Source: Candidatus Kapaibacterium sp. (GTDB lineage: Bacteria; Bacteroidota; Ignavibacteria; Kapaibacteriales; WFXC01). From it: DNA of 53,266 nucleotides. A program made the position numbers and the translations under genes. The stretch covers positions 1-53,266 of the forward strand of contig JALWJX010000045.1 of the NCBI GenBank assembly GCA_026996895.1, written 5' to 3'. The notes under the pieces were generated by a model. That model was not told the origin of the DNA and ran no database searches. It saw only the letters and a list, made by a program, of their open reading frames with translations. Below, piece by piece: positions 1-53,266 of the stretch; position 1 is the stretch's first letter, and each line of letters starts with the position of its first letter.

Positions 1-762
1 GGCGAGTATGCGGTGATGGTGGCAGTGGAAAGCAGTGTGGGGGAGGAGCAGGTGGAAGTGCGAGGGAGGCGGGAGCAGGTGGGAATAGGGGTATGGGTCG
101 AGGCAACGGATGAAGCGAAGCTACCGGGTGAGGAGGCGATGGTGCGGGTGGTGTATGCGGATAGCAGTGGGGAAGCGAAGGTGGAGGCATTGCAGATTGA
201 GCTGGAATGGGACGGCAGAGTGCTGGGGTATCGCAGGCTGGAGGCGGTAGAAGGCGAGTGGGAGGTGATAGACGAAGGGATGGGGACGGTGCGGCTTGCG
301 GGACAGCGGTCGGGAGGATTTGGCAGTGGCGAAGTGGTGCGGCTGTGGTATGGGGTGTATGGTGGAACGGACCGGGAAGCGGTCGAGCTCAAGGTGAGCA
401 GTGTAGATGTTGGGAATCGGGCGATATGTGTGGAGGCGGGGACGGGAATGGACACAGTGCACTTAGAGGAGTACTGTTTGCGGGATGTGCGGGAGATTCG
501 GCTGGGGCAGGAATACGGATTGGAGGCAAAGCAGGAAGGGGAGGAGGTGGTAGTGCGGTACGGGATTGGGCTCAGTGGAGCGGTGGAGGTGGTGTTGTAC
601 GACAGCTATGGGAGGAAGGAGGTGGTGATAGCGAGAGGGCAGCAGGAGGCGGGGTGGAAGGAAGTACGGCTTGGGACGGAGGGGTTGAGCAGCGGGATCC
701 ATTTTGTGCGTTTGCGGAGCGGGCGGTATATGAAAGTGGTACCGGTGTGGGTGGTGAAGTAG
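1..762 (+). CDS. C-terminal part of a secreted T9SS cargo protein (5' truncated by the window edge)
   Basis: The frame is open from the first base of the window, so the true start lies outside; the visible part is about 253 residues. The last 85 or so residues read like a T9SS type A sorting domain: an alternating beta pattern, a 'VVLYDSYGRK' strand-turn, then 'LSSGIHFVRL' and a final basic strand. Before it, a stretch with 'IELEWDGRVLGY' looks like a cohesin-type or Ig-like beta-sandwich (inference). The product should cross the outer membrane through T9SS and be attached to or released from the surface. Codon use is odd: GTG, GAG, GGG and GCG dominate, making the plus strand extremely G-rich compared with the genes that follow. 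It converges on the next gene with an 8-base gap. Confidence 0.7.
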   Translation, partial: GEYAVMVAVESSVGEEQVEVRGRREQVGIGVWVEATDEAKLPGEEAMVRVVYADSSGEAKVEALQIELEWDGRVLGYRRLEAVEGEWEVIDEGMGTVRLAGQRSGGFGSGEVVRLWYGVYGGTDREAVELKVSSVDVGNRAICVEAGTGMDTVHLEEYCLRDVREIRLGQEYGLEAKQEGEEVVVRYGIGLSGAVEVVLYDSYGRKEVVIARGQQEAGWKEVRLGTEGLSSGIHFVRLRSGRYMKVVPVWVVK

Positions 763-770
763 GAAAGCGG

Positions 771-1277
771 TTAGAAATTTGATTCGTCGCGCCAGCGGAG
801 AATTTTCCATACGGAGTCCGGATGGGAGCGGATGAGGCGGAAGTTGACCCGACCATCGATCTGGACGATGTCGGCGGGGTTGAAGGTGATGATCAGGTTG
901 AAGCTGCGGGTGACGTCCAGCCGTGTAGAATCGCCGGAGGAGAAGACAATTTCATTCCACGTGAGATCCAGCGACTGTGCGTTGCGGAACAGCCCGGCAG
1001 TTGCGCGCATTTCATCGTTGCGTCCCCAGCTTACGTCCACGGATCGCTCATAGTCGCGATAGATGAAGGTGAAATCCGGATGAAGGAGCTGGCTGTACAC
1101 CAGCGTGTCCCGGAATGTGTAGGCGTATCGAAAATTGCGGAAAAGTCCCTCGACCGTGCGCTGATCGCCCAGAAGCGCTGTCGCCGGGTTGTTTTCTGCC
1201 AGTCGCGGCGCAAAGGGGTTGACACAGCTATGCAGCGTGACCGTGATGCCTGTGAGGAGCAGAGTTAATTTTTTCAT
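771..1277 (-). CDS. NTF2-like lipoprotein
   Basis: A 168-residue protein with an N-terminal signal 'MKKLTLLLTGITVTLHSC', whose Cys18 fits a lipobox, so it is probably a periplasm-facing lipoprotein. The body (residues 35-165) has the helix-then-sheet pattern of NTF2/SnoaL-like folds: 'LFRNFRYAYTFRDTLVYSQLLHPDFTFIY' style opening and a final 'VWKILRWRDE' strand. Such proteins are common in this phylum as small binding proteins of unknown ligand. Its start overlaps the stop of the upstream lipoprotein gene by four bases, so the two are translated together. The two look like tandem, diverged copies of one family. Substrate and role cannot be told from sequence. Confidence 0.7.
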   Translation of the reverse strand: MKKLTLLLTGITVTLHSCVNPFAPRLAENNPATALLGDQRTVEGLFRNFRYAYTFRDTLVYSQLLHPDFTFIYRDYERSVDVSWGRNDEMRATAGLFRNAQSLDLTWNEIVFSSGDSTRLDVTRSFNLIITFNPADIVQIDGRVNFRLIRSHPDSVWKILRWRDESNF

Positions 1278-1933
1278 CGGATCAGCAGGGCTTTGACCAC
1301 ACTAAACGACGGAAAGTCTGAGCGTTGCTGATCGAACCATCGTTGGATGTACCATTGTCCGTTCAGAGCGCGAATGCAGTGCAATTGCATTGTGCCGCTG
1401 GAGGTGTCCGGCACGCCACCGGGTGCCGCGGGGAAGACGAACTGATAATCTGCTTGAAAAATGGCTGAGTCCGGACGACTGTGTTCAAATCGGGGCTGGA
1501 TGAGCACAAGCTGTGCTGTTCTTTGCTGAAGGTAGACGCCAAGATTGGAGATGAACAGTTGCTCGGTAGCGACCGACCACTGACGGAACAGATCGGGAAA
1601 CTGTGCTGCTGCATCCGCAGCTGGGATAAATTGGTACGGTGTTTCAGCCGTTGCATCTGGCACAAAGCAGTTGACATAGGGTGCAACTGCCGCTTCGGTC
1701 AATGATCGCTGGAAGTTGTCAATGAGAATTTGTGGAGTGGTTGCAAGAGGATAGGAAGCCTGCGGTTGCGTCGGAGCTTCCGGTGTGCGGGTTTCAAACA
1801 GACCACAACCGCCGAGATATAGCAAGACGGACAGCAGGAAGAACCACGAGTGAAGCAAGCACGTCTTCCCTGAAGTTGACGCGCCAGCAATCAGCGTTTT
1901 TCGCCTGCGGTCAATGTTCCTGCGAATCCGCAT
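1274..1933 (-). CDS. Lipoprotein with NTF2-like domain, paralogue of its downstream neighbour
   Basis: About 219 residues. The open frame extends further upstream, but that part lies inside the methyltransferase gene. The ATG at 1931-1933 has a GGGAG ribosome-binding site about nine bases before it and puts a signal peptide in the right place: basic N-terminus, hydrophobic 'WFFLLSVLLYLGGC', lipobox Cys. After it comes 'ILIDNFQRSLTEAAVAPYVNCF', typical of FCB lipoproteins with an NTF2-like fold. It overlaps the methyltransferase by 23 bases upstream and the second lipoprotein by four bases downstream, so it sits in the ybaB-recR operon. Function unknown beyond a predicted membrane-anchored small domain. 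Confidence 0.65.
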   Translation of the reverse strand: MRIRRNIDRRRKTLIAGASTSGKTCLLHSWFFLLSVLLYLGGCGLFETRTPEAPTQPQASYPLATTPQILIDNFQRSLTEAAVAPYVNCFVPDATAETPYQFIPAADAAAQFPDLFRQWSVATEQLFISNLGVYLQQRTAQLVLIQPRFEHSRPDSAIFQADYQFVFPAAPGGVPDTSSGTMQLHCIRALNGQWYIQRWFDQQRSDFPSFSVVKALLIR

Positions 1934-2729
1934 TGTGTTTGCTCCCGTCCGCTCTGGTTGCTTCCGCTGACGTGTTTTTCTGAGCGACGATGATAACCCG
2001 TGGAGAGCGTTCCGGATGGTATGGCGTTCCGTCGTAGTCACCGAAGGTGCGGCGGATGTGGAGACCAACGGCTGCGAAGAGTTGCTGAAAATCGCTGAGG
2101 GTGTATAGCCGGACTCGCTCTTCAAACTGATGGTGAGCACCTTCGGAATCGCGGATGTGAATTGTTTTCCGCAGCCATTTGCCATTGACCGACCGGGTTT
2201 GAATGATGTGGAGGTTTGCAATGACCCGCTCATCCCGGTGTCGCAACGTGCGGAGCGTGTAGGGGACGTTCAGGTAGTCGAAGAAAAAGATTCCTCCTGG
2301 GCGGAGTGCCGCTGCAACGTTTTTGAGTACCTGCAAATCTTCATCGGAAGTCTCGAAGTAGCCGAAGGAAGTGAAGAGGTTGAGAATGGCATCATACGGA
2401 GCGTCAGGGAACGGAAGGCGCATATCCTGCTGAACCAATCGCAGGTTGGGCAGCGTAGCACCCTGGTGTTGGGCATACTGCAACAGGGTTGTGGAAATAT
2501 CCAGTCCGGTAACATTGAAGCCTGCCTGTGCCAGTGGAATAGCGTGGCGACCGGTTCCACAGCATAGATCCAGAATCTTTGCACCGGGCGGTAGCGGACA
2601 GGTTTCGAGGAAAAGCTGGACCGCAACCGCCGCCTCTGCCTGATCCCGATGCTGATAGACCAGCGGGTAAAAATGAGAATTAAACCAGTGTTGAAACCAC
2701 TCTCGTCGTCGTTGCTGCTGTCGCCTCAT
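1911..2729 (-). CDS. Class I SAM-dependent methyltransferase
   Basis: A 272-residue protein with the Rossmann-type methyltransferase core. Motif I is 'ILDLCCGTGRHA' (residues about 55-66); an acidic residue follows in 'VTGLDIS', and motif IV is 'DAILNLFTSFGYF'. The family is Methyltransf_25/11; these methylate small molecules or proteins, and the substrate cannot be inferred here. The N-terminus is Arg/Gln-rich with 'WFNSHFYPLVYQHRD', commonly seen in this subgroup. Its start overlaps the recR stop by four bases (ATGA), and its 3' end overlaps the lipoprotein gene, so it is a middle gene of a compact operon. The C-terminal 20 residues are hydrophilic and probably disordered. Confidence 0.85.
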   Translation of the reverse strand: MRRQQQRRREWFQHWFNSHFYPLVYQHRDQAEAAVAVQLFLETCPLPPGAKILDLCCGTGRHAIPLAQAGFNVTGLDISTTLLQYAQHQGATLPNLRLVQQDMRLPFPDAPYDAILNLFTSFGYFETSDEDLQVLKNVAAALRPGGIFFFDYLNVPYTLRTLRHRDERVIANLHIIQTRSVNGKWLRKTIHIRDSEGAHHQFEERVRLYTLSDFQQLFAAVGLHIRRTFGDYDGTPYHPERSPRVIIVAQKNTSAEATRADGSKHNADSQEH

Positions 2730-3322
2730 AGCGGAACTCGCCCCTGGAGTGCTCGAGCGATGGTTTCTTCATCAGCGTATTCCAGCTCACTGCCAATGGG
2801 AACGCCTCTGGCAATGCGGGTGACGGTAATGTTCAACGGTTTGATCAGTCGGGAAAGGTATTGCGCCGTCACTTCCCCTTCGACTGTGGGGTTGAGTGCT
2901 AAGATGACTTCCTTCACGTTCTCATCGAGGCGTGCCAGCAACTCCTTGATTTTCAAATCTTCCGGCCCAATGCCTTCCAGCGGATTCAGCGTGCCGTGCA
3001 GCACGTGGTACAATCCAGAAAATTCGTGGGTGCTTTCGATCACTACCACATCGCTGGGCGATTCCACAACGCAGATCACCGACCGATTGCGGCGCGGGGA
3101 GGCACAGATTGCGCAGGGATCGGTGTCCGTGAAGTTGTAGCAGGTGGAGCAGAGTTGGACTTTTTCTGTCAGCGCCAGCAATGCGCTGGCGATTGTTTCA
3201 ACTGTTTCTTTCGGCTCGCGGAGCAGAAAGAACACCAATCGCTGCGCTGTTTTGCGCCCAATGGTTGGCAGCAGGGTCAGTGCTTCGATCGCTCGCTCGA
3301 TGGTTTCGGAGGCGAATGTCAT
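2726..3322 (-). CDS. recR: Recombination mediator protein RecR
   Basis: RecR works with RecO (and RecF) to load RecA on single-stranded DNA at gaps. The protein is 198 residues from the ATG at 3320-3322, the usual family length; a longer frame to 3397 adds a Cys/His-rich tail that overlaps ybaB and is not expected. Visible in order are an N-terminal helix-hairpin-helix ('LLPTIGRKTAQRL'), a C4 zinc finger ('CSTC' ... 'CAIC'), a TOPRIM domain beginning 'VICVVESPSDVVVIE', and the conserved C-terminal 'TRIARGVPIGSELEYADEET'. It lies directly after ybaB, the classical ybaB-recR pairing seen in many bacteria. Confidence 0.95.
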   Translation of the reverse strand: MTFASETIERAIEALTLLPTIGRKTAQRLVFFLLREPKETVETIASALLALTEKVQLCSTCYNFTDTDPCAICASPRRNRSVICVVESPSDVVVIESTHEFSGLYHVLHGTLNPLEGIGPEDLKIKELLARLDENVKEVILALNPTVEGEVTAQYLSRLIKPLNITVTRIARGVPIGSELEYADEETIARALQGRVPL

Positions 3323-3350
3323 CGTTGCCAGACAGCTCAGTTGATCTTTG

Positions 3351-3680
3351 TTATGCCAGCGGTGGCAGCATTGACCGCAATGGACCCAGAAAGCCAAACT
3401 GATCTTCGGACATTTTTTGCACCGCTTCTGCTGTTTTCTGCTGCGTAATGTTCACCGCAGCGATCACCAAATCTTCCAGCATCTTTTTGTTTTCTGGTGA
3501 CAGCAGAGATGGGTCGATGTCGAGCCGAACCAACTGGAAATTCCCGTTCATTGCCGCTTTTACCATTCCGCCGCCGGCTTCGCCTTCGATCACCAGCGAA
3601 GCCAGTTTGCTTTTGAGCTCTTCCAGTTTGCTCTGGAATTGCTCAAACATTCCCATCGGATCCGAAACATTCAGTTGCAT
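3351..3680 (-). CDS. ybaB: YbaB/EbfC family nucleoid-associated protein
   Basis: A 109-residue DNA-binding protein of the YbaB/EbfC family, which dimerises and coats DNA. Seen in the sequence: an N-terminal coiled coil 'MFEQFQSKLEELKSKLAS', the hallmark 'GEAGGGMVKAAMNGNFQLVRLDIDP' region, and a C-terminal helix 'LEDLVIAAVNITQQKTAEAVQ'. The ATG at 3678-3680 is chosen because AAAGGAAAAG lies just upstream; ATGs at residues 9 and 11 are alternatives. It is the first gene of a minus-strand operon with recR 28 bases downstream. The 111-base gap to pspA, which runs the other way, should hold both promoters. Confidence 0.93.
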   Translation of the reverse strand: MQLNVSDPMGMFEQFQSKLEELKSKLASLVIEGEAGGGMVKAAMNGNFQLVRLDIDPSLLSPENKKMLEDLVIAAVNITQQKTAEAVQKMSEDQFGFLGPLRSMLPPLA

Positions 3681-3791
3681 TGTTCGTTTCTTTTCCTTTG
3701 AATCGACGGACGATTGGTCGTTTCGATTTGTTCAATGTGTGTCGCTTCAGGCTGGCAATTATTGTGTGAGACCAAATAGAAAGGGGTTCCG

Positions 3792-4490
3792 ATGAGCATC
3801 TTCAAGCGCATTGCCGACGTGATCAAGGCAAATGTGAATGATCTTCTGGACAAGGCAGAAGATCCGGAGAAAATGATCAAGCAGATGGTCATTGAGATGG
3901 AAGAGGCGGTAAACAAGGCGACCTTAGCTTTAGGCAATGCTATAGCGAATGAGCGGTCGCTGGAGCGGAAGATTCAGGCGGCACAGCGGAAGGCGCAGGA
4001 ATGGGAGCAGAAGGCGATTCAGGCGCTGAATGCGGGAAGGGAAGATCTGGCACGAGCAGCGCTGGAGAAGAAAAAACTCTATGAGCGGCAGGTGCTGGAT
4101 CTCCAGTCAGCATACGAGCAGGCACGCCAGACGACGATGAAGCTGCGGGAGCAGGTGAATCGGCTCAAAGCAAAACTGGAGGAAGCGCGAACCCGCCAGT
4201 CGACCTTGATTGCCCGATCGCAGGCAGCAAAGGCGCAGAAGCAAATTGCGCAAGCCTTCAGCGGTGTTGGGTCGGATGCTTTCTCCAAGTTTGAAAAATT
4301 CGAGCAGAAGATCGAAAAACTGGAAGCAGAGGCAGAGGCATTCGAGGAGCTGAGCGGAGAAACGGTCGGCATAGAGGATGAATTTCGCAAGCTGGAGCTG
4401 GGCAGTTCCGTTGATGCAGAGTTGTTGGCGTTAAAACAGAAGCTGGGGAAACTACCGCCGTCTGAAACTTCTTCCGAAACAGGTCAATAA
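3792..4490 (+). CDS. pspA: PspA/IM30 (Vipp1) family membrane-protecting protein
   Basis: A 232-residue protein that is almost entirely coiled coil after an amphipathic N-terminus 'MSIFKRIADVIKANVNDLLDKAEDPEKMI', the signature of PspA/IM30/Vipp1. These form rings and rods on the inner face of the cytoplasmic membrane and counter membrane damage (ESCRT-III-like fold). A GAAAGGGG ribosome-binding site precedes the ATG. No PspF-like regulator or PspB/C is present nearby, so regulation differs from the enterobacterial system. It is followed 18 bases later by a YbjN-like gene, probably in one transcript. Confidence 0.92.
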   Translation: MSIFKRIADVIKANVNDLLDKAEDPEKMIKQMVIEMEEAVNKATLALGNAIANERSLERKIQAAQRKAQEWEQKAIQALNAGREDLARAALEKKKLYERQVLDLQSAYEQARQTTMKLREQVNRLKAKLEEARTRQSTLIARSQAAKAQKQIAQAFSGVGSDAFSKFEKFEQKIEKLEAEAEAFEELSGETVGIEDEFRKLELGSSVDAELLALKQKLGKLPPSETSSETGQ

Positions 4491-4508
4491 AGTCGGAGGA
4501 GTGGTGCG

Positions 4509-4997
4509 ATGAGAATCGAAGATCTGCAAAAGACACAAGAGGAGCAAGCGATGGAAACAAAGCAAGAAGTTCTCCAGGCAGCGATCGAGAAGGTTCGATC
4601 GATGCTCAATCAGCAATTCCCCGATGTGGTCGACTTCGAAGATGGATCTTTTACGCTCAGCAAGGGATCGGCATCGGTGATGATCATTGTCCGTCCCTTT
4701 ACTGAAGATGATGCTGTGGTGGAGTGTACCTCCCACGTCGTGACCGATGCGCAGATAACTCCTGAGGTAATGGAGTGGCTGTTGCGGAAGAATGCGGAGC
4801 TTCATTTCGGTGCGTTCGGATTGTTGTTTGACCACACCATTATCTACAGCTACAGCCTGCCGGTGAAGAATCTGGATCCCGAAGAGCTGGGGGTGATGGT
4901 CTCAGCCGTCGCAACCATTGCGGATTACTATGACGATGAGCTGGCAAAGATGACCGGGGGCAAGCGGGCGCTGGATTTGATCGGACTGGAAGGCTAA
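4509..4997 (+). CDS. YbjN-domain protein
   Basis: A 162-residue cytoplasmic protein with no signal peptide. Residues 22-150 resemble the YbjN / type III secretion chaperone-like fold: 'VRSMLNQQFPDVVDFEDGSFTLSKGSASVMI', then 'EVMEWLLRKNAELHFGAFGLLFDHTIIYSYSLP', a typical helix-strand order ending in 'TIADYYDDELAKMTGG'. The family is thought to act as a regulator or chaperone; no catalytic residues are visible. A strong GGAGGAG ribosome-binding site lies eight bases before the ATG. The tight spacing after pspA suggests a shared stress role (inference). Confidence 0.75.
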   Translation: MRIEDLQKTQEEQAMETKQEVLQAAIEKVRSMLNQQFPDVVDFEDGSFTLSKGSASVMIIVRPFTEDDAVVECTSHVVTDAQITPEVMEWLLRKNAELHFGAFGLLFDHTIIYSYSLPVKNLDPEELGVMVSAVATIADYYDDELAKMTGGKRALDLIGLEG

Positions 4998-5031
4998 CAA
5001 ACCGTTCCGTTGGCGGTCGTTGTACGGTTGT

Positions 5032-6510
5032 ATGGTGAGCTACACGGAATCGGCTATTGTCGACGCCTATAGCCGAGACGCTTCCAATTATCCGGATGGG
5101 CGGGCTGAGGCAGTCTGGATTCCCCAGTCGGTTGAAGAGCTCATCGAGGCGGTCCGCGAGTGCATCGATCGGAATCAACCATTGACCCTTTCAGCAGGAC
5201 GCACCGGGTTGACAGCCGCAGCGGTGCCGGAAGGTGGAGTGCTGATTTCTGTGGAACGGTTGAACCGGTTTGCGCTCCATCAGACCGGGGAAACGGCGTG
5301 GGTGTGGAGCGAGCCGGGAGTGGTGCTGCGGGAACTCCAGCAGTCAGTCGAAGCGCAGGGGTGGTTTTATCCCCCGGATCCAACGGAACGCAGCTCTCAG
5401 ATCGGCGGGAACATTGCAACGAATGCCTCCGGAGCCCGAACGTTCAAATATGGGGCAACCCGTTCCTATGTGTGTCGACTCCGTATGCTGTTGGGCGATG
5501 GGGAAATTCTGGATCTGCGGCGCGGGCAGTTTCGGGCGCAGCAGGGAACGCTGCGGATTGAGTCGGAAAGCGGGCGGTGCTATGCCGTCCCCATTCGCCC
5601 TATTCCGATGCCGGCTGTGTCGAAACACGCCGCCGGATTGTTTGTACAGCCGGGGATGGATGCGATCGACCTGTTCATTGGCAGTGAAGGGATTTTAGGG
5701 GTGATTCTGGAAGCGGAACTTCAGGTGATTCCATTGCCACCGAAAGTGTTCGGATTGGTGGCGTTCTTTGACTCGGTCGAAGGATGCCTGGACTTCGTGG
5801 AGCAGGCGCGGCATCGGTCGTACCAGACGCGGCGGTCGGGTGGTGGAGACATTGATGCCCGATTGCTGGAGTTTCTGGATCGTCCGTCGCTGGAGTTGGT
5901 ACGATCACAGTTCCCGGAATTCCACCCGGAGGCGGAAGCAGCAATCTGGCTGGAGCAGGAGTGTACCGAAGCAACAGCAATGCCATTGCTGGAACAGTGG
6001 TATGAGCTCATCGCGCAGCACAGCGCTCTGGCAGATGCGACGTGGGTGGGGCTGGATGCACAGCAGCAGGAGCGTATGCAGCGGCTGCGGCACGCCGTTT
6101 CCGAAGCCGTGTATGAGCGCATTTGTGCGCTGAAACAGACAAAAATTGGAACGGATATGGCAGTGCCTGAATCCTATACCCGGCAACTGTACTTCCTGTA
6201 TCGCCAACTAGCAGACCGCCATAGGCTGGAAGCGGTGATCTATGGGCACATTGGCAATGCGCATCTGCACGCAAATTTTTTTGTTGGCTCAGAGGCAGAA
6301 CGCCATCGTGCCCGGTGCGCGTACGATGAAGCAGTGGCACAGGTATTGCGGTGGGGTGGTACTATTTCCGCCGAGCACGGGGTGGGCAAATTGAAGAAAC
6401 GGTACTTGCAGCAGATGTTCGGTACAGAGGTTGTGGATTATTTTCGTCGTATAAAGCGCGTATTCGATCCGAAGTGGTTGATCAATCCTGGCACAATGAT
6501 AGACAGATAA
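5032..6510 (+). CDS. GlcD-type FAD-binding oxidase (glycolate / D-lactate / 2-hydroxyacid dehydrogenase)
   Basis: About 492 residues. The family oxidises 2-hydroxyacids such as glycolate or D-lactate with FAD. An N-terminal PCMH/FAD_binding_4 domain shows 'LTLSAGRTGLTAAAVPEGGVLI' and 'SQIGGNIATNASGARTFKYG'; the C-terminal FAD-oxidase domain carries the metal-site pattern 'GHIGNAHLHANF' and 'SAEHGVGKLKK', then 'KRVFDPKWLINPG'. The start is uncertain: ATG 5032 is taken, but TTG 5020 and GTG 5035 are in frame and no strong ribosome-binding site is seen. No GlcE/GlcF or iron-sulfur partner is adjacent, so it is a stand-alone form and the electron acceptor is unknown. It ends 28 bases before the 2-oxoglutarate dehydrogenase gene. 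Confidence 0.85.
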   Translation: MVSYTESAIVDAYSRDASNYPDGRAEAVWIPQSVEELIEAVRECIDRNQPLTLSAGRTGLTAAAVPEGGVLISVERLNRFALHQTGETAWVWSEPGVVLRELQQSVEAQGWFYPPDPTERSSQIGGNIATNASGARTFKYGATRSYVCRLRMLLGDGEILDLRRGQFRAQQGTLRIESESGRCYAVPIRPIPMPAVSKHAAGLFVQPGMDAIDLFIGSEGILGVILEAELQVIPLPPKVFGLVAFFDSVEGCLDFVEQARHRSYQTRRSGGGDIDARLLEFLDRPSLELVRSQFPEFHPEAEAAIWLEQECTEATAMPLLEQWYELIAQHSALADATWVGLDAQQQERMQRLRHAVSEAVYERICALKQTKIGTDMAVPESYTRQLYFLYRQLADRHRLEAVIYGHIGNAHLHANFFVGSEAERHRARCAYDEAVAQVLRWGGTISAEHGVGKLKKRYLQQMFGTEVVDYFRRIKRVFDPKWLINPGTMIDR

Positions 6511-6538
6511 AGTTTTCCGGCTAAGTGGAGAAAAAACG

Positions 6539-9500
6539 ATGGTTGACCTGAATCAAGCCTACGTCGAGGAGCTGTTTTTTGATTACCTCAAAGATCCCGA
6601 ATCCGTATCGCCGTCGTGGCGCCGGTACTTTCAGGAGCATCAGCAGGAAATTCAGCAATGGCTGGAGGCAGAGCAGCGACCGCTGTGGCTTCCACAGTTG
6701 CAGTCGCCAGAGCCAAAATCTGACGGGGAGCAGCAGGCAACAGCTCCTGCAGTGGCTCCGGTGGAAGTGACGCCGCAGAAAGAGAAGGCAGAGGAGCAGG
6801 TGAAAGCGCCTCCAGCGGCTGCAAGGGTCGAGGAAGAATTTCCTCCGGTACCGATCGGACCTGAGGATCAGTTGCTTCCGCTGCGCGGCATTCAGAGCCG
6901 GATTGCTGAGAATATGAATACCAGTCTGAAAGTGCCGACGGCAACGTCAGTCCGAACGTTACCAGTGAAAGTGCTGGACGAAAACCGCCAGTTGTTGAAC
7001 GCTTTCTTGGTACGCAAAGGGCAATCAAAGTTGAGCTTCACCCATTTGATCGGATGGGCGCTGATCAAAGCGCTCAAAAAGTATCCGCGACTCAATGATG
7101 CCTTTACGGTTGTGGATGGTAAACCCTATCGGGTCGTCCGTTCATCGATCAATCTGGGATTAGCCGTTGATCTGGTCCGTCCAGATGGGAGTCGAACCTT
7201 AGTGGTGCCGAATGTGAAGGGTGCAGAGAAACTCTCGTTCAAGCAATTTGTGGAAGCGTACAATACGCTGATCCGGAAAGCACGGGACAATGCGCTGGAA
7301 CTGGATAGCTTGCTGGGCACGACCGTGACGTTGACCAATCCGGGAATGATTGGAACGGTGATGTCCATTCCCCGGTTGATGTGGGGTCAGGGGTTGATTT
7401 TCGCTACCGGTGCCATCACGTATCCGGCAGAATACAGCGGGGTGACGCAGCGAACCTTAGCGACAATGGCGGTTGGTAAGGTGATGACCGTCACCAGTAC
7501 CTACGACCATCGGATTATTCAGGGAGCGGAGTCGGGCGAGTTCTTGCAGTACTTTCACCGATTGATTCTGGGCGAAGAAGGATTTTACGAAGAAATTTTT
7601 CACGATCTTGGCGTCCCGTTTCGCCCGTGGCGGTGGAGTGAAGATCGGCTAGTGGTGTCGCTGTTTCAGGATTACAAAGAGTTGTCCGAACGTGAAGCAC
7701 GGGTTCGAGAGTTGATCAATGCTTACCGGGTGCGAGGACATCTGTATGCAGACATCAATCCATTGCGCTATAGTTTTGAGACCCATCCAGAGCTGGAGCC
7801 GTCCTCGTACGGTTTCACGATCTGGGATCTGGATCGAGAGTTTAACGCGGGAGACTTAGCGGATCTGGGACGTGCGCCGCTGCGGGACATTCTGGCAGTG
7901 CTCCGGGATCGCTACTGCGGTACCCTGGGCATTGAGTACAAGCATATGCAGGAGCCGGAGAAAAAGGAATGGGTGCAGCGACGCATTGAGAATCGGGAGG
8001 GAAAATTTACTTTTACGCCGGAAGAGAAGAAGCGCATTTTGCAAAAGTTGATCGATGCGGATAGTCTTGAGCAGTTTCTCCACACGCGATTTATTGGGCA
8101 TAAGCGATTTTCACTGGAAGGAGGGGAGTCGCTGATTCCACTGCTGGATTTCCTGTTCGACGCTGCGTCAACCAGGGGATTGCAAGAAGTGTATCTGGGG
8201 ATGGCGCACCGTGGACGGTTGAACGTGATGGTCAACATTATCGGCATGCCAGCCGAGCGGATCTTTCGCGAATTTCAGGGCGATCTGGATCCGGAGTCGT
8301 TCTACGGCGCTGGTGATGTGAAATACCATCTGGGTGGGAAAGGAGTCTTTCACGGTCAGGGCGGAGCAGTGCAGATTACCTTAGCAGCCAATCCCAGCCA
8401 TCTGGAATCGGTTAATCCAGTGGTAGAAGGGATGGCACGGGCACGGATTGATGAGTTGCAGGATCCGTCAGGAAATCACGTGCTGCCCGTGCTGATCCAC
8501 GGCGATGCTGCCTTTGCCGGACAGGGCGTGGTGGCAGAAACCCTGAATTTGTCGAAAGTTCGTGCCTACCATACCGGCGGAACGATTCACATCATCATCA
8601 ACAATCAGATTGGGTTTACCACCTCTCCTGAAGAAGCCCGCTCGACGGTGTATGCAACCGATTTAGCGAAGATGTTGCAGGTTCCCATTCTGCACGTCAA
8701 TGGCAATGATCCGGAAGCAGTGGTTGCCGCAGCCCTCTTTGCCCTGGAGTACCGCCAGACCTTCCACGAGGATGTGGTCATCGATATGTTCTGCTATCGG
8801 AAATACGGGCATAACGAAGCGGACGAGCCGAGCTACACGCAGCCACTGCTGTACAAGATCATCAATCAGATGACGCCGGTGTGGAAGTTGTATAGTGGCA
8901 AGCTGCAAAGAGAAAAAATTCTGGACGAAGCTGCCATTGCGGCGTTATACAAAGAGGCGCAGCAACGATGGCAGAAAGCGTACGATCAGGTATCTGCCCG
9001 GAAAGTGGATGTGCATCAACTGCTCCAGCAGCGGCAGACCGCCGATCTATTCCAGCCGGTATCGACAGCAGTGGATGCGGCAACCCTGCGCTTGATTGCC
9101 GAAAAAATCACTACTTTGCCGGAGCATTTCACCCTGCATCCAAAATTGAAGCGTTTTCTGGAGCATCGGCGGCAATCGGTGCTGGACGGTAAGGGGATTG
9201 ATTGGGCAACGGGTGAGGCGCTGGCTTTTGGATCCCTTCTGCTGGAAAAGCATCGCATTCGGATGTCGGGACAGGATTCGGTTCGTGGAACTTTTAGCCA
9301 GCGGCACGCCGCCTTTGTGGACTACGAAACCGGAGAGGAATACATTCCGCTCAACCATATAAAACCCGGAGAGCAGGAGCAGTTGCATATTTATGACAGT
9401 ACCCTTTCGGAGTTTGCCGTGCTGGGCTTTGAATACGGCTACAGCCTGCAGAATCTGGAAGGTTTGACGTTGTGGGAGGCGCAATTTGGCGACTTTGCCA

Positions 9501-10222
9501 ATGGAGCGCAGGTTGTGTTTGATCAGTACCTGAGCAGTGGAGAGGTTAAGTGGGGAACCAAAACGAATCTGACGGTCCTGTTGCCCCACGGATATGAAGG
9601 GCAGGGACCGGAACATTCCAGTGCCCGTTTAGAGCGATTTTTGCAGTTAGCGGCGGAGAACAATATGATCATTGGCAATTTCACCCTTCCGTCGCAATAC
9701 TTCCACGCACTGCGGCGGCAGGTGCTGGCGCCGTGGCGAAAACCGCTGATCTTGATGACACCCAAAAGTTTGCTTCGCCATCGCCTGGCCAGCTCCACAC
9801 TGGAAGAGTTTACCAGTGGACGCTTTCAGGAAGTTATTCCTGATCCCGTTGATCCTGCCGGCGTGCGCCGGGTGATCTTCTGCACGGGCAAAGTCTACTA
9901 CGATCTGTTTGTCCGTCGCCAGGAATTAAAGGCTGAATCGCAGGTTGCGCTGATTCGCATTGAACAGTTGTATCCTTTCCCGGAAGCGATGATTGATCAG
10001 ATTCTTGAACGCTTTGCCAGAGCATCGGAGATTCTCTGGGTGCAGGAAGAGCCAATCAATATGGGCGCCTGGTGGTATATTGACCAGAAACTTCGGGATA
10101 AAATTGGTGCGCACCAGCGGTTCTGGTGTGTCGCCCGCCCGGAAAGTGCCAGTCCAGCAACCGGCTACTCTGTGCTGCACGCAATGGAGCAGGAAGAATT
10201 GCTGAAGCAGGCGTTTGCATAA
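6539..10222 (+). CDS. kgd: Fused 2-oxoglutarate dehydrogenase E1 / succinyltransferase (Kgd type)
   Basis: A 1227-residue protein with the architecture of mycobacterial Kgd (multifunctional 2-oxoglutarate decarboxylase/dehydrogenase). Residues 1-40 match the OGDH N-terminal helix ('YVEELFFDYLKDPESV'); an Ala/Pro/Glu-rich linker covers about 55-95. An E2 acyltransferase domain (about 105-345) ends with the catalytic 'TYDHRIIQGAESGEF' near residue 321. A full thiamine-diphosphate E1 follows, with 'MAHRGRLNVM' at about 555, 'GDAAFAGQGVVAETLNLS' at about 655 and 'IIINNQIGFT'. No lipoyl domain is visible, as in Kgd, so lipoyl groups must come from another protein. It acts in the TCA cycle in the cytoplasm, converting 2-oxoglutarate to succinyl-CoA (or decarboxylating it). 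No separate sucB or lpd is nearby. Confidence 0.94.
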   Translation: MVDLNQAYVEELFFDYLKDPESVSPSWRRYFQEHQQEIQQWLEAEQRPLWLPQLQSPEPKSDGEQQATAPAVAPVEVTPQKEKAEEQVKAPPAAARVEEEFPPVPIGPEDQLLPLRGIQSRIAENMNTSLKVPTATSVRTLPVKVLDENRQLLNAFLVRKGQSKLSFTHLIGWALIKALKKYPRLNDAFTVVDGKPYRVVRSSINLGLAVDLVRPDGSRTLVVPNVKGAEKLSFKQFVEAYNTLIRKARDNALELDSLLGTTVTLTNPGMIGTVMSIPRLMWGQGLIFATGAITYPAEYSGVTQRTLATMAVGKVMTVTSTYDHRIIQGAESGEFLQYFHRLILGEEGFYEEIFHDLGVPFRPWRWSEDRLVVSLFQDYKELSEREARVRELINAYRVRGHLYADINPLRYSFETHPELEPSSYGFTIWDLDREFNAGDLADLGRAPLRDILAVLRDRYCGTLGIEYKHMQEPEKKEWVQRRIENREGKFTFTPEEKKRILQKLIDADSLEQFLHTRFIGHKRFSLEGGESLIPLLDFLFDAASTRGLQEVYLGMAHRGRLNVMVNIIGMPAERIFREFQGDLDPESFYGAGDVKYHLGGKGVFHGQGGAVQITLAANPSHLESVNPVVEGMARARIDELQDPSGNHVLPVLIHGDAAFAGQGVVAETLNLSKVRAYHTGGTIHIIINNQIGFTTSPEEARSTVYATDLAKMLQVPILHVNGNDPEAVVAAALFALEYRQTFHEDVVIDMFCYRKYGHNEADEPSYTQPLLYKIINQMTPVWKLYSGKLQREKILDEAAIAALYKEAQQRWQKAYDQVSARKVDVHQLLQQRQTADLFQPVSTAVDAATLRLIAEKITTLPEHFTLHPKLKRFLEHRRQSVLDGKGIDWATGEALAFGSLLLEKHRIRMSGQDSVRGTFSQRHAAFVDYETGEEYIPLNHIKPGEQEQLHIYDSTLSEFAVLGFEYGYSLQNLEGLTLWEAQFGDFANGAQVVFDQYLSSGEVKWGTKTNLTVLLPHGYEGQGPEHSSARLERFLQLAAENNMIIGNFTLPSQYFHALRRQVLAPWRKPLILMTPKSLLRHRLASSTLEEFTSGRFQEVIPDPVDPAGVRRVIFCTGKVYYDLFVRRQELKAESQVALIRIEQLYPFPEAMIDQILERFARASEILWVQEEPINMGAWWYIDQKLRDKIGAHQRFWCVARPESASPATGYSVLHAMEQEELLKQAFA

Positions 10223-10352
10223 CGCACATCCCGCTGGGAGTAATGATCCGAGTGCAGCACGAAAATCGCTTCCGAACGCCGAACGCAAAAATGCCTTGAA
10301 AAGGTGAATAATGCAGGCAAAGAAGGTACGTACAAAAAAGAGGAGCGTTGCA

Positions 10353-12290
10353 ATGCGACGACGATGGTTTTTGGGCATCATAAGTGTGTTTCTGATATGG
10401 ACTGTTGCGCTGTCGGCACAGTCCTCGGTTCGACTGATTCCGGCGAAGCCGAAGCAGGGGAAGTTGGTGACGATTAAGTACAAACCGAACCAGCAGTTGG
10501 CGCCGGTGACAAAGCTGTATGCGTACGTGTACCTGTTCACTGAGCCGGATGGGATACCCCGCGTGGAGGTATCTGAGTTGCGCCGTGCTGGCGGGGGAGA
10601 ATTCGAAGGCACGGTGCAATTGAAGCCATCGGATGTTTTTGGAATGATCAAGATTACCGATGGTGGCGAGCTGGTGGATGACAATCAAAAACGTTTCTGG
10701 GATTTTCTGGTCACCGCCGATTTTGTGCATCCGGTCCAGGGGGCGCACTATCGGCGTGGCTACAGCTTTCTGGGCAGTTTGCCGGAGCCCTGCAAGCGGC
10801 AGGTGAACTACGATTCTGCACGGGCAGCCTTTCAGCGGGAACTTCAGCAATCGCCGAACTATTTGCCGGCACAGGTGGGTTTGCTGTGGCTCAAGCAGGT
10901 GTTGGGCGAAATTTCCCCATCACAGTTTGAGAAAGAATTCCGTGCGCTGCTGGAACAGTTTCAGGATTACAGTCAGCCGCACTTTCTCCTGACGGCGATC
11001 CGTGGATGGCAAATGCTCCGGAATCCGGAAAAGGTGAAGGAACTGGAGCAGATTCTTTTAGCGCAGTTTCCGGAAAGTGAGGCGGCAAAGGAGGTGAAAT
11101 TCCAGCGTCTTATGGCAGTGACCGATCCATCGCAGTTTTTGCGCGAAGCAACGCTGTTCTTGCAGCGATATCCTGCTTATCGACGGGGTGAGGAATTGGA
11201 GCGAAACATTGTCACCCGATATCTGCGTCGGGGTGAATATGACACCGTTGCCGCTTTTCTGCAACGCATCCCATCTCCCCATCCGCAGTCGTACATTATG
11301 CTGACGCGCTTTTTGCTGGGGCAGTATCAGATGATGACCGATACGATTGAGCAGCGAAAACTCCGGGATCGTCTGGCGGAAGTTGCCAACCTGATGCGGG
11401 AGTATGTGGAGCAGGATCTGCTATCGCTCAAACCGCCGTACCTGGCGCCGTCGGAGTGGGAAAAGCAAATGACAACCGTGCGAGCAGAGGCATTTTATAC
11501 GTATGGGCTGGTGCAGGAAGCCTTTGGCAATCTGGAGCAGGCGATGGAAGCCTATCAGCAGGCACTGATGTGGTACGATATGGAGGATGTTCCTGCTGAT
11601 CTCTACGATCACCTGATCCCGCTGCTGATCCGCTTCGGACACTCCAAGGACGCATTTCTCTTCATTCAGCAGGCAATCGTGACCGGTAAAGCCTCGGATT
11701 CCATCCAGAAGCAGTTGCGTCCATTGTATGACTCTCTGGTTGGCAAGGGAGATGAAGGATTTCGGGAATTAGAGCAGCATCTGGAGCAAGAGAAAAAGAG
11801 CTATCGCAAGATGCAACTGTTCAAGAAGCGGTTGAATCAGCCAATGGTCGATGGCGAACTGACCACCTTAGATGGGAAAAAAGTTCGCTTAAGCGACTTT
11901 AAGGGGAAAATTTTGATCCTCGATTTCTGGGCAACGTGGTGCGGACCCTGCAAAGCCTCGTTTCCTGTCCTGCAACGGCTGTACGATTCGTTGAAGAACG
12001 ACAAAGACATTGCGTTTCTGGTAATCAATGTGTGGGAGCGCGTCGACAATCGGGATAGCATTGTCAAAGCATTTCTGAAGCAGACCAACTATACCTTCCC
12101 GGTGTATCTGGACAAAAAAGATGCGCTCATCCGCAAGTATGGCATTACGGGCATTCCCACTAAGGTGTACATTGACAAAAAAGGGCGGATCCAGTTTAAG
12201 GAGATCGGGTTTATGGGTGCCCAGCGCTCCCGGGAATTCTTCCTGGATGTCCTGGAGTTACTTCGAGATCCAGCCTTCTATCGGCAATGA
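10353..12290 (+). CDS. Secreted TPR protein with C-terminal TlpA-like thioredoxin domain
   Basis: About 645 residues from the ATG at 10353, preferred because GAGGAG precedes it and the signal peptide 'MRRRWFLGIISVFLIWTVALSAQ' then starts correctly; ATG 10311 with AAAGGTG is the alternative. After an Ig-like N-terminal region (about 25-130) comes a helical TPR-like middle ('FQRELQQSPNYLPAQVGLLW', 'AFGNLEQAMEAYQQALMWY'). A TlpA/ResA-type thioredoxin domain (about 495-645) has the active site 'WATWCGPCKAS' near residue 530 and the cis-Pro 'GITGIPTKVYID'. It is probably a periplasmic thiol-disulfide reductase tethered to a protein-interaction scaffold; the redox partner is unknown. Confidence 0.85.
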   Translation: MRRRWFLGIISVFLIWTVALSAQSSVRLIPAKPKQGKLVTIKYKPNQQLAPVTKLYAYVYLFTEPDGIPRVEVSELRRAGGGEFEGTVQLKPSDVFGMIKITDGGELVDDNQKRFWDFLVTADFVHPVQGAHYRRGYSFLGSLPEPCKRQVNYDSARAAFQRELQQSPNYLPAQVGLLWLKQVLGEISPSQFEKEFRALLEQFQDYSQPHFLLTAIRGWQMLRNPEKVKELEQILLAQFPESEAAKEVKFQRLMAVTDPSQFLREATLFLQRYPAYRRGEELERNIVTRYLRRGEYDTVAAFLQRIPSPHPQSYIMLTRFLLGQYQMMTDTIEQRKLRDRLAEVANLMREYVEQDLLSLKPPYLAPSEWEKQMTTVRAEAFYTYGLVQEAFGNLEQAMEAYQQALMWYDMEDVPADLYDHLIPLLIRFGHSKDAFLFIQQAIVTGKASDSIQKQLRPLYDSLVGKGDEGFRELEQHLEQEKKSYRKMQLFKKRLNQPMVDGELTTLDGKKVRLSDFKGKILILDFWATWCGPCKASFPVLQRLYDSLKNDKDIAFLVINVWERVDNRDSIVKAFLKQTNYTFPVYLDKKDALIRKYGITGIPTKVYIDKKGRIQFKEIGFMGAQRSREFFLDVLELLRDPAFYRQ

Positions 12291-12363
12291 GCAAATGAAG
12301 AGGCGAGACGCCGGGGAGTAGCGAACACGGCTGAAAGACAGCAGATGATGCGGCTGATGCCAG

Positions 12364-12395
12364 TCGCCGATAGGATTGAAACGAGTTTCCGGCGA
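12364..12395 (+). other. Hairpin in the argS leader
   Basis: In the 186-base gap before argS, arms TCGCCG (12364-12369) and CGGCGA (12390-12395) pair perfectly and enclose a second, tight stem GAAAC-GA-GTTTC (12378-12389). No T-run follows, so it is not a typical terminator. It may be a structured leader for argS or a processing site. Seen directly; role is inference. Confidence 0.4.
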
Positions 12396-12476
12396 TCGTG
12401 CGAACAGAAACTTCGGTGTCGTGAGGACGCACAATGACAATAGCAGCAAGTTGGATGACAAAAGGCACGGACAACA

Positions 12477-14129
12477 ATGCTCAAGAAGCGGGCGCAAGAG
12501 TTGCTGGTAGCAGCTTTCGAGGCGTTACAAATCCCGGTATCGGCTGAAACGATTCGTCTGGAAATTCCACGGCAGGAGTTCGGCGATTTAGCAACGAATG
12601 TAGCGCTGACACTGGCGAAGCGTTTGCGGAAACCTCCGCGAGCCATTGCAGAGCAGATTGCTGAAGTGCTTCGGACGATGGCAGAAGACCTGGCACAGGT
12701 TGAAGTTGCCGGTCCCGGTTTTATCAATCTGCGATTTACCCCGCAGTTCTATCACCAGATGCTTCGACAGATTGTAGGACAGGGGGCACAATGGGGACGA
12801 CATCAGGCGGAACATCCGTTGTCAGTGAATGTGGAATTTGTCAGTGCCAATCCCACTGGTCCGCTCCACCTGGGGCACGGGCGGAATGCGGCGATCGGCG
12901 ATACGCTGGCAAATCTCTACGAGTGGATGGGGCATACAGTGGTGCGGGAGTACTATTTTAACAACGCTGGCAATCAAATGCGGATGCTGGCACTCTCGAT
13001 TTATGCCCGCTATCGACAGTTGCTCGGCGATGCCGATTACCCGTTGCCCGAAGATGGATATCGGGGAGAGTATATCACCGACATTGCCCGATCGCTGGTG
13101 GAGCAATACGGTGATCAGTTGCGGCAGGGAACAGAAGAACAGTTGCAGTTGATTCAAAAGAAAGGCGAGGAGTGGTGCTTCCGTATGATTCGGCAAACGC
13201 TGGATCGCATAGGAGTGCAGTTCGATGTCTATTTCAACGAGGATCGATTGTACACTGAGGGGAAAATCGAGGAAGTGATTGCGCTCTTTCGCCAGAAAGG
13301 GTTGGTATATGAGAAAGATGGGGCGCTGTGGCTGAAACTTACGGCGGTTGGACGCCCGCAGGATCGGGTGATTGTGAAATCGACCGGAGAGCCGACCTAC
13401 CGATTGCCGGATATTGCCTATCACCGGGAGAAGTTTGAGCGGGGATACGATGTGCTGATCGATGTCTTTGGTGCTGATCACATTGCAACCGCAGAGGATG
13501 TGAAAGCAGCATTAGCGGCGCTGGGATATGATGTGAGCCGCTTGAAGGTGATTCTGTATCAGTTTGTCACGCTGCTGGAGGATGGCAAGCCGGTGAAAAT
13601 GTCGAAACGGTCAGGGAAAACCTATACCCTGGACACGTTGATTGATGAAGTTGGTGCCGATGTCGTCCGCTTTTTCTTCCTGATGCGCAGTGTGTCGAAA
13701 CATCTGGAATTCGATCTCAATCTGGCGCGGGAACAGTCGGAAAAAAATCCAGTTTTTTATCTCCAGTATGCCCACGCTCGCATTGCGTCGATTTTCCGAA
13801 AGATGGATGAAAGAGGGATTGCGATTTCCGAGGCTGCAATGATGGAAGGGATCGAGCAATTGCAGCAGCCGGAGGAGCTGGCGTTGATCAAGGAACTTGC
13901 CCGATTCCCCGAAGTTATCGAAGCAGCCGCTACCGCCGCTGAACCGGTGATACTGGCGGATTACCTGCGAGATGTTGCTACGGCGTTCCATCGATTCTAT
14001 CATCAACATCCCGTGCTTGGAGCAGATTCTCCGCTTCGGGAGGGGCGAGTTGCGTTATTGCACGCGACCCAAACCACGTTGCGAAACGGTCTGGCAATTC
14101 TGGGTGTTTCGGCGCCAGAGAGGATGTAA
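12477..14129 (+). CDS. argS: Arginyl-tRNA synthetase
   Basis: A 550-residue class I aminoacyl-tRNA synthetase that charges tRNA-Arg. The order is canonical: an N-terminal Add-1 domain (about 1-90, 'EIPRQEFGDLATNVALTLAK'), the HIGH motif as 'NPTGPLHLGHGRNAAIGD' (about 125-142), a Rossmann catalytic core, the KMSKS-like loop 'KMSKRSGKTYTLDTLIDEVG' (about 374), and a C-terminal DALR anticodon-binding helical domain. The length is normal. The ATG at 12477 has only a weak AAAGG upstream. A 186-base leader with an inverted repeat precedes it. Confidence 0.96.
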   Translation: MLKKRAQELLVAAFEALQIPVSAETIRLEIPRQEFGDLATNVALTLAKRLRKPPRAIAEQIAEVLRTMAEDLAQVEVAGPGFINLRFTPQFYHQMLRQIVGQGAQWGRHQAEHPLSVNVEFVSANPTGPLHLGHGRNAAIGDTLANLYEWMGHTVVREYYFNNAGNQMRMLALSIYARYRQLLGDADYPLPEDGYRGEYITDIARSLVEQYGDQLRQGTEEQLQLIQKKGEEWCFRMIRQTLDRIGVQFDVYFNEDRLYTEGKIEEVIALFRQKGLVYEKDGALWLKLTAVGRPQDRVIVKSTGEPTYRLPDIAYHREKFERGYDVLIDVFGADHIATAEDVKAALAALGYDVSRLKVILYQFVTLLEDGKPVKMSKRSGKTYTLDTLIDEVGADVVRFFFLMRSVSKHLEFDLNLAREQSEKNPVFYLQYAHARIASIFRKMDERGIAISEAAMMEGIEQLQQPEELALIKELARFPEVIEAAATAAEPVILADYLRDVATAFHRFYHQHPVLGADSPLREGRVALLHATQTTLRNGLAILGVSAPERM

Positions 14130-14170
14130 ACCTGGTGGTGTCGGAACGTACTATCCCTATGGACTGCTCT

Positions 14171-14214
14171 GGCAGTGCATACCATAAGAACCTCTGGTAT
14201 GGCGTATGCCTGCC
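14171..14214 (+). other. Strong hairpin between argS and the FtsB/DivIC gene
   Basis: The arms GGCAG-T-GCATAC (14171-14182) and GTATGCCTGCC (14204-14214) form 11 base pairs with one bulged T. The stem continues inward through CAT (14183-14185) and ATG (14199-14201 region). An alternative stem, CATACCA (14178-14184) with TGGTATG (14195-14201), competes with it. No uridine tract follows directly. It may end argS transcription or protect the mRNA 3' end. The structure argues against translation starting at 14206. Confidence 0.5.
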
Positions 14215-14223
14215 GGAGATTTT

Positions 14224-14231
14224 GTAACTTT
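14224..14231 (+). promoter_or_regulatory. Candidate Bacteroidota-type -7 promoter element (TAACTTTG)
   Basis: TAACTTTG at 14224-14231 matches the TAnnTTTG -7 consensus known for Bacteroidota housekeeping promoters, 26 bases upstream of the FtsB/DivIC start at 14257. A clear TTTG -33 box at the expected distance is not seen. If real, transcription would begin a few bases downstream and leave a short leader carrying the AAGGGGTG ribosome-binding site. Confidence 0.3.
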
Positions 14232-14256
14232 GCATCTGAACAGTGAAAAAGGGGTG

Positions 14257-14580
14257 ATGAGGCGACGGCGTAGGCGTAAGCGGCGAGGGATCAAGCGGCA
14301 ATTGTTGCGCCGCCGTATAGTCATTGCGGTCGTGGTGGCGGTTGTGATGGCATTTATCCTGTTTTTTGCCGATTACAGCCTGTGGACCCGTATCCGCCTG
14401 GAAATGGAAAAGCGGGATTTGCAGGAACAAATTGCGCAGCAGCAGCGGCGGCGGGACTCACTGCGAAAATTGATCAAACGATTGCAAACCGATACGCTCT
14501 ACATTGAAAAGCTGGCGCGGGAGCAGTACGGAATGGTGCGACCGGGAGAAGAAGTGTACATTTTTCGCACGGCAGAATGA
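14257..14580 (+). CDS. FtsB/DivIC-type septum formation protein
   Basis: A 107-residue single-pass membrane protein of cell division. The ATG at 14257 is preferred: AAAAGGGG lies immediately upstream, and a longer frame from 14206 would begin inside a strong hairpin. Visible are a very basic cytoplasmic tail (run of Arg/Lys, residues 1-20), one transmembrane helix ('IVIAVVVAVVMAFILFFA'), then a periplasmic coiled coil ('MEKRDLQEQIAQQQRRRDSL') and the family-typical 'TLYIEKLAREQYGMVRPGEEVY'. FtsB/DivIC pairs with FtsL and FtsQ/DivIB at the divisome. Its stop overlaps the next ATG by four bases. Confidence 0.88.
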   Translation: MRRRRRRKRRGIKRQLLRRRIVIAVVVAVVMAFILFFADYSLWTRIRLEMEKRDLQEQIAQQQRRRDSLRKLIKRLQTDTLYIEKLAREQYGMVRPGEEVYIFRTAE

Positions 14581-15503
14581 GCGACTGGATTGGCGTTGAT
14601 ATTGGTGGAACTCGTATCAAGGCGGGACTGGTGACGTCAGCAGGGCGGGTGCGGAAGGTGGTCGTGCAGGAAACGCGCGGTTCGGTTGAGGAAATTCTTG
14701 CGACCGTGGTTGCACTGGTAGAACCATTGCTGGCACAATCAAAAGCGGTGCGGGGGATAGGCGTTGGTGTGCCCGGCATCGTGGATCATCGGGGCGTGGT
14801 GTATGATCCCCCCAATCTGCCGGGGTGGCACAAAATACCAGTGCGTCGGTTGTTGCAGCAGCACGTTGCCGTACCGGTATGGGTGGAGAATGATGCCAAT
14901 GCGGCTGGTATTGCCGAATTGCTCTTTGGCGTCGGACAGCAATTGCCCTCCTTTCTGTACCTGACCTGGGGCACCGGTATCGGCGGGGCACTTATCTTGA
15001 ATCGATCGCTGTGGAAAGGAGCAGGATGGGCAGGCGAAGTGGGGCATATCGTTCTCAATGCAGCCGTGCCATTTCAAGCGACGTCGGGTTTTCGTACCGG
15101 AACCCTGGAACAATGGGTAGGGCGCAAAGGAATCGAAGAAATTGCCCGGTATATCTACTACCAGTTCCACCAGCGGCACCGGTCGATTTCCGGACAGCAG
15201 TTGGCGAAAGCGGCGCGCCGGGGTAAACCGTGGGCAACAGCGGCATTGGCACGGATTGCGGAAGTGATGGGCATCGGCATTGCTTCGCTGGTTACAGTGC
15301 TGGGTGTGCCAGATGTCGTGATCGGTGGCGGCTTTTCCCATTTTCCAGATGCCGTGTTTGAGCACATCCGGAATGTTGCCCGTATTCGAACATTGCCCTT
15401 TGTTGGCAAGAGGCTCCGGATTCATAAAGCGGTGCTGCAGGATAAAACGGGCGTTCTGGGAGCTGCGGCACTGGGAATGCTGCAACAGAGGGAAGTTTCA
15501 TAA
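14577..15503 (+). CDS. ROK family sugar kinase (glucokinase-like) lacking the zinc motif
   Basis: A 308-residue ROK protein with the ASKHA kinase fold. Phosphate 1 is 'GVDIGGTRIKAGLV' at the N-terminus; the catalytic loop is 'VWVENDANAAGIAE'; 'TWGTGIGGALI' is the phosphate 2 loop; 'WAGEVGHIVLN' carries the sugar-contacting E and H. There is no DNA-binding N-terminus, so it is an enzyme, not a repressor. Unusually, the C-x-C-G-x(4)-C zinc site that normally follows GH in ROK kinases is absent: the segment reads 'PFQATSGFRTGTLEQWVG', with no cysteine. Whether it is still active on glucose or another sugar cannot be said. It overlaps the FtsB/DivIC gene by four bases and is followed by ridA. Confidence 0.88.
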   Translation: MSDWIGVDIGGTRIKAGLVTSAGRVRKVVVQETRGSVEEILATVVALVEPLLAQSKAVRGIGVGVPGIVDHRGVVYDPPNLPGWHKIPVRRLLQQHVAVPVWVENDANAAGIAELLFGVGQQLPSFLYLTWGTGIGGALILNRSLWKGAGWAGEVGHIVLNAAVPFQATSGFRTGTLEQWVGRKGIEEIARYIYYQFHQRHRSISGQQLAKAARRGKPWATAALARIAEVMGIGIASLVTVLGVPDVVIGGGFSHFPDAVFEHIRNVARIRTLPFVGKRLRIHKAVLQDKTGVLGAAALGMLQQREVS

Positions 15504-15518
15504 ACTGGAGATCGTGGA

Positions 15519-15899
15519 ATGCACATCATTGAAACAGCCAGTGCTCCGAAGCCGATTGGACCCTATTCGCAAGCGCTGTTGACGGATAATGGCTTTTTGT
15601 ACCTTTCTGGACAGATCCCGCTGGATTCGCAGGGACACATTGTAGGGAGCACCATTGAGGAACAGACGCGACAGGTGTTCCGCAACATTCAAGCAGTGCT
15701 GGAAGCAGCCGGCTATCGATTGTCCGATGTCGTAAAGACGACCGTGTTTTTGCAGGATCTGGAGGAATTCGCTGCGATGAATGCCGTGTATGCCGAGGTC
15801 TTCGGCGATCATAAACCAGCGCGATCTGCGGTGCAGGTTGCACGATTGCCAAAGGACGTGAAAATTGAAGTGGAAGTGATTGCGTATAAGAAGCCGTGA
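15519..15899 (+). CDS. ridA: RidA family reactive imine deaminase
   Basis: A 126-residue protein of the YjgF/YER057c/UK114 family, which hydrolyses reactive 2-aminoacrylate and similar imines formed by PLP enzymes. It matches along its full length: '[24 protein letters not shown]', '[14 protein letters not shown]', '[21 protein letters not shown]', '[24 protein letters not shown]'. The arginine in 'KPARSAV' is the conserved substrate-binding residue. It is trimeric and cytoplasmic in known members. The ATG follows a GGAGATCGTGGA stretch. Its stop overlaps the GTG start of the next gene. Confidence 0.95.
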
Positions 15900-16429
15900 A
15901 GCTTGTGCTGGTCCCATTGTGGTTCGCAGCCATTGTTGGCGTTGTCGCGCAAACCGATGCCGCAGAAGCACCTGATACGACTGCTGGCGTGTCGCCGACG
16001 GGAGCAGTTGTGCGTTCGCTGTTACTTCCCGGTTGGGGACAGCTTTACACGGGACATCCGATCAAAGCGGCGGTTATTGCTGCTGCCTTTGGAACCAGTG
16101 TCGGCGTGAGTGTGTACTACCATCTGCAGTTTCAACAGCAGCAGCAGTTGATCGAAGCGTATCAGGAGCAATATCAAACGGAGGCGCCATTGTCGATGAT
16201 TCAGGTGCGGGAATATTACCGCGATCGCCGCGACGAATTTTTGATCTACACGGCGATCATCTATGCTATTGCGGCACTGGATGCGTACGTTGATGCTCAC
16301 CTGGTGGATTTTGACGTCAGTCCGGATCTTTCGGCTGAACTGCGCCTTCAGCCTGCGCCGTTGTTCCGTATGGCGTCATTGTTGCCGGTGGGATCGCAGC
16401 TTCAGGTACAACTCCGGGTGGAGTGGTAG
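15896..16429 (+). CDS. DUF5683-type membrane protein
   Basis: A 177-residue protein starting with GTG at 15896, overlapping the ridA stop (GTGA). It has a signal peptide ('[17 protein letters not shown]'), then the family hallmark '[21 protein letters not shown]', a membrane segment, a charged Gln/Glu/Tyr-rich loop, and a second membrane segment '[23 protein letters not shown]'. DUF5683 proteins are common in Bacteroidota/Chlorobiota and have no established function. The C-terminal strand pattern may face the periplasm. Nothing catalytic is visible. Confidence 0.7.
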
Positions 16430-16430
16430 G

Positions 16431-18146
16431 ATGGTTCAGCGGAGGTGGCGATCCGTCGTTCTGGGGTGGTTGTGTCTGGAAGTCCTGCTGTTGTTGATTG
16501 GACAGGGCGTTGCCATTGCGCAGGTGCAGCGCGGTGTGCAGGCGCGGCGGGCGATGGTCGTAACTGCGCATCCGCTGGCGTCTCAGGTGGGGATCGACAT
16601 TCTGCGGCAGGGAGGAAGCGTTGTTGACGCTGCTGTTGCCGTTCAGTTTGCACTGGCAGTCGTCTACCCCAGCGCCGGCAATATCGGCGGCGGCGGGTTT
16701 ATGGTCATCCGTCAGCGGGATGGTCGCGTCTATACGCTGGATTTTCGTGAAACAGCACCGCTCCGTGCCCATCGGGATATGTACCTGGATTCGCTGGGCA
16801 ATGTTATTCCCGGTCGCAGTCTCTATGGACACCTGGCAGTTGGTGTACCGGGAACGGTGGATGGGATGGTCAAAGCCCATCAGCGATTCGGACGACTGCC
16901 GTGGCATCGCCTGCTGGAGCCTGCTATTCGTCTGGCTTCTGAAGGGTTTCCGCTAACGCAGCGAGAAGCAGCCAAGCTCAATCGATTTCGTGAAAAATTT
17001 TTGCAGCACAATCGGAAGCCACCGCCGTATGTACGCCCCGATCGACCCTGGAAAGCGGGAGATACCTTGCGACTGCCAGCACTGGCAGCAACATTGCGAC
17101 GTATCCAGCAAGAGGGACGAAAAGGATTCTATGAGGGAGAAACTGCTCGCCTGCTGGTCGCAGAAATGCAGCGGGGCAATGGGCTGATCACCCTTGAGGA
17201 TTTGCAGCAATACGAAGCCCGATGGCGAGAACCGGTCGTAACGGCATATCGGGGGTACCGGGTTATCTCAATGGGTCCGCCGTCCAGCGGCGGAGTCCTC
17301 CTGGCGCAGTTGCTCCGTATTGTGGAGGATTATCCCATTGCTCAATGGGGCTGGATGGATTGGCGAACCCTGCACCTGATGATCGAGGCGGAAAAGCGGG
17401 TATACGCCGATCGAGCTCGATATCTGGGCGATCCGGACTTTGTAAAAATACCGCTTCGTGGCTTGCTCAGCAGGTCCTATCTTCGGGAACGGATGCAATC
17501 ATTCCGCTTCGATCGGGCAACACCTTCGGATTCCATTACCTTTGGCAATCCGCATCGATATGAGTCAGAGGAAACCACCCATTTCTCCATTGCCGATAGT
17601 GCCGGCAATGCGGTGGCGGTGACCACCACGCTCAATGGACCGTATGGTTCGTTTGTGGTGGTTGAAGGTGCAGGATTTTTACTGAACAACGAGATGGACG
17701 ACTTTAGTGCGAAGCCGGGCGTGCCCAATGCGTACGGCTTGATTGGTTATGAAGCCAATGCGATCGCGCCCCGCAAACGGATGCTCAGTTCAATGACGCC
17801 AACGATTGTGGATCGGGATAGCGTGCTGGTGATGGTACTGGGTACGCCCGGTGGATCCACCATTATTACTTCTGTTTTCCAGACCATCCTGAACGTTCTG
17901 GATTTTGGAATGACAATGCAGCAGGCAGTGGCGGCTCCGCGGTTTCATCACCAGTGGCGACCACCCTGGGTGTACTATGAGCCGGGACGGTTCACGCCAG
18001 CGATTCGGCGGAAATTAGAAACGCTGGGACACTCACTCCGTCAGCGGCAGCGCATTGGTCGCGTTGACGCGATTTTGCGTCTGCCAAATGGCATCCTGGA
18101 AGGTGGTGCCGATCCCCGCGGGGATGATGCGGCCGTGGGGTGGTAG
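16431..18146 (+). CDS. ggt: Gamma-glutamyltransferase (Ntn hydrolase, exported)
   Basis: A 571-residue GGT that cleaves gamma-glutamyl bonds of glutathione and related compounds in the periplasm. The start at 16431 gives a signal peptide ('WLCLEVLLLLIGQGVAIAQ'); a longer open frame upstream reads through the DUF5683 gene and is ignored. The large-subunit hallmarks are 'HPLASQVGIDILRQGGSVVDAAVAVQFAL' and 'NIGGGGFMVIR'. The self-processing nucleophile is Thr383 in 'EETTHFSIAD', followed by the small-subunit motifs 'RKRMLSSMTPTI' and 'GTPGGSTII'. All expected catalytic parts are present. It converges with the TPR gene across a 10-base gap. Confidence 0.94.
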   Translation: MVQRRWRSVVLGWLCLEVLLLLIGQGVAIAQVQRGVQARRAMVVTAHPLASQVGIDILRQGGSVVDAAVAVQFALAVVYPSAGNIGGGGFMVIRQRDGRVYTLDFRETAPLRAHRDMYLDSLGNVIPGRSLYGHLAVGVPGTVDGMVKAHQRFGRLPWHRLLEPAIRLASEGFPLTQREAAKLNRFREKFLQHNRKPPPYVRPDRPWKAGDTLRLPALAATLRRIQQEGRKGFYEGETARLLVAEMQRGNGLITLEDLQQYEARWREPVVTAYRGYRVISMGPPSSGGVLLAQLLRIVEDYPIAQWGWMDWRTLHLMIEAEKRVYADRARYLGDPDFVKIPLRGLLSRSYLRERMQSFRFDRATPSDSITFGNPHRYESEETTHFSIADSAGNAVAVTTTLNGPYGSFVVVEGAGFLLNNEMDDFSAKPGVPNAYGLIGYEANAIAPRKRMLSSMTPTIVDRDSVLVMVLGTPGGSTIITSVFQTILNVLDFGMTMQQAVAAPRFHHQWRPPWVYYEPGRFTPAIRRKLETLGHSLRQRQRIGRVDAILRLPNGILEGGADPRGDDAAVGW

Positions 18147-18156
18147 CAGCGCTCTG

Positions 18157-19941
18157 CTACACACCGCCATTCAAAGCTTTGATACGCTCGCGGGCAAAAG
18201 GGACTAAGGGAGAACGGGGATAGCTGAGCAGAATCTTGCTGTATACTTCCACCGCTTTTTCCTTCTGCTTCGTGGATTCGTAAATCTGTCCTTTGAGCCA
18301 CAAAATGCGGTCTGCAAAAACAGTGTATGGATACTGTTTCAGAATGCGATCCAGCAGCGTCAGTGCTTCATCTAATTGGCGCTGTTCCCGGAACAAATGT
18401 GCCAGTTGAAGCTGGATATACGCCGCCAGTTCGCTGGTGCCAGCCCGCTGGAGTGCTTTCTGGTAGAGCGCCTGCGCTTCTTCATACTGTCGTTGTTTCT
18501 GGCGGAGCATCCCGGCTGCCAGCAGTTTGATTGCTGCTTGCTCCGCTTCGGAACGATATGTTTCCAGCAGCACAATTTTTTCCAGCGCATCGTTCGCTGC
18601 GTCTGCATCTAAGTGAACCGCTACCTTGCCAAAAAGTGCCTTGGCAGAATCCAGATTGCCCTGGTAGAATTCCAGCATTCCCAGTCCATATTCCGCCTGG
18701 AGTTGTGCTTCCAGAATGCGGGGATAGGTCTGGAGAACCTGCAGGTAGTAGGAGCGAGCAGAATCGAGCGCATTTCGGCGAAGTGCCAGATCAGCCAGTG
18801 CCAGCAACGCCTGGGCAGCAATTTGGTCGAAACGGCGGAAAGCGGCTGCTTTTTTCAGGTATTCCTCTGCCTGCTCCAGATCGTTGCGGTATTGCAGGGC
18901 TAAGAGTGCCAGGCGATAGAACGATTGGGCAGCAAAGTGGGTGCCAGGGAATCGCTCGATGATTTCGCGGTACCGATCCTCGATTTCTGATAATTGCTCC
19001 GGGTCCAGTTCGGCAGAGTCCAGCAGCAAATGTTCCAGAGAACGGACGGCGCCGTACATTGCAGCCTGGTAGTGGGGAGAGCGTTTGCCTATCTGGAGCA
19101 CCGCTTCGTATGCCCGCAGTGCCGTCTGGTACTGTCCTTCGCGAAAACAGAGGCGGGCAAAATCGAACAGTGCCATTCCCGGCGATTGGCGATAGCGATC
19201 CAGCCGCTTGACCACTTCCAGCGCCTTGTCGTACTGCTTGGTTTCACGCAGGAACCACTCATAGAGCATCAGAAATGCCGGAGAGTCATCGATTGCAGCA
19301 GCAGAATCCAGTACGGCGGATACTTCCCGAACACCTTTGTCCGAAATGAGGAAAGCGGCAATACGACCCTGAATCCAACTGAGCGTTTTCTTTCGCTTTA
19401 GCAACCCTAAGGCCTCTCGCGTTCCTTCATCATATTGCTGAGTGGCACCGTACAACTGTATGAGATCTTCAGCGAACAGGAAAGGATTATCCAGTTGCTG
19501 GCGTCCCCGAAGCAGCGTTTCGATGGCGTACGAATATAAGCGATTCCGTAACTGGGCGGTTGCCACGGTTTGATACGTTTCCGGATTGTTCGGTGCTAAG
19601 GCGATCGCAGCATCCCACGCTTTTTTTGCCGTTTCCATCCTGCCCATTTTCCACAGAAGTTCGCCGTGGAGTGCTGCTAAATCGACGCTTGGCTGCTGCT
19701 GCAATCGCTGCTGGACGAATTGATCCAGTTCGCTGTAGCGGTGGAGCTGAAGATACGTGCGGACCAGTCCTTCAAAGTATTCCTGTCGAGGATCCTGTCG
19801 GTAAAGGGTTTCGTACAATTGGGCAGCTCGCTGCCAGTCACCACTCTCTTCGTACGAGCGGGCATACTCGTACCGGCGATCCAGTTGCTGTGCCACCGCT
19901 ACCGTTGTCAGGAGGAATGCAATGGTGATGAAAAAGCGCAT
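18157..19941 (-). CDS. Secreted tetratricopeptide-repeat protein
   Basis: About 594 residues. The ATG at 19941 is chosen for the GGAG eight bases upstream and a clean signal peptide ('MRFFITIAFLLTTVAVAQQ'); ATG 19956 is the alternative. The rest is TPR-type helical repeats, for example 'YEESGDWQRAAQLYETLYRQDP', 'FREGQYQTALRAYEAVLQIG', 'YQGNLDSAKALFGKVAVHL' and 'EKAVEVYSKILLSYPRSPLVP'. The last repeats resemble YbgF/BamD-type outer-membrane TPRs. It should be a periplasmic scaffold. A T9SS role such as PorW/SprE is possible given the window, but there is no lipobox and no specific motif, so this is only a guess. Confidence 0.75.
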   Translation of the reverse strand: MRFFITIAFLLTTVAVAQQLDRRYEYARSYEESGDWQRAAQLYETLYRQDPRQEYFEGLVRTYLQLHRYSELDQFVQQRLQQQPSVDLAALHGELLWKMGRMETAKKAWDAAIALAPNNPETYQTVATAQLRNRLYSYAIETLLRGRQQLDNPFLFAEDLIQLYGATQQYDEGTREALGLLKRKKTLSWIQGRIAAFLISDKGVREVSAVLDSAAAIDDSPAFLMLYEWFLRETKQYDKALEVVKRLDRYRQSPGMALFDFARLCFREGQYQTALRAYEAVLQIGKRSPHYQAAMYGAVRSLEHLLLDSAELDPEQLSEIEDRYREIIERFPGTHFAAQSFYRLALLALQYRNDLEQAEEYLKKAAAFRRFDQIAAQALLALADLALRRNALDSARSYYLQVLQTYPRILEAQLQAEYGLGMLEFYQGNLDSAKALFGKVAVHLDADAANDALEKIVLLETYRSEAEQAAIKLLAAGMLRQKQRQYEEAQALYQKALQRAGTSELAAYIQLQLAHLFREQRQLDEALTLLDRILKQYPYTVFADRILWLKGQIYESTKQKEKAVEVYSKILLSYPRSPLVPFARERIKALNGGV

Positions 19942-19993
19942 TTCGTTCTGCTCCATTCTTTTTTGACTCTGGCGGTAAAACGATCAGAAGGAC

Positions 19994-20009
19994 GTTCCAT
20001 TATGGAACA
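19994..20009 (+). other. Palindrome between the phosphatase and TPR genes
   Basis: GTTCCAT-T-ATGGAAC at about 19994-20009 is a 7-bp perfect inverted repeat with a one-base centre, about 55 bases before the TPR start on the minus strand. It is too tight for an RNA hairpin, so a protein-binding operator for the TPR gene is more likely (inference). Confidence 0.35.
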
Positions 20010-20089
20010 TCATCGCTACTGGGCAGCCTCCTGGTGTCCGAAGTGGCAATGCCGGAAGGGTGCCGGCGAGGGCACTACAGCAGCGTTGC

Positions 20090-21703
20090 TCAGGGCGATT
20101 GCAACGGGAGCACACTACCGTGCAGCCACGACGGAAGGGGAATGTCAAGCAGGTGGAGCAGGGTGGGTACAATATCGATGGGTTCACAGCGGGTGGTGAT
20201 CCTGCCCTGCTGGACTCCTTTTCCGTAGAAGATCAGGGGAACATAGCGGTCGTATTCATACCACGAGCCGTGCATAGCAGTTCGACGATCAAAGATCCAG
20301 AACGGTTGCGGTTGGACCAGAATGTCACCAGTGCGACCGGGATAAACATCATTTCCCAGCCACCGCTTCTGCTGGGGGAGGAGCGGGCATTGGGAATTCA
20401 GTAACTCTTCAGGAGTAATGGCTAAGCTGATGCCACGATACCACGAAAGCCATACCAGAACCGAGTCGATAACCTGCTTCCAGTCAGCATCGACCTGCTG
20501 AGCGGCAGAGCGATTGAGAAAAAGGGAGGGAGGAATGAAAGCTTCAACCCACGGTGTATCGGGGGTGCCAAAGTGGCGGCGCAGCTTTTGTTCAACAAAG
20601 GTGATGATGGAATCTTCCACCAGCCGACCAGCGTTGAGCTCCAGCTTCTGGAGATATTCAGGGATGGGGCAAACGCCGTGATCCGAGGTGAGCACGACAA
20701 GGTAATCAGTGACAGTAGAATCCAGGAAGGAGAGGAACTCGCCCAGCCGCCTGTCCAGAAAGAGGAACATTTCAGCAATTTCCCGGCTATCAGGACCGAA
20801 ACGATGGCCAAGATAGTCGGGTGCCGAAACGCCAAGCAGGAGCAGGTCGGGGATGGTATCACGTCCCAATCCCTCAGCCAGGACGGCAGCTTCTGCGAGG
20901 AGGAAGACATCCTCAATCGCTGGGGGAGAGCAGAGATAAGCTTTCAGGAAGGTATTCCGGTTGCTGGTATCCGGCAATGTATGCGGGAACTGTCGATCAC
21001 CACCGGGAAAAGTACCTTCCCAGTCGACAGAGTCGTCGGTAGCATACATCGCCGGGCTTCCAGCCGGTTTCCATTGCCAGTGCTGCCACCGAGCTGCCGG
21101 GAATTGTCGATTCCACCACCGTACCCACGCCGGGATGGAGTCCCCGTAGTATCGGGAATGCCCCCACGTACCAGTGATGCGGTCGAACCATAGCACCAGA
21201 TCTGCTGAGTGTCCGCCCATTAAGATAGCAACGCGGTCTTTGTGAGCAATGCTCACTACCCGTGCCGACGGTTGGGTTGCTTTCAGCAAATCACCCAGTG
21301 CTGGGGTTTTCAGGAATGTTGGAGCGAGAAGATGCTGCCCCTTGCGCCATTCGAGAGAATCGGTAACGCAGTAAAAAATGTGGTGGGTGTTGCGATCGTA
21401 GAACGTATTCGTGACAATCGAATGTTGTGCAGGATAAGTCCCTGTGATGAGTGTGGCGTGTCCGGGTCCAGTTTGGGTGTTAGCGTGTTCGTAGAAGCAA
21501 TTGGTAAAAGAACGTCCCTGGGTCAGGAGCCGCCGGAGACCACCAGTCCAGAAAGAATTCCATCGGTCTGGATAATCGCCGCGCATCTGGTCTACCGAGA
21601 TAAGGACAATCAGTCGAGGAGAGTTGGTGTACAGTGGTGAAGTGAAAATCAGGATTAGAAAAAGAGCGGTCGTCCAGAGAAGTCGTTGCGTAATCCTGAC
21701 CAT
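20090..21703 (-). CDS. PafA-like alkaline phosphatase / phosphodiesterase family protein
   Basis: A 537-residue exported metallophosphatase. The signal peptide is 'LLWTTALFLILIFTSPLYTNS'. The alkaline-phosphatase superfamily core follows: 'VLISVDQMRGDYPDRW' with a metal-binding Asp, 'HANTQTGPGHATLITGTYPAQHSIV' carrying the nucleophilic Thr, 'GVSAPDYLGHRFGPDS' and 'VVLTSDHGVCPIPEY' with metal-binding D/H, and a C-terminal 'HGSWYEYDRYVPLIFYGKG' ... 'PIDIVPTLLHLLDI'. The overall pattern matches the PafA/PhoV subgroup found in Bacteroidota, which releases phosphate from monoesters in the periplasm. It is divergent from the next secreted-protein gene over a 188-base gap. Confidence 0.88.
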   Translation of the reverse strand: MVRITQRLLWTTALFLILIFTSPLYTNSPRLIVLISVDQMRGDYPDRWNSFWTGGLRRLLTQGRSFTNCFYEHANTQTGPGHATLITGTYPAQHSIVTNTFYDRNTHHIFYCVTDSLEWRKGQHLLAPTFLKTPALGDLLKATQPSARVVSIAHKDRVAILMGGHSADLVLWFDRITGTWGHSRYYGDSIPAWVRWWNRQFPAARWQHWQWKPAGSPAMYATDDSVDWEGTFPGGDRQFPHTLPDTSNRNTFLKAYLCSPPAIEDVFLLAEAAVLAEGLGRDTIPDLLLLGVSAPDYLGHRFGPDSREIAEMFLFLDRRLGEFLSFLDSTVTDYLVVLTSDHGVCPIPEYLQKLELNAGRLVEDSIITFVEQKLRRHFGTPDTPWVEAFIPPSLFLNRSAAQQVDADWKQVIDSVLVWLSWYRGISLAITPEELLNSQCPLLPQQKRWLGNDVYPGRTGDILVQPQPFWIFDRRTAMHGSWYEYDRYVPLIFYGKGVQQGRITTRCEPIDIVPTLLHLLDIPLPSWLHGSVLPLQSP

Positions 21704-21891
21704 TAGTATAAGTCCCTTTTGTTCGTTTAGCAGGCAGGGAAACGCAAAGCAGCAGCAGCTATTTTAGCCCGATCGCTGGAGAAAATGGAAAATTCCCTCA
21801 GTGGATCGGGGATTGGCAAGGGAGATCGTTGTTTGCGAAGAAATTCGTAACTTGTTAAAGATGGAAAACGACGAGGAGGCAAAAGAGCAGA

Positions 21892-24867
21892 ATGCAACGA
21901 TGGGTCATAGGCGCAATTGCAGTGTTCAGCACTGTCGCTGTGATAGCACAGTCTGACTTCAGCAATCGAGGCAAAGAGTTTTATTTGACGTTCCTCCCGA
22001 ACTACCACAACAAGCTGCGGGATTGGGACACGCTTGTTCGGATCTATCTTCCCGGTGACTCTTTGATTTTATTCTTTAGCGGTGCTGAGCAGCAGACCAG
22101 AGTCTGGATTGATGCGACCGATTTTTGGGGAACTACTTTGCAACTAATGGTAATACTTCAGCCCGGCGAGGTCCATCGGCTGGCGTTTTCTCCGAGACGA
22201 TACGAGCTGCGAGGAGATAACTGGGATGATCTGCCGTACCTCAATTCCCAGAACCAGCGCATTGTCCGTACGGGATTCCACATTACCGCAGATAACGACA
22301 TCAGTGTCATTGCAGTCAATCGAGCCCAGTGGACAACGGATGCGTGCCTGGTTTATCCTAAGAAAGTTCTGGGTACTGAGTATATCGTGCTGAGTTATCC
22401 CAGCGATGGCCGCACTTTCCAGGATGTGCTGGAGGGGAGTTCGACGCCTTCACAGTTTGCAGTTGTAGCCACAGAGCCGCGCACCCAGGTCGTGATTGAA
22501 CCCAGCATTCCATCGATGAAAAGGCAGGAAATTACCCTCGATGCGGGTGAAGTATTTTTAGTACAGGCTGATATGAACTGGAGCCTGACAGCTGATCTGA
22601 CCGGAACCCGGATTCGAAGCGATAAGCCTATTGCCGTGTTCGCCGGACACCAGCGGGCAACAATACCACTATCGCTGCGCAACGAGTTTAATATGCCTTC
22701 GCGGGATATGTTGTTCTCGCAACTGTTGCCAGTTTCAGCGTGGGGGGTTGAGGCTCTGCTCTTTCCATTCCCCGATCCTCCGGGGATTCAAAGCGGCGGC
22801 GAAGATGTGTATCGCGTCGTAGCAGCTCGAGATAACACCCGACTGTACATTGATGGAACGTTCGCGGCGACATTGCGCGCTGGCCAGGTTTTTGAAGCAG
22901 CATTAACTCATCCTGTCCATCTTCGGGCAACGAAGCCGATACAGGTAGCACAGTTTAAAAGTACTGCCAGTATCAATGGCAGCGCAAGTCCAGCCAGCGA
23001 TCCTTTCTTTCTCATCAGTCCGGATCCCCTGCTGTTTGATCGTTCCTATTTTGTGATCGTGCCACAGTTGTATGAGTGGGATGACCCAACACCAGAGCCG
23101 GTGATGGAGGATTTTTATATCACCATTGTCAAGCCGATGGATTTGCAAGCGATTCACTTTGAGCCTGCTGATGTAACACCGATAGGGGCGGCAGAACCCA
23201 TCGGCGATTCGGATTACGAATTCGTAACGTATCGAGTCCATCCCGGCGTATACCACATCTGGGCAGAACAACCCTTTGGCGTCTATGTTTATGCCTATGG
23301 ACAGGTTGAGTCCTATGGCTATGTCGGCGGCGGACAGGTGCTGGATTTGATCGATGTTTATCCACCGCAAATTACCACGAAGACAATGTGTTTTGGAGTG
23401 CAGGGAACGGTGGCTGATACGGGATTGATTCGCAGTGGAATCGCAACGGTAGCGGCACAGTCTGGATACTGCTCCAATGTTGCACTGACAACGCAAACGA
23501 TTAGCAGGGATACGGTCACGTTTACCGCCGTGCTGGAAAATCCCTTTCAGGATGGAAGGTGCTATGTAATGGCGGCTGATAGTGCCGGACGAGTCACACA
23601 GTGGATGCTGGAAATTCCAGGGATGACGGTACACCTGGATTCCAGTCTGACGGTTGATACAGTCGTTGCTGTTCAATGGTATGTTCCGGGTCAGCAGTTG
23701 GCGTGTTATCCCTTTACGCTTGTGAATTATGGCAGATTTCCGCAAACCATTGATAGCATTCGACTCCGACATTTCGATACACTCTTTGGAGTCCCGGACG
23801 CTGCAGTTACCCTGGAACCGGGGCAGCAACGGGTGTTTCAACTCTGTGTGCGTCAGCCGATCGCCGTACCAATGGCAGTGCGGGATACCTTGGATATCTA
23901 TCAGCCGTGCGGGGTGCGACGCATTCTTGCCCTGAACATTGATGTGCAGGTGGATACCGCAGCTCCTGCCATTACCACCACGGCAGATCCGTGTGATACC
24001 GCCCTGACCGTGCAGGTTGTGGATCCTCCGCCCTACCGCTCCGGCATTGCCACTTATGAAATCGTCACGCTGGAAAATCTGGAGATCAGGGATGTCAACT
24101 GGCGAGGGAAAGATACCGTGCAATGGTCCTTCCGGGTGCTGGATCCTTATCGGGATGCCATTTTTGTCCTCTGGGTGCAGGATTCTTCCGGAAATCGTCA
24201 GGAGGTGAGCGATACGATTCAGGGGTTTACGCTCCAATGGAGGACACAGTCGCTGCCAGATACGCTGACGTCTCTGATCGGCGAACGTCGTTGCTTTGAG
24301 GTCTGGGTTGAAAACACTGGATTGCTGCCTTTTATCCTGGATCAGAACGTATGGGCGGAAAGTCGACGATGGCTCACAATCCCGCGATCGCAGTTTCCGA
24401 TCCGGATTGATCCGGGTGCGCAGAAAGCAATTGTAGTGTGTGCTGCTGCTTTCCGGGATACGATCATTTTAGACCGATTGGTGTTGCAATTTCGCTGCTG
24501 GGAAAAGACCTTTCCATTGTGGATTCAGGGACAGGAAATCGTCCAGTTGGAGCAAAATCGATGCGGTTTGACACTGCGGCTGCGGGCAACGACGATCATC
24601 CCACCGGCTTTTAGTCTTGGTAAGCCATATCCAGTGCCAGCAACGGGTGAAGTTGTGTTGCCATTGACCAGTCCCGAAGCAGATGAGTATACCGTGGCAT
24701 TGTATACTGCCTTTGGACGTCGGGTTGCCCGCTTTGTCTTTCGGCTGGAAGCAGGGTTCTATGAACTGCGCCTGGATTTATTGGCACTCCCCAGCGGCAC
24801 ATACTTTGGTGTGGTCCAGCGTAGCAATGGATCGATCCATCGGTTTCAGGTGCAACGGGTGCAATAA
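21892..24867 (+). CDS. IgGFc-binding-like secreted protein with T9SS sorting domain
   Basis: A 991-residue exported protein. The signal peptide is 'WVIGAIAVFSTVAVIAQ'. Residues about 25-470 match the IgGFc_binding N-terminal domain pattern: 'NRGKEFYLTFLPNY', 'FHITADNDISVIAVN', 'RIRSDKPIAVFAGHQ', 'PFGVYVYAYGQVESYGY'. Such domains occur in large adhesins and surface proteins. Cys-containing Ig-like segments (about 480-890) follow. The last 80 residues are a T9SS type A sorting domain ('LGKPYPVPATGEVVLPL', 'VALYTAFGRRVARF', 'ALPSGTYFGVV'). It should be exported by T9SS and act at the cell surface, perhaps in adhesion (inference). GAGGAGG lies 13-19 bases before the ATG. Confidence 0.85.
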   Translation: MQRWVIGAIAVFSTVAVIAQSDFSNRGKEFYLTFLPNYHNKLRDWDTLVRIYLPGDSLILFFSGAEQQTRVWIDATDFWGTTLQLMVILQPGEVHRLAFSPRRYELRGDNWDDLPYLNSQNQRIVRTGFHITADNDISVIAVNRAQWTTDACLVYPKKVLGTEYIVLSYPSDGRTFQDVLEGSSTPSQFAVVATEPRTQVVIEPSIPSMKRQEITLDAGEVFLVQADMNWSLTADLTGTRIRSDKPIAVFAGHQRATIPLSLRNEFNMPSRDMLFSQLLPVSAWGVEALLFPFPDPPGIQSGGEDVYRVVAARDNTRLYIDGTFAATLRAGQVFEAALTHPVHLRATKPIQVAQFKSTASINGSASPASDPFFLISPDPLLFDRSYFVIVPQLYEWDDPTPEPVMEDFYITIVKPMDLQAIHFEPADVTPIGAAEPIGDSDYEFVTYRVHPGVYHIWAEQPFGVYVYAYGQVESYGYVGGGQVLDLIDVYPPQITTKTMCFGVQGTVADTGLIRSGIATVAAQSGYCSNVALTTQTISRDTVTFTAVLENPFQDGRCYVMAADSAGRVTQWMLEIPGMTVHLDSSLTVDTVVAVQWYVPGQQLACYPFTLVNYGRFPQTIDSIRLRHFDTLFGVPDAAVTLEPGQQRVFQLCVRQPIAVPMAVRDTLDIYQPCGVRRILALNIDVQVDTAAPAITTTADPCDTALTVQVVDPPPYRSGIATYEIVTLENLEIRDVNWRGKDTVQWSFRVLDPYRDAIFVLWVQDSSGNRQEVSDTIQGFTLQWRTQSLPDTLTSLIGERRCFEVWVENTGLLPFILDQNVWAESRRWLTIPRSQFPIRIDPGAQKAIVVCAAAFRDTIILDRLVLQFRCWEKTFPLWIQGQEIVQLEQNRCGLTLRLRATTIIPPAFSLGKPYPVPATGEVVLPLTSPEADEYTVALYTAFGRRVARFVFRLEAGFYELRLDLLALPSGTYFGVVQRSNGSIHRFQVQRVQ

Positions 24868-24990
24868 AGGTGAGCGCAGCAGAAGAGAAGATTCCAGAAA
24901 GGTTTGGTGTCAGAGCGGTTTTTATCGGGAAGTCAGTGGTATGGCAGAGAAGGCGGGATTCGGTGTGGAGCGGTGGATGGAAGAGGCTTG

Positions 24991-26061
24991 TCAGGGTGAG
25001 AGCGGCACCAGTTTGTTCAGGAAGGTGTCCAGTACTTCCTCAACCGTGATCCATTGGAGACAGAGGTTGACACCGCGCTCGCAGCGATCGGGATGAATGT
25101 ATTGTTTGCACGGGCGGCAGTCAATGTCTTTTTTGAGAATCACCACGCGTGCTCCCAGTGGACGGATGCGGGCTTCATCTGCTGGTCCCCAGAGGACTAA
25201 GGTGGGGATGTTCATCAGCGCTGCGCAATGAGCGGGTCCCGAATCGTTGCCGATGAAGAAATGCGCATTGCCGAGTGCTTCCAGAAGATCGGCAATGGTG
25301 GTTGTCTGTATGATCTGAATCCCTTCGGTTTTGTTGGTCAGGTGGCTTCTGAAAAAGTGAAAAAGGTCGGGTTCAGTTTGATGGATCAGGATGTGAACGG
25401 AAAATCCGCGCATTGCCAGCAGACGAGCCAGTTGGAGATAGCGTTCGGGGGACCACCGCCGGGGTTTCCATTTGCCACCGGGATGGAGAAGGACGGTATT
25501 GGCTGCTGGCGCGGCAGTTGGTCGAGGCAGGGACAATGGACGAGGTTTGCTCCATTCCGGGTTGATCCATCCGAACAGTTTCCGGAAGCGATCGACCACG
25601 TGTTCGGTAGCAGGAGCATCGTATACTTTTGACAGCAGCCACCGGCTTCCGCTAAAAAATCGCCCTGCTTCAATCATCCCATACCGATACGGCGCCAGCG
25701 GACAACTGGCAAGGTAAGCTCCCGGTGGTGAAACGCAGGACAGGATAACCACATCGTACTGGCGCGGTCGCAGTTTGTGACACATCTGGCGTAGCGCAGC
25801 GGTGTCCCAGCTCCGGGTTGGGAAGGGAAAGACCTGGAGCGTGGGAAAAAAGTGTTGCCAGAAAGGAGCAAGCGATGCCAGACTGCATACGTCGAACTGG
25901 TCGGCTGATAAGCCAATGGATCGAAGGTAGGCAACCAGCAGCGCTGTATCCCCCAGTGGATCCAGATGGATGATCAGTATTCTACCTGTACGCACAGTAG
26001 CCGGGAGGGAACGCCAGCGGGTTCGGAGACCAGCTACGAAAATGTTCCATTTTTTCTGCAT
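24991..26061 (-). CDS. Glycosyltransferase family 9 (heptosyltransferase-like)
   Basis: About 356 residues. GT9 enzymes add heptose or a related sugar to lipopolysaccharide core at the inner face of the cytoplasmic membrane. Seen: 'ILIIHLDPLGDTALLVAYLRSI' at the N-terminus (acceptor domain), 'VLLHPGGKWKPRRWSPERYLQLARLL' at the donor domain, and the nucleotide-sugar site 'FFIGNDSGPAHCAALMNIPTLVLWGPADEARIRPLG'. A Cys-rich 'DIDCRPCKQYIHPDRCERG' near the C-terminus is usual in this family. ATG 26061 has GGTGGAAA upstream; ATG 26091 is an alternative. It is divergent from porU with about 150 bases between them; no LPS cluster surrounds it. Confidence 0.88.
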   Translation of the reverse strand: MQKKWNIFVAGLRTRWRSLPATVRTGRILIIHLDPLGDTALLVAYLRSIGLSADQFDVCSLASLAPFWQHFFPTLQVFPFPTRSWDTAALRQMCHKLRPRQYDVVILSCVSPPGAYLASCPLAPYRYGMIEAGRFFSGSRWLLSKVYDAPATEHVVDRFRKLFGWINPEWSKPRPLSLPRPTAAPAANTVLLHPGGKWKPRRWSPERYLQLARLLAMRGFSVHILIHQTEPDLFHFFRSHLTNKTEGIQIIQTTTIADLLEALGNAHFFIGNDSGPAHCAALMNIPTLVLWGPADEARIRPLGARVVILKKDIDCRPCKQYIHPDRCERGVNLCLQWITVEEVLDTFLNKLVPLSP

Positions 26062-26209
26062 AGAGCGTTTCCACCGCACATTGCGCTGCATTCTCTACTT
26101 TGTCCTGTGTTCCGGAAGCGTCGCAAAAGTGACGTTTCTTTCCGTAGCGCAGTACAAAAGAGCGGCGTTTCTCGTCACTAACGGATACTGGAATGAAGCA
26201 GGGAAGACG

Positions 26210-29200
26210 ATGGTGCGAAAAATCATAGCGATCGGCATCGTGGGATGCTGTTTCTGGATCGGGATTGCTGCTGCCGCAACGGTGCAATGGGAGGAGCAGC
26301 CTGATGGAGGGCGTCTTCTTATCCGCGACGTTGAGCCTTCAATGATTTCCCGCTCCGATGCTCCGTGGCTTGTCAAACGGGACGATACGGTGCGCTATTT
26401 CCGATTTTTGATCGCTCTGCCGTCGGAGCAATTTGCCCTCCAGATTGAGCAGTGGTCAGCCGTTCCAGTTCGTGATGAGGTAGTTATTCCGTGGGATATC
26501 CAGCAATCAAGTACTCCCATCGTGCATACGACGCCGCTGGGATGGCAACGGGGACGTTTTATTCTTGCCCTCACAGTTGTACCATTTGTTTATGACAGCA
26601 CGGCATATCAGTGGCAATTGCTCCACACACTGAAGCTCCGGATGCGGTTTTCTTCCCGGCAGCGGACAAAGTTCCCGAAGGCATTGCTGGAAAAACCATT
26701 GTTCGCCGGGGTCATCAACGCCGAACAGGCGGTGCGGTTTGAGCCGGCTGCGCAGGTTCTGGATAGTGATTCTTTGCCTCCGCTCCCATTTCCCCGGGGA
26801 CGTTTAGCAGTGAAATTGAGAACCAGCAAAGATGGTGTTGCTTTTGTGCCTTTTGAAGCGGTTGCTTCCGTCTTACCGGCTTTTCGGAATCAGGATTTTG
26901 CCCATCTGCATTTGTACTATCGCGCTCGACCAGTGCCATACACAATCATTGGCGATCAGGATGGACAGTTCAATGAAGGGGATACGCTCATTTTTCAGGG
27001 ATTCCACCCGTCAGGAGATACGGTCTGGTTCTCTTCGTATGATACGCACACAGCTTTCTTTCTGGTCATCGATTCCTCGCAGGTATCGCAGCGATTTGGA
27101 GAATGGGGAAGAGTTGCGATCCAGGATACCGTTCGCAAAATCTGGATTACCGAGCATTTCGAGGAAGACCATTATGTGTCGGTGGGATTCAAGGATCACG
27201 TGACCGGTGATGAGGACTGGTCCTGGACAGGTGGAATCCACTGGGGCAAGGGTTTTACCTATCCGGTGCGACTGTATCCTGCCGATAGCCTGATTTTCCG
27301 CTGTCAGTACCGGGCAATTTCGGATAATCGGCATTATAAGCCGGATCACTATCCGCAGTTTCTGGTCAATGATACGGTAGTGGCAGAAACGATGTTTGAT
27401 GGCAGACGGGATGATACCCTGGAAGCTGTGCTGCCAGCAACGCAGGTTCTAATGGGACCCAACCGATTGCGTTTTTATTCGGCTGGAGTGCCAGAGTATC
27501 GCGACCGCAAAGATCCACCGTATACGGATCTGATGTATCTGGATTACTTTGAGGTCGAAGGCTGGAGTCTGCCGGTACTGTCGAACGAAATGGTCCGTGG
27601 TGAAGTTCGGGGACTCGCAAAGCCAGCCGCACTGGTGCTCTACGGTGCAACAACATTGCCGATCGTGGTATTGGATACGACCCATCAACAGTATGCCGTG
27701 GTGCGGGATGCAGAATCGGGCGTGCAGGTTGCCGCCAGTTGCCATCGCCGAACAACCTTAGTGGTCAATGGGGAAGTGTTGGTCGATACGCTCTCCGGGG
27801 GATGGGCAGTGGTGGTGTCGGCAGCAGCACCGACCGTTATACAGTTGTTTGACCTTCAACAGCAGGCAGCATCGTTTGAACAGGCTGTGACCAATGCGCC
27901 TTCCCATAGCGTGATAGTGGTTGTCTGGAACACCCAGAGTGAGCTTCCAGAAACGGTTCGGACGATGCTGCAAGCGCTGGGAGCAGCTGCAATAACCTCG
28001 TATACGGCTGGAGAGCGGTATGCACTCATAGCACAGAAAGACGAAGCGATTGTAGAAGAGCGTCGAAGTGTCGTCCCTTTTGGACTTTCCCAATTTGTTC
28101 CGTTGCCCGGTGCTTCCAGTTACCGGGTGATACTGCCGGTTGCTGCCGGTGCAACGTGGTTTGTAGCTGCCTCGCCTCCGGCGTGGGAGGAAGCAAAGGT
28201 CGAACCGGTAAAGTTGCATTATTGGCGAGACTATGGTGGGCAGGTGGATTACCTTGTAATCGCTCATTCGAAGTTCTGGTCACAGGCGCAGCAGTTGGCA
28301 CAGTATCGAGCACAGCGCAGCGGCGTTTCGGCTCTGGTCGTCGATGTGGAAAGTTTGTATGATGAGTTCAGTTACGGGGAAAAGAACCCGTATGCGATTA
28401 AATGGTTCTTCAAAGCCGCTTTCCAGCGATGGCAGCGTCCGGCACCGACGTATGCTGTTTTCTTTGGTGATGCCAGTTGGGATCCTCGCAAGGTGTGGAA
28501 GAAATCAGTCAAGGAGGATTATGTCCCGTCGTATGGCAAACCAGTCAGCGATTACTGGTATACGCTTCTGGATCCTTCCCCCGATATTTTGCCGGAGTTG
28601 CTCACCGGGCGAATTCCTGTTGAAACCGAGGCAGAGGCGCAAGCGGTAGTGGATAAAATCATCGAGTACGAAGGCTTGCCACAGCAGCCGTGGATGCGTC
28701 ACGCGTTGTTTTTGACCGGCGGAGAAAATCAGAATGAGCGGTTTCTTTTCCGCTTCGATGCAGAGCAAGTCGTTGGGTCGTACCTCTATCAGGCGCCATT
28801 GTGTATGACTGCTGAAATTATTTCAAAAGCAAGCGATGGGAATGTGGATAATTCCAACGCAACACTCATTCGGCGGGCAATCGATAAGGGTGTGATGTGG
28901 GTGAATTATGTTGGGCACGCTGCACCAACGATTTTTGATATGGATTTCGGCTGGGCAAAGGATTTCACTAACACCGGGAAGTATCCCATTTTGGCAACCT
29001 TCTCTTGTCAGACGGGCGCTTTTGCTGAACCAACCGTAGTGGCGAAAAATGAAGATTTTCTCCGGGGTGAGCGTCGGGGAATGATTGCGTGCTATGGAAC
29101 GACCGGTTTTGGTTACGTTGCGATCGATCGAGAGTTGCTCCGTGGATTCTTTGAAGGATTTCGTGATTCCGTTGCTCACTTTGGCGATTTGCTACAGTAT

Positions 29201-31876
29201 GCGAAAATGTGGACCCTGGTGATTTCGGATACGCTCAATCCGTGGACGATGGGAGAGGAGAAACGGACAACGTTCTGGCAGTATACGCTGCTGGGCGATC
29301 CGATGGGCGTTATTGCCTATCGACCCAAAGTAGATCCGTACCTGCTGGAAACAGATTTTACAGTGGTCAATGCGCAGGGGGAGACAACCTTTGCAGAAGA
29401 GGACACGGTGGTATTTCTTCGTGGGATGATACGGAATGGAGGGCAATGGTGGCGCGATTCACTCCAGATTCGCATTGTGCATTCTGCGGAACAGTGGCGG
29501 GATACGCTGTGGTTTACGGTGCCGGAATTGTGTGCCGATCGCCCGTTTTTCGCGACGATCCCAACATATGGGATTACCGGGGTTCACACGCTGGAAGTTC
29601 AGGTGGATCCTGGACACCGAATTGATGAGGCAAATCCGTTGAACAATACGGTGCAATTGAGTTTTACAGTGTTTTCCAATCGGCTCTCTCCTCTCGATCC
29701 TCTGCCCTACTGGAACATAGCGTCAGACCGTCCCCGTTTCCGGGTGTTGCGTCCGTTTGGCAAGGCCATCGTTGCTACTGAATGGTTGCTCCGCGACCCA
29801 TACACCGATAGCATTATTGTAAGCGCTGCTCCTGAAGAAGTGGAAATCGATCCCGATGTTCTGGAGTGGCAGTGTCCGAAGAGACTGGAAAAGGGGAAAA
29901 GTTATGTTCTGTGGGTGCGGGCGTGGGAGCAAGGACAGTCGTTGCCGGGTGAATGGTTGACCATTCCTTTCTTTGTCGATTCCTCTGGCGCGCAGCAGCC
30001 GGTGGTTCGATGGCGGGTGCAGTCTTCAGCGGAGTGGCGTGCTGTGCAGCGAGGACAGTGGCGATGGCTTCCGGATTCGGCAGGCGTTGCGTTGCGTAAT
30101 CGCAAAGTGCCGCTGGAAGTATACTCCGACGGACGGGGTAAAACACGGCGGGTGCGAGTTCGCATCGCAGGGCAGGAATATCTGAATTCTCCCTTTAAAC
30201 GTGGCTTTAATGTCTTTGTCATTCCGCCAGATGATTCGGTGCGCTCTGTCTATCGGCGGTATGATACCTACTTGAAAGAGGCACCGATCCAGAAAGATGT
30301 CTATGGCGATAGTGAGGAGTTGGTGCGCTTTCTGGAGGATTCTGTCCGGGCGGAAGATCGTATCTTGATTGCGTTGTGTGATAATTCCGTCCGGGGCATT
30401 CTGCAGAAAGGACCAGATGAACCGGGGAATTTTACGGATGTGGTGCGGGCGCTGCAACGCTACGGAGCTGAATACGCCGAATCGCTGCAGTATGGCTCTT
30501 CCTACATCCTGCTGGCAAAGCGGGGGCAAAAGCTTCGGGAATTGTGGAAGCGGGAGCAGCCGGAAGGAAACACGGCGGTGGAACTCAATGATTCACTGGA
30601 GGTATGGGTGCGGTCTGGAGCATTGACGCTACCGCCGCTGTCACAGGTCAAACAGGTGCAGCAAATTGTGCTGCATACCAATGGTGAGGGACGCTATCGG
30701 ATGCAGGTGATTCAGCAAAGGGATAGTGATTCACTTCAGGTCCTCTGGGAAGTTGATAGTACCGTTGCAACATTTCCTGAGCTGCCACCCTCGCAAACAT
30801 ACCAATTGCGAATTCAGGTAGACAAGTTTGAGAACGAAACGCCCACGATTTACGGGGTCGAAGTTCGGTATGTGCCGCTGCCAGAGCTCTCGGTTCGAGT
30901 GCTTGAGCGCCGAGATTCGATCGTGCAGGGGTTTGTGGGCACCGTTGCAGTGCGCACGCGAAACCTTTCTTTGCGTTCCGCCGCTGATTCGTGTTTGGTG
31001 CAGGTGAATGTACACCCGGTGGAAAATGGTGGTGCGGGCGTGGAAGTACAGCATCGCTATGAGAACATTGGACCGAATCAGGAAGTTGTCGATACCTTTG
31101 CAATCGCGACGTTGCCGCTGGAATCAGAAAATCGGCTCGAGGTGCAGGGAATAGTACTACCGGCAGAGATGTATTTGTGGAATAATCGAGCCATTGACCG
31201 GTTTGTTGTGCAACTCGATACCGTTCCGCCGACCGTCAGGTTATTGGTGGACAGCCTTCGATGGGATTCTTTGCGGGTTGTGCGGCAGCAGCCTCGGATC
31301 GCTGTGGAGGTCTGGGATAATTCGCCACAGCCGATTCAACCGGGACAGGTGACCATAGTGCTCAATGGAATACCACTGGAGCAATATCCGGACAGTGTGC
31401 TCCAGCGAACGGTTACGACCCAATCTCCTGATCCAGCGCAGGTTGCATCGTCTGTCCATCTGCTGGATTTGCACTTCACGGCTCCGTTGCAGATCGGAGT
31501 CAATACGCTGTGGATTGTCGCGGAAGATTATTTTGGAAATCGAGATACGGTTCACTACCAGTTAGTGGTGCCGGAAACATTTCAGGTGACAGAAGCGGTG
31601 GTGTATCCCAACCCGGCTTCCGGTCGGGTGACTTTGCGCCTGAAGATTGAAGATCACAGGGTGCCGCAGCAGGCAACGTTGCAGGTGTACGATGTCTTTG
31701 GGCAATTGCTTCTGCGTCAATCGATACAGCTCCACGTTGGTGAGAACCTGCTTATGTGGAACGGGCGGGATAGCCGTGGCGCGCTGGTCGCTAATGGCAC
31801 GTACTTTCTGGTGCTGACGCTGGAGACGTCGCGGGGACAGCAACTGCTGCGTTATCCCGTTCAGATGCTGCGGTAA
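26210..31876 (+). CDS. porU: PorU-like T9SS sortase (C25 cysteine peptidase), very long form
   Basis: 1888 residues from ATG 26210 (AGGGAAG upstream); the frame stays open back to 25970, but that part overlaps the GT9 gene on the other strand. PorU is the outer-surface transpeptidase that removes the C-terminal domain of T9SS cargo and attaches cargo to anionic LPS. The signal peptide 'IIAIGIVGCCFWIGIAAA' starts it. The C25 domain spans about 680-1040, with catalytic His903 in 'NYVGHAAP' and Cys933 in 'ATFSCQTGAF', both intact. CARDB/Ig-like segments follow, then another predicted hydrolase-like stretch near 1340-1440. A C-terminal sorting/FlgD-like domain has 'VVYPNPASGRVTLRL' and 'WNGRDSRGALVANGTYFLVL'. 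Classical PorU is about 1100-1200 residues, so roughly 700 extra residues lie after the peptidase domain. A C25 peptidase that is itself T9SS cargo is the alternative. Confidence 0.87.
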   Translation: MVRKIIAIGIVGCCFWIGIAAAATVQWEEQPDGGRLLIRDVEPSMISRSDAPWLVKRDDTVRYFRFLIALPSEQFALQIEQWSAVPVRDEVVIPWDIQQSSTPIVHTTPLGWQRGRFILALTVVPFVYDSTAYQWQLLHTLKLRMRFSSRQRTKFPKALLEKPLFAGVINAEQAVRFEPAAQVLDSDSLPPLPFPRGRLAVKLRTSKDGVAFVPFEAVASVLPAFRNQDFAHLHLYYRARPVPYTIIGDQDGQFNEGDTLIFQGFHPSGDTVWFSSYDTHTAFFLVIDSSQVSQRFGEWGRVAIQDTVRKIWITEHFEEDHYVSVGFKDHVTGDEDWSWTGGIHWGKGFTYPVRLYPADSLIFRCQYRAISDNRHYKPDHYPQFLVNDTVVAETMFDGRRDDTLEAVLPATQVLMGPNRLRFYSAGVPEYRDRKDPPYTDLMYLDYFEVEGWSLPVLSNEMVRGEVRGLAKPAALVLYGATTLPIVVLDTTHQQYAVVRDAESGVQVAASCHRRTTLVVNGEVLVDTLSGGWAVVVSAAAPTVIQLFDLQQQAASFEQAVTNAPSHSVIVVVWNTQSELPETVRTMLQALGAAAITSYTAGERYALIAQKDEAIVEERRSVVPFGLSQFVPLPGASSYRVILPVAAGATWFVAASPPAWEEAKVEPVKLHYWRDYGGQVDYLVIAHSKFWSQAQQLAQYRAQRSGVSALVVDVESLYDEFSYGEKNPYAIKWFFKAAFQRWQRPAPTYAVFFGDASWDPRKVWKKSVKEDYVPSYGKPVSDYWYTLLDPSPDILPELLTGRIPVETEAEAQAVVDKIIEYEGLPQQPWMRHALFLTGGENQNERFLFRFDAEQVVGSYLYQAPLCMTAEIISKASDGNVDNSNATLIRRAIDKGVMWVNYVGHAAPTIFDMDFGWAKDFTNTGKYPILATFSCQTGAFAEPTVVAKNEDFLRGERRGMIACYGTTGFGYVAIDRELLRGFFEGFRDSVAHFGDLLQYAKMWTLVISDTLNPWTMGEEKRTTFWQYTLLGDPMGVIAYRPKVDPYLLETDFTVVNAQGETTFAEEDTVVFLRGMIRNGGQWWRDSLQIRIVHSAEQWRDTLWFTVPELCADRPFFATIPTYGITGVHTLEVQVDPGHRIDEANPLNNTVQLSFTVFSNRLSPLDPLPYWNIASDRPRFRVLRPFGKAIVATEWLLRDPYTDSIIVSAAPEEVEIDPDVLEWQCPKRLEKGKSYVLWVRAWEQGQSLPGEWLTIPFFVDSSGAQQPVVRWRVQSSAEWRAVQRGQWRWLPDSAGVALRNRKVPLEVYSDGRGKTRRVRVRIAGQEYLNSPFKRGFNVFVIPPDDSVRSVYRRYDTYLKEAPIQKDVYGDSEELVRFLEDSVRAEDRILIALCDNSVRGILQKGPDEPGNFTDVVRALQRYGAEYAESLQYGSSYILLAKRGQKLRELWKREQPEGNTAVELNDSLEVWVRSGALTLPPLSQVKQVQQIVLHTNGEGRYRMQVIQQRDSDSLQVLWEVDSTVATFPELPPSQTYQLRIQVDKFENETPTIYGVEVRYVPLPELSVRVLERRDSIVQGFVGTVAVRTRNLSLRSAADSCLVQVNVHPVENGGAGVEVQHRYENIGPNQEVVDTFAIATLPLESENRLEVQGIVLPAEMYLWNNRAIDRFVVQLDTVPPTVRLLVDSLRWDSLRVVRQQPRIAVEVWDNSPQPIQPGQVTIVLNGIPLEQYPDSVLQRTVTTQSPDPAQVASSVHLLDLHFTAPLQIGVNTLWIVAEDYFGNRDTVHYQLVVPETFQVTEAVVYPNPASGRVTLRLKIEDHRVPQQATLQVYDVFGQLLLRQSIQLHVGENLLMWNGRDSRGALVANGTYFLVLTLETSRGQQLLRYPVQMLR

Positions 31877-32406
31877 GAGATGCACAAAGCCTTCTAGAAA
31901 CACCGTTCGTTGGCTGGCAGCACTGGCTCTCGCGGGCAAAGGTTGGGAGAGCTCACTTTTAGTCGGCAGCAAAAAATGGCAGGATAAGCTCCTGACTTGC
32001 TCTGGATGCGCCGGGGTATTTTTCCAATGAGAAAGCACGCTGAAGTGAGTGCTTGGTAGAAGCACGTCTGAGAGCGTAGCCCCGGTGTCCTTCTAACCTC
32101 ACTTTCAGATAGAGCAGGGAGATCTGTCTGGTAGAGCGGGAAAATAGATGGGGGTGCCGACAGAATGAACTTTCTTTTCCTGCGGAAAGAGGGGTTAGGG
32201 GTCGGGGATTTGCACGATGCAACTAACAGGGCGCAGCATGTGCAAATTCTTTGAAAGTTTTTGCCAAAAGTGGCGCGATGGAAAAATTGTGAATTTGCCT
32301 TTTTCGTTTAGCAAGTCGTTGTTACCAGCCTTTTGCTCACCGTTTCTTAATTTTGCCGTTTCTGTTAACGATTGAAGACTTTTGTGTGACAATTTGCGCA
32401 GGGACA
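31877..32406 (+). other. 530-base intergenic region with inverted repeats, no gene
   Basis: No convincing coding sequence. The first half holds a nested inverted repeat: CCGGGG (32011-32016) pairs with CCCCGG (32080-32085) and encloses AAGCAC (32033-32038) with GTGCTT (32049-32054). The second half holds a strong single hairpin at 32208-32247, listed separately. The last 150 bases are AT-rich and should contain the promoter of the histone-like/MoxR operon. An unstable RNA, a degenerate repeat element or a regulatory leader are all possible. Confidence 0.5.
32208..32247 (+). other. Hairpin with 12-bp stem in the leader of the histone-like operon
   Basis: The arms ATTTGCACGATGC (32208-32220) and GCATGTGCAAAT (32236-32247) pair over 12 bases with a single bulged G at 32216 and a 15-base loop. 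It lies 160 bases before the histone-like gene. No T-run follows, so a terminator for porU is less likely than a regulatory or processing structure. Confidence 0.5.
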
Positions 32407-32610
32407 ATGGATCGATATCGGCAGTTACTGCAACTGGTACGGTCATTTGAAGAAGATTTCCGAAAGTTCTACGAAAAGCAGAATATTTCCGCTGGCATTC
32501 GGTTGCGGAAGCATATGCAGGAGTTGCGCCGCTTTGCGAAAGATGTTCGGGATGAGGTGCAACAATTACGGCGGGAGTGGCGCCAGGAGAAGCAGCAGAA
32601 AGGTGAATGA
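32407..32610 (+). CDS. Histone H1-like (Hc1-type) protein
   Basis: A 67-residue, highly charged protein starting at ATG 32407. The pattern 'LLQLVRSFEEDFRKFYEKQN' then 'GIRLRKHMQELRRFAKDVRDEVQQLR' closely follows the short histone H1-like/Hc1 family of Bacteroidota, usually about 58-65 residues. It would bind DNA or RNA and shape the nucleoid; members of this short class lack the long Lys/Ala tail of eukaryotic H1. A longer in-frame start at 32353 adds a non-conserved hydrophobic stretch and is rejected. Its stop overlaps the MoxR start by four bases (ATGA), so the two are co-translated. Confidence 0.8.
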   Translation: MDRYRQLLQLVRSFEEDFRKFYEKQNISAGIRLRKHMQELRRFAKDVRDEVQQLRREWRQEKQQKGE

Positions 32611-33911
32611 GTTATCAAGTGCGAGAGATACCGAAGAGCTCGCTATCGCTTTCCGCACTGGTTGACAAATTCCGCCGGGCAATGGAATTTGTGGGACGGC
32701 GGATGATCAATCGTGAGAAAGTGATTCAGCAGGCGTTCTATGCGCTTCTGACAGGCGATCATCAGCTTCTCCAGAGCCGGACTGGCGCTGGAAAGACGAT
32801 GCTGGCAGAGCAGATTTTTTCGATGTTTGATCAGGTGAAAATTTTTCGGGTGCAAGCCAGCAAAGAGCAGATGCCCGATACCTATTTTGGGGCTCTGGAT
32901 ATTGAGCAGTTGAAAAAAGGGAGGATCGTGCATAACACCGAGGGATCGCTGGTTGAAAGCGAATTTGGTTTCATTGATGAGATCTTTGATGCCAACGATT
33001 ACACCTTGCGAGCACTGCTGTCGCTGCTCAATGAGCGGGCACTGGTGCGTGGGTCGCAGTATATGCCAGCAAAAGTGCATACGGTCATTGCAGCAACAAA
33101 TTATCTGCGGGTGACGGAAGTGACGGAAGCAATTCTGGATCGCTTCATCTACAAAGCAATGGTGCTGCCAGATAAAGATCCGTACATCCAGTACCGAATT
33201 GCGAAGGAATATGCCAAATATTCCGGTCGCATAGCGCCGCCGAGGGAAAAAATTCCGTTTTCGGAGTTGCAGTTTGCATACGCGATTGTGACCAATCAGC
33301 ATCCGGAATACGAGATTACCATCTACCCCGAACTGCTGTACTTTATGAATCTGGTCATTCGACACTATGAGTTTACCCGGAACCGGATGTTGCGACAGCA
33401 GAAGGCGAATCAGGACTTCTACATTTCTCCCCGAACACAGGCGAAGGCGCAGGATTTGCTGCGTGCCATAGCCTTTCTTCAGGGACGGCAGAAGGTACAG
33501 CCGGAGGACATTGAGCAGTTGAAATATATTTTTGCAACCATTGGGGTGGAAGAAGAGGAACGGGCATTTGAGAAATCTTTTGAGACTTTGTATCGCTCTA
33601 TGAGCGCTGCTCGGGGCTTTGAGCAATTGCGAACCCTGCTGGGATTTGTGGATATTCTGGAACAGCTTCGTTATCAGCCTGAATTGTGGCATCAACCCCT
33701 GCACCAGTTGGAAGGTATTCCTATCCGCCGAACCGTGCTGGAGTGGATCAAAGATACGCTCAGCGGCGGGGAAACGCAGATCGAGCATAATCAGCGGGTG
33801 CTGAAGAAGTTTTTAGAAGAGTTTGTTCCTGCGAATGAAGAAATCCGGGAGTTGAAACAGCATTTGGTTGAAGAACTTCGCGAGCTTCTTCGATTGGCGC
33901 CAAAGGAGTAA
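32607..33911 (+). CDS. MoxR-family AAA+ ATPase
   Basis: A 434-residue cytoplasmic ATPase. Walker A is 'LLQSRTGAGKTMLAEQI' (about 53-69); Walker B is 'FGFIDEIFDAN' (about 120); the sensor region reads 'VHTVIAATNYLRVTEVTEAILDRF'; 'SLLNERALVRG' and 'PRTQAKAQDLLRAIAFLQGR' (lid domain) are typical of MoxR/RavA proteins. MoxR ATPases act as chaperones that mature or remodel partner complexes, usually with a neighbouring VWA-domain protein. No VWA gene is here; the only partner is the histone-like gene it overlaps. The C-terminal about 80 residues are helical and not recognised. Confidence 0.85.
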   Translation: MSYQVREIPKSSLSLSALVDKFRRAMEFVGRRMINREKVIQQAFYALLTGDHQLLQSRTGAGKTMLAEQIFSMFDQVKIFRVQASKEQMPDTYFGALDIEQLKKGRIVHNTEGSLVESEFGFIDEIFDANDYTLRALLSLLNERALVRGSQYMPAKVHTVIAATNYLRVTEVTEAILDRFIYKAMVLPDKDPYIQYRIAKEYAKYSGRIAPPREKIPFSELQFAYAIVTNQHPEYEITIYPELLYFMNLVIRHYEFTRNRMLRQQKANQDFYISPRTQAKAQDLLRAIAFLQGRQKVQPEDIEQLKYIFATIGVEEEERAFEKSFETLYRSMSAARGFEQLRTLLGFVDILEQLRYQPELWHQPLHQLEGIPIRRTVLEWIKDTLSGGETQIEHNQRVLKKFLEEFVPANEEIRELKQHLVEELRELLRLAPKE

Positions 33912-34023
33912 GCAAATCCTTTCTTTGCTTTTTGTCTTCGCAGCCACCGAAGCGCGATGGCTTTTGCCACCCTCCAATCAGCAAGGAGTGTGACGAAAAG
34001 GCTGAAAGCGTGGGTTTTTGCTA

Positions 34024-34746
34024 TTACAATTTTGTCACAACAATGTACACGGGACCGACGTAAAACTTTCCTTTCGCGCGCTTTTTCACCGGTGGCGGAT
34101 TTAAAGGATCCGGTGTTGCGAATGCAGTGATCTCAATCCGATCAGAATCGATTCCGTGCTTTGTAAGGTATTCTGCTAATAGTTGTGCACGGGTTGTGGT
34201 CAACGAACGGTTGAAGGTGGTATCAGTTTCTGTATCCGGGTAAACTTCCAGCCGAATATGAACCGATGGGTTAATTTTCAGGAGGTTGACCAGATCGTCT
34301 AAGATTTCCTCAGCACCCAGCTTGAACTTCGCTTTTTTGTAGGGAAAAGGCGAGACTGTGAGAGGAATCCGGGTACCGACACGCAGGGGTGTCATCAGAA
34401 AGTCACGCGAAAGCTCCGTGTATTTTTCTGTTTTCGGAAGCCGCAGCTCGTACTCAGTTTCAAAGTACCCTGCTTTCCGGAGCCGAAGCGTGTATTTTTC
34501 GCCCGGTTGCAACCCTGTGATGAGGTAGTATCCACCGGAGTGTGTTTTCGAGGTCCACTCTTTGAGGTTGGGACGTTGCGGCTTCACAATGATGAGAACA
34601 TTGTTCAACGGTTCAAAAGAGACTTCATCGTAGACATAACCGGTGATGGTAACAACCGGTGAAACCTGGGCAAAGAGCGCAGCAGCAACAAAGCACTGGA
34701 CTATAAGAAAGCGCCACAGAATTCGCATCATTCGATTGATCTCCAT
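34024..34746 (-). CDS. Exported protein with carboxypeptidase-regulatory-like (CRD) and OmpA domains, PorE-like C-terminal half
   Basis: 240 residues from ATG 34746, which has AAAGGAAAA upstream; a longer frame overlaps the WD40 gene and is ignored. After a signal peptide ('MMRILWRFLIVQCFVAAALFAQ') comes a CarboxypepD_reg-like beta domain (about 32-115): 'TITGYVYDEVSFEPLNNVLIIV', 'GGYYLITGLQPGEKYTLRLRKAGY'. The C-terminal OmpA-like domain (about 140-235) has 'EILDDLVNLLKINPSVHIRLEVYP' and 'SLTTTRAQLLAEYLTKHGIDSDRIEI', expected to bind peptidoglycan. It begins one base after the stop of the WD40 propeller gene. In Porphyromonas PorE, a propeller, a CRD and an OmpA domain occur in this order in one protein, so this may be the second half of a split PorE (inference). 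Confidence 0.8.
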   Translation of the reverse strand: MEINRMMRILWRFLIVQCFVAAALFAQVSPVVTITGYVYDEVSFEPLNNVLIIVKPQRPNLKEWTSKTHSGGYYLITGLQPGEKYTLRLRKAGYFETEYELRLPKTEKYTELSRDFLMTPLRVGTRIPLTVSPFPYKKAKFKLGAEEILDDLVNLLKINPSVHIRLEVYPDTETDTTFNRSLTTTRAQLLAEYLTKHGIDSDRIEITAFATPDPLNPPPVKKRAKGKFYVGPVYIVVTKL

Positions 34747-34747
34747 T

Positions 34748-35722
34748 TTATTTTCCTTTTCCCGGTGTCTTGCGAAGAATTCGCACCGTGCCGTCAGCAC
34801 AGCCGATGACGATGAGACTGGCATCGCCGACTAAGTCCGCAGACCAGACGGGAACACCAACATTGTAGGTGTACAGGTTAGCTCCCGTTGCAATATCCCA
34901 GAGTTTGACTGTTCCGTCCAGACTGGAGGTCAACAATGTGCGATTGTCCGCAGCAAAGGCGACATCCTGTACCAGATCAGTGTGAGCGTTGATCGTACGG
35001 AACAATTCTCCGGAAGGCATTCGCCAGATTTTCACAATGCCGTCTTGATCTGCTGTTGCTAACCACTTGCTGTCAAAACTGTAGACCGCCGCTAAGACCG
35101 GCGCCGTGTGACCACGGAGGGTTTTGAGTGAGCGACGCGATTTCAGATCGGTTGACCAGATCTTGACCGTCCAGTCATCGCTGGCAGAAGCGATCGTTTT
35201 CCCGTCGTAGCTATAAGCAACGCTGTTAACCGGGAGCACGTGTTCCCGCAGCGTTTTCACTTCGGTTTGCAATTCTCGATCCCAGAGTTTGACTGTATGA
35301 TCCATACTACCGCTTGCGACAAAGGCGCTGGCGCTGTCCTGGCTGAAGTACACGCTGAGCACATCTCCCGTGTGTCCGCGCAGCGTTGTCAGTAGCTTGC
35401 CGGTCTGAACGTCCCAGATGCGGACTGTCCGGTCACTGCTGGCACTGGCTAAGTAGCGATCGTTGCCAGAGAATGATACGTAGTTGACCGCTCCAAGGTG
35501 TCCGCGCAGAACGTGGAGCACTTTGCCATCTGGAAGACTCCACAGTTTAATAGTTTCATCAATGCTGCAGGAGGCAAACATATTATCGCCTTCGTTGACG
35601 AAGACACCCAGGACATCGCCATCGTGTGAGCCCAAGATCGACATCTCATAGCTGTATTGGGCATAGATTGGAAGCACAAGCATACAGACTATGCCGACCA
35701 GTACACTGAGAATGGATCTCAT
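34748..35722 (-). CDS. Exported seven-repeat WD40 beta-propeller protein
   Basis: 324 residues from ATG 35722 (AAAGGCAG upstream); an open frame to 36031 lies over the divergent promoter and Rieske gene and is rejected. The signal peptide is 'ILSVLVGIVCMLVLPIYAQ'. Seven WD40 blades can be counted by their closing strands: 'IKLWSLPDG', 'VRIWDVQTG', 'VKLWDRELQ', 'VKIWSTDLK', 'VKIWRMPSG', 'VKLWDIATG', 'VRILRKTPG'. It should form one periplasmic propeller. It is directly followed by the CRD/OmpA gene, probably translationally coupled. The pair is reminiscent of the T9SS protein PorE, minus its TPR part. Confidence 0.9.
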   Translation of the reverse strand: MRSILSVLVGIVCMLVLPIYAQYSYEMSILGSHDGDVLGVFVNEGDNMFASCSIDETIKLWSLPDGKVLHVLRGHLGAVNYVSFSGNDRYLASASSDRTVRIWDVQTGKLLTTLRGHTGDVLSVYFSQDSASAFVASGSMDHTVKLWDRELQTEVKTLREHVLPVNSVAYSYDGKTIASASDDWTVKIWSTDLKSRRSLKTLRGHTAPVLAAVYSFDSKWLATADQDGIVKIWRMPSGELFRTINAHTDLVQDVAFAADNRTLLTSSLDGTVKLWDIATGANLYTYNVGVPVWSADLVGDASLIVIGCADGTVRILRKTPGKGK

Positions 35723-35933
35723 CGATGCTGCCTTTCTTTCTGTTGGAAAATCTGCAAACTTCAAATTTACAGTTTTTTGACGTTGTATCCAAGGAATTTT
35801 GTCGCAGAAAAAGCTGATGGTCGTTTTCAAGTGAGTTACACAACTTTTTGCCAATTGTTTGTAACTTTCCTTTTCGCTGTGTGTCATTGCAGCAAAAGAT
35901 GGAGCAGTAGTACAACGAAAGAAAGGAACAGCA
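35723..35933. promoter_or_regulatory. Divergent AT-rich promoter region
   Basis: A 211-base gap between the WD40 operon (minus) and the Rieske operon (plus). It is clearly richer in A+T than its surroundings. It contains an imperfect inverted repeat built on AGTTACA and TGTAACT (about 35830-35870), and TAACTTTC just downstream resembles the TAnnTTTG Bacteroidota -7 box with one mismatch. Both transcripts should start here. Confidence 0.4.
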
Positions 35934-36368
35934 ATGGAGCGTCGGGAATTTCTTCGCGTTTCTCTTGGAGCGGTGATTGGATTACCAGTTGTCGCCAGTG
36001 TGCTCAGCAGTTGTGAGACAGATGTCAACAAAGTGCAGGGTCAGGTGGTCGTGGTGGATTTGTCGCCGTATCCAGCATTGAAAAATGTTGGGGGGATGGC
36101 ATTTGTCCAGGCGGAAAATTATTCCTTTATTCTTCGCCGGTCTTCGCAGACGACCATTGTAGCATTTAGTGCGGTATGTCCCCATCAGGGATGTTTGATC
36201 GGAGATCAGATGGGTGAACTCCATCATCAGAAGATCATCTGCATTTGTCACGGTGCAGAGTTCAATCCCAAAACAGGGGCTGTAATCCGAGGGCCAGCAA
36301 CAACTGGACTTACGCAGTACCAGACAGAGTTTGATCCTCAGGGCAATACAGTGAAGATTTATGTGTGA
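35934..36368 (+). CDS. Rieske [2Fe-2S] lipoprotein
   Basis: A 144-residue protein with a twin-Arg-like N-terminus ('MERREFLRVSLGAVIGLPVVASVLSSC') that also ends in a lipobox Cys, so it is a membrane-anchored lipoprotein, probably exported folded. The Rieske cluster ligands are present: 'CPHQGC' and, about 25 residues later, 'CICHGAEF', with 'NPKTGAVIRGPATTGLTQYQ' completing the fold. Such proteins transfer electrons, for example in a cytochrome bc complex or stand-alone quinol oxidation. No cytochrome b is adjacent, so its partner is elsewhere. The next gene codes for a secreted protein with a CxxCH motif 30 bases downstream. Confidence 0.92.
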   Translation: MERREFLRVSLGAVIGLPVVASVLSSCETDVNKVQGQVVVVDLSPYPALKNVGGMAFVQAENYSFILRRSSQTTIVAFSAVCPHQGCLIGDQMGELHHQKIICICHGAEFNPKTGAVIRGPATTGLTQYQTEFDPQGNTVKIYV

Positions 36369-36398
36369 GTTGAGTTTCCCAAAAGAAGGAGCGTATCA

Positions 36399-38882
36399 AT
36401 GATCAGTCGTCAATATTGGTTAGTGCTGCTGCTGGTTTTTATCCCGGCGGCAGTGTGGAGCTACTCTGGAGGAATCACAGGGCGGACTGCGCAGGGCGTG
36501 GGATGCGGCAGGTGTCACGGAATTACACCGGGAGCAACACAGATTACAGCGCAGAGCGGTTCGGGTTCCTGGACAGTCCAGACGGGGCAAACGCTCCAGA
36601 TTACCATCATTGTTGCCCATAGTTCCAAACCGAAAGCGGGAGTCAACATTGCAGTTAAAACGACGCAGGGTGGCAATCAGGATGCTGGCAACCTGCAACC
36701 AGCCAGCGGTTCCGGGTTGAAAAAGGTCAATAACGAATTGACGCACCAGGCACCCAAAACGTTATCAGGTGGACAGGTTTCATTTCAATTTAACTGGCAG
36801 GCACCCAGTACACCGGGCACCTATTATCTTCGAGCTGCTGCCAATGCGGTCAATAATAACGGACAGGCAGATACCCTGGATGAATGGAAAGTGATGACGC
36901 CTATTGCTATTACCGTCGTTGCGCCGCAGCAAAGTATTACGGTACTTGAGCCCAATGGGGGTGAGCAATGGTGCCGGGGTACCCAGCAATTGGTGCGTTG
37001 GGAAGCAAGCAATGTAGACAAAGTAGACATTTTGCTTTCCTCCGACGGAGGACAGCATTACAATACGGTGTTGGCGGAAAATCTGGATGCATCACAAGGG
37101 TCGTGGCTATGGGATATACCGGCGGATTTTGCTCAGGGAACGCAATATCGTATTTTAGTGCGAAATCGCCAGGATACTACTGTTGCTGACGAGAGCGACG
37201 ATAACTTTGCAGTATACCAGGAGACAACAATTACTGCACAGTCACAGTCGCAACAAGTGTGCGAAGGTGCAAACGTGACATTAGAAGTTCAGGCAGTAGG
37301 AGGGCAGCTGGAGTACCAATGGCGAAAGGATGGGCAACCAATACCGGGAGCAACGGAGCCGCAGTTGCGATTTCAAGCAATACAGTTGGCAGATTCCGGA
37401 ACGTACGATGTATTGGTTTCAGGGCTCTGTGGATCCCCGATTACCAGTGAACCGATCCATCTCCAGGTGCTGGCGATACCGCAGATTGTCCAGCAGCCCG
37501 TTTCGCAGACCGTTTGCACTGGTGATACAGTTCTGCTTGCTGTTGTCGCCGAGGGAGATGGGTTGAGTTATCAGTGGTACAAAGACGGAAATCTTATTTC
37601 AGGAGCAAATAGCAGTACTTTGCAACTGTTCAATGTCACCGAAGCTGATGCTGGTTCCTATCAGGTAATCGTTTCGGGCAGTTGCTCGCCCGCAGCGGTG
37701 AGTGATCCTGCCATTCTTACGGTATTGAGCCCACCGGTAGTGGTACAGCATCCTGAGGATACGACGGTTACAGAGGGAGCTACGGTTATTCTGGAGGTCG
37801 CAGCACAAGGGGAAAACATTTCTTATCAGTGGCGGAAAGATGAACAACCGATCCCCGGAGCGACATCCCCCCAACTGGTACTGCAAGCAGTGCAGTTAGC
37901 AGATAGTGGGTGGTACGATTGCCAGATCTCCAATTTGTGCGGCACGGTGCTGAGTGAGGCGGCGCACGTTGTGGTGCAACCAGCAGGACCAGGTCCAGTC
38001 ATCAGCCTGTCTCAAACACTGCTGGATTTCGATACCGTTGTGGTTGGTAGCGTTGGTGAGCGGCAGTTGGTGGTAACAAATACGGGATCAGAGGAATTGG
38101 ATGTAACACAGGTTACTATTACCGGTGCAGATGCGACATTCTTTACTGTTCATTCCCCTGGATCGGGATTTAAACTCAAACCTGATGAAACAAAAACGCT
38201 TACCATTCGCTATGAGCCGCAGCAGCGGGGAAGCCACCAGGCGGAATTGTCCTTTGTTTCCAACGCCGTTAATCAGCCGGTAGTGCCGCTGCGTGGCTTT
38301 GCCGGCATCTATCTGCCACAGCTCAATGTGCAAATGGTGGATTTTGGAACCGTGCCCGTCCAGCAACAGCGGGATACAACCATTGTCCTGGCAAACTTTG
38401 GTGATTTGCCTGTAACCGTGGATCGGCTCAGAATTCACGATGATCCAGCAGGGGTGTTTTCCGTGCTGAGCCCAGCCGTTCCGCTCAGCTTAGCACCCGG
38501 TGAAAGCGTAGGGATCGTTCTGGCTTTTCAGCCCGTTGCACCGCAGTCGTATACGGGACGACTACGCGTTGAGTTTACCCAATCCGTAGATCCAATCGAT
38601 GTACCGCTGGCGGGCAATGCCGTAGCGACCAGCGTATCGGACGATCCGGCAGCGGCGATCACCATTACGCCTTCAGGCTGCATTATTCGCACTGCACAAC
38701 TGGTGCAAACCGTTGAGCTCTGGGATGTTCTGGGACGACGCGTGACTCGCCGGATAGTACAGCAGGCGGGGACAATACAGCTTCCGTGGTCAGCACTATT
38801 GATACCATCTTTGCGGGGAACGTGGCTGCTGCGGGTGCATTTTCAGAATGGGCGCGTGATGACCCGGTTGATCGTGCGATAA
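36399..38882 (+). CDS. Multidomain T9SS cargo with a choice-of-anchor V (CxxCH) domain and Ig-like repeats
   Basis: 827 residues, AAGGAG upstream. The signal peptide is 'YWLVLLLVFIPAAVWSYSGG'. A choice-of-anchor V/reelin-like domain (about 22-175) contains 'GVGCGRCHG' with Cys36, Cys39 and His40, which fits a single c-type heme or metal site. Next is a 'LEPNGGEQWCRGTQQLVRW' domain (about 185-275), then three Ig-like repeats with matching cores: 'YQWRKDGQPIPGA', 'YQWYKDGNLISGA', 'YQWRKDEQPIPGA'. Two ASH/choice-of-anchor D-like domains (about 550-745) follow, and a T9SS-like C-terminus ('VELWDVLGRRVTRR'). It sits in the same transcript as the Rieske lipoprotein. Likely a surface protein; a redox role is speculative. 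Confidence 0.82.
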   Translation: MISRQYWLVLLLVFIPAAVWSYSGGITGRTAQGVGCGRCHGITPGATQITAQSGSGSWTVQTGQTLQITIIVAHSSKPKAGVNIAVKTTQGGNQDAGNLQPASGSGLKKVNNELTHQAPKTLSGGQVSFQFNWQAPSTPGTYYLRAAANAVNNNGQADTLDEWKVMTPIAITVVAPQQSITVLEPNGGEQWCRGTQQLVRWEASNVDKVDILLSSDGGQHYNTVLAENLDASQGSWLWDIPADFAQGTQYRILVRNRQDTTVADESDDNFAVYQETTITAQSQSQQVCEGANVTLEVQAVGGQLEYQWRKDGQPIPGATEPQLRFQAIQLADSGTYDVLVSGLCGSPITSEPIHLQVLAIPQIVQQPVSQTVCTGDTVLLAVVAEGDGLSYQWYKDGNLISGANSSTLQLFNVTEADAGSYQVIVSGSCSPAAVSDPAILTVLSPPVVVQHPEDTTVTEGATVILEVAAQGENISYQWRKDEQPIPGATSPQLVLQAVQLADSGWYDCQISNLCGTVLSEAAHVVVQPAGPGPVISLSQTLLDFDTVVVGSVGERQLVVTNTGSEELDVTQVTITGADATFFTVHSPGSGFKLKPDETKTLTIRYEPQQRGSHQAELSFVSNAVNQPVVPLRGFAGIYLPQLNVQMVDFGTVPVQQQRDTTIVLANFGDLPVTVDRLRIHDDPAGVFSVLSPAVPLSLAPGESVGIVLAFQPVAPQSYTGRLRVEFTQSVDPIDVPLAGNAVATSVSDDPAAAITITPSGCIIRTAQLVQTVELWDVLGRRVTRRIVQQAGTIQLPWSALLIPSLRGTWLLRVHFQNGRVMTRLIVR

Positions 38883-39078
38883 TCAGAATTCGTGGTAACC
38901 CGGGGATGCTGGAAGCGCAATCGAGAGTTGATGGATGCGGTGGAATGACCACGAAGTGGTAATAAACGGCTCTTAGAATTCCGACAGGCAGCAGCAGGAT
39001 TGGTGGTATTACGGATCAGATTCCCGATACGACGACATACGGTTGGTTGGGGAAGAAAGCACTACGTTCGATAAATTA

Positions 39079-39095
39079 ACGTCGATTACCGACGT
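39079..39095 (+). promoter_or_regulatory. Perfect palindrome just before the metal-efflux operon
   Basis: ACGTCG-ATTAC-CGACGT, a 6-bp perfect inverted repeat with a five-base spacer, ends one base before the first ATG of the efflux operon. In RNA it would fold over the start region; in DNA it could be an operator. It does not resemble the CueR, CopY or CsoR sites I know. No regulator gene is adjacent. Confidence 0.35.
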
Positions 39096-39096
39096 G

Positions 39097-39450
39097 ATGA
39101 TGCAATACGTGCTCCATATTGCCCTGGCGATGTGGCTTTTTGTGGCCACTGTCGGTGCTCCTACGGTCCAGCACTGGTGCAAAGTGCCGATGCCAGTGGC
39201 AGAGTGTGGATGTCCGGTTGATGAGCACAATCCGTGCTGTGATCTGCAAATAACCTTTGAATCGGTAGATTTGCCGGCTGTGTTACCGCAACTCCCTGTT
39301 GTTTCGCCATTGCAGATCAGCGGAGCCGTTGGCGTTATTGCTGTTCCGTCAACTTCCTGTCATACGGGGCAATCCTGCCGTTTGGGTATCGAGCAGTTTT
39401 CCTTATCGCCGCCTTTTGTGCCGACACAGACAACCCACCTTCTGACTTAG
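39097..39450 (+). CDS. Small Cys/His protein, HYC_CC_PP-like, first gene of the metal-efflux operon
   Basis: About 117 residues from ATG 39097 (39100 is an alternative; neither has a clear ribosome-binding site). Signal peptide 'MMQYVLHIALAMWLFVATVG' followed by 'HWC' (residues 26-28), 'CGC' (37-39) and 'CCD' (47-49), then a Pro/Val-rich tail. This follows the HYC_CC_PP pattern of short Bacteroidota proteins often encoded before CusA/CzcA pumps, with HWC replacing HYC. Cys and His would bind a soft metal such as Cu(I) in the periplasm. It lies 87 bases before the pump gene. Confidence 0.6.
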   Translation: MMQYVLHIALAMWLFVATVGAPTVQHWCKVPMPVAECGCPVDEHNPCCDLQITFESVDLPAVLPQLPVVSPLQISGAVGVIAVPSTSCHTGQSCRLGIEQFSLSPPFVPTQTTHLLT

Positions 39451-39537
39451 CAAGCGGTTTCCATCCCGTTTTCCCTGTCTTTTCCTGCTTTCTTTTCTGA
39501 TTGACGACTTTTTGTTTCACAAAAGGGATGGAGACCA

Positions 39538-42500
39538 ATGAAAGCGGTCATCCGATTTTTCTTATACAATCGATTCGTGACGGTTTTGCTGGTGCTCACG
39601 CTTGTGGGTGTGGGCATTGCCGTTGCCCCATTTGATTGGGATATACCGTGGTTCCCCCGCGATCCGGTACCAGTGGACGCCATTCCGGATCTTGGGGAGA
39701 ATCAACAAATTGTTTTTACTGCCTGGCCCGGGCGCTCACCCCAGGATATCGAGGACCAGATTACCTATCCGTTGACCACCGCATTGCTGGGTGTGCCGGG
39801 CGTCAAAACCATTCGTTCTTCCTCGATGTTTGGTTTTTCCACGATCTATGTGATTTTTCAAGAAGATGTCGATTTTTACTGGGCGCGAACCCGGATTCTG
39901 GAGAAGCTGAACTCCTTACCACCTGGCACGTTACCGGAAGGTGTAGCACCGGCACTGGGCCCAGATGCCACGGCGCTGGGGCAGGTTTTCTGGTATACGC
40001 TGGAAGGACGGGATTCAACCGGAAAGTTCGTGGGAGGCTGGGATTTACACGAACTGCGCACCATTCAGGATTTCTATATCCGCTATGCATTGCTTTCGGT
40101 CGAAGGAGTAGCTGAAGTTGCTTCCGTAGGTGGCTATGTGAAAGAATACCAGATTGAGCTGAAACCGGAAGCGATTCGAGCGGCGCGGGTCTCGCTGCAG
40201 GAAATTGTGGATGCGGTGCGCAAAAGCAATCTGGATGTCGGTGCCAGTACGATTGAAATCAATGCTGTTGAGTATGTTGTTCGAGGTCTGGGATACATCC
40301 GCTCCATTGAGGATATCGAGCAGGCAGTCATTCGGGTGGATAATGGCGTGCCGCTGACGATCAAAGATGTTGCATTTGTGACGATCGGACCGGCAGAACG
40401 ACGGGGCATACTGGACAAAAACGGCATCGAAGCCGTCGGCGGCGTGGTCGTTGCCCGCTATGGAGAAAATCCACTGGCGGTTATTGATCGAGTCAAGGAG
40501 AAAATCCGGGAAATTCAGGTGGGTTTGCCCAAACGGGTGCTTCCCGATGGGACAGTGTCGCAGGTGACAATCGTGCCGTTTTATGATCGGACGCAATTGA
40601 TCCACGAGACCCTGGCGACGCTGAACATTGCACTGGAGCACGAGTTGCTCATCAGCATCATTGTCGTGCTCATTATGCTATTTAACCTCCGTGCTTCTTT
40701 TGTCATCGCTGTTACGCTCCCTATAGGGATTCTGATGACCTTTTTGTTTATGAAAATCGGTGGGGTCGACGCCAACATTGTAGCATTGACCGGTATTGTC
40801 ATTGCGATCGGAACGATGGTGGATGTTGGCATTATTATGAGTGAGAACATTGTGCGGTATGTGGAAGAGCGGAAGGAAGGAAGTTCCTTGCTGGAGTTAA
40901 TTCACGCAGCCAGTGTGGAGATTGCTCCACCGCTGCTGACGGCGATTGCGACAACCGTTGTCAGTTTTTTGCCGGTGTTTTCGCTCCAGGCAACGGAGGG
41001 GAAATTGTTCCGCCCCTTAGCATTTACAAAAACCTTCGCGCTGGTTTCCGTAGCTGTGATCGCTTTGACAATGGTGCCGGCTTTTGCGTACTGGATATTC
41101 CGCATTTCCGTACGGCGGCAATGGATTCGCCTGCTGTGGTATTCGCTATTGTTTGTAGCAGGCATCGTTGGGTATGTCACAACCCCGATTACGGCGTTTT
41201 TGTTGCTCAGTGTTGCCAGCATTAGTGGTATTGCCAGCGTTCTGTTACCACGGTGGTGGGATGAGCGGCGGCACCAACGGGCGCTCTTTTTTACCCTCGT
41301 CGTACTCACCGCAGTGCTGCTGGCGGAATCCTGGATTCCGCTGGGTCCTCGCAATGGGGTTGTGCTGAATACCCTGTTTGTGCTGGTGATTGTCTCAGGC
41401 GTGTTGTTGAGTTTCCGCCTCTTTCTCAAACTCTATCCCCGAATCTTAGCGTGGGTTTTAGAGCACAAAGGCATTTTTCTGGTGTTCCCAACGGTTCTGG
41501 TCATTGTGGGAATGATGATCTGGTTGGGATGGGGTTTTGTACTCTCTCCGATCGCACAGTTGGGCGACGCAGTCGGGATCAATATTCGCACAACCAGTTG
41601 GTGGTCGTGGGGTGTTCATACTTTTCCAGGGCTGCAGAAAGAGTTTATGCCGTCACTGGATGAAGGATCTTTTTTGCTGATGCCCACAGCGTTGCCGCAT
41701 ACCGGCATTACCCAGGTGAAAAGTTACCTGGCGGCGCTGGATAAAGCTGTAGCAGAAATTCCGGAAGTGGAAGTGGTTGTGGGGAAAGCAGGACGCGTAG
41801 AGTCACCACTGGACCCTGCGCCGCTGGGGATGTTTGAGAATGTCATCATATACAAGCCGGAATACAAGACGGATGAGCAGGGACGACGGATCCGGTTTGC
41901 CGTTGATGATGACGGAAATTTCCTGCGGGATTCTGCTGGCAATCTTATCCCTGATCCAAAAGGAGAGTATTATCGCCAGTGGCGTCCGCACATCAAGACG
42001 GCGGATGATATCTGGAAAGAGATCGTTAAGCGAACGCAGTTTCCGGGGCTGACGTCGGCGCCGAAGCTCTATCCGATCGAAACACGGCTCATTATGCTCC
42101 AGACTGGAATGCGAGCACCCATTGGTATTAAGGTTCAGGGACCAACCTTAGAAGCCATTGAGCGGTTTGGACTGGCGCTGGAAAACATTCTCAAAGAAGT
42201 TCCAGGCATTCAGTCGGAAACAGTGTTTGCTGATCGGGTTGTTGGCAAGCCATACCTGGAAATCCGATTCGATCGGCAGAAATTAGCTCGCTACGGGCTG
42301 AAGATCAATGATGTGCAGCGGTTGGTGGAAATTCTGCTGGGTGGACAGCCGCTGACGACGACCATCGAAGGGCGAGAGCGGTATGCCGTGCGGATTCGGT
42401 ATCCACGGGAACTGCGCTCTACGCCGGCAAAAATTGCATCGGTGCTGATCTCGACGCCGATGGGCACGATGATTCCCTTAGGACAGGTAGCGACCATTGA

Positions 42501-43311
42501 GTACCGCCAGGGTCCACAGGTTATTAAGAGCGAAGACACCTTCCTGACCAGTTATGTGATCTTTGACCACGATAAGTCCATTTCCGCTATTGAAGCGGTG
42601 GAACGGGCACAACGCTTTATTCAGGAGAAAATCCGGTCAGGAGAGCTGGTTGTGCCACCGGGCGTGAGTTATCGATTTTCAGGAACGTATGAGCACCAGG
42701 TACGAGCGCAGCGGCGGCTGAGTATCGTGCTCCCCATTACACTGGCGATTATCTTTTTGCTACTCTATATTCAGTTCCGCTCTACCATTACTTCTGCTCT
42801 GGTCTTTAGCGGCATTGCCGTTGCCTGGGCAGGTGGATTTCTGATGCTATGGTTGTATGGGCAACCGTGGTTTCTGGACTTTTCGATCGCTGGCGTTTCG
42901 ATGCGAGAGCTGTTTCAGATTCATCCGGTGAATCTGAGCGTGGCGGTGTGGGTCGGATTTATTGCACTCTTTGGCATCGCAACGGACGATGGCGTATTGA
43001 TTGCAACGTATCTGGATGATTCTTTCCGCGAACGCCGACCGAAGACGATTGAGGAAATCCGGCAGGCTATTATCGCTGGAGGAATGCGGCGGATCCGCCC
43101 CGCTTTGATGACCATTGCAGTGACTGTACTTGCATTGTTGCCCGTGCTGAGTTCCGTTGGAAAGGGATCGGAAATTATGGTGCCAATGGCGATCCCGACC
43201 TTTGGTGGGATGACTATTGCTTTGATGACAGTTTTTACTGTTCCCGTTCTCTATGCTATCGTTGAAGAACGACGGTGGAAGCGCCAACAACAGAAAGGAG
43301 AAGAGCGATGA
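39538..43311 (+). CDS. cusA: CusA/CzcA-type heavy-metal RND efflux pump
   Basis: A 1257-residue inner-membrane RND transporter that exports metal ions using the proton gradient. N-terminal TM1 'FVTVLLVLTLVGVGIAVAPF', 'DPVPVDAIPDLGENQQIVFTAWPGRSPQDIEDQITYPLTTALLGVPGVKTIRSSSMFGFSTIYVIF' family start, TM4 proton relay with Asp429 and Glu436 in 'MVDVGIIMSEN', and the C-terminal 'GIATDDGVLIATYLDD' all match CusA/CzcA. Typical members are near 1040 residues. The extra length is mostly a block of about 150-180 residues with added hydrophobic segments at about 515-690, between the first helix set and 'FMPSLDEGSFLLMPTALPHTGI'. It overlaps the TolC gene by four bases. Copper/silver is preferred over Zn/Co/Cd because of the adaptor's domains. 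Confidence 0.93.
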   Translation: MKAVIRFFLYNRFVTVLLVLTLVGVGIAVAPFDWDIPWFPRDPVPVDAIPDLGENQQIVFTAWPGRSPQDIEDQITYPLTTALLGVPGVKTIRSSSMFGFSTIYVIFQEDVDFYWARTRILEKLNSLPPGTLPEGVAPALGPDATALGQVFWYTLEGRDSTGKFVGGWDLHELRTIQDFYIRYALLSVEGVAEVASVGGYVKEYQIELKPEAIRAARVSLQEIVDAVRKSNLDVGASTIEINAVEYVVRGLGYIRSIEDIEQAVIRVDNGVPLTIKDVAFVTIGPAERRGILDKNGIEAVGGVVVARYGENPLAVIDRVKEKIREIQVGLPKRVLPDGTVSQVTIVPFYDRTQLIHETLATLNIALEHELLISIIVVLIMLFNLRASFVIAVTLPIGILMTFLFMKIGGVDANIVALTGIVIAIGTMVDVGIIMSENIVRYVEERKEGSSLLELIHAASVEIAPPLLTAIATTVVSFLPVFSLQATEGKLFRPLAFTKTFALVSVAVIALTMVPAFAYWIFRISVRRQWIRLLWYSLLFVAGIVGYVTTPITAFLLLSVASISGIASVLLPRWWDERRHQRALFFTLVVLTAVLLAESWIPLGPRNGVVLNTLFVLVIVSGVLLSFRLFLKLYPRILAWVLEHKGIFLVFPTVLVIVGMMIWLGWGFVLSPIAQLGDAVGINIRTTSWWSWGVHTFPGLQKEFMPSLDEGSFLLMPTALPHTGITQVKSYLAALDKAVAEIPEVEVVVGKAGRVESPLDPAPLGMFENVIIYKPEYKTDEQGRRIRFAVDDDGNFLRDSAGNLIPDPKGEYYRQWRPHIKTADDIWKEIVKRTQFPGLTSAPKLYPIETRLIMLQTGMRAPIGIKVQGPTLEAIERFGLALENILKEVPGIQSETVFADRVVGKPYLEIRFDRQKLARYGLKINDVQRLVEILLGGQPLTTTIEGRERYAVRIRYPRELRSTPAKIASVLISTPMGTMIPLGQVATIEYRQGPQVIKSEDTFLTSYVIFDHDKSISAIEAVERAQRFIQEKIRSGELVVPPGVSYRFSGTYEHQVRAQRRLSIVLPITLAIIFLLLYIQFRSTITSALVFSGIAVAWAGGFLMLWLYGQPWFLDFSIAGVSMRELFQIHPVNLSVAVWVGFIALFGIATDDGVLIATYLDDSFRERRPKTIEEIRQAIIAGGMRRIRPALMTIAVTVLALLPVLSSVGKGSEIMVPMAIPTFGGMTIALMTVFTVPVLYAIVEERRWKRQQQKGEER

Positions 43312-44549
43312 GAGTGGTGTATCTTTCCATCCTGGTGAGCTTGTGGGCAATAGTGCCGTCGATTGCGCAGCAGTCGCTATTGGACTCTTTACTCCAGCTT
43401 ATTGAGCAGCGGAATCCGCAACTACGGAGCGTGGCATATACGGTTGAAGCCCGGACAGCTCGCGCAGTTGCAAGTGGCAAATTACCTGATCCGATGCTGC
43501 AGGGTAGAGTCGCTCCGCTCCCGGTGGAGACGCGCAATGGACCGCAGCAATTCGGTGTGAAGCTGGAACAGCGGCTTCCGTGGTTTGGGGTGCTGGAAGG
43601 ACAGGAGCAGGCGGCTCAGGCACAGGCGCAAGCTCAGACGCTGGATTACCAGACCCTCCGTTTACAGTTGCACCAGCAGGCAAAGCAGCTTTTTGCCCGA
43701 CTCTATTTGCTCCAATGGCAGCAGCAATTCGTGCAGGAACATCTGCAGATTCTGCGAACCATCCGGGAATTTTTACTCACTCGCATTCAGGTCGGTGAGG
43801 AAAACTCCGGGAATCTGTTCCGGCTGGACAATGAAATTGCGACATTGCAGCAGCGGCTTCGATCACTTCGGCGGCAGCACAGAGTTGCAACAGCACAGTT
43901 ATTCGCGCTCTTTGATGCATTGCCGGATACCAATTTCCGGGTTTCGGCTTTGCCCCTGAAGCCCCGGCTTCCTTCACTGGATTCTTTGATCCGCCTGATG
44001 GAACGCCAGAATCCAGTACTGGCACGTTTCAAGACCTTAGCAGCGGCTGCGGAATTTGCGGCACAATCTGCTAAAGCGAAAGGGTATCCTTCTGTCGGAG
44101 TCGGGGTTGATTATGTAGGCATTGGAACTGGACAGTCAACCGGTGAACAGGCGGGGCAGGATGCGGTAATGATCGGCGTTCGATTGTCACTACCGGTCGA
44201 CCGCACACGATACGCAGCGCTGGTAGAAGAGCAGCAGGCATACCGCCAGCAGTTTCTGTGGCGTCATCGCCATCAGTACCGCCAGTTTATAGCCCAACTG
44301 ATCCAATTAGTGGAAGACTTTGAGGATCAGCAGGATCAATTGCGAGTTGTCCAGCAGACGCTGATTCCGAACACTCAGCGTGCACTGGAAATTCTGCTGG
44401 AAGAATATGCCACCGGCAGAGTTGACATTGAGATCGTGCTCAATACCCAGCGGGAATTGCTCCGGTATCACGAGCAGGAGAAGATGCTGGAAGCACGGTT
44501 GTTTAATCTGTTAGCGCAAAAAGATTTCTTGTTGGGAATAGATCGATAA
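43308..44549 (+). CDS. TolC-family outer-membrane efflux protein
   Basis: 413 residues from ATG 43308, which has AGGAG upstream and overlaps the pump stop; an upstream frame at 43275 lies inside the pump gene. The signal peptide is 'VYLSILVSLWAIVPSIAQQ'. Two TolC repeats are seen, each with long amphipathic helices: 'LLQLIEQRNPQLRSVAYTVEA' ... 'LPWFGVLEGQEQAAQAQA' and 'LIRLMERQNPVLARFKTLAAAAE' ... 'SLPVDRTRYAALVEEQ'. It forms the outer-membrane channel of the tripartite pump made with its two neighbours. Confidence 0.9.
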   Translation: MRVVYLSILVSLWAIVPSIAQQSLLDSLLQLIEQRNPQLRSVAYTVEARTARAVASGKLPDPMLQGRVAPLPVETRNGPQQFGVKLEQRLPWFGVLEGQEQAAQAQAQAQTLDYQTLRLQLHQQAKQLFARLYLLQWQQQFVQEHLQILRTIREFLLTRIQVGEENSGNLFRLDNEIATLQQRLRSLRRQHRVATAQLFALFDALPDTNFRVSALPLKPRLPSLDSLIRLMERQNPVLARFKTLAAAAEFAAQSAKAKGYPSVGVGVDYVGIGTGQSTGEQAGQDAVMIGVRLSLPVDRTRYAALVEEQQAYRQQFLWRHRHQYRQFIAQLIQLVEDFEDQQDQLRVVQQTLIPNTQRALEILLEEYATGRVDIEIVLNTQRELLRYHEQEKMLEARLFNLLAQKDFLLGIDR

Positions 44550-44584
44550 TCCAGATTGTTGAACCAAATAGAGGAGTGGGAAAA

Positions 44585-46351
44585 ATGATGAACAAGATGA
44601 GCAAGCAGCAATGGATCATTGTCGGTGTGATTTTTCTTGTGGGGATTTTGCTCGGATGGCTTTTGGCACCATCCCCTTCAGGTCAGGCGGGAAGTCCTGC
44701 GGATCGCGATACGACAGCAGTGAGTGAGGGACAGGTGTGGACCTGCTCGATGCATCCGCAGATTCGGCAAAATGAACCGGGGAAATGTCCAATCTGCGGG
44801 ATGGATCTTATCCCGCTGGAAGTGGAAGAATCGCAAAAGCAGGTGGAAGGCATTACCCTGAGCCGAAATGCACTGGAAGTGGCGAATGTTCAATTTGCCG
44901 TCGTCCAGCGGCGACAGGGAACGAAAACACTGCGGCTACCCGCCGTGGTGGCGCCAGACGAGCGGCAATTGTTGCGGCTGACCTCGCACGTTCCATCTGC
45001 CCGGATTGAAGAGCTATATGTGAACTTCGAGGGAGCATTTGTGCAGGCGGGGCAGCCAGTGGCAAAAATTTATTCGCCGGAAATCATTGCTGCCCACCGA
45101 GAGTTGTTAGTCGCATTGCGGGAAAATCAGCCATTGCTGCTGGAAACGATCCGGCAGAAGTTCCGGAACTGGAAATTCACCGAACAGCAGATTGCTGCGT
45201 TGGAGCGATCGCAAGAGTTGCAAAGTACCGTTGAGATTTTGTCGCCCGTTTCCGGGCACGTGTTGAAACTCAACGTGCGGGAAGGAGACCATCCAAAGGA
45301 AGGGGATGTGATTATGGAAATTGCAAATCTGAGCACGGTATGGGTGTGGCTGGATGTGTATGAACAGGATCTTCCATTTGTTCGAGTCGGTATGCCAGTA
45401 TCTTTTCAGTTCGATGCTTTGCCCGGTAAGACCTTTGAGGGGCGCATAGCATACATTGAGCCGACGGTGAATGAAACGACGCGGTCAGTGCCAGTGCAGG
45501 TTGAAATTCCCAATCCAGGATTGCAGTTACGTCCCGGAATGTATGGCGTTGCGACGGTTTATGCCCGGCGGGGCTCTGTGATGACTATTCCCAAAACAGC
45601 CGTGCTCTGGACCGGCGAGCGGTCGCTGGTCTATGTCAAAGCAGAACAGCAGGAGGATAGAGTGGTGGTAGTGCCGCGAATGGTCCGGCTGGGTGCAGAC
45701 CTGGAAGATGCCATAGAAGTGCTCGACGGATTGCAAGAAGGAGAAGAAGTGGTGGCAAACGGAACCTTTATCGTCGATGCGTCAGCACAACTGGCAGGAT
45801 TTGTGAGTATGATGAATCCGACCGGTGGACAGTCTGCCGTACCGCACCATCACGGTGGTCACGCAATGCCGCAGCAATTGGATGCAAAGCACTCGCAGCA
45901 GGCGCAAGGTAGCCATCAGGGAACAGTAAAGCTGCCAGCCAATCAGATTACTGCTCTGCTCCATGGCTATAATCAATTTGTGGAAGCGCTCGTTGCTTCC
46001 TCATTGCCGGCAGCACAAAAAGCAGCACAGCAGTTGATTGCAATCGTGCAGCAGCATTCGCAGGTACAAAAAGCAGTACCATCGTTGCAGCAAACATTGA
46101 AAAAACTGGAACAGGCGCAGACACTGAAAGATTTGCGAGCAGCGCTGGATCCGCTGTCGCGGCAGTTGCAGCAACTTCTGAAACATCAATCGTTACCGAA
46201 ACCCGTATATGTGCTGCAATGTCCGATGGCATTTGACAACAGAGAAGGATACTGGCTCAGTCCAGAGCCGGTGGTGAAAAATCCGTATTTCGGCGAGCAA
46301 ATGCTCAGTTGCGGGTCAGTGGTCGATACGCTGCAGTCCAGGCATCGTTAA
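44585..46351 (+). CDS. cusB: CusB-type periplasmic adaptor with two metal-binding modules
   Basis: 588 residues from ATG 44585 (GGAG eight bases upstream; a GTG at 44576 is in frame). One N-terminal membrane anchor 'WIIVGVIFLVGILLGWLLA'. Then a heavy-metal-binding domain (HMBD) with 'WTCSMHP' (Cys54, His57) and 'CPICGM' (Cys68, Cys71). The adaptor core (about 90-410) shows 'RIEELYVNFEGAFVQAGQPV' and 'ILSPVSGHVLKLNVREGD'. A His-rich linker ('HHHGGHAMP') follows, then a DUF3347-like C-terminus ending in 'LQCPMAF' and 'NPYFGEQMLSCG', a second Cys/Met-rich site. This combination points to Cu(I)/Ag(I). It closes the operon; a strong hairpin follows the stop. Confidence 0.9.
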   Translation: MMNKMSKQQWIIVGVIFLVGILLGWLLAPSPSGQAGSPADRDTTAVSEGQVWTCSMHPQIRQNEPGKCPICGMDLIPLEVEESQKQVEGITLSRNALEVANVQFAVVQRRQGTKTLRLPAVVAPDERQLLRLTSHVPSARIEELYVNFEGAFVQAGQPVAKIYSPEIIAAHRELLVALRENQPLLLETIRQKFRNWKFTEQQIAALERSQELQSTVEILSPVSGHVLKLNVREGDHPKEGDVIMEIANLSTVWVWLDVYEQDLPFVRVGMPVSFQFDALPGKTFEGRIAYIEPTVNETTRSVPVQVEIPNPGLQLRPGMYGVATVYARRGSVMTIPKTAVLWTGERSLVYVKAEQQEDRVVVVPRMVRLGADLEDAIEVLDGLQEGEEVVANGTFIVDASAQLAGFVSMMNPTGGQSAVPHHHGGHAMPQQLDAKHSQQAQGSHQGTVKLPANQITALLHGYNQFVEALVASSLPAAQKAAQQLIAIVQQHSQVQKAVPSLQQTLKKLEQAQTLKDLRAALDPLSRQLQQLLKHQSLPKPVYVLQCPMAFDNREGYWLSPEPVVKNPYFGEQMLSCGSVVDTLQSRHR

Positions 46352-46356
46352 GAAAT

Positions 46357-46414
46357 GTTTGTGGGCTCCGCGTGTGCGACGCGGAGCTCGGTTTTAACTC
46401 GTCCAGGCACAAAC
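46357..46414 (+). terminator. Nested hairpin after the efflux operon, probable terminator
   Basis: The inner stem GCTCCGCGT (46365-46373) with ACGCGGAGC (46379-46387) is nine perfect base pairs with a five-base loop, and TCGGTTTTAA follows. An outer stem GTTTGTG (46357-46363) with CACAAAC (46408-46414) can enclose it. It begins six bases after the efflux stop codon. It could also stop csm transcripts from the other side. Confidence 0.6.
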
Positions 46415-46501
46415 GTTTGCGGGGGCGGTAGGGAACCTGGACGGTCGGAGTAGGCTGAGGCGCTGTGCATATAGCAGCGCTGTGTTTCTCCGTGTCGCAC
46501 C

Positions 46502-46553
46502 GGGAGCGCACGCTTCAGTGTCCATCTTTGCCGACTAAAGTCGGCGCTCCCAG
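46502..46553. repeat. 52-base cloverleaf-like palindromic repeat, copy 1
   Basis: The outer arms GGGAGCGC and GCGCTCCC at the two ends pair perfectly. Inside are a short CAC...GTG hairpin with loop GCTTCA and a second hairpin GCCGACT-AA-AGTCGGC. Read as single strand it folds as a three-way junction. By position it is about 81% identical to copy 2 (42 of 52 bases, my hand alignment). Confidence 0.7.
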
Positions 46554-46586
46554 CCGGCGCTCCCAGTGAGACGTTCCCAGTTTGCT

Positions 46587-46638
46587 GGGAGCGCACATTT
46601 CAGTGTGCAACGATGCCGACGAAAGTCGCTGCTTCCAG
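46587..46638. repeat. 52-base cloverleaf-like palindromic repeat, copy 2
   Basis: Same order of arms as copy 1: GGGAGCGC at the start, GCACA-TTTCAG-TGTGC as first inner hairpin, CGAC-GAAA-GTCG as second, and a decayed closing arm GCTGCTTCC. The changes mostly keep or partly compensate the inner stems, while the outer arm has decayed. Confidence 0.65.
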
Positions 46639-46674
46639 AGGATGTTTCCGGTAGCGGTGCCATTCTGCAATCTT

Positions 46675-47079
46675 TTACCGTCGCGTGTCTTCTTTGCAGA
46701 GATCCTGGCACCGGGGATACGGGCGGAACTGGATGAAATCAAAGAGGCGGGAGATAGTGCCGTCGGCATTGCGAACGATTTTTCGGTGTGTGGTGGCAGT
46801 GACCACTGAAATTCCAGCCTGCTGGAGCAGGGCAGCCAGGGCGAAGCAGAACGTCAGTTCGCCGGCAAGATGTACGGCGACAGCATCTTTGCTGGTGCGC
46901 TGGAGATAGCGACATTGCTGCAGATATTTCCTTGCCAGTTCAACGACCTGCTCCGTACGCCAGTGGGGATCGATCGATGGAAAAGGGAGATCAACAACTT
47001 CGCCAAATTGTTCCAGTGCAGCGATGCGCTGCGTCTCGCTCCACTCTGCAAAGGGATGATTCGAAAGGTTAATGAGCAT
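46675..47079 (-). CDS. Small type III CRISPR-associated protein, candidate CARF-like / ring-nuclease-like
   Basis: A 134-residue cytoplasmic protein starting directly after the csm5 stop (TAA then ATG), the last gene of the operon. It opens with a buried strand and turn, 'MLINLSNHPFAEW', then 'GEVVDLPFPSIDP', a helix 'VVELARKYLQQC', and a core 'AVAVHLAGELTFCFALAALLQQAGISVVTATTHRKI', ending 'FDFIQFRPYPRC'. The strand-helix alternation fits a small Rossmann-like fold such as CARF or the ring nucleases (Csx15/Csx16/Csx20 kind). I recall related small proteins of unknown function in this phylum but cannot name a family with certainty. Being fused in expression to a GGDD-bearing Csm complex, it may bind or degrade cyclic oligoadenylate (inference). 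Confidence 0.6.
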   Translation of the reverse strand: MLINLSNHPFAEWSETQRIAALEQFGEVVDLPFPSIDPHWRTEQVVELARKYLQQCRYLQRTSKDAVAVHLAGELTFCFALAALLQQAGISVVTATTHRKIVRNADGTISRLFDFIQFRPYPRCQDLCKEDTRR

Positions 47080-48261
47080 TTAGTCGTGTCCCATCCGTTC
47101 CAGCAACACCCATCCCAGGACGCTGACGGGTTCCATTCTTTCCGTGCAGACGATCTTGTGCGTTTTGGGAAAGGGCGCTCCACGGCTGCCAAGTGTAAAC
47201 TGAAAACGAATGCGCTTAAATTGCTCTGGAACTGTCTTTGCGATGGCGCCGGTGATGCTGTCCCATCCGATGCCCCAGCCGAGGCGGAGAATGCAGCGAC
47301 GGGTTGTTTCTTGCTGAGAGGGAAAGTGGACGGCAACATCCTCGTGGAGCATAGCGAGAAAGCCTGTTTTGGTGGCGTTGGAAACAGCGTTGAGAAAGGA
47401 GACGCACTGTTTCAGAAATTCGGTTTCGAGTTTATACATTCTTCGAGCGTGAGCGTTCAGCATCTGGAATAATTCCCCGATGGAAGTGGGAAAGCCGTTG
47501 CGCTGGAGTTTTCTTCCGTTCCCGGCGCCAATGGTGGGATCCAGTCGAAGCATAAAGGTGGCTTCTACGTCCTGTGCCAGCAGTTCAGGATAGATGACCG
47601 TATCTTTCGGCAAAGAGTCTCGACCCCTGGGGCGCTTATCCTTCATCCATTGGCAGTCGGAGGGCTGCTGAGGTTTCAGAGATTTCAGTTCCAGAGATTT
47701 CACCGGGTACAGATCCAGGTCTTCCCGAGCAAAGCGTGCATCGCCAACAATCAGGGTGCGGAACAGATCCCTGTTTTGTTTTGATCCGGCATAGTTTCGG
47801 TCAGTAGTGAGCAACTGTGCTTCGATTTCCTGTGCAGCGGATTTTCTTCCGTTTTTCTGGACTGTTTGCAGCAACTCTGATTGCTGACGTGGTTGGAGAT
47901 GGTGAAACAGTTGGCTGAGAACCGCCGTGCGGATAGCTCCTTTGATGGACGATCCGGGGATATAGGGAACGCCATCGGGAGTTTTGATGAATTCCAGAAT
48001 TTCACTGGTCGTACACGGTGTTTCGTAACGCTGGATCCGTGGATCGCGCAACTGCTGGATCTGTTCCAGTGGGAAGCGTCCCTGATCCAGTTGGAAACGG
48101 TGCTCAGGATGGGTCTGGTAATACGCAAGAATCACTGGCAATGGGACAATATACGTGCTGGTTGCTGTTGTGAAGAAGTCAAACCCTTTTGTCAGCTTAT
48201 TCCCGCTGCCGATGTGGACCGGTGTTAGAATACGGATTCGGATCTTTTCAGCTTTCTGCAT
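47080..48261 (-). CDS. csm5: Csm5, type III-A RAMP protein
   Basis: A 393-residue RAMP that caps the crRNA 3' side of the Csm complex. The N-terminal RRM-like start 'IRIRILTPVHIGSGNKLTKGFDFF' and the RAMP motif 'GVPYIPGSSIKGAIRTAVLSQLF' (about 97-115) are typical of Csm5. Later are 'FRTLIVGDARFAREDLDLYPV' and 'RLGWGIGWDSITGAI', the glycine-rich C-terminal loop. Its start overlaps the csm4 end by 14 bases. The length agrees with the family. It is followed without a gap by the small 134-residue gene. Confidence 0.92.
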   Translation of the reverse strand: MQKAEKIRIRILTPVHIGSGNKLTKGFDFFTTATSTYIVPLPVILAYYQTHPEHRFQLDQGRFPLEQIQQLRDPRIQRYETPCTTSEILEFIKTPDGVPYIPGSSIKGAIRTAVLSQLFHHLQPRQQSELLQTVQKNGRKSAAQEIEAQLLTTDRNYAGSKQNRDLFRTLIVGDARFAREDLDLYPVKSLELKSLKPQQPSDCQWMKDKRPRGRDSLPKDTVIYPELLAQDVEATFMLRLDPTIGAGNGRKLQRNGFPTSIGELFQMLNAHARRMYKLETEFLKQCVSFLNAVSNATKTGFLAMLHEDVAVHFPSQQETTRRCILRLGWGIGWDSITGAIAKTVPEQFKRIRFQFTLGSRGAPFPKTHKIVCTERMEPVSVLGWVLLERMGHD

Positions 48262-49333
48262 TTGCCCACTCCTCTGGTAGTTGCAGAAACAGCGACTGGA
48301 AATTGCGAATCACTGGCGAATTTAGAGGATCCATCGCAGGGGCGATCTGCCCCGATGGAATAATGGGCTCGGAGAAGGATAGGGTGGCGCCTTCGAGAAA
48401 AGCGCGCATGGGACGTCGCCGTTGGTCGCGATAGCGAGCACACCAGATCCATCCCCGCCGGAGGGTCAGGGTGTAGTACGATGCTGGAGGTTTCAGGCAA
48501 CGGAGCTCTTCCGCCGTAGGCATATACAGTCCGAGATTGCACCATACGGTATGTGATGTCTCTGCTGCAATGAGCAAGGGACCCTTATAGGGTTCTTTCT
48601 GCCACTGAAACCATCCTTTCCCAACGGTACGGTCAGCACCGATTCCCTCATCTGCCAGGAGTGCCAGGGCGGCATCAAAGCGCTGTTGGACTTCTTCGGT
48701 GTCAAACGTTGCCCAGAAGAAGAGTCGGGATCGGGCGTGATGGACTTCTGTGAAATAGAACACATTGCTGCCAGCGGTAATGCGGTCAATCGTCACGCGG
48801 GGACGTTCAGCCGTATGCTGGAGCACAATGGGAGAATGGTCTTCAGATTGCTTGCTGTGCTGCGGAGGACGCTGGAACGCAGTACGCAGCTTCGCTGCTG
48901 TTTCACGGGGTAAAAGGCAGTTGCCAAGAACGTCGGCGCTGGAAAGCACCTTTGTTAGGGGGTCTCCAGGATTTTGGAGCATCTGCGCCAGCAAAGGTTC
49001 AGCGATAAATCGAATCTGCTTCCGCTGCTTGAGCGGCAAAGCATCATTCGCATCATAGGAATACAACAGTTGATACCGGAGGGAAGCGGGAAGTGGTAAA
49101 CATCGGATCGAGCCGATCAACGGCGCTGTGGAGCTGAGCCGGAATGGCAATGTCGATTGCTGCAACAGTTCTTCCAGCGCAGCATCGCCAAATAGCAGTG
49201 CGTATGCGGAGAGAAGAGCGCCGCTGAGCGTGTCGGATGCGATTTTCGCCTCCGTCCGGTTTTCCTGAAAGCCGCCGGAGGAGACGTGATAGCCGTGGGG
49301 AAACTGTAACGAGTAACACCAGAGTGCACCCAT
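48248..49333 (-). CDS. csm4: Csm4, type III-A RAMP protein
   Basis: About 361 residues. Csm4 binds the crRNA 5' tag and contacts Csm1. The ATG at 49333 has AGGG eight bases upstream; ATG 49339 is an alternative and the longer frame overlaps csm3. Seen: 'SDTLSGALLSAYALLFGDAALEELL' near the N-terminus, as in Csm4 ('lhSDTLfgAL'), 'RVTIDRITAGSNVFYFTEVHHARSRLFFWA', and 'ALALLADEGIGADRTVGKGWF', the glycine-rich RAMP loop. Weak overall conservation is normal for Csm4. It lies in the middle of the operon. Confidence 0.9.
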   Translation of the reverse strand: MGALWCYSLQFPHGYHVSSGGFQENRTEAKIASDTLSGALLSAYALLFGDAALEELLQQSTLPFRLSSTAPLIGSIRCLPLPASLRYQLLYSYDANDALPLKQRKQIRFIAEPLLAQMLQNPGDPLTKVLSSADVLGNCLLPRETAAKLRTAFQRPPQHSKQSEDHSPIVLQHTAERPRVTIDRITAGSNVFYFTEVHHARSRLFFWATFDTEEVQQRFDAALALLADEGIGADRTVGKGWFQWQKEPYKGPLLIAAETSHTVWCNLGLYMPTAEELRCLKPPASYYTLTLRRGWIWCARYRDQRRRPMRAFLEGATLSFSEPIIPSGQIAPAMDPLNSPVIRNFQSLFLQLPEEWANAES

Positions 49334-49343
49334 TTCCATTGCC

Positions 49344-50171
49344 CTACGCTGTTGCTTCGGATGCAGGATTGGCACTTTCAGCTTCTTGTTCCTCTGGATG
49401 CTTCCGCAGAGACCGGGGGACTGAATTTTCCGGGAGCGAACGCCACGCTTCGTTTAATTGCTGGTAGTCTTCGGCAGTTTTTTCTTCCACCGCGAGGATT
49501 TTGATCGATACGTGCCCACTTCCGCGAGAACCGGAGCCACCCAGGTAATCATCCTGCAACAGCTCAAAGGCTGTCCACAGTAGATCGAGGTATTCCTGAA
49601 CATTATCGCCTTCAAAGACGTTCAGGATGCAGGTGAACTCGAACTCTGCGCCGCTGGGAACTCGTTCCAGCGAACGAGGATTTGCCGCAGCAGTAATGCG
49701 GTCAATCGCTGTTTCTGCTTTGATTTCCGAGTATGGTAGATCCGTGTCGGCATTGCTCAGCCACTTGCGGGATTCCTGCGTAAGGTAAGCGTCGCGGACA
49801 ATCAGGCGAGAGGTTGGCTGTGCTTCTGCTTTTGCCTTTTTCAGTACTTCCGGCGTTGTGCCGAAAAGCAGGGTGCCGACAAAGTCCGGTTTAAGATAAG
49901 GTCCAACTTGAATGTTGGTACTGCCTTTTCCTTTCTCTTTCTGATCAAATTTGCCATTGAGCCGTTCCACCAAGGAGCGGAGTTTTCCTTTGAGCGAAGA
50001 GCCGGGGATGAAAGGTTCCTGCGTGATGGGATGCCGGAGAATGGGATTATCAACCCCGCCGATTTCCAGTCCACCGCCAGATCCGCCGATGTGCAACCCG
50101 GTAAGCAGCTTAATCGTGCCACGAATCCGAATTTTCTTTTCCAGTTTTCCCGTTTGCTGAACGTTTGCCAT
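49344..50171 (-). CDS. csm3: Csm3, type III-A RAMP ribonuclease
   Basis: A 275-residue backbone subunit that cuts target RNA every six nucleotides. It begins 'IRIRGTIKLLTGLHIGGSGGGLEIGGVDNPILR': the Asp in 'GGVDNP' corresponds to the catalytic Asp of Csm3 (Asp33 in the Streptococcus protein). 'FIPGSSLKGKLRSLVER' is the RAMP signature, 'KAETAIDRITAAANPRSLERVPSGAEFEF' a Csm3 hallmark, and 'DDYLGGSGSRGSGHVSI' the glycine-rich loop. A Glu/Ala-rich tail of about 25 residues extends past the fold. AAAGGAAG lies before the ATG. Confidence 0.95.
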   Translation of the reverse strand: MANVQQTGKLEKKIRIRGTIKLLTGLHIGGSGGGLEIGGVDNPILRHPITQEPFIPGSSLKGKLRSLVERLNGKFDQKEKGKGSTNIQVGPYLKPDFVGTLLFGTTPEVLKKAKAEAQPTSRLIVRDAYLTQESRKWLSNADTDLPYSEIKAETAIDRITAAANPRSLERVPSGAEFEFTCILNVFEGDNVQEYLDLLWTAFELLQDDYLGGSGSRGSGHVSIKILAVEEKTAEDYQQLNEAWRSLPENSVPRSLRKHPEEQEAESANPASEATA

Positions 50172-50173
50172 GG

Positions 50174-50632
50174 CTACTTCCTTTTATGTTGTTTTACACT
50201 TTCGTAGTATTTGAAGTAAGCAAGGACAGCTTCAAATAATTGAACAAAGTTGAGAAACATTGTTTGTTTTTTTTGATCGGAGGTTTCTTCAACGATGAGA
50301 TCAACAATGGAGGAAATAAGCTTATCGAGTTTCGCATTTCTAATTTCTGAATGTCGCCCTGCTAAATAGGCAATACGTGGTTTCATCATTAACAATTTGA
50401 GTTCCCAGTCATTGGAGAAATTGTCACTCCGAATCTGGAGCTCCAAGTCTTTGAGTGTGCCAAAGATTTTCCGAATCTGGGAACTACTTGCTTTTTTTAG
50501 TTTTAATTGTTCCCCTTGACCATTGGCGAACTCCAATGCATCTTTGTTAAATTGCTCAAGCCATTGGTAAAGTATCTTTTTGGATGGAATTTCCCATTGC
50601 TCTTGCTGTTGGGCTTTCGATTTGCTACTCAT
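50174..50632 (-). CDS. csm2: Csm2, type III-A small subunit
   Basis: A 152-residue, mostly helical small subunit that lines the Csm complex along the crRNA/target duplex. The ATG at 50632 overlaps the csm1 stop by one base (TGATG) and has GGAGA upstream. Seen: 'SSQIRKIFGTLKDLELQI' and 'MMKPRIAYLAGRH', both typical of Csm2 (TIGR01870-type), then 'LDKLISSIVDLI' and 'FVQLFEAVLAYFKYYES'. The N-terminal 30 residues are Gln/Lys-rich. Its base composition is clearly more AT-rich than the other csm genes. Confidence 0.9.
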   Translation of the reverse strand: MSSKSKAQQQEQWEIPSKKILYQWLEQFNKDALEFANGQGEQLKLKKASSSQIRKIFGTLKDLELQIRSDNFSNDWELKLLMMKPRIAYLAGRHSEIRNAKLDKLISSIVDLIVEETSDQKKQTMFLNFVQLFEAVLAYFKYYESVKQHKRK

Positions 50633-53112
50633 CAGGATTCTCCTCTTGTATAACTCACTGTCCATTGAGCTGCCAGGTAATATATGTCGAATTTTCCGGC
50701 GCCCCCTGCGGTTTCGGGGTTGACGAAGACATTTGCTGCCAGTTTCTGGATGAAGCTCCGTGCTTCGTTATCGGAAAGGCGTTCAGCCAGTCGTGCCAGA
50801 TGATAGGCGCCCCGCCATTGCCAGGGACCGGGGGCGAAGTGTTGCCGCTTGCCAGCGCGGTACAGTTCGATCAGGCGATGCAGAAAGCTCCGGGGAAGAA
50901 TGTTTTGCTTTACCCACTGGATCCATTGGGAGGTAATCTTCCGGGCGGTTGCAAAATCCTGCCAGTCCAGGGTAACGTCGAAGAAGGTAATCGCATCTTT
51001 GGCCCTACCATTTGCCCGCTCGAAATGCTTCGCTGCTTCTTCCGCTTCCTGCGCAAGCTGCGCTGCCCGGAAAATGGGGAATTTATCATCGAACAGCGCA
51101 ATGCCTCCGGAAATGCTCAGGCGGGGGTGGTGTCCGGTGAATTCCCGAAAACGTTCCCGAATCCACAGTGCAACGTCGGGAAGAATTTGCCACGGACCGA
51201 CGAGGAAAAGGTCATCGCCACCGGCGTAGACAATCAGCAGGGCTCCGGGGAGCGGGGTGCATTTGGATTCCGAAGCTCTTTCTACAATGCCATCGCGCAG
51301 CGACCAGAAGAGCCCTCCGAGACGATTCAGGTAGCTGCTGAAGAAAAAGTCCAGCATTGCCGAAAGCTGCATCATTCGGGAAAATGTAGCAGCCGTGCCG
51401 AAGCCGTGGGCAAAAATGCTTCCCAGGTTGTCCACATCCATCCGCAGCACTGCCAGCCGCTTCAATCCCTGCGCGTGTTCCTGAACGAGATCTGTAAAAT
51501 CCAACGGTTTTCGTGATCGTGTTTGCGGTGCCCACGTTCCAGCATAAAATCGCCAGCCGGTAAGGTGCGGATTGTCCAGAAATCGATCATCGTTGAAAAG
51601 CTGAACCAGTTCGGCATCGCGAAGTCGGGGATCTGTGAGTTTCTGCGGTATTGCTACCCACCACCGACCGGGACGAATTTCGACGCTATCAGGCAGTGGG
51701 GTGCGGGCAAAAGCGATGGCGCGAGGATGGGAGCGCAGAAGATACCCCAGCCGCTGTGCCCGCTCCTGCTCTGGTGCCACTGTTATGGTTTCTTCGTTTC
51801 CATCTTCGGAAACTTCCAGCAGTTGGCTTCCCACGTGCTTGCCGTCAACAAAGATGTGCTTGACCCTTAAGGGACCGATGGGTTCTCCTTTCTGGATCTG
51901 CACCGGTTGATCTGTAGAGTACAAATCTCGATTGGTAGCTTCGCACCGTTTTGTGTATCCAAATGGAGCAGAGGGGTTCAGGAAGAAATCCATCGAGCGG
52001 ATGGTTGTTGCAAAAGCGCGAAGCTGCTCCCGTTTGGCATCAGCGATCGCACGTCCCCATAACCGGGCAACCGTTGCTGGATTCTGGAGATCACCATCGG
52101 TAAAAGCAGTGGTACCAATGGAGAGTCCAAGCACGGCGTCAAATTCATCAGCGAAGAACTGTTCCGTATCTTCCCGAACGGCACGCAGTACTTGCCGTGC
52201 CTTTTCCGTATTCGGAAGAAGCAAGAAAAATTTTCCGCCACCGGAGTACAATAAATTGGCAAGGGAGTGATCCAACCGCTCCAGAATGTCCATTGCAACG
52301 ATTTCCGTGAGCAGTTGGAGCAGGAAGGATCGCCCTTTCAGCGCTTTTGCCGCCCCTTTATAGCTGATGTCGTACAGATAGCTCTGGATACCGGAGAGAT
52401 CGCCAACCGCCAGTATGTAGCGTTCTGTATCGGAACGATCGATCGGCTCATCAGAATGGAAGTGCAGGTAATCGTAGAGCGCTACAGCCAGCGCAGCCGT
52501 TAGTTTGGAGTGTTCGTAGAGAGAAACGTCGGGCATATAGTACGCAGCAGGAACGCACCACAGGTATTTGCGAAGGAAGAACAAGAGTCGGTTTCTGGAA
52601 AGAGGAGCGTCCTGAGCTAAGGATTGAATCTCGCTTTCCATTTGCTGGAGGTGAGCGCTGTATTGCTTCTGAAGGTGCTGGGCATCGGGAGCGGTGGAAA
52701 TTGGGAATTCGTATGCTTCAGGTGTCAGGGAGCACAGCGGCTGATAGCTTTGAGAGGCTTCGTCCTGATACAGAGTGCTGAAGATCGAATGCTGGAGCTG
52801 GAGTTTTCCGGTGTGGGAATGCTGACGCTCCGCTGCGGCTAAGGAATCCGCTCGGTGAATGATGGCGGCAAGCCGTTCCAGCGATGCCGGAATTGCCTCC
52901 GTCCGCTGATGATGGGTTTCGATGAGTGTCAGTAGTTGCTGCAGTTGCTCTTCGGAAAGAAAGGGGGCAAAAATGCGGTGGGCTAACCGGGCAGAAAGCA
53001 GCTCGTGTACTTGCTGGAATCCCGTGGCGCGTTGCGGCAGCTTCCCGATATCGTGAAACAGGGCTGCATAGAACAGCAAGTCGCGTTCCGAGAGTTGCAG
53101 TTGTTGGCTCAT
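50632..53112 (-). CDS. csm1: Csm1 (Cas10), type III-A signature protein with HD and GGDD
   Basis: 826 residues from ATG 53112 (GGGA eight bases upstream; ATG 53127 has none). The N-terminal HD nuclease motif is 'ALFHDIGKLPQRA' (His20, Asp21), expected to cut single-stranded DNA during transcription. The first Palm region follows 'ILAVGDLSGIQSYLYDISYKGAAKALKGRSFLL', a Cas10 hallmark. The cyclase motif 'IVYAGGDDLFLVG' (GGDD at about 631-634) is intact, so cyclic oligoadenylate synthesis is expected. Other hallmarks are 'RLAVLRMDVDNLGSIFAHGF' and 'SISGGIALFDDKFPI'. It is the first gene in the operon; about 150 bases lie upstream to the window edge, holding its promoter. Confidence 0.96.
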   Translation of the reverse strand: MSQQLQLSERDLLFYAALFHDIGKLPQRATGFQQVHELLSARLAHRIFAPFLSEEQLQQLLTLIETHHQRTEAIPASLERLAAIIHRADSLAAAERQHSHTGKLQLQHSIFSTLYQDEASQSYQPLCSLTPEAYEFPISTAPDAQHLQKQYSAHLQQMESEIQSLAQDAPLSRNRLLFFLRKYLWCVPAAYYMPDVSLYEHSKLTAALAVALYDYLHFHSDEPIDRSDTERYILAVGDLSGIQSYLYDISYKGAAKALKGRSFLLQLLTEIVAMDILERLDHSLANLLYSGGGKFFLLLPNTEKARQVLRAVREDTEQFFADEFDAVLGLSIGTTAFTDGDLQNPATVARLWGRAIADAKREQLRAFATTIRSMDFFLNPSAPFGYTKRCEATNRDLYSTDQPVQIQKGEPIGPLRVKHIFVDGKHVGSQLLEVSEDGNEETITVAPEQERAQRLGYLLRSHPRAIAFARTPLPDSVEIRPGRWWVAIPQKLTDPRLRDAELVQLFNDDRFLDNPHLTGWRFYAGTWAPQTRSRKPLDFTDLVQEHAQGLKRLAVLRMDVDNLGSIFAHGFGTAATFSRMMQLSAMLDFFFSSYLNRLGGLFWSLRDGIVERASESKCTPLPGALLIVYAGGDDLFLVGPWQILPDVALWIRERFREFTGHHPRLSISGGIALFDDKFPIFRAAQLAQEAEEAAKHFERANGRAKDAITFFDVTLDWQDFATARKITSQWIQWVKQNILPRSFLHRLIELYRAGKRQHFAPGPWQWRGAYHLARLAERLSDNEARSFIQKLAANVFVNPETAGGAGKFDIYYLAAQWTVSYTRGES

Positions 53113-53266
53113 TCTGTATCCCGTCATTTTGTATGAATCAGCAGCGTTCGTTGCGTAAATGGCAGCTTGATGTAATGATGGGTGTTCCCGTAATTGCCCA
53201 TTGCGGAAATTCTTAAAAGGCGGTAGAGCGACTCTGACGGTAGCTGGCGGCGCAATAGAAGATTGA

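Follow-up and report, generated by a model that had tools for sequence, protein, structure and literature searches.

A csx20 gene at the end of a type III-A CRISPR operon in Candidatus Kapaibacterium encodes a candidate CARF-like ring nuclease

Introduction

What is the small gene that directly follows csm5 in a CRISPR operon of an uncultured Kapaibacterium, and what might it contribute to type III signalling? The window analysed here is a 53,266-nt stretch of contig JALWJX010000045.1 (assembly GCA_026996895.1). The original prediction, made from these letters, described a Rossmann-like protein that would be a new cyclic oligoadenylate (cOA)-binding or ring-nuclease protein. From its profile matches, the 134-residue ORF is csx20, a member of a named family (PDLC01397, NF040559). 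We consider it highly probable (roughly 0.88) that its product would act as a CARF-like homodimer that binds and cuts the cyclic tetra-adenylate (cA4) of the Cas10 of its own operon and damps Csx1.

Results

The csx20 ORF lies where it had been predicted, at 46675-47079 on the minus strand, with an ATG start and a length of 134 aa. On the same strand, csm5 (47080..48261; Cas7-like, the complex cap) ends in a TAA that abuts the csx20 ATG, and is preceded by csm4 (48248..49375; Cas5-like), which overlaps it by 14 nt, csm3 (49344..50171; Cas7 backbone), csm2 (50174..50665; small subunit) and cas10/csm1 (50632..53127), each of the five with a PADLOC match. The first gene of the operon, also on the minus strand, is CARF5/NE0113 (PF09623), of which the 3´ end is in the window (53124..53266); the complete gene (G000:C45:53124-54230; L038:7125-8231) extends past it and overlaps cas10 by 4 nt. 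All adjacent gene pairs overlap or are at most 2 nt apart (carf5/cas10 -4, cas10/csm2 -34, csm2/csm3 +2, csm3/csm4 -32, csm4/csm5 -14 and csm5/csx20 0 nt), and the junction ...GAC TAA/ATG CTC confirms that csx20 begins directly after the csm5 stop. Cas10/Csm1 has an HD motif at residue 25 and keeps GGDD at residues 636-639, as had been noted, and is expected to be the source of cOA.

Orthologues with 89-92% identity are found in two other Candidatus Kapaibacterium genomes. Between the window genome and the first of these (G001), csx20 has 88.8% amino acid identity, dS 0.274, dN 0.051 and dN/dS 0.185 (~0.19); partial comparisons with the second sister (G002) extend the orthologue range of dN/dS to 0.03-0.28, similar to csm3, cas10 and carf5. 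The low dN/dS among orthologues, together with the placement in the operon, marks csx20 as a real gene held by selection, and the same range combined with the presence of the family in 28 genomes out of a sample of 395 from the phylum shows that the ORF is not a chance one. We conclude that csx20 is under purifying selection. An ORF on the opposite strand (46870-47472, plus) that covers csx20 is without support, and an apparent csx20 pseudogene in G002 was ruled out, as the break there corresponds to 10 consecutive N in the assembled sequence. Downstream of csx20, at 46500-46640, the window contains short repeats of the GCCGACTAAAGTCGG / CTCCCAGCCGGCG type. Several blastn pieces place copies of them in other parts of these genomes, and they probably represent an intergenic repeat family.

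The family assignment is carried by the PADLOC Csx20 model PDLC01397, which matches residues 1-121 over positions 1-114 of 114 (E 1.8e-36) and is likewise matched by 16/16 aligned homologues; a new-family identity is ruled out by this full-length match and its recurrence in the homologues. The C-terminal part of the PADLOC CARF-HEPN-CSX20 fusion model (PDLC01843; E 7.9e-19) and the joint Csx15/20 model (E 2.9e-16) also match. The NCBIfam Csx20 model NF040559 gives 24.1 bits (E 3.8e-5) against an equivalog cut-off of 70 bits, which is the naming threshold of one library. All 16 homologues match NF040559 at E <= 0.01 (best E 7.6e-14), and since they match the Csx20 models of both libraries, the window protein appears to belong to a Csx20 branch far from NF040559. 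As the whole branch is covered by PADLOC, we read the missed threshold as reflecting the reach of NF040559 and not membership, and this distance may be the reason why annotated relatives are named "hypothetical protein" or "CRISPR-associated protein".

Other searches were less informative. Searched as a single sequence, the ORF gave nothing useful in Pfam or among PDB chains, and a profile search of PDB sequences was equally unproductive; by these measures, Csx20 is without a solved relative detectable by sequence. Models of Crn1, Crn2 (AcrIII-1) and Crn3 (Csx3) were not among the Pfam, NCBIfam or PADLOC matches of the ORF, and a weak hit (E 0.043) to a PurC-type model was dismissed as chance. 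The HEPN motif R-x4-6-H is absent from the 134 aa, which rules out a HEPN effector and agrees with the proposal that the protein is not Csm6 or the effector itself. The proposed novelty did not survive: the family had already been named Csx20 and predicted earlier, and its degradation of cA4 was shown in 2025 (PMC12409355). A role as regulator or degrader of the messenger, on the other hand, is supported by homology, given a ring-nuclease-type family, a type III-A operon and an active-looking Cas10.

A confident AlphaFold2 model (five sequences; pLDDT 90.5, pTM 0.81) has a CARF-like fold. Strands 2-6, 28-30 and 68-72 alternate with helices 15-25, 42-62 and 75-87, then comes a closing hairpin of strands 91-103 and 109-120, and the last residues are of low confidence. 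It is a predicted five-stranded sheet with flanking helices, a derived CARF/Rossmann fold; CARF differs from the classical Rossmann fold in that a reverse turn replaces the last helical crossover (PMC13148439). Foldseek places mainly CARF/SAVED cyclic-nucleotide binders as best PDB neighbours: Cam1 bound to cA6 or cA4, apo Cam1, Csm6 and the Crn1 protein Sso2081 with cA4 are among the top nine, and SAVED proteins (Cap4/Cap5 SAVED), among others, appear further down. With E-values of 8e-4 to 7e-3 and TM scores of only 0.3-0.46 to CARF proteins, the match is a family-level resemblance and not a close superposition. Sso2081 is also the reported DALI match of a Csx20 model (PMC12409355). The anticipated Rossmann-like fold is thus borne out by the model and the top of the Foldseek list, at modest TM, and the outcome that was to count against it, a fold unrelated to CARF, was not observed. 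The motifs singled out in the original prediction are all present: "LINLSNHP" forms strand 1 and the following loop and the core motif HLAGELTFCFALAALLQQAGI a strand and helix, while "TATTHR", described as a turn, lies instead inside the long strand 91-103 of the hairpin.

In an alignment of 27 sequences, the best-conserved positions include N4, S6, N7, H8, P9, W13, Q17, P34, P38, G73, E74, T96, R99, F113, F118, R119 and Y121. In the model, S6-N7-H8-P9 is the loop after strand 1, G73-E74 follows strand 3, and R99 and R119 are in strands 4 and 5, respectively. From its position in the sequence, the S6-N7-H8-P9 loop is likely to be the catalytic loop. H70 is a weaker candidate site residue because five of the aligned sequences have Leu at this position. 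One alternative is that the protein is a sponge, which would bind cA4 and keep it from the effectors but leave it uncut, as has been reported for orphan PfCsx15. Members of the neighbouring Csx15 family that only sequester cA4 are known (PMC13148439), and the match to the joint Csx15/20 model fits such a relationship, but an assayed Csx20 fully degraded cA4 (PMC12409355) and the S-N-H of the loop is retained in nearly all homologues, so that we regard a pure sponge as improbable and favour cleavage.

The genomic context was sampled at 26 homologue loci outside the genus, found by searching csx20 alone; the counts describe the linkage of csx20 to type III and come without a background rate. In 17 of the 26, a cas10/csm core gene shares the contig with csx20 at a distance of no more than 20 kb: 16 have it within the fetched stretch, and in one (G107) Cas10 is 19 kb off. 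This is the neighbourhood count that had been proposed as a check, and homologues were not mostly away from type III loci. The remaining nine include two short contigs on which csx1 adjoins (L057, L060), three short or contig-edge pieces (L047, L054, L063) and four loci with no type III genes nearby (L058, L061, L062, L064), three of which carry the most divergent sequences. The divergent homologues at L061, L062 and L064 (G402, G231 and G071) have no Cas10 in the neighbourhood, and a search with PF22335 found none anywhere in G402 and G231.

The most frequent touching partner of csx20 is csx1, a CARF-HEPN ribonuclease gene, which it abuts or is fused to in 10 of the 26 loci. One locus (L043) encodes a natural CARF-HEPN-Csx20 fusion of 578 aa, covered from end to end by the CARF-HEPN-CSX20 model, and on Runella and Rhodothermus plasmids csx20 overlaps a csx2 (TIGR02221) gene. 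Such repeated adjacency of csx20 and csx1 across different families is not expected of random gene order. An Aureispira plasmid has cmr genes followed by csx20, and of the other genera sampled, just one (L055) has csx20 after csm5 rather than csx1. The gapless position behind csm5 would also suit a non-enzymatic or unrelated Rossmann protein, e.g. a structural accessory of the Csm complex. We find this hardly credible in view of the full-length Csx20 match, the linkage and fusion to CARF-HEPN effectors and the CARF-type structural neighbours.

Relatives of csx20 were also seen on IMG/VR viral contigs (L076:6001-6357, L077:6001-6420 and L083:4001-4432), among phage-type genes (by eye, RecT-like, DNA methyltransferase and SSB); a tblastn search of phage records found none. 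These viral relatives are consistent with the report of Csx20 in four phage genomes (PMC12409355), and an anti-CRISPR use is possible.

The host genome has only one full Cas10, and three TIGR02221/Csx1 genes on other contigs. All three match CARF-HEPN profiles and have R-x4-6-H motifs at the C-terminal end, and two of the genes form a row with cas6. A GGDD Cas10, Csx1 genes and csx20 together supply the messenger source, sensors and off-switch, the sensors being encoded in trans. Cas6 was found with another model than PF10040, which found nothing in the genome; PF09670 had no match in the genome and none in controls either, so that its silence does not demonstrate absence. On another contig (L090; G000:C100), neighbouring genes at 2321-3433, 5890-7065 and 7058-8251 have C-terminal parts that weakly match CARF-PDDEXK nuclease models, and one place on the contig exceeds the Card1 endonuclease cut-off. 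The CARF5/NE0113 protein carries the NCBIfam name "ring nuclease Csm6" (TIGR02584). Its C-terminal half aligns across genera, looks winged-helix-like by eye and contains no convincing HEPN motif.

The presence of CARF5 at the head of the operon raises the possibility that Csx20 degrades cA3, cA5 or cA6 and is paired with this protein rather than with Csx1. CARF5 is near csx20 in 8 of the 26 loci, its relatives include a CARF-ADA model, and with much enzyme present the assayed Csx20 degraded cA3 as well (PMC12409355). That same protein is a cA4-specific ring nuclease by preference, however, ring nucleases in effector-bearing loci are found only alongside cA4 effectors (PMC12409355), and no partner touches csx20 as often as csx1. 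A different ring as the main substrate therefore seems very unlikely, and cA4 remains the probable one.

In sister genome G001 (WFXC01000037.1), ~5.76 kb is gone, from within csm1 (after ~80 codons) to the last codons of csm5. The site is at 2994-4787 of L005 (G001:C37; = L036), with the junction near 4335-4339 and no N at the joint, and both a real loss and a misjoin in this metagenome assembly are possible. In G001, carf5 and csx20 are intact on either side of the missing stretch, cas6 and two Csx1 genes are kept, and no other Cas10 was found in the genome. The intact csx20 and CARF5 would be in keeping with a guard that works by itself against cyclic oligoadenylates of other origin. That csx20, CARF5 and the unlinked Csx1 work partly apart from their own Csm complex in this Kapaibacterium genus nevertheless strikes us as unlikely.

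Discussion

In the mechanism that we favour, the GGDD Cas10 of the operon would make cA4, which would be bound by a CARF-like Csx20 homodimer and cut to linear products. Added metal would not be needed; the published Csx20 assay held EDTA (PMC12409355). The loss of cA4 would then switch off the cA4-activated Csx1 (CARF-HEPN) ribonucleases encoded elsewhere, or damp leakage into them. Cleavage may proceed through in-line attack by the 2´-OH, as proposed for Crn1, where the loop after strand 1 is catalytically important (PMC10018336). The S6-N7-H8-P9 loop would hold the scissile phosphate by analogy with Ser11 of Crn1 and His13 of Csx15, the latter being the catalytic residue of that protein (PMC13148439), and G73/E74, R99 and R119 would be further conserved site residues. 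Dimerisation, binding and cleavage of cA4, the roles of these residues and the role in vivo are what we infer for the window Csx20 from its characterised relatives.

The window csx20 appears to be an ordinary off-switch gene and opens no new class of mechanism. Its interest is that it places a known type III CRISPR signalling off-switch in an uncultured Kapaibacterium lineage, in an operon that keeps the ring nuclease together with the Csm complex, the Csx1 effectors being encoded elsewhere with cas6, and that the alignment indicates residues worth mutating.

With the Csx20 family, the window protein has in common the full-length profile match, the fold class and the linkage to type III and Csx1. 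It differs in scoring below the curated NF040559 cut-off (24 vs 70 bits), in an extra 13-residue low-confidence C-terminal tail relative to the family core, and in its placement after csm5 instead of csx1. The CARF-HEPN-Csx20 fusion effectors (PDLC01843) have a C-terminal domain of the same family, whereas here Csx20 is a separate protein, with Csx1 encoded on other contigs. Crn1 (Sso2081, PDB 7YGH) has the CARF-type fold in common and ranks in the top ten of the PDB fold search, but the window ORF has no sequence match to Crn1 models, is shorter, is without an equivalent of the C-terminal helical lid and has the near-invariant H8 beside the loop serine. Csx15 is likewise a small CARF-like protein and has Ser/His in the loop that follows strand 1; it forms head-to-tail filaments on cA4, and some of its members only sequester the messenger (PMC13148439).
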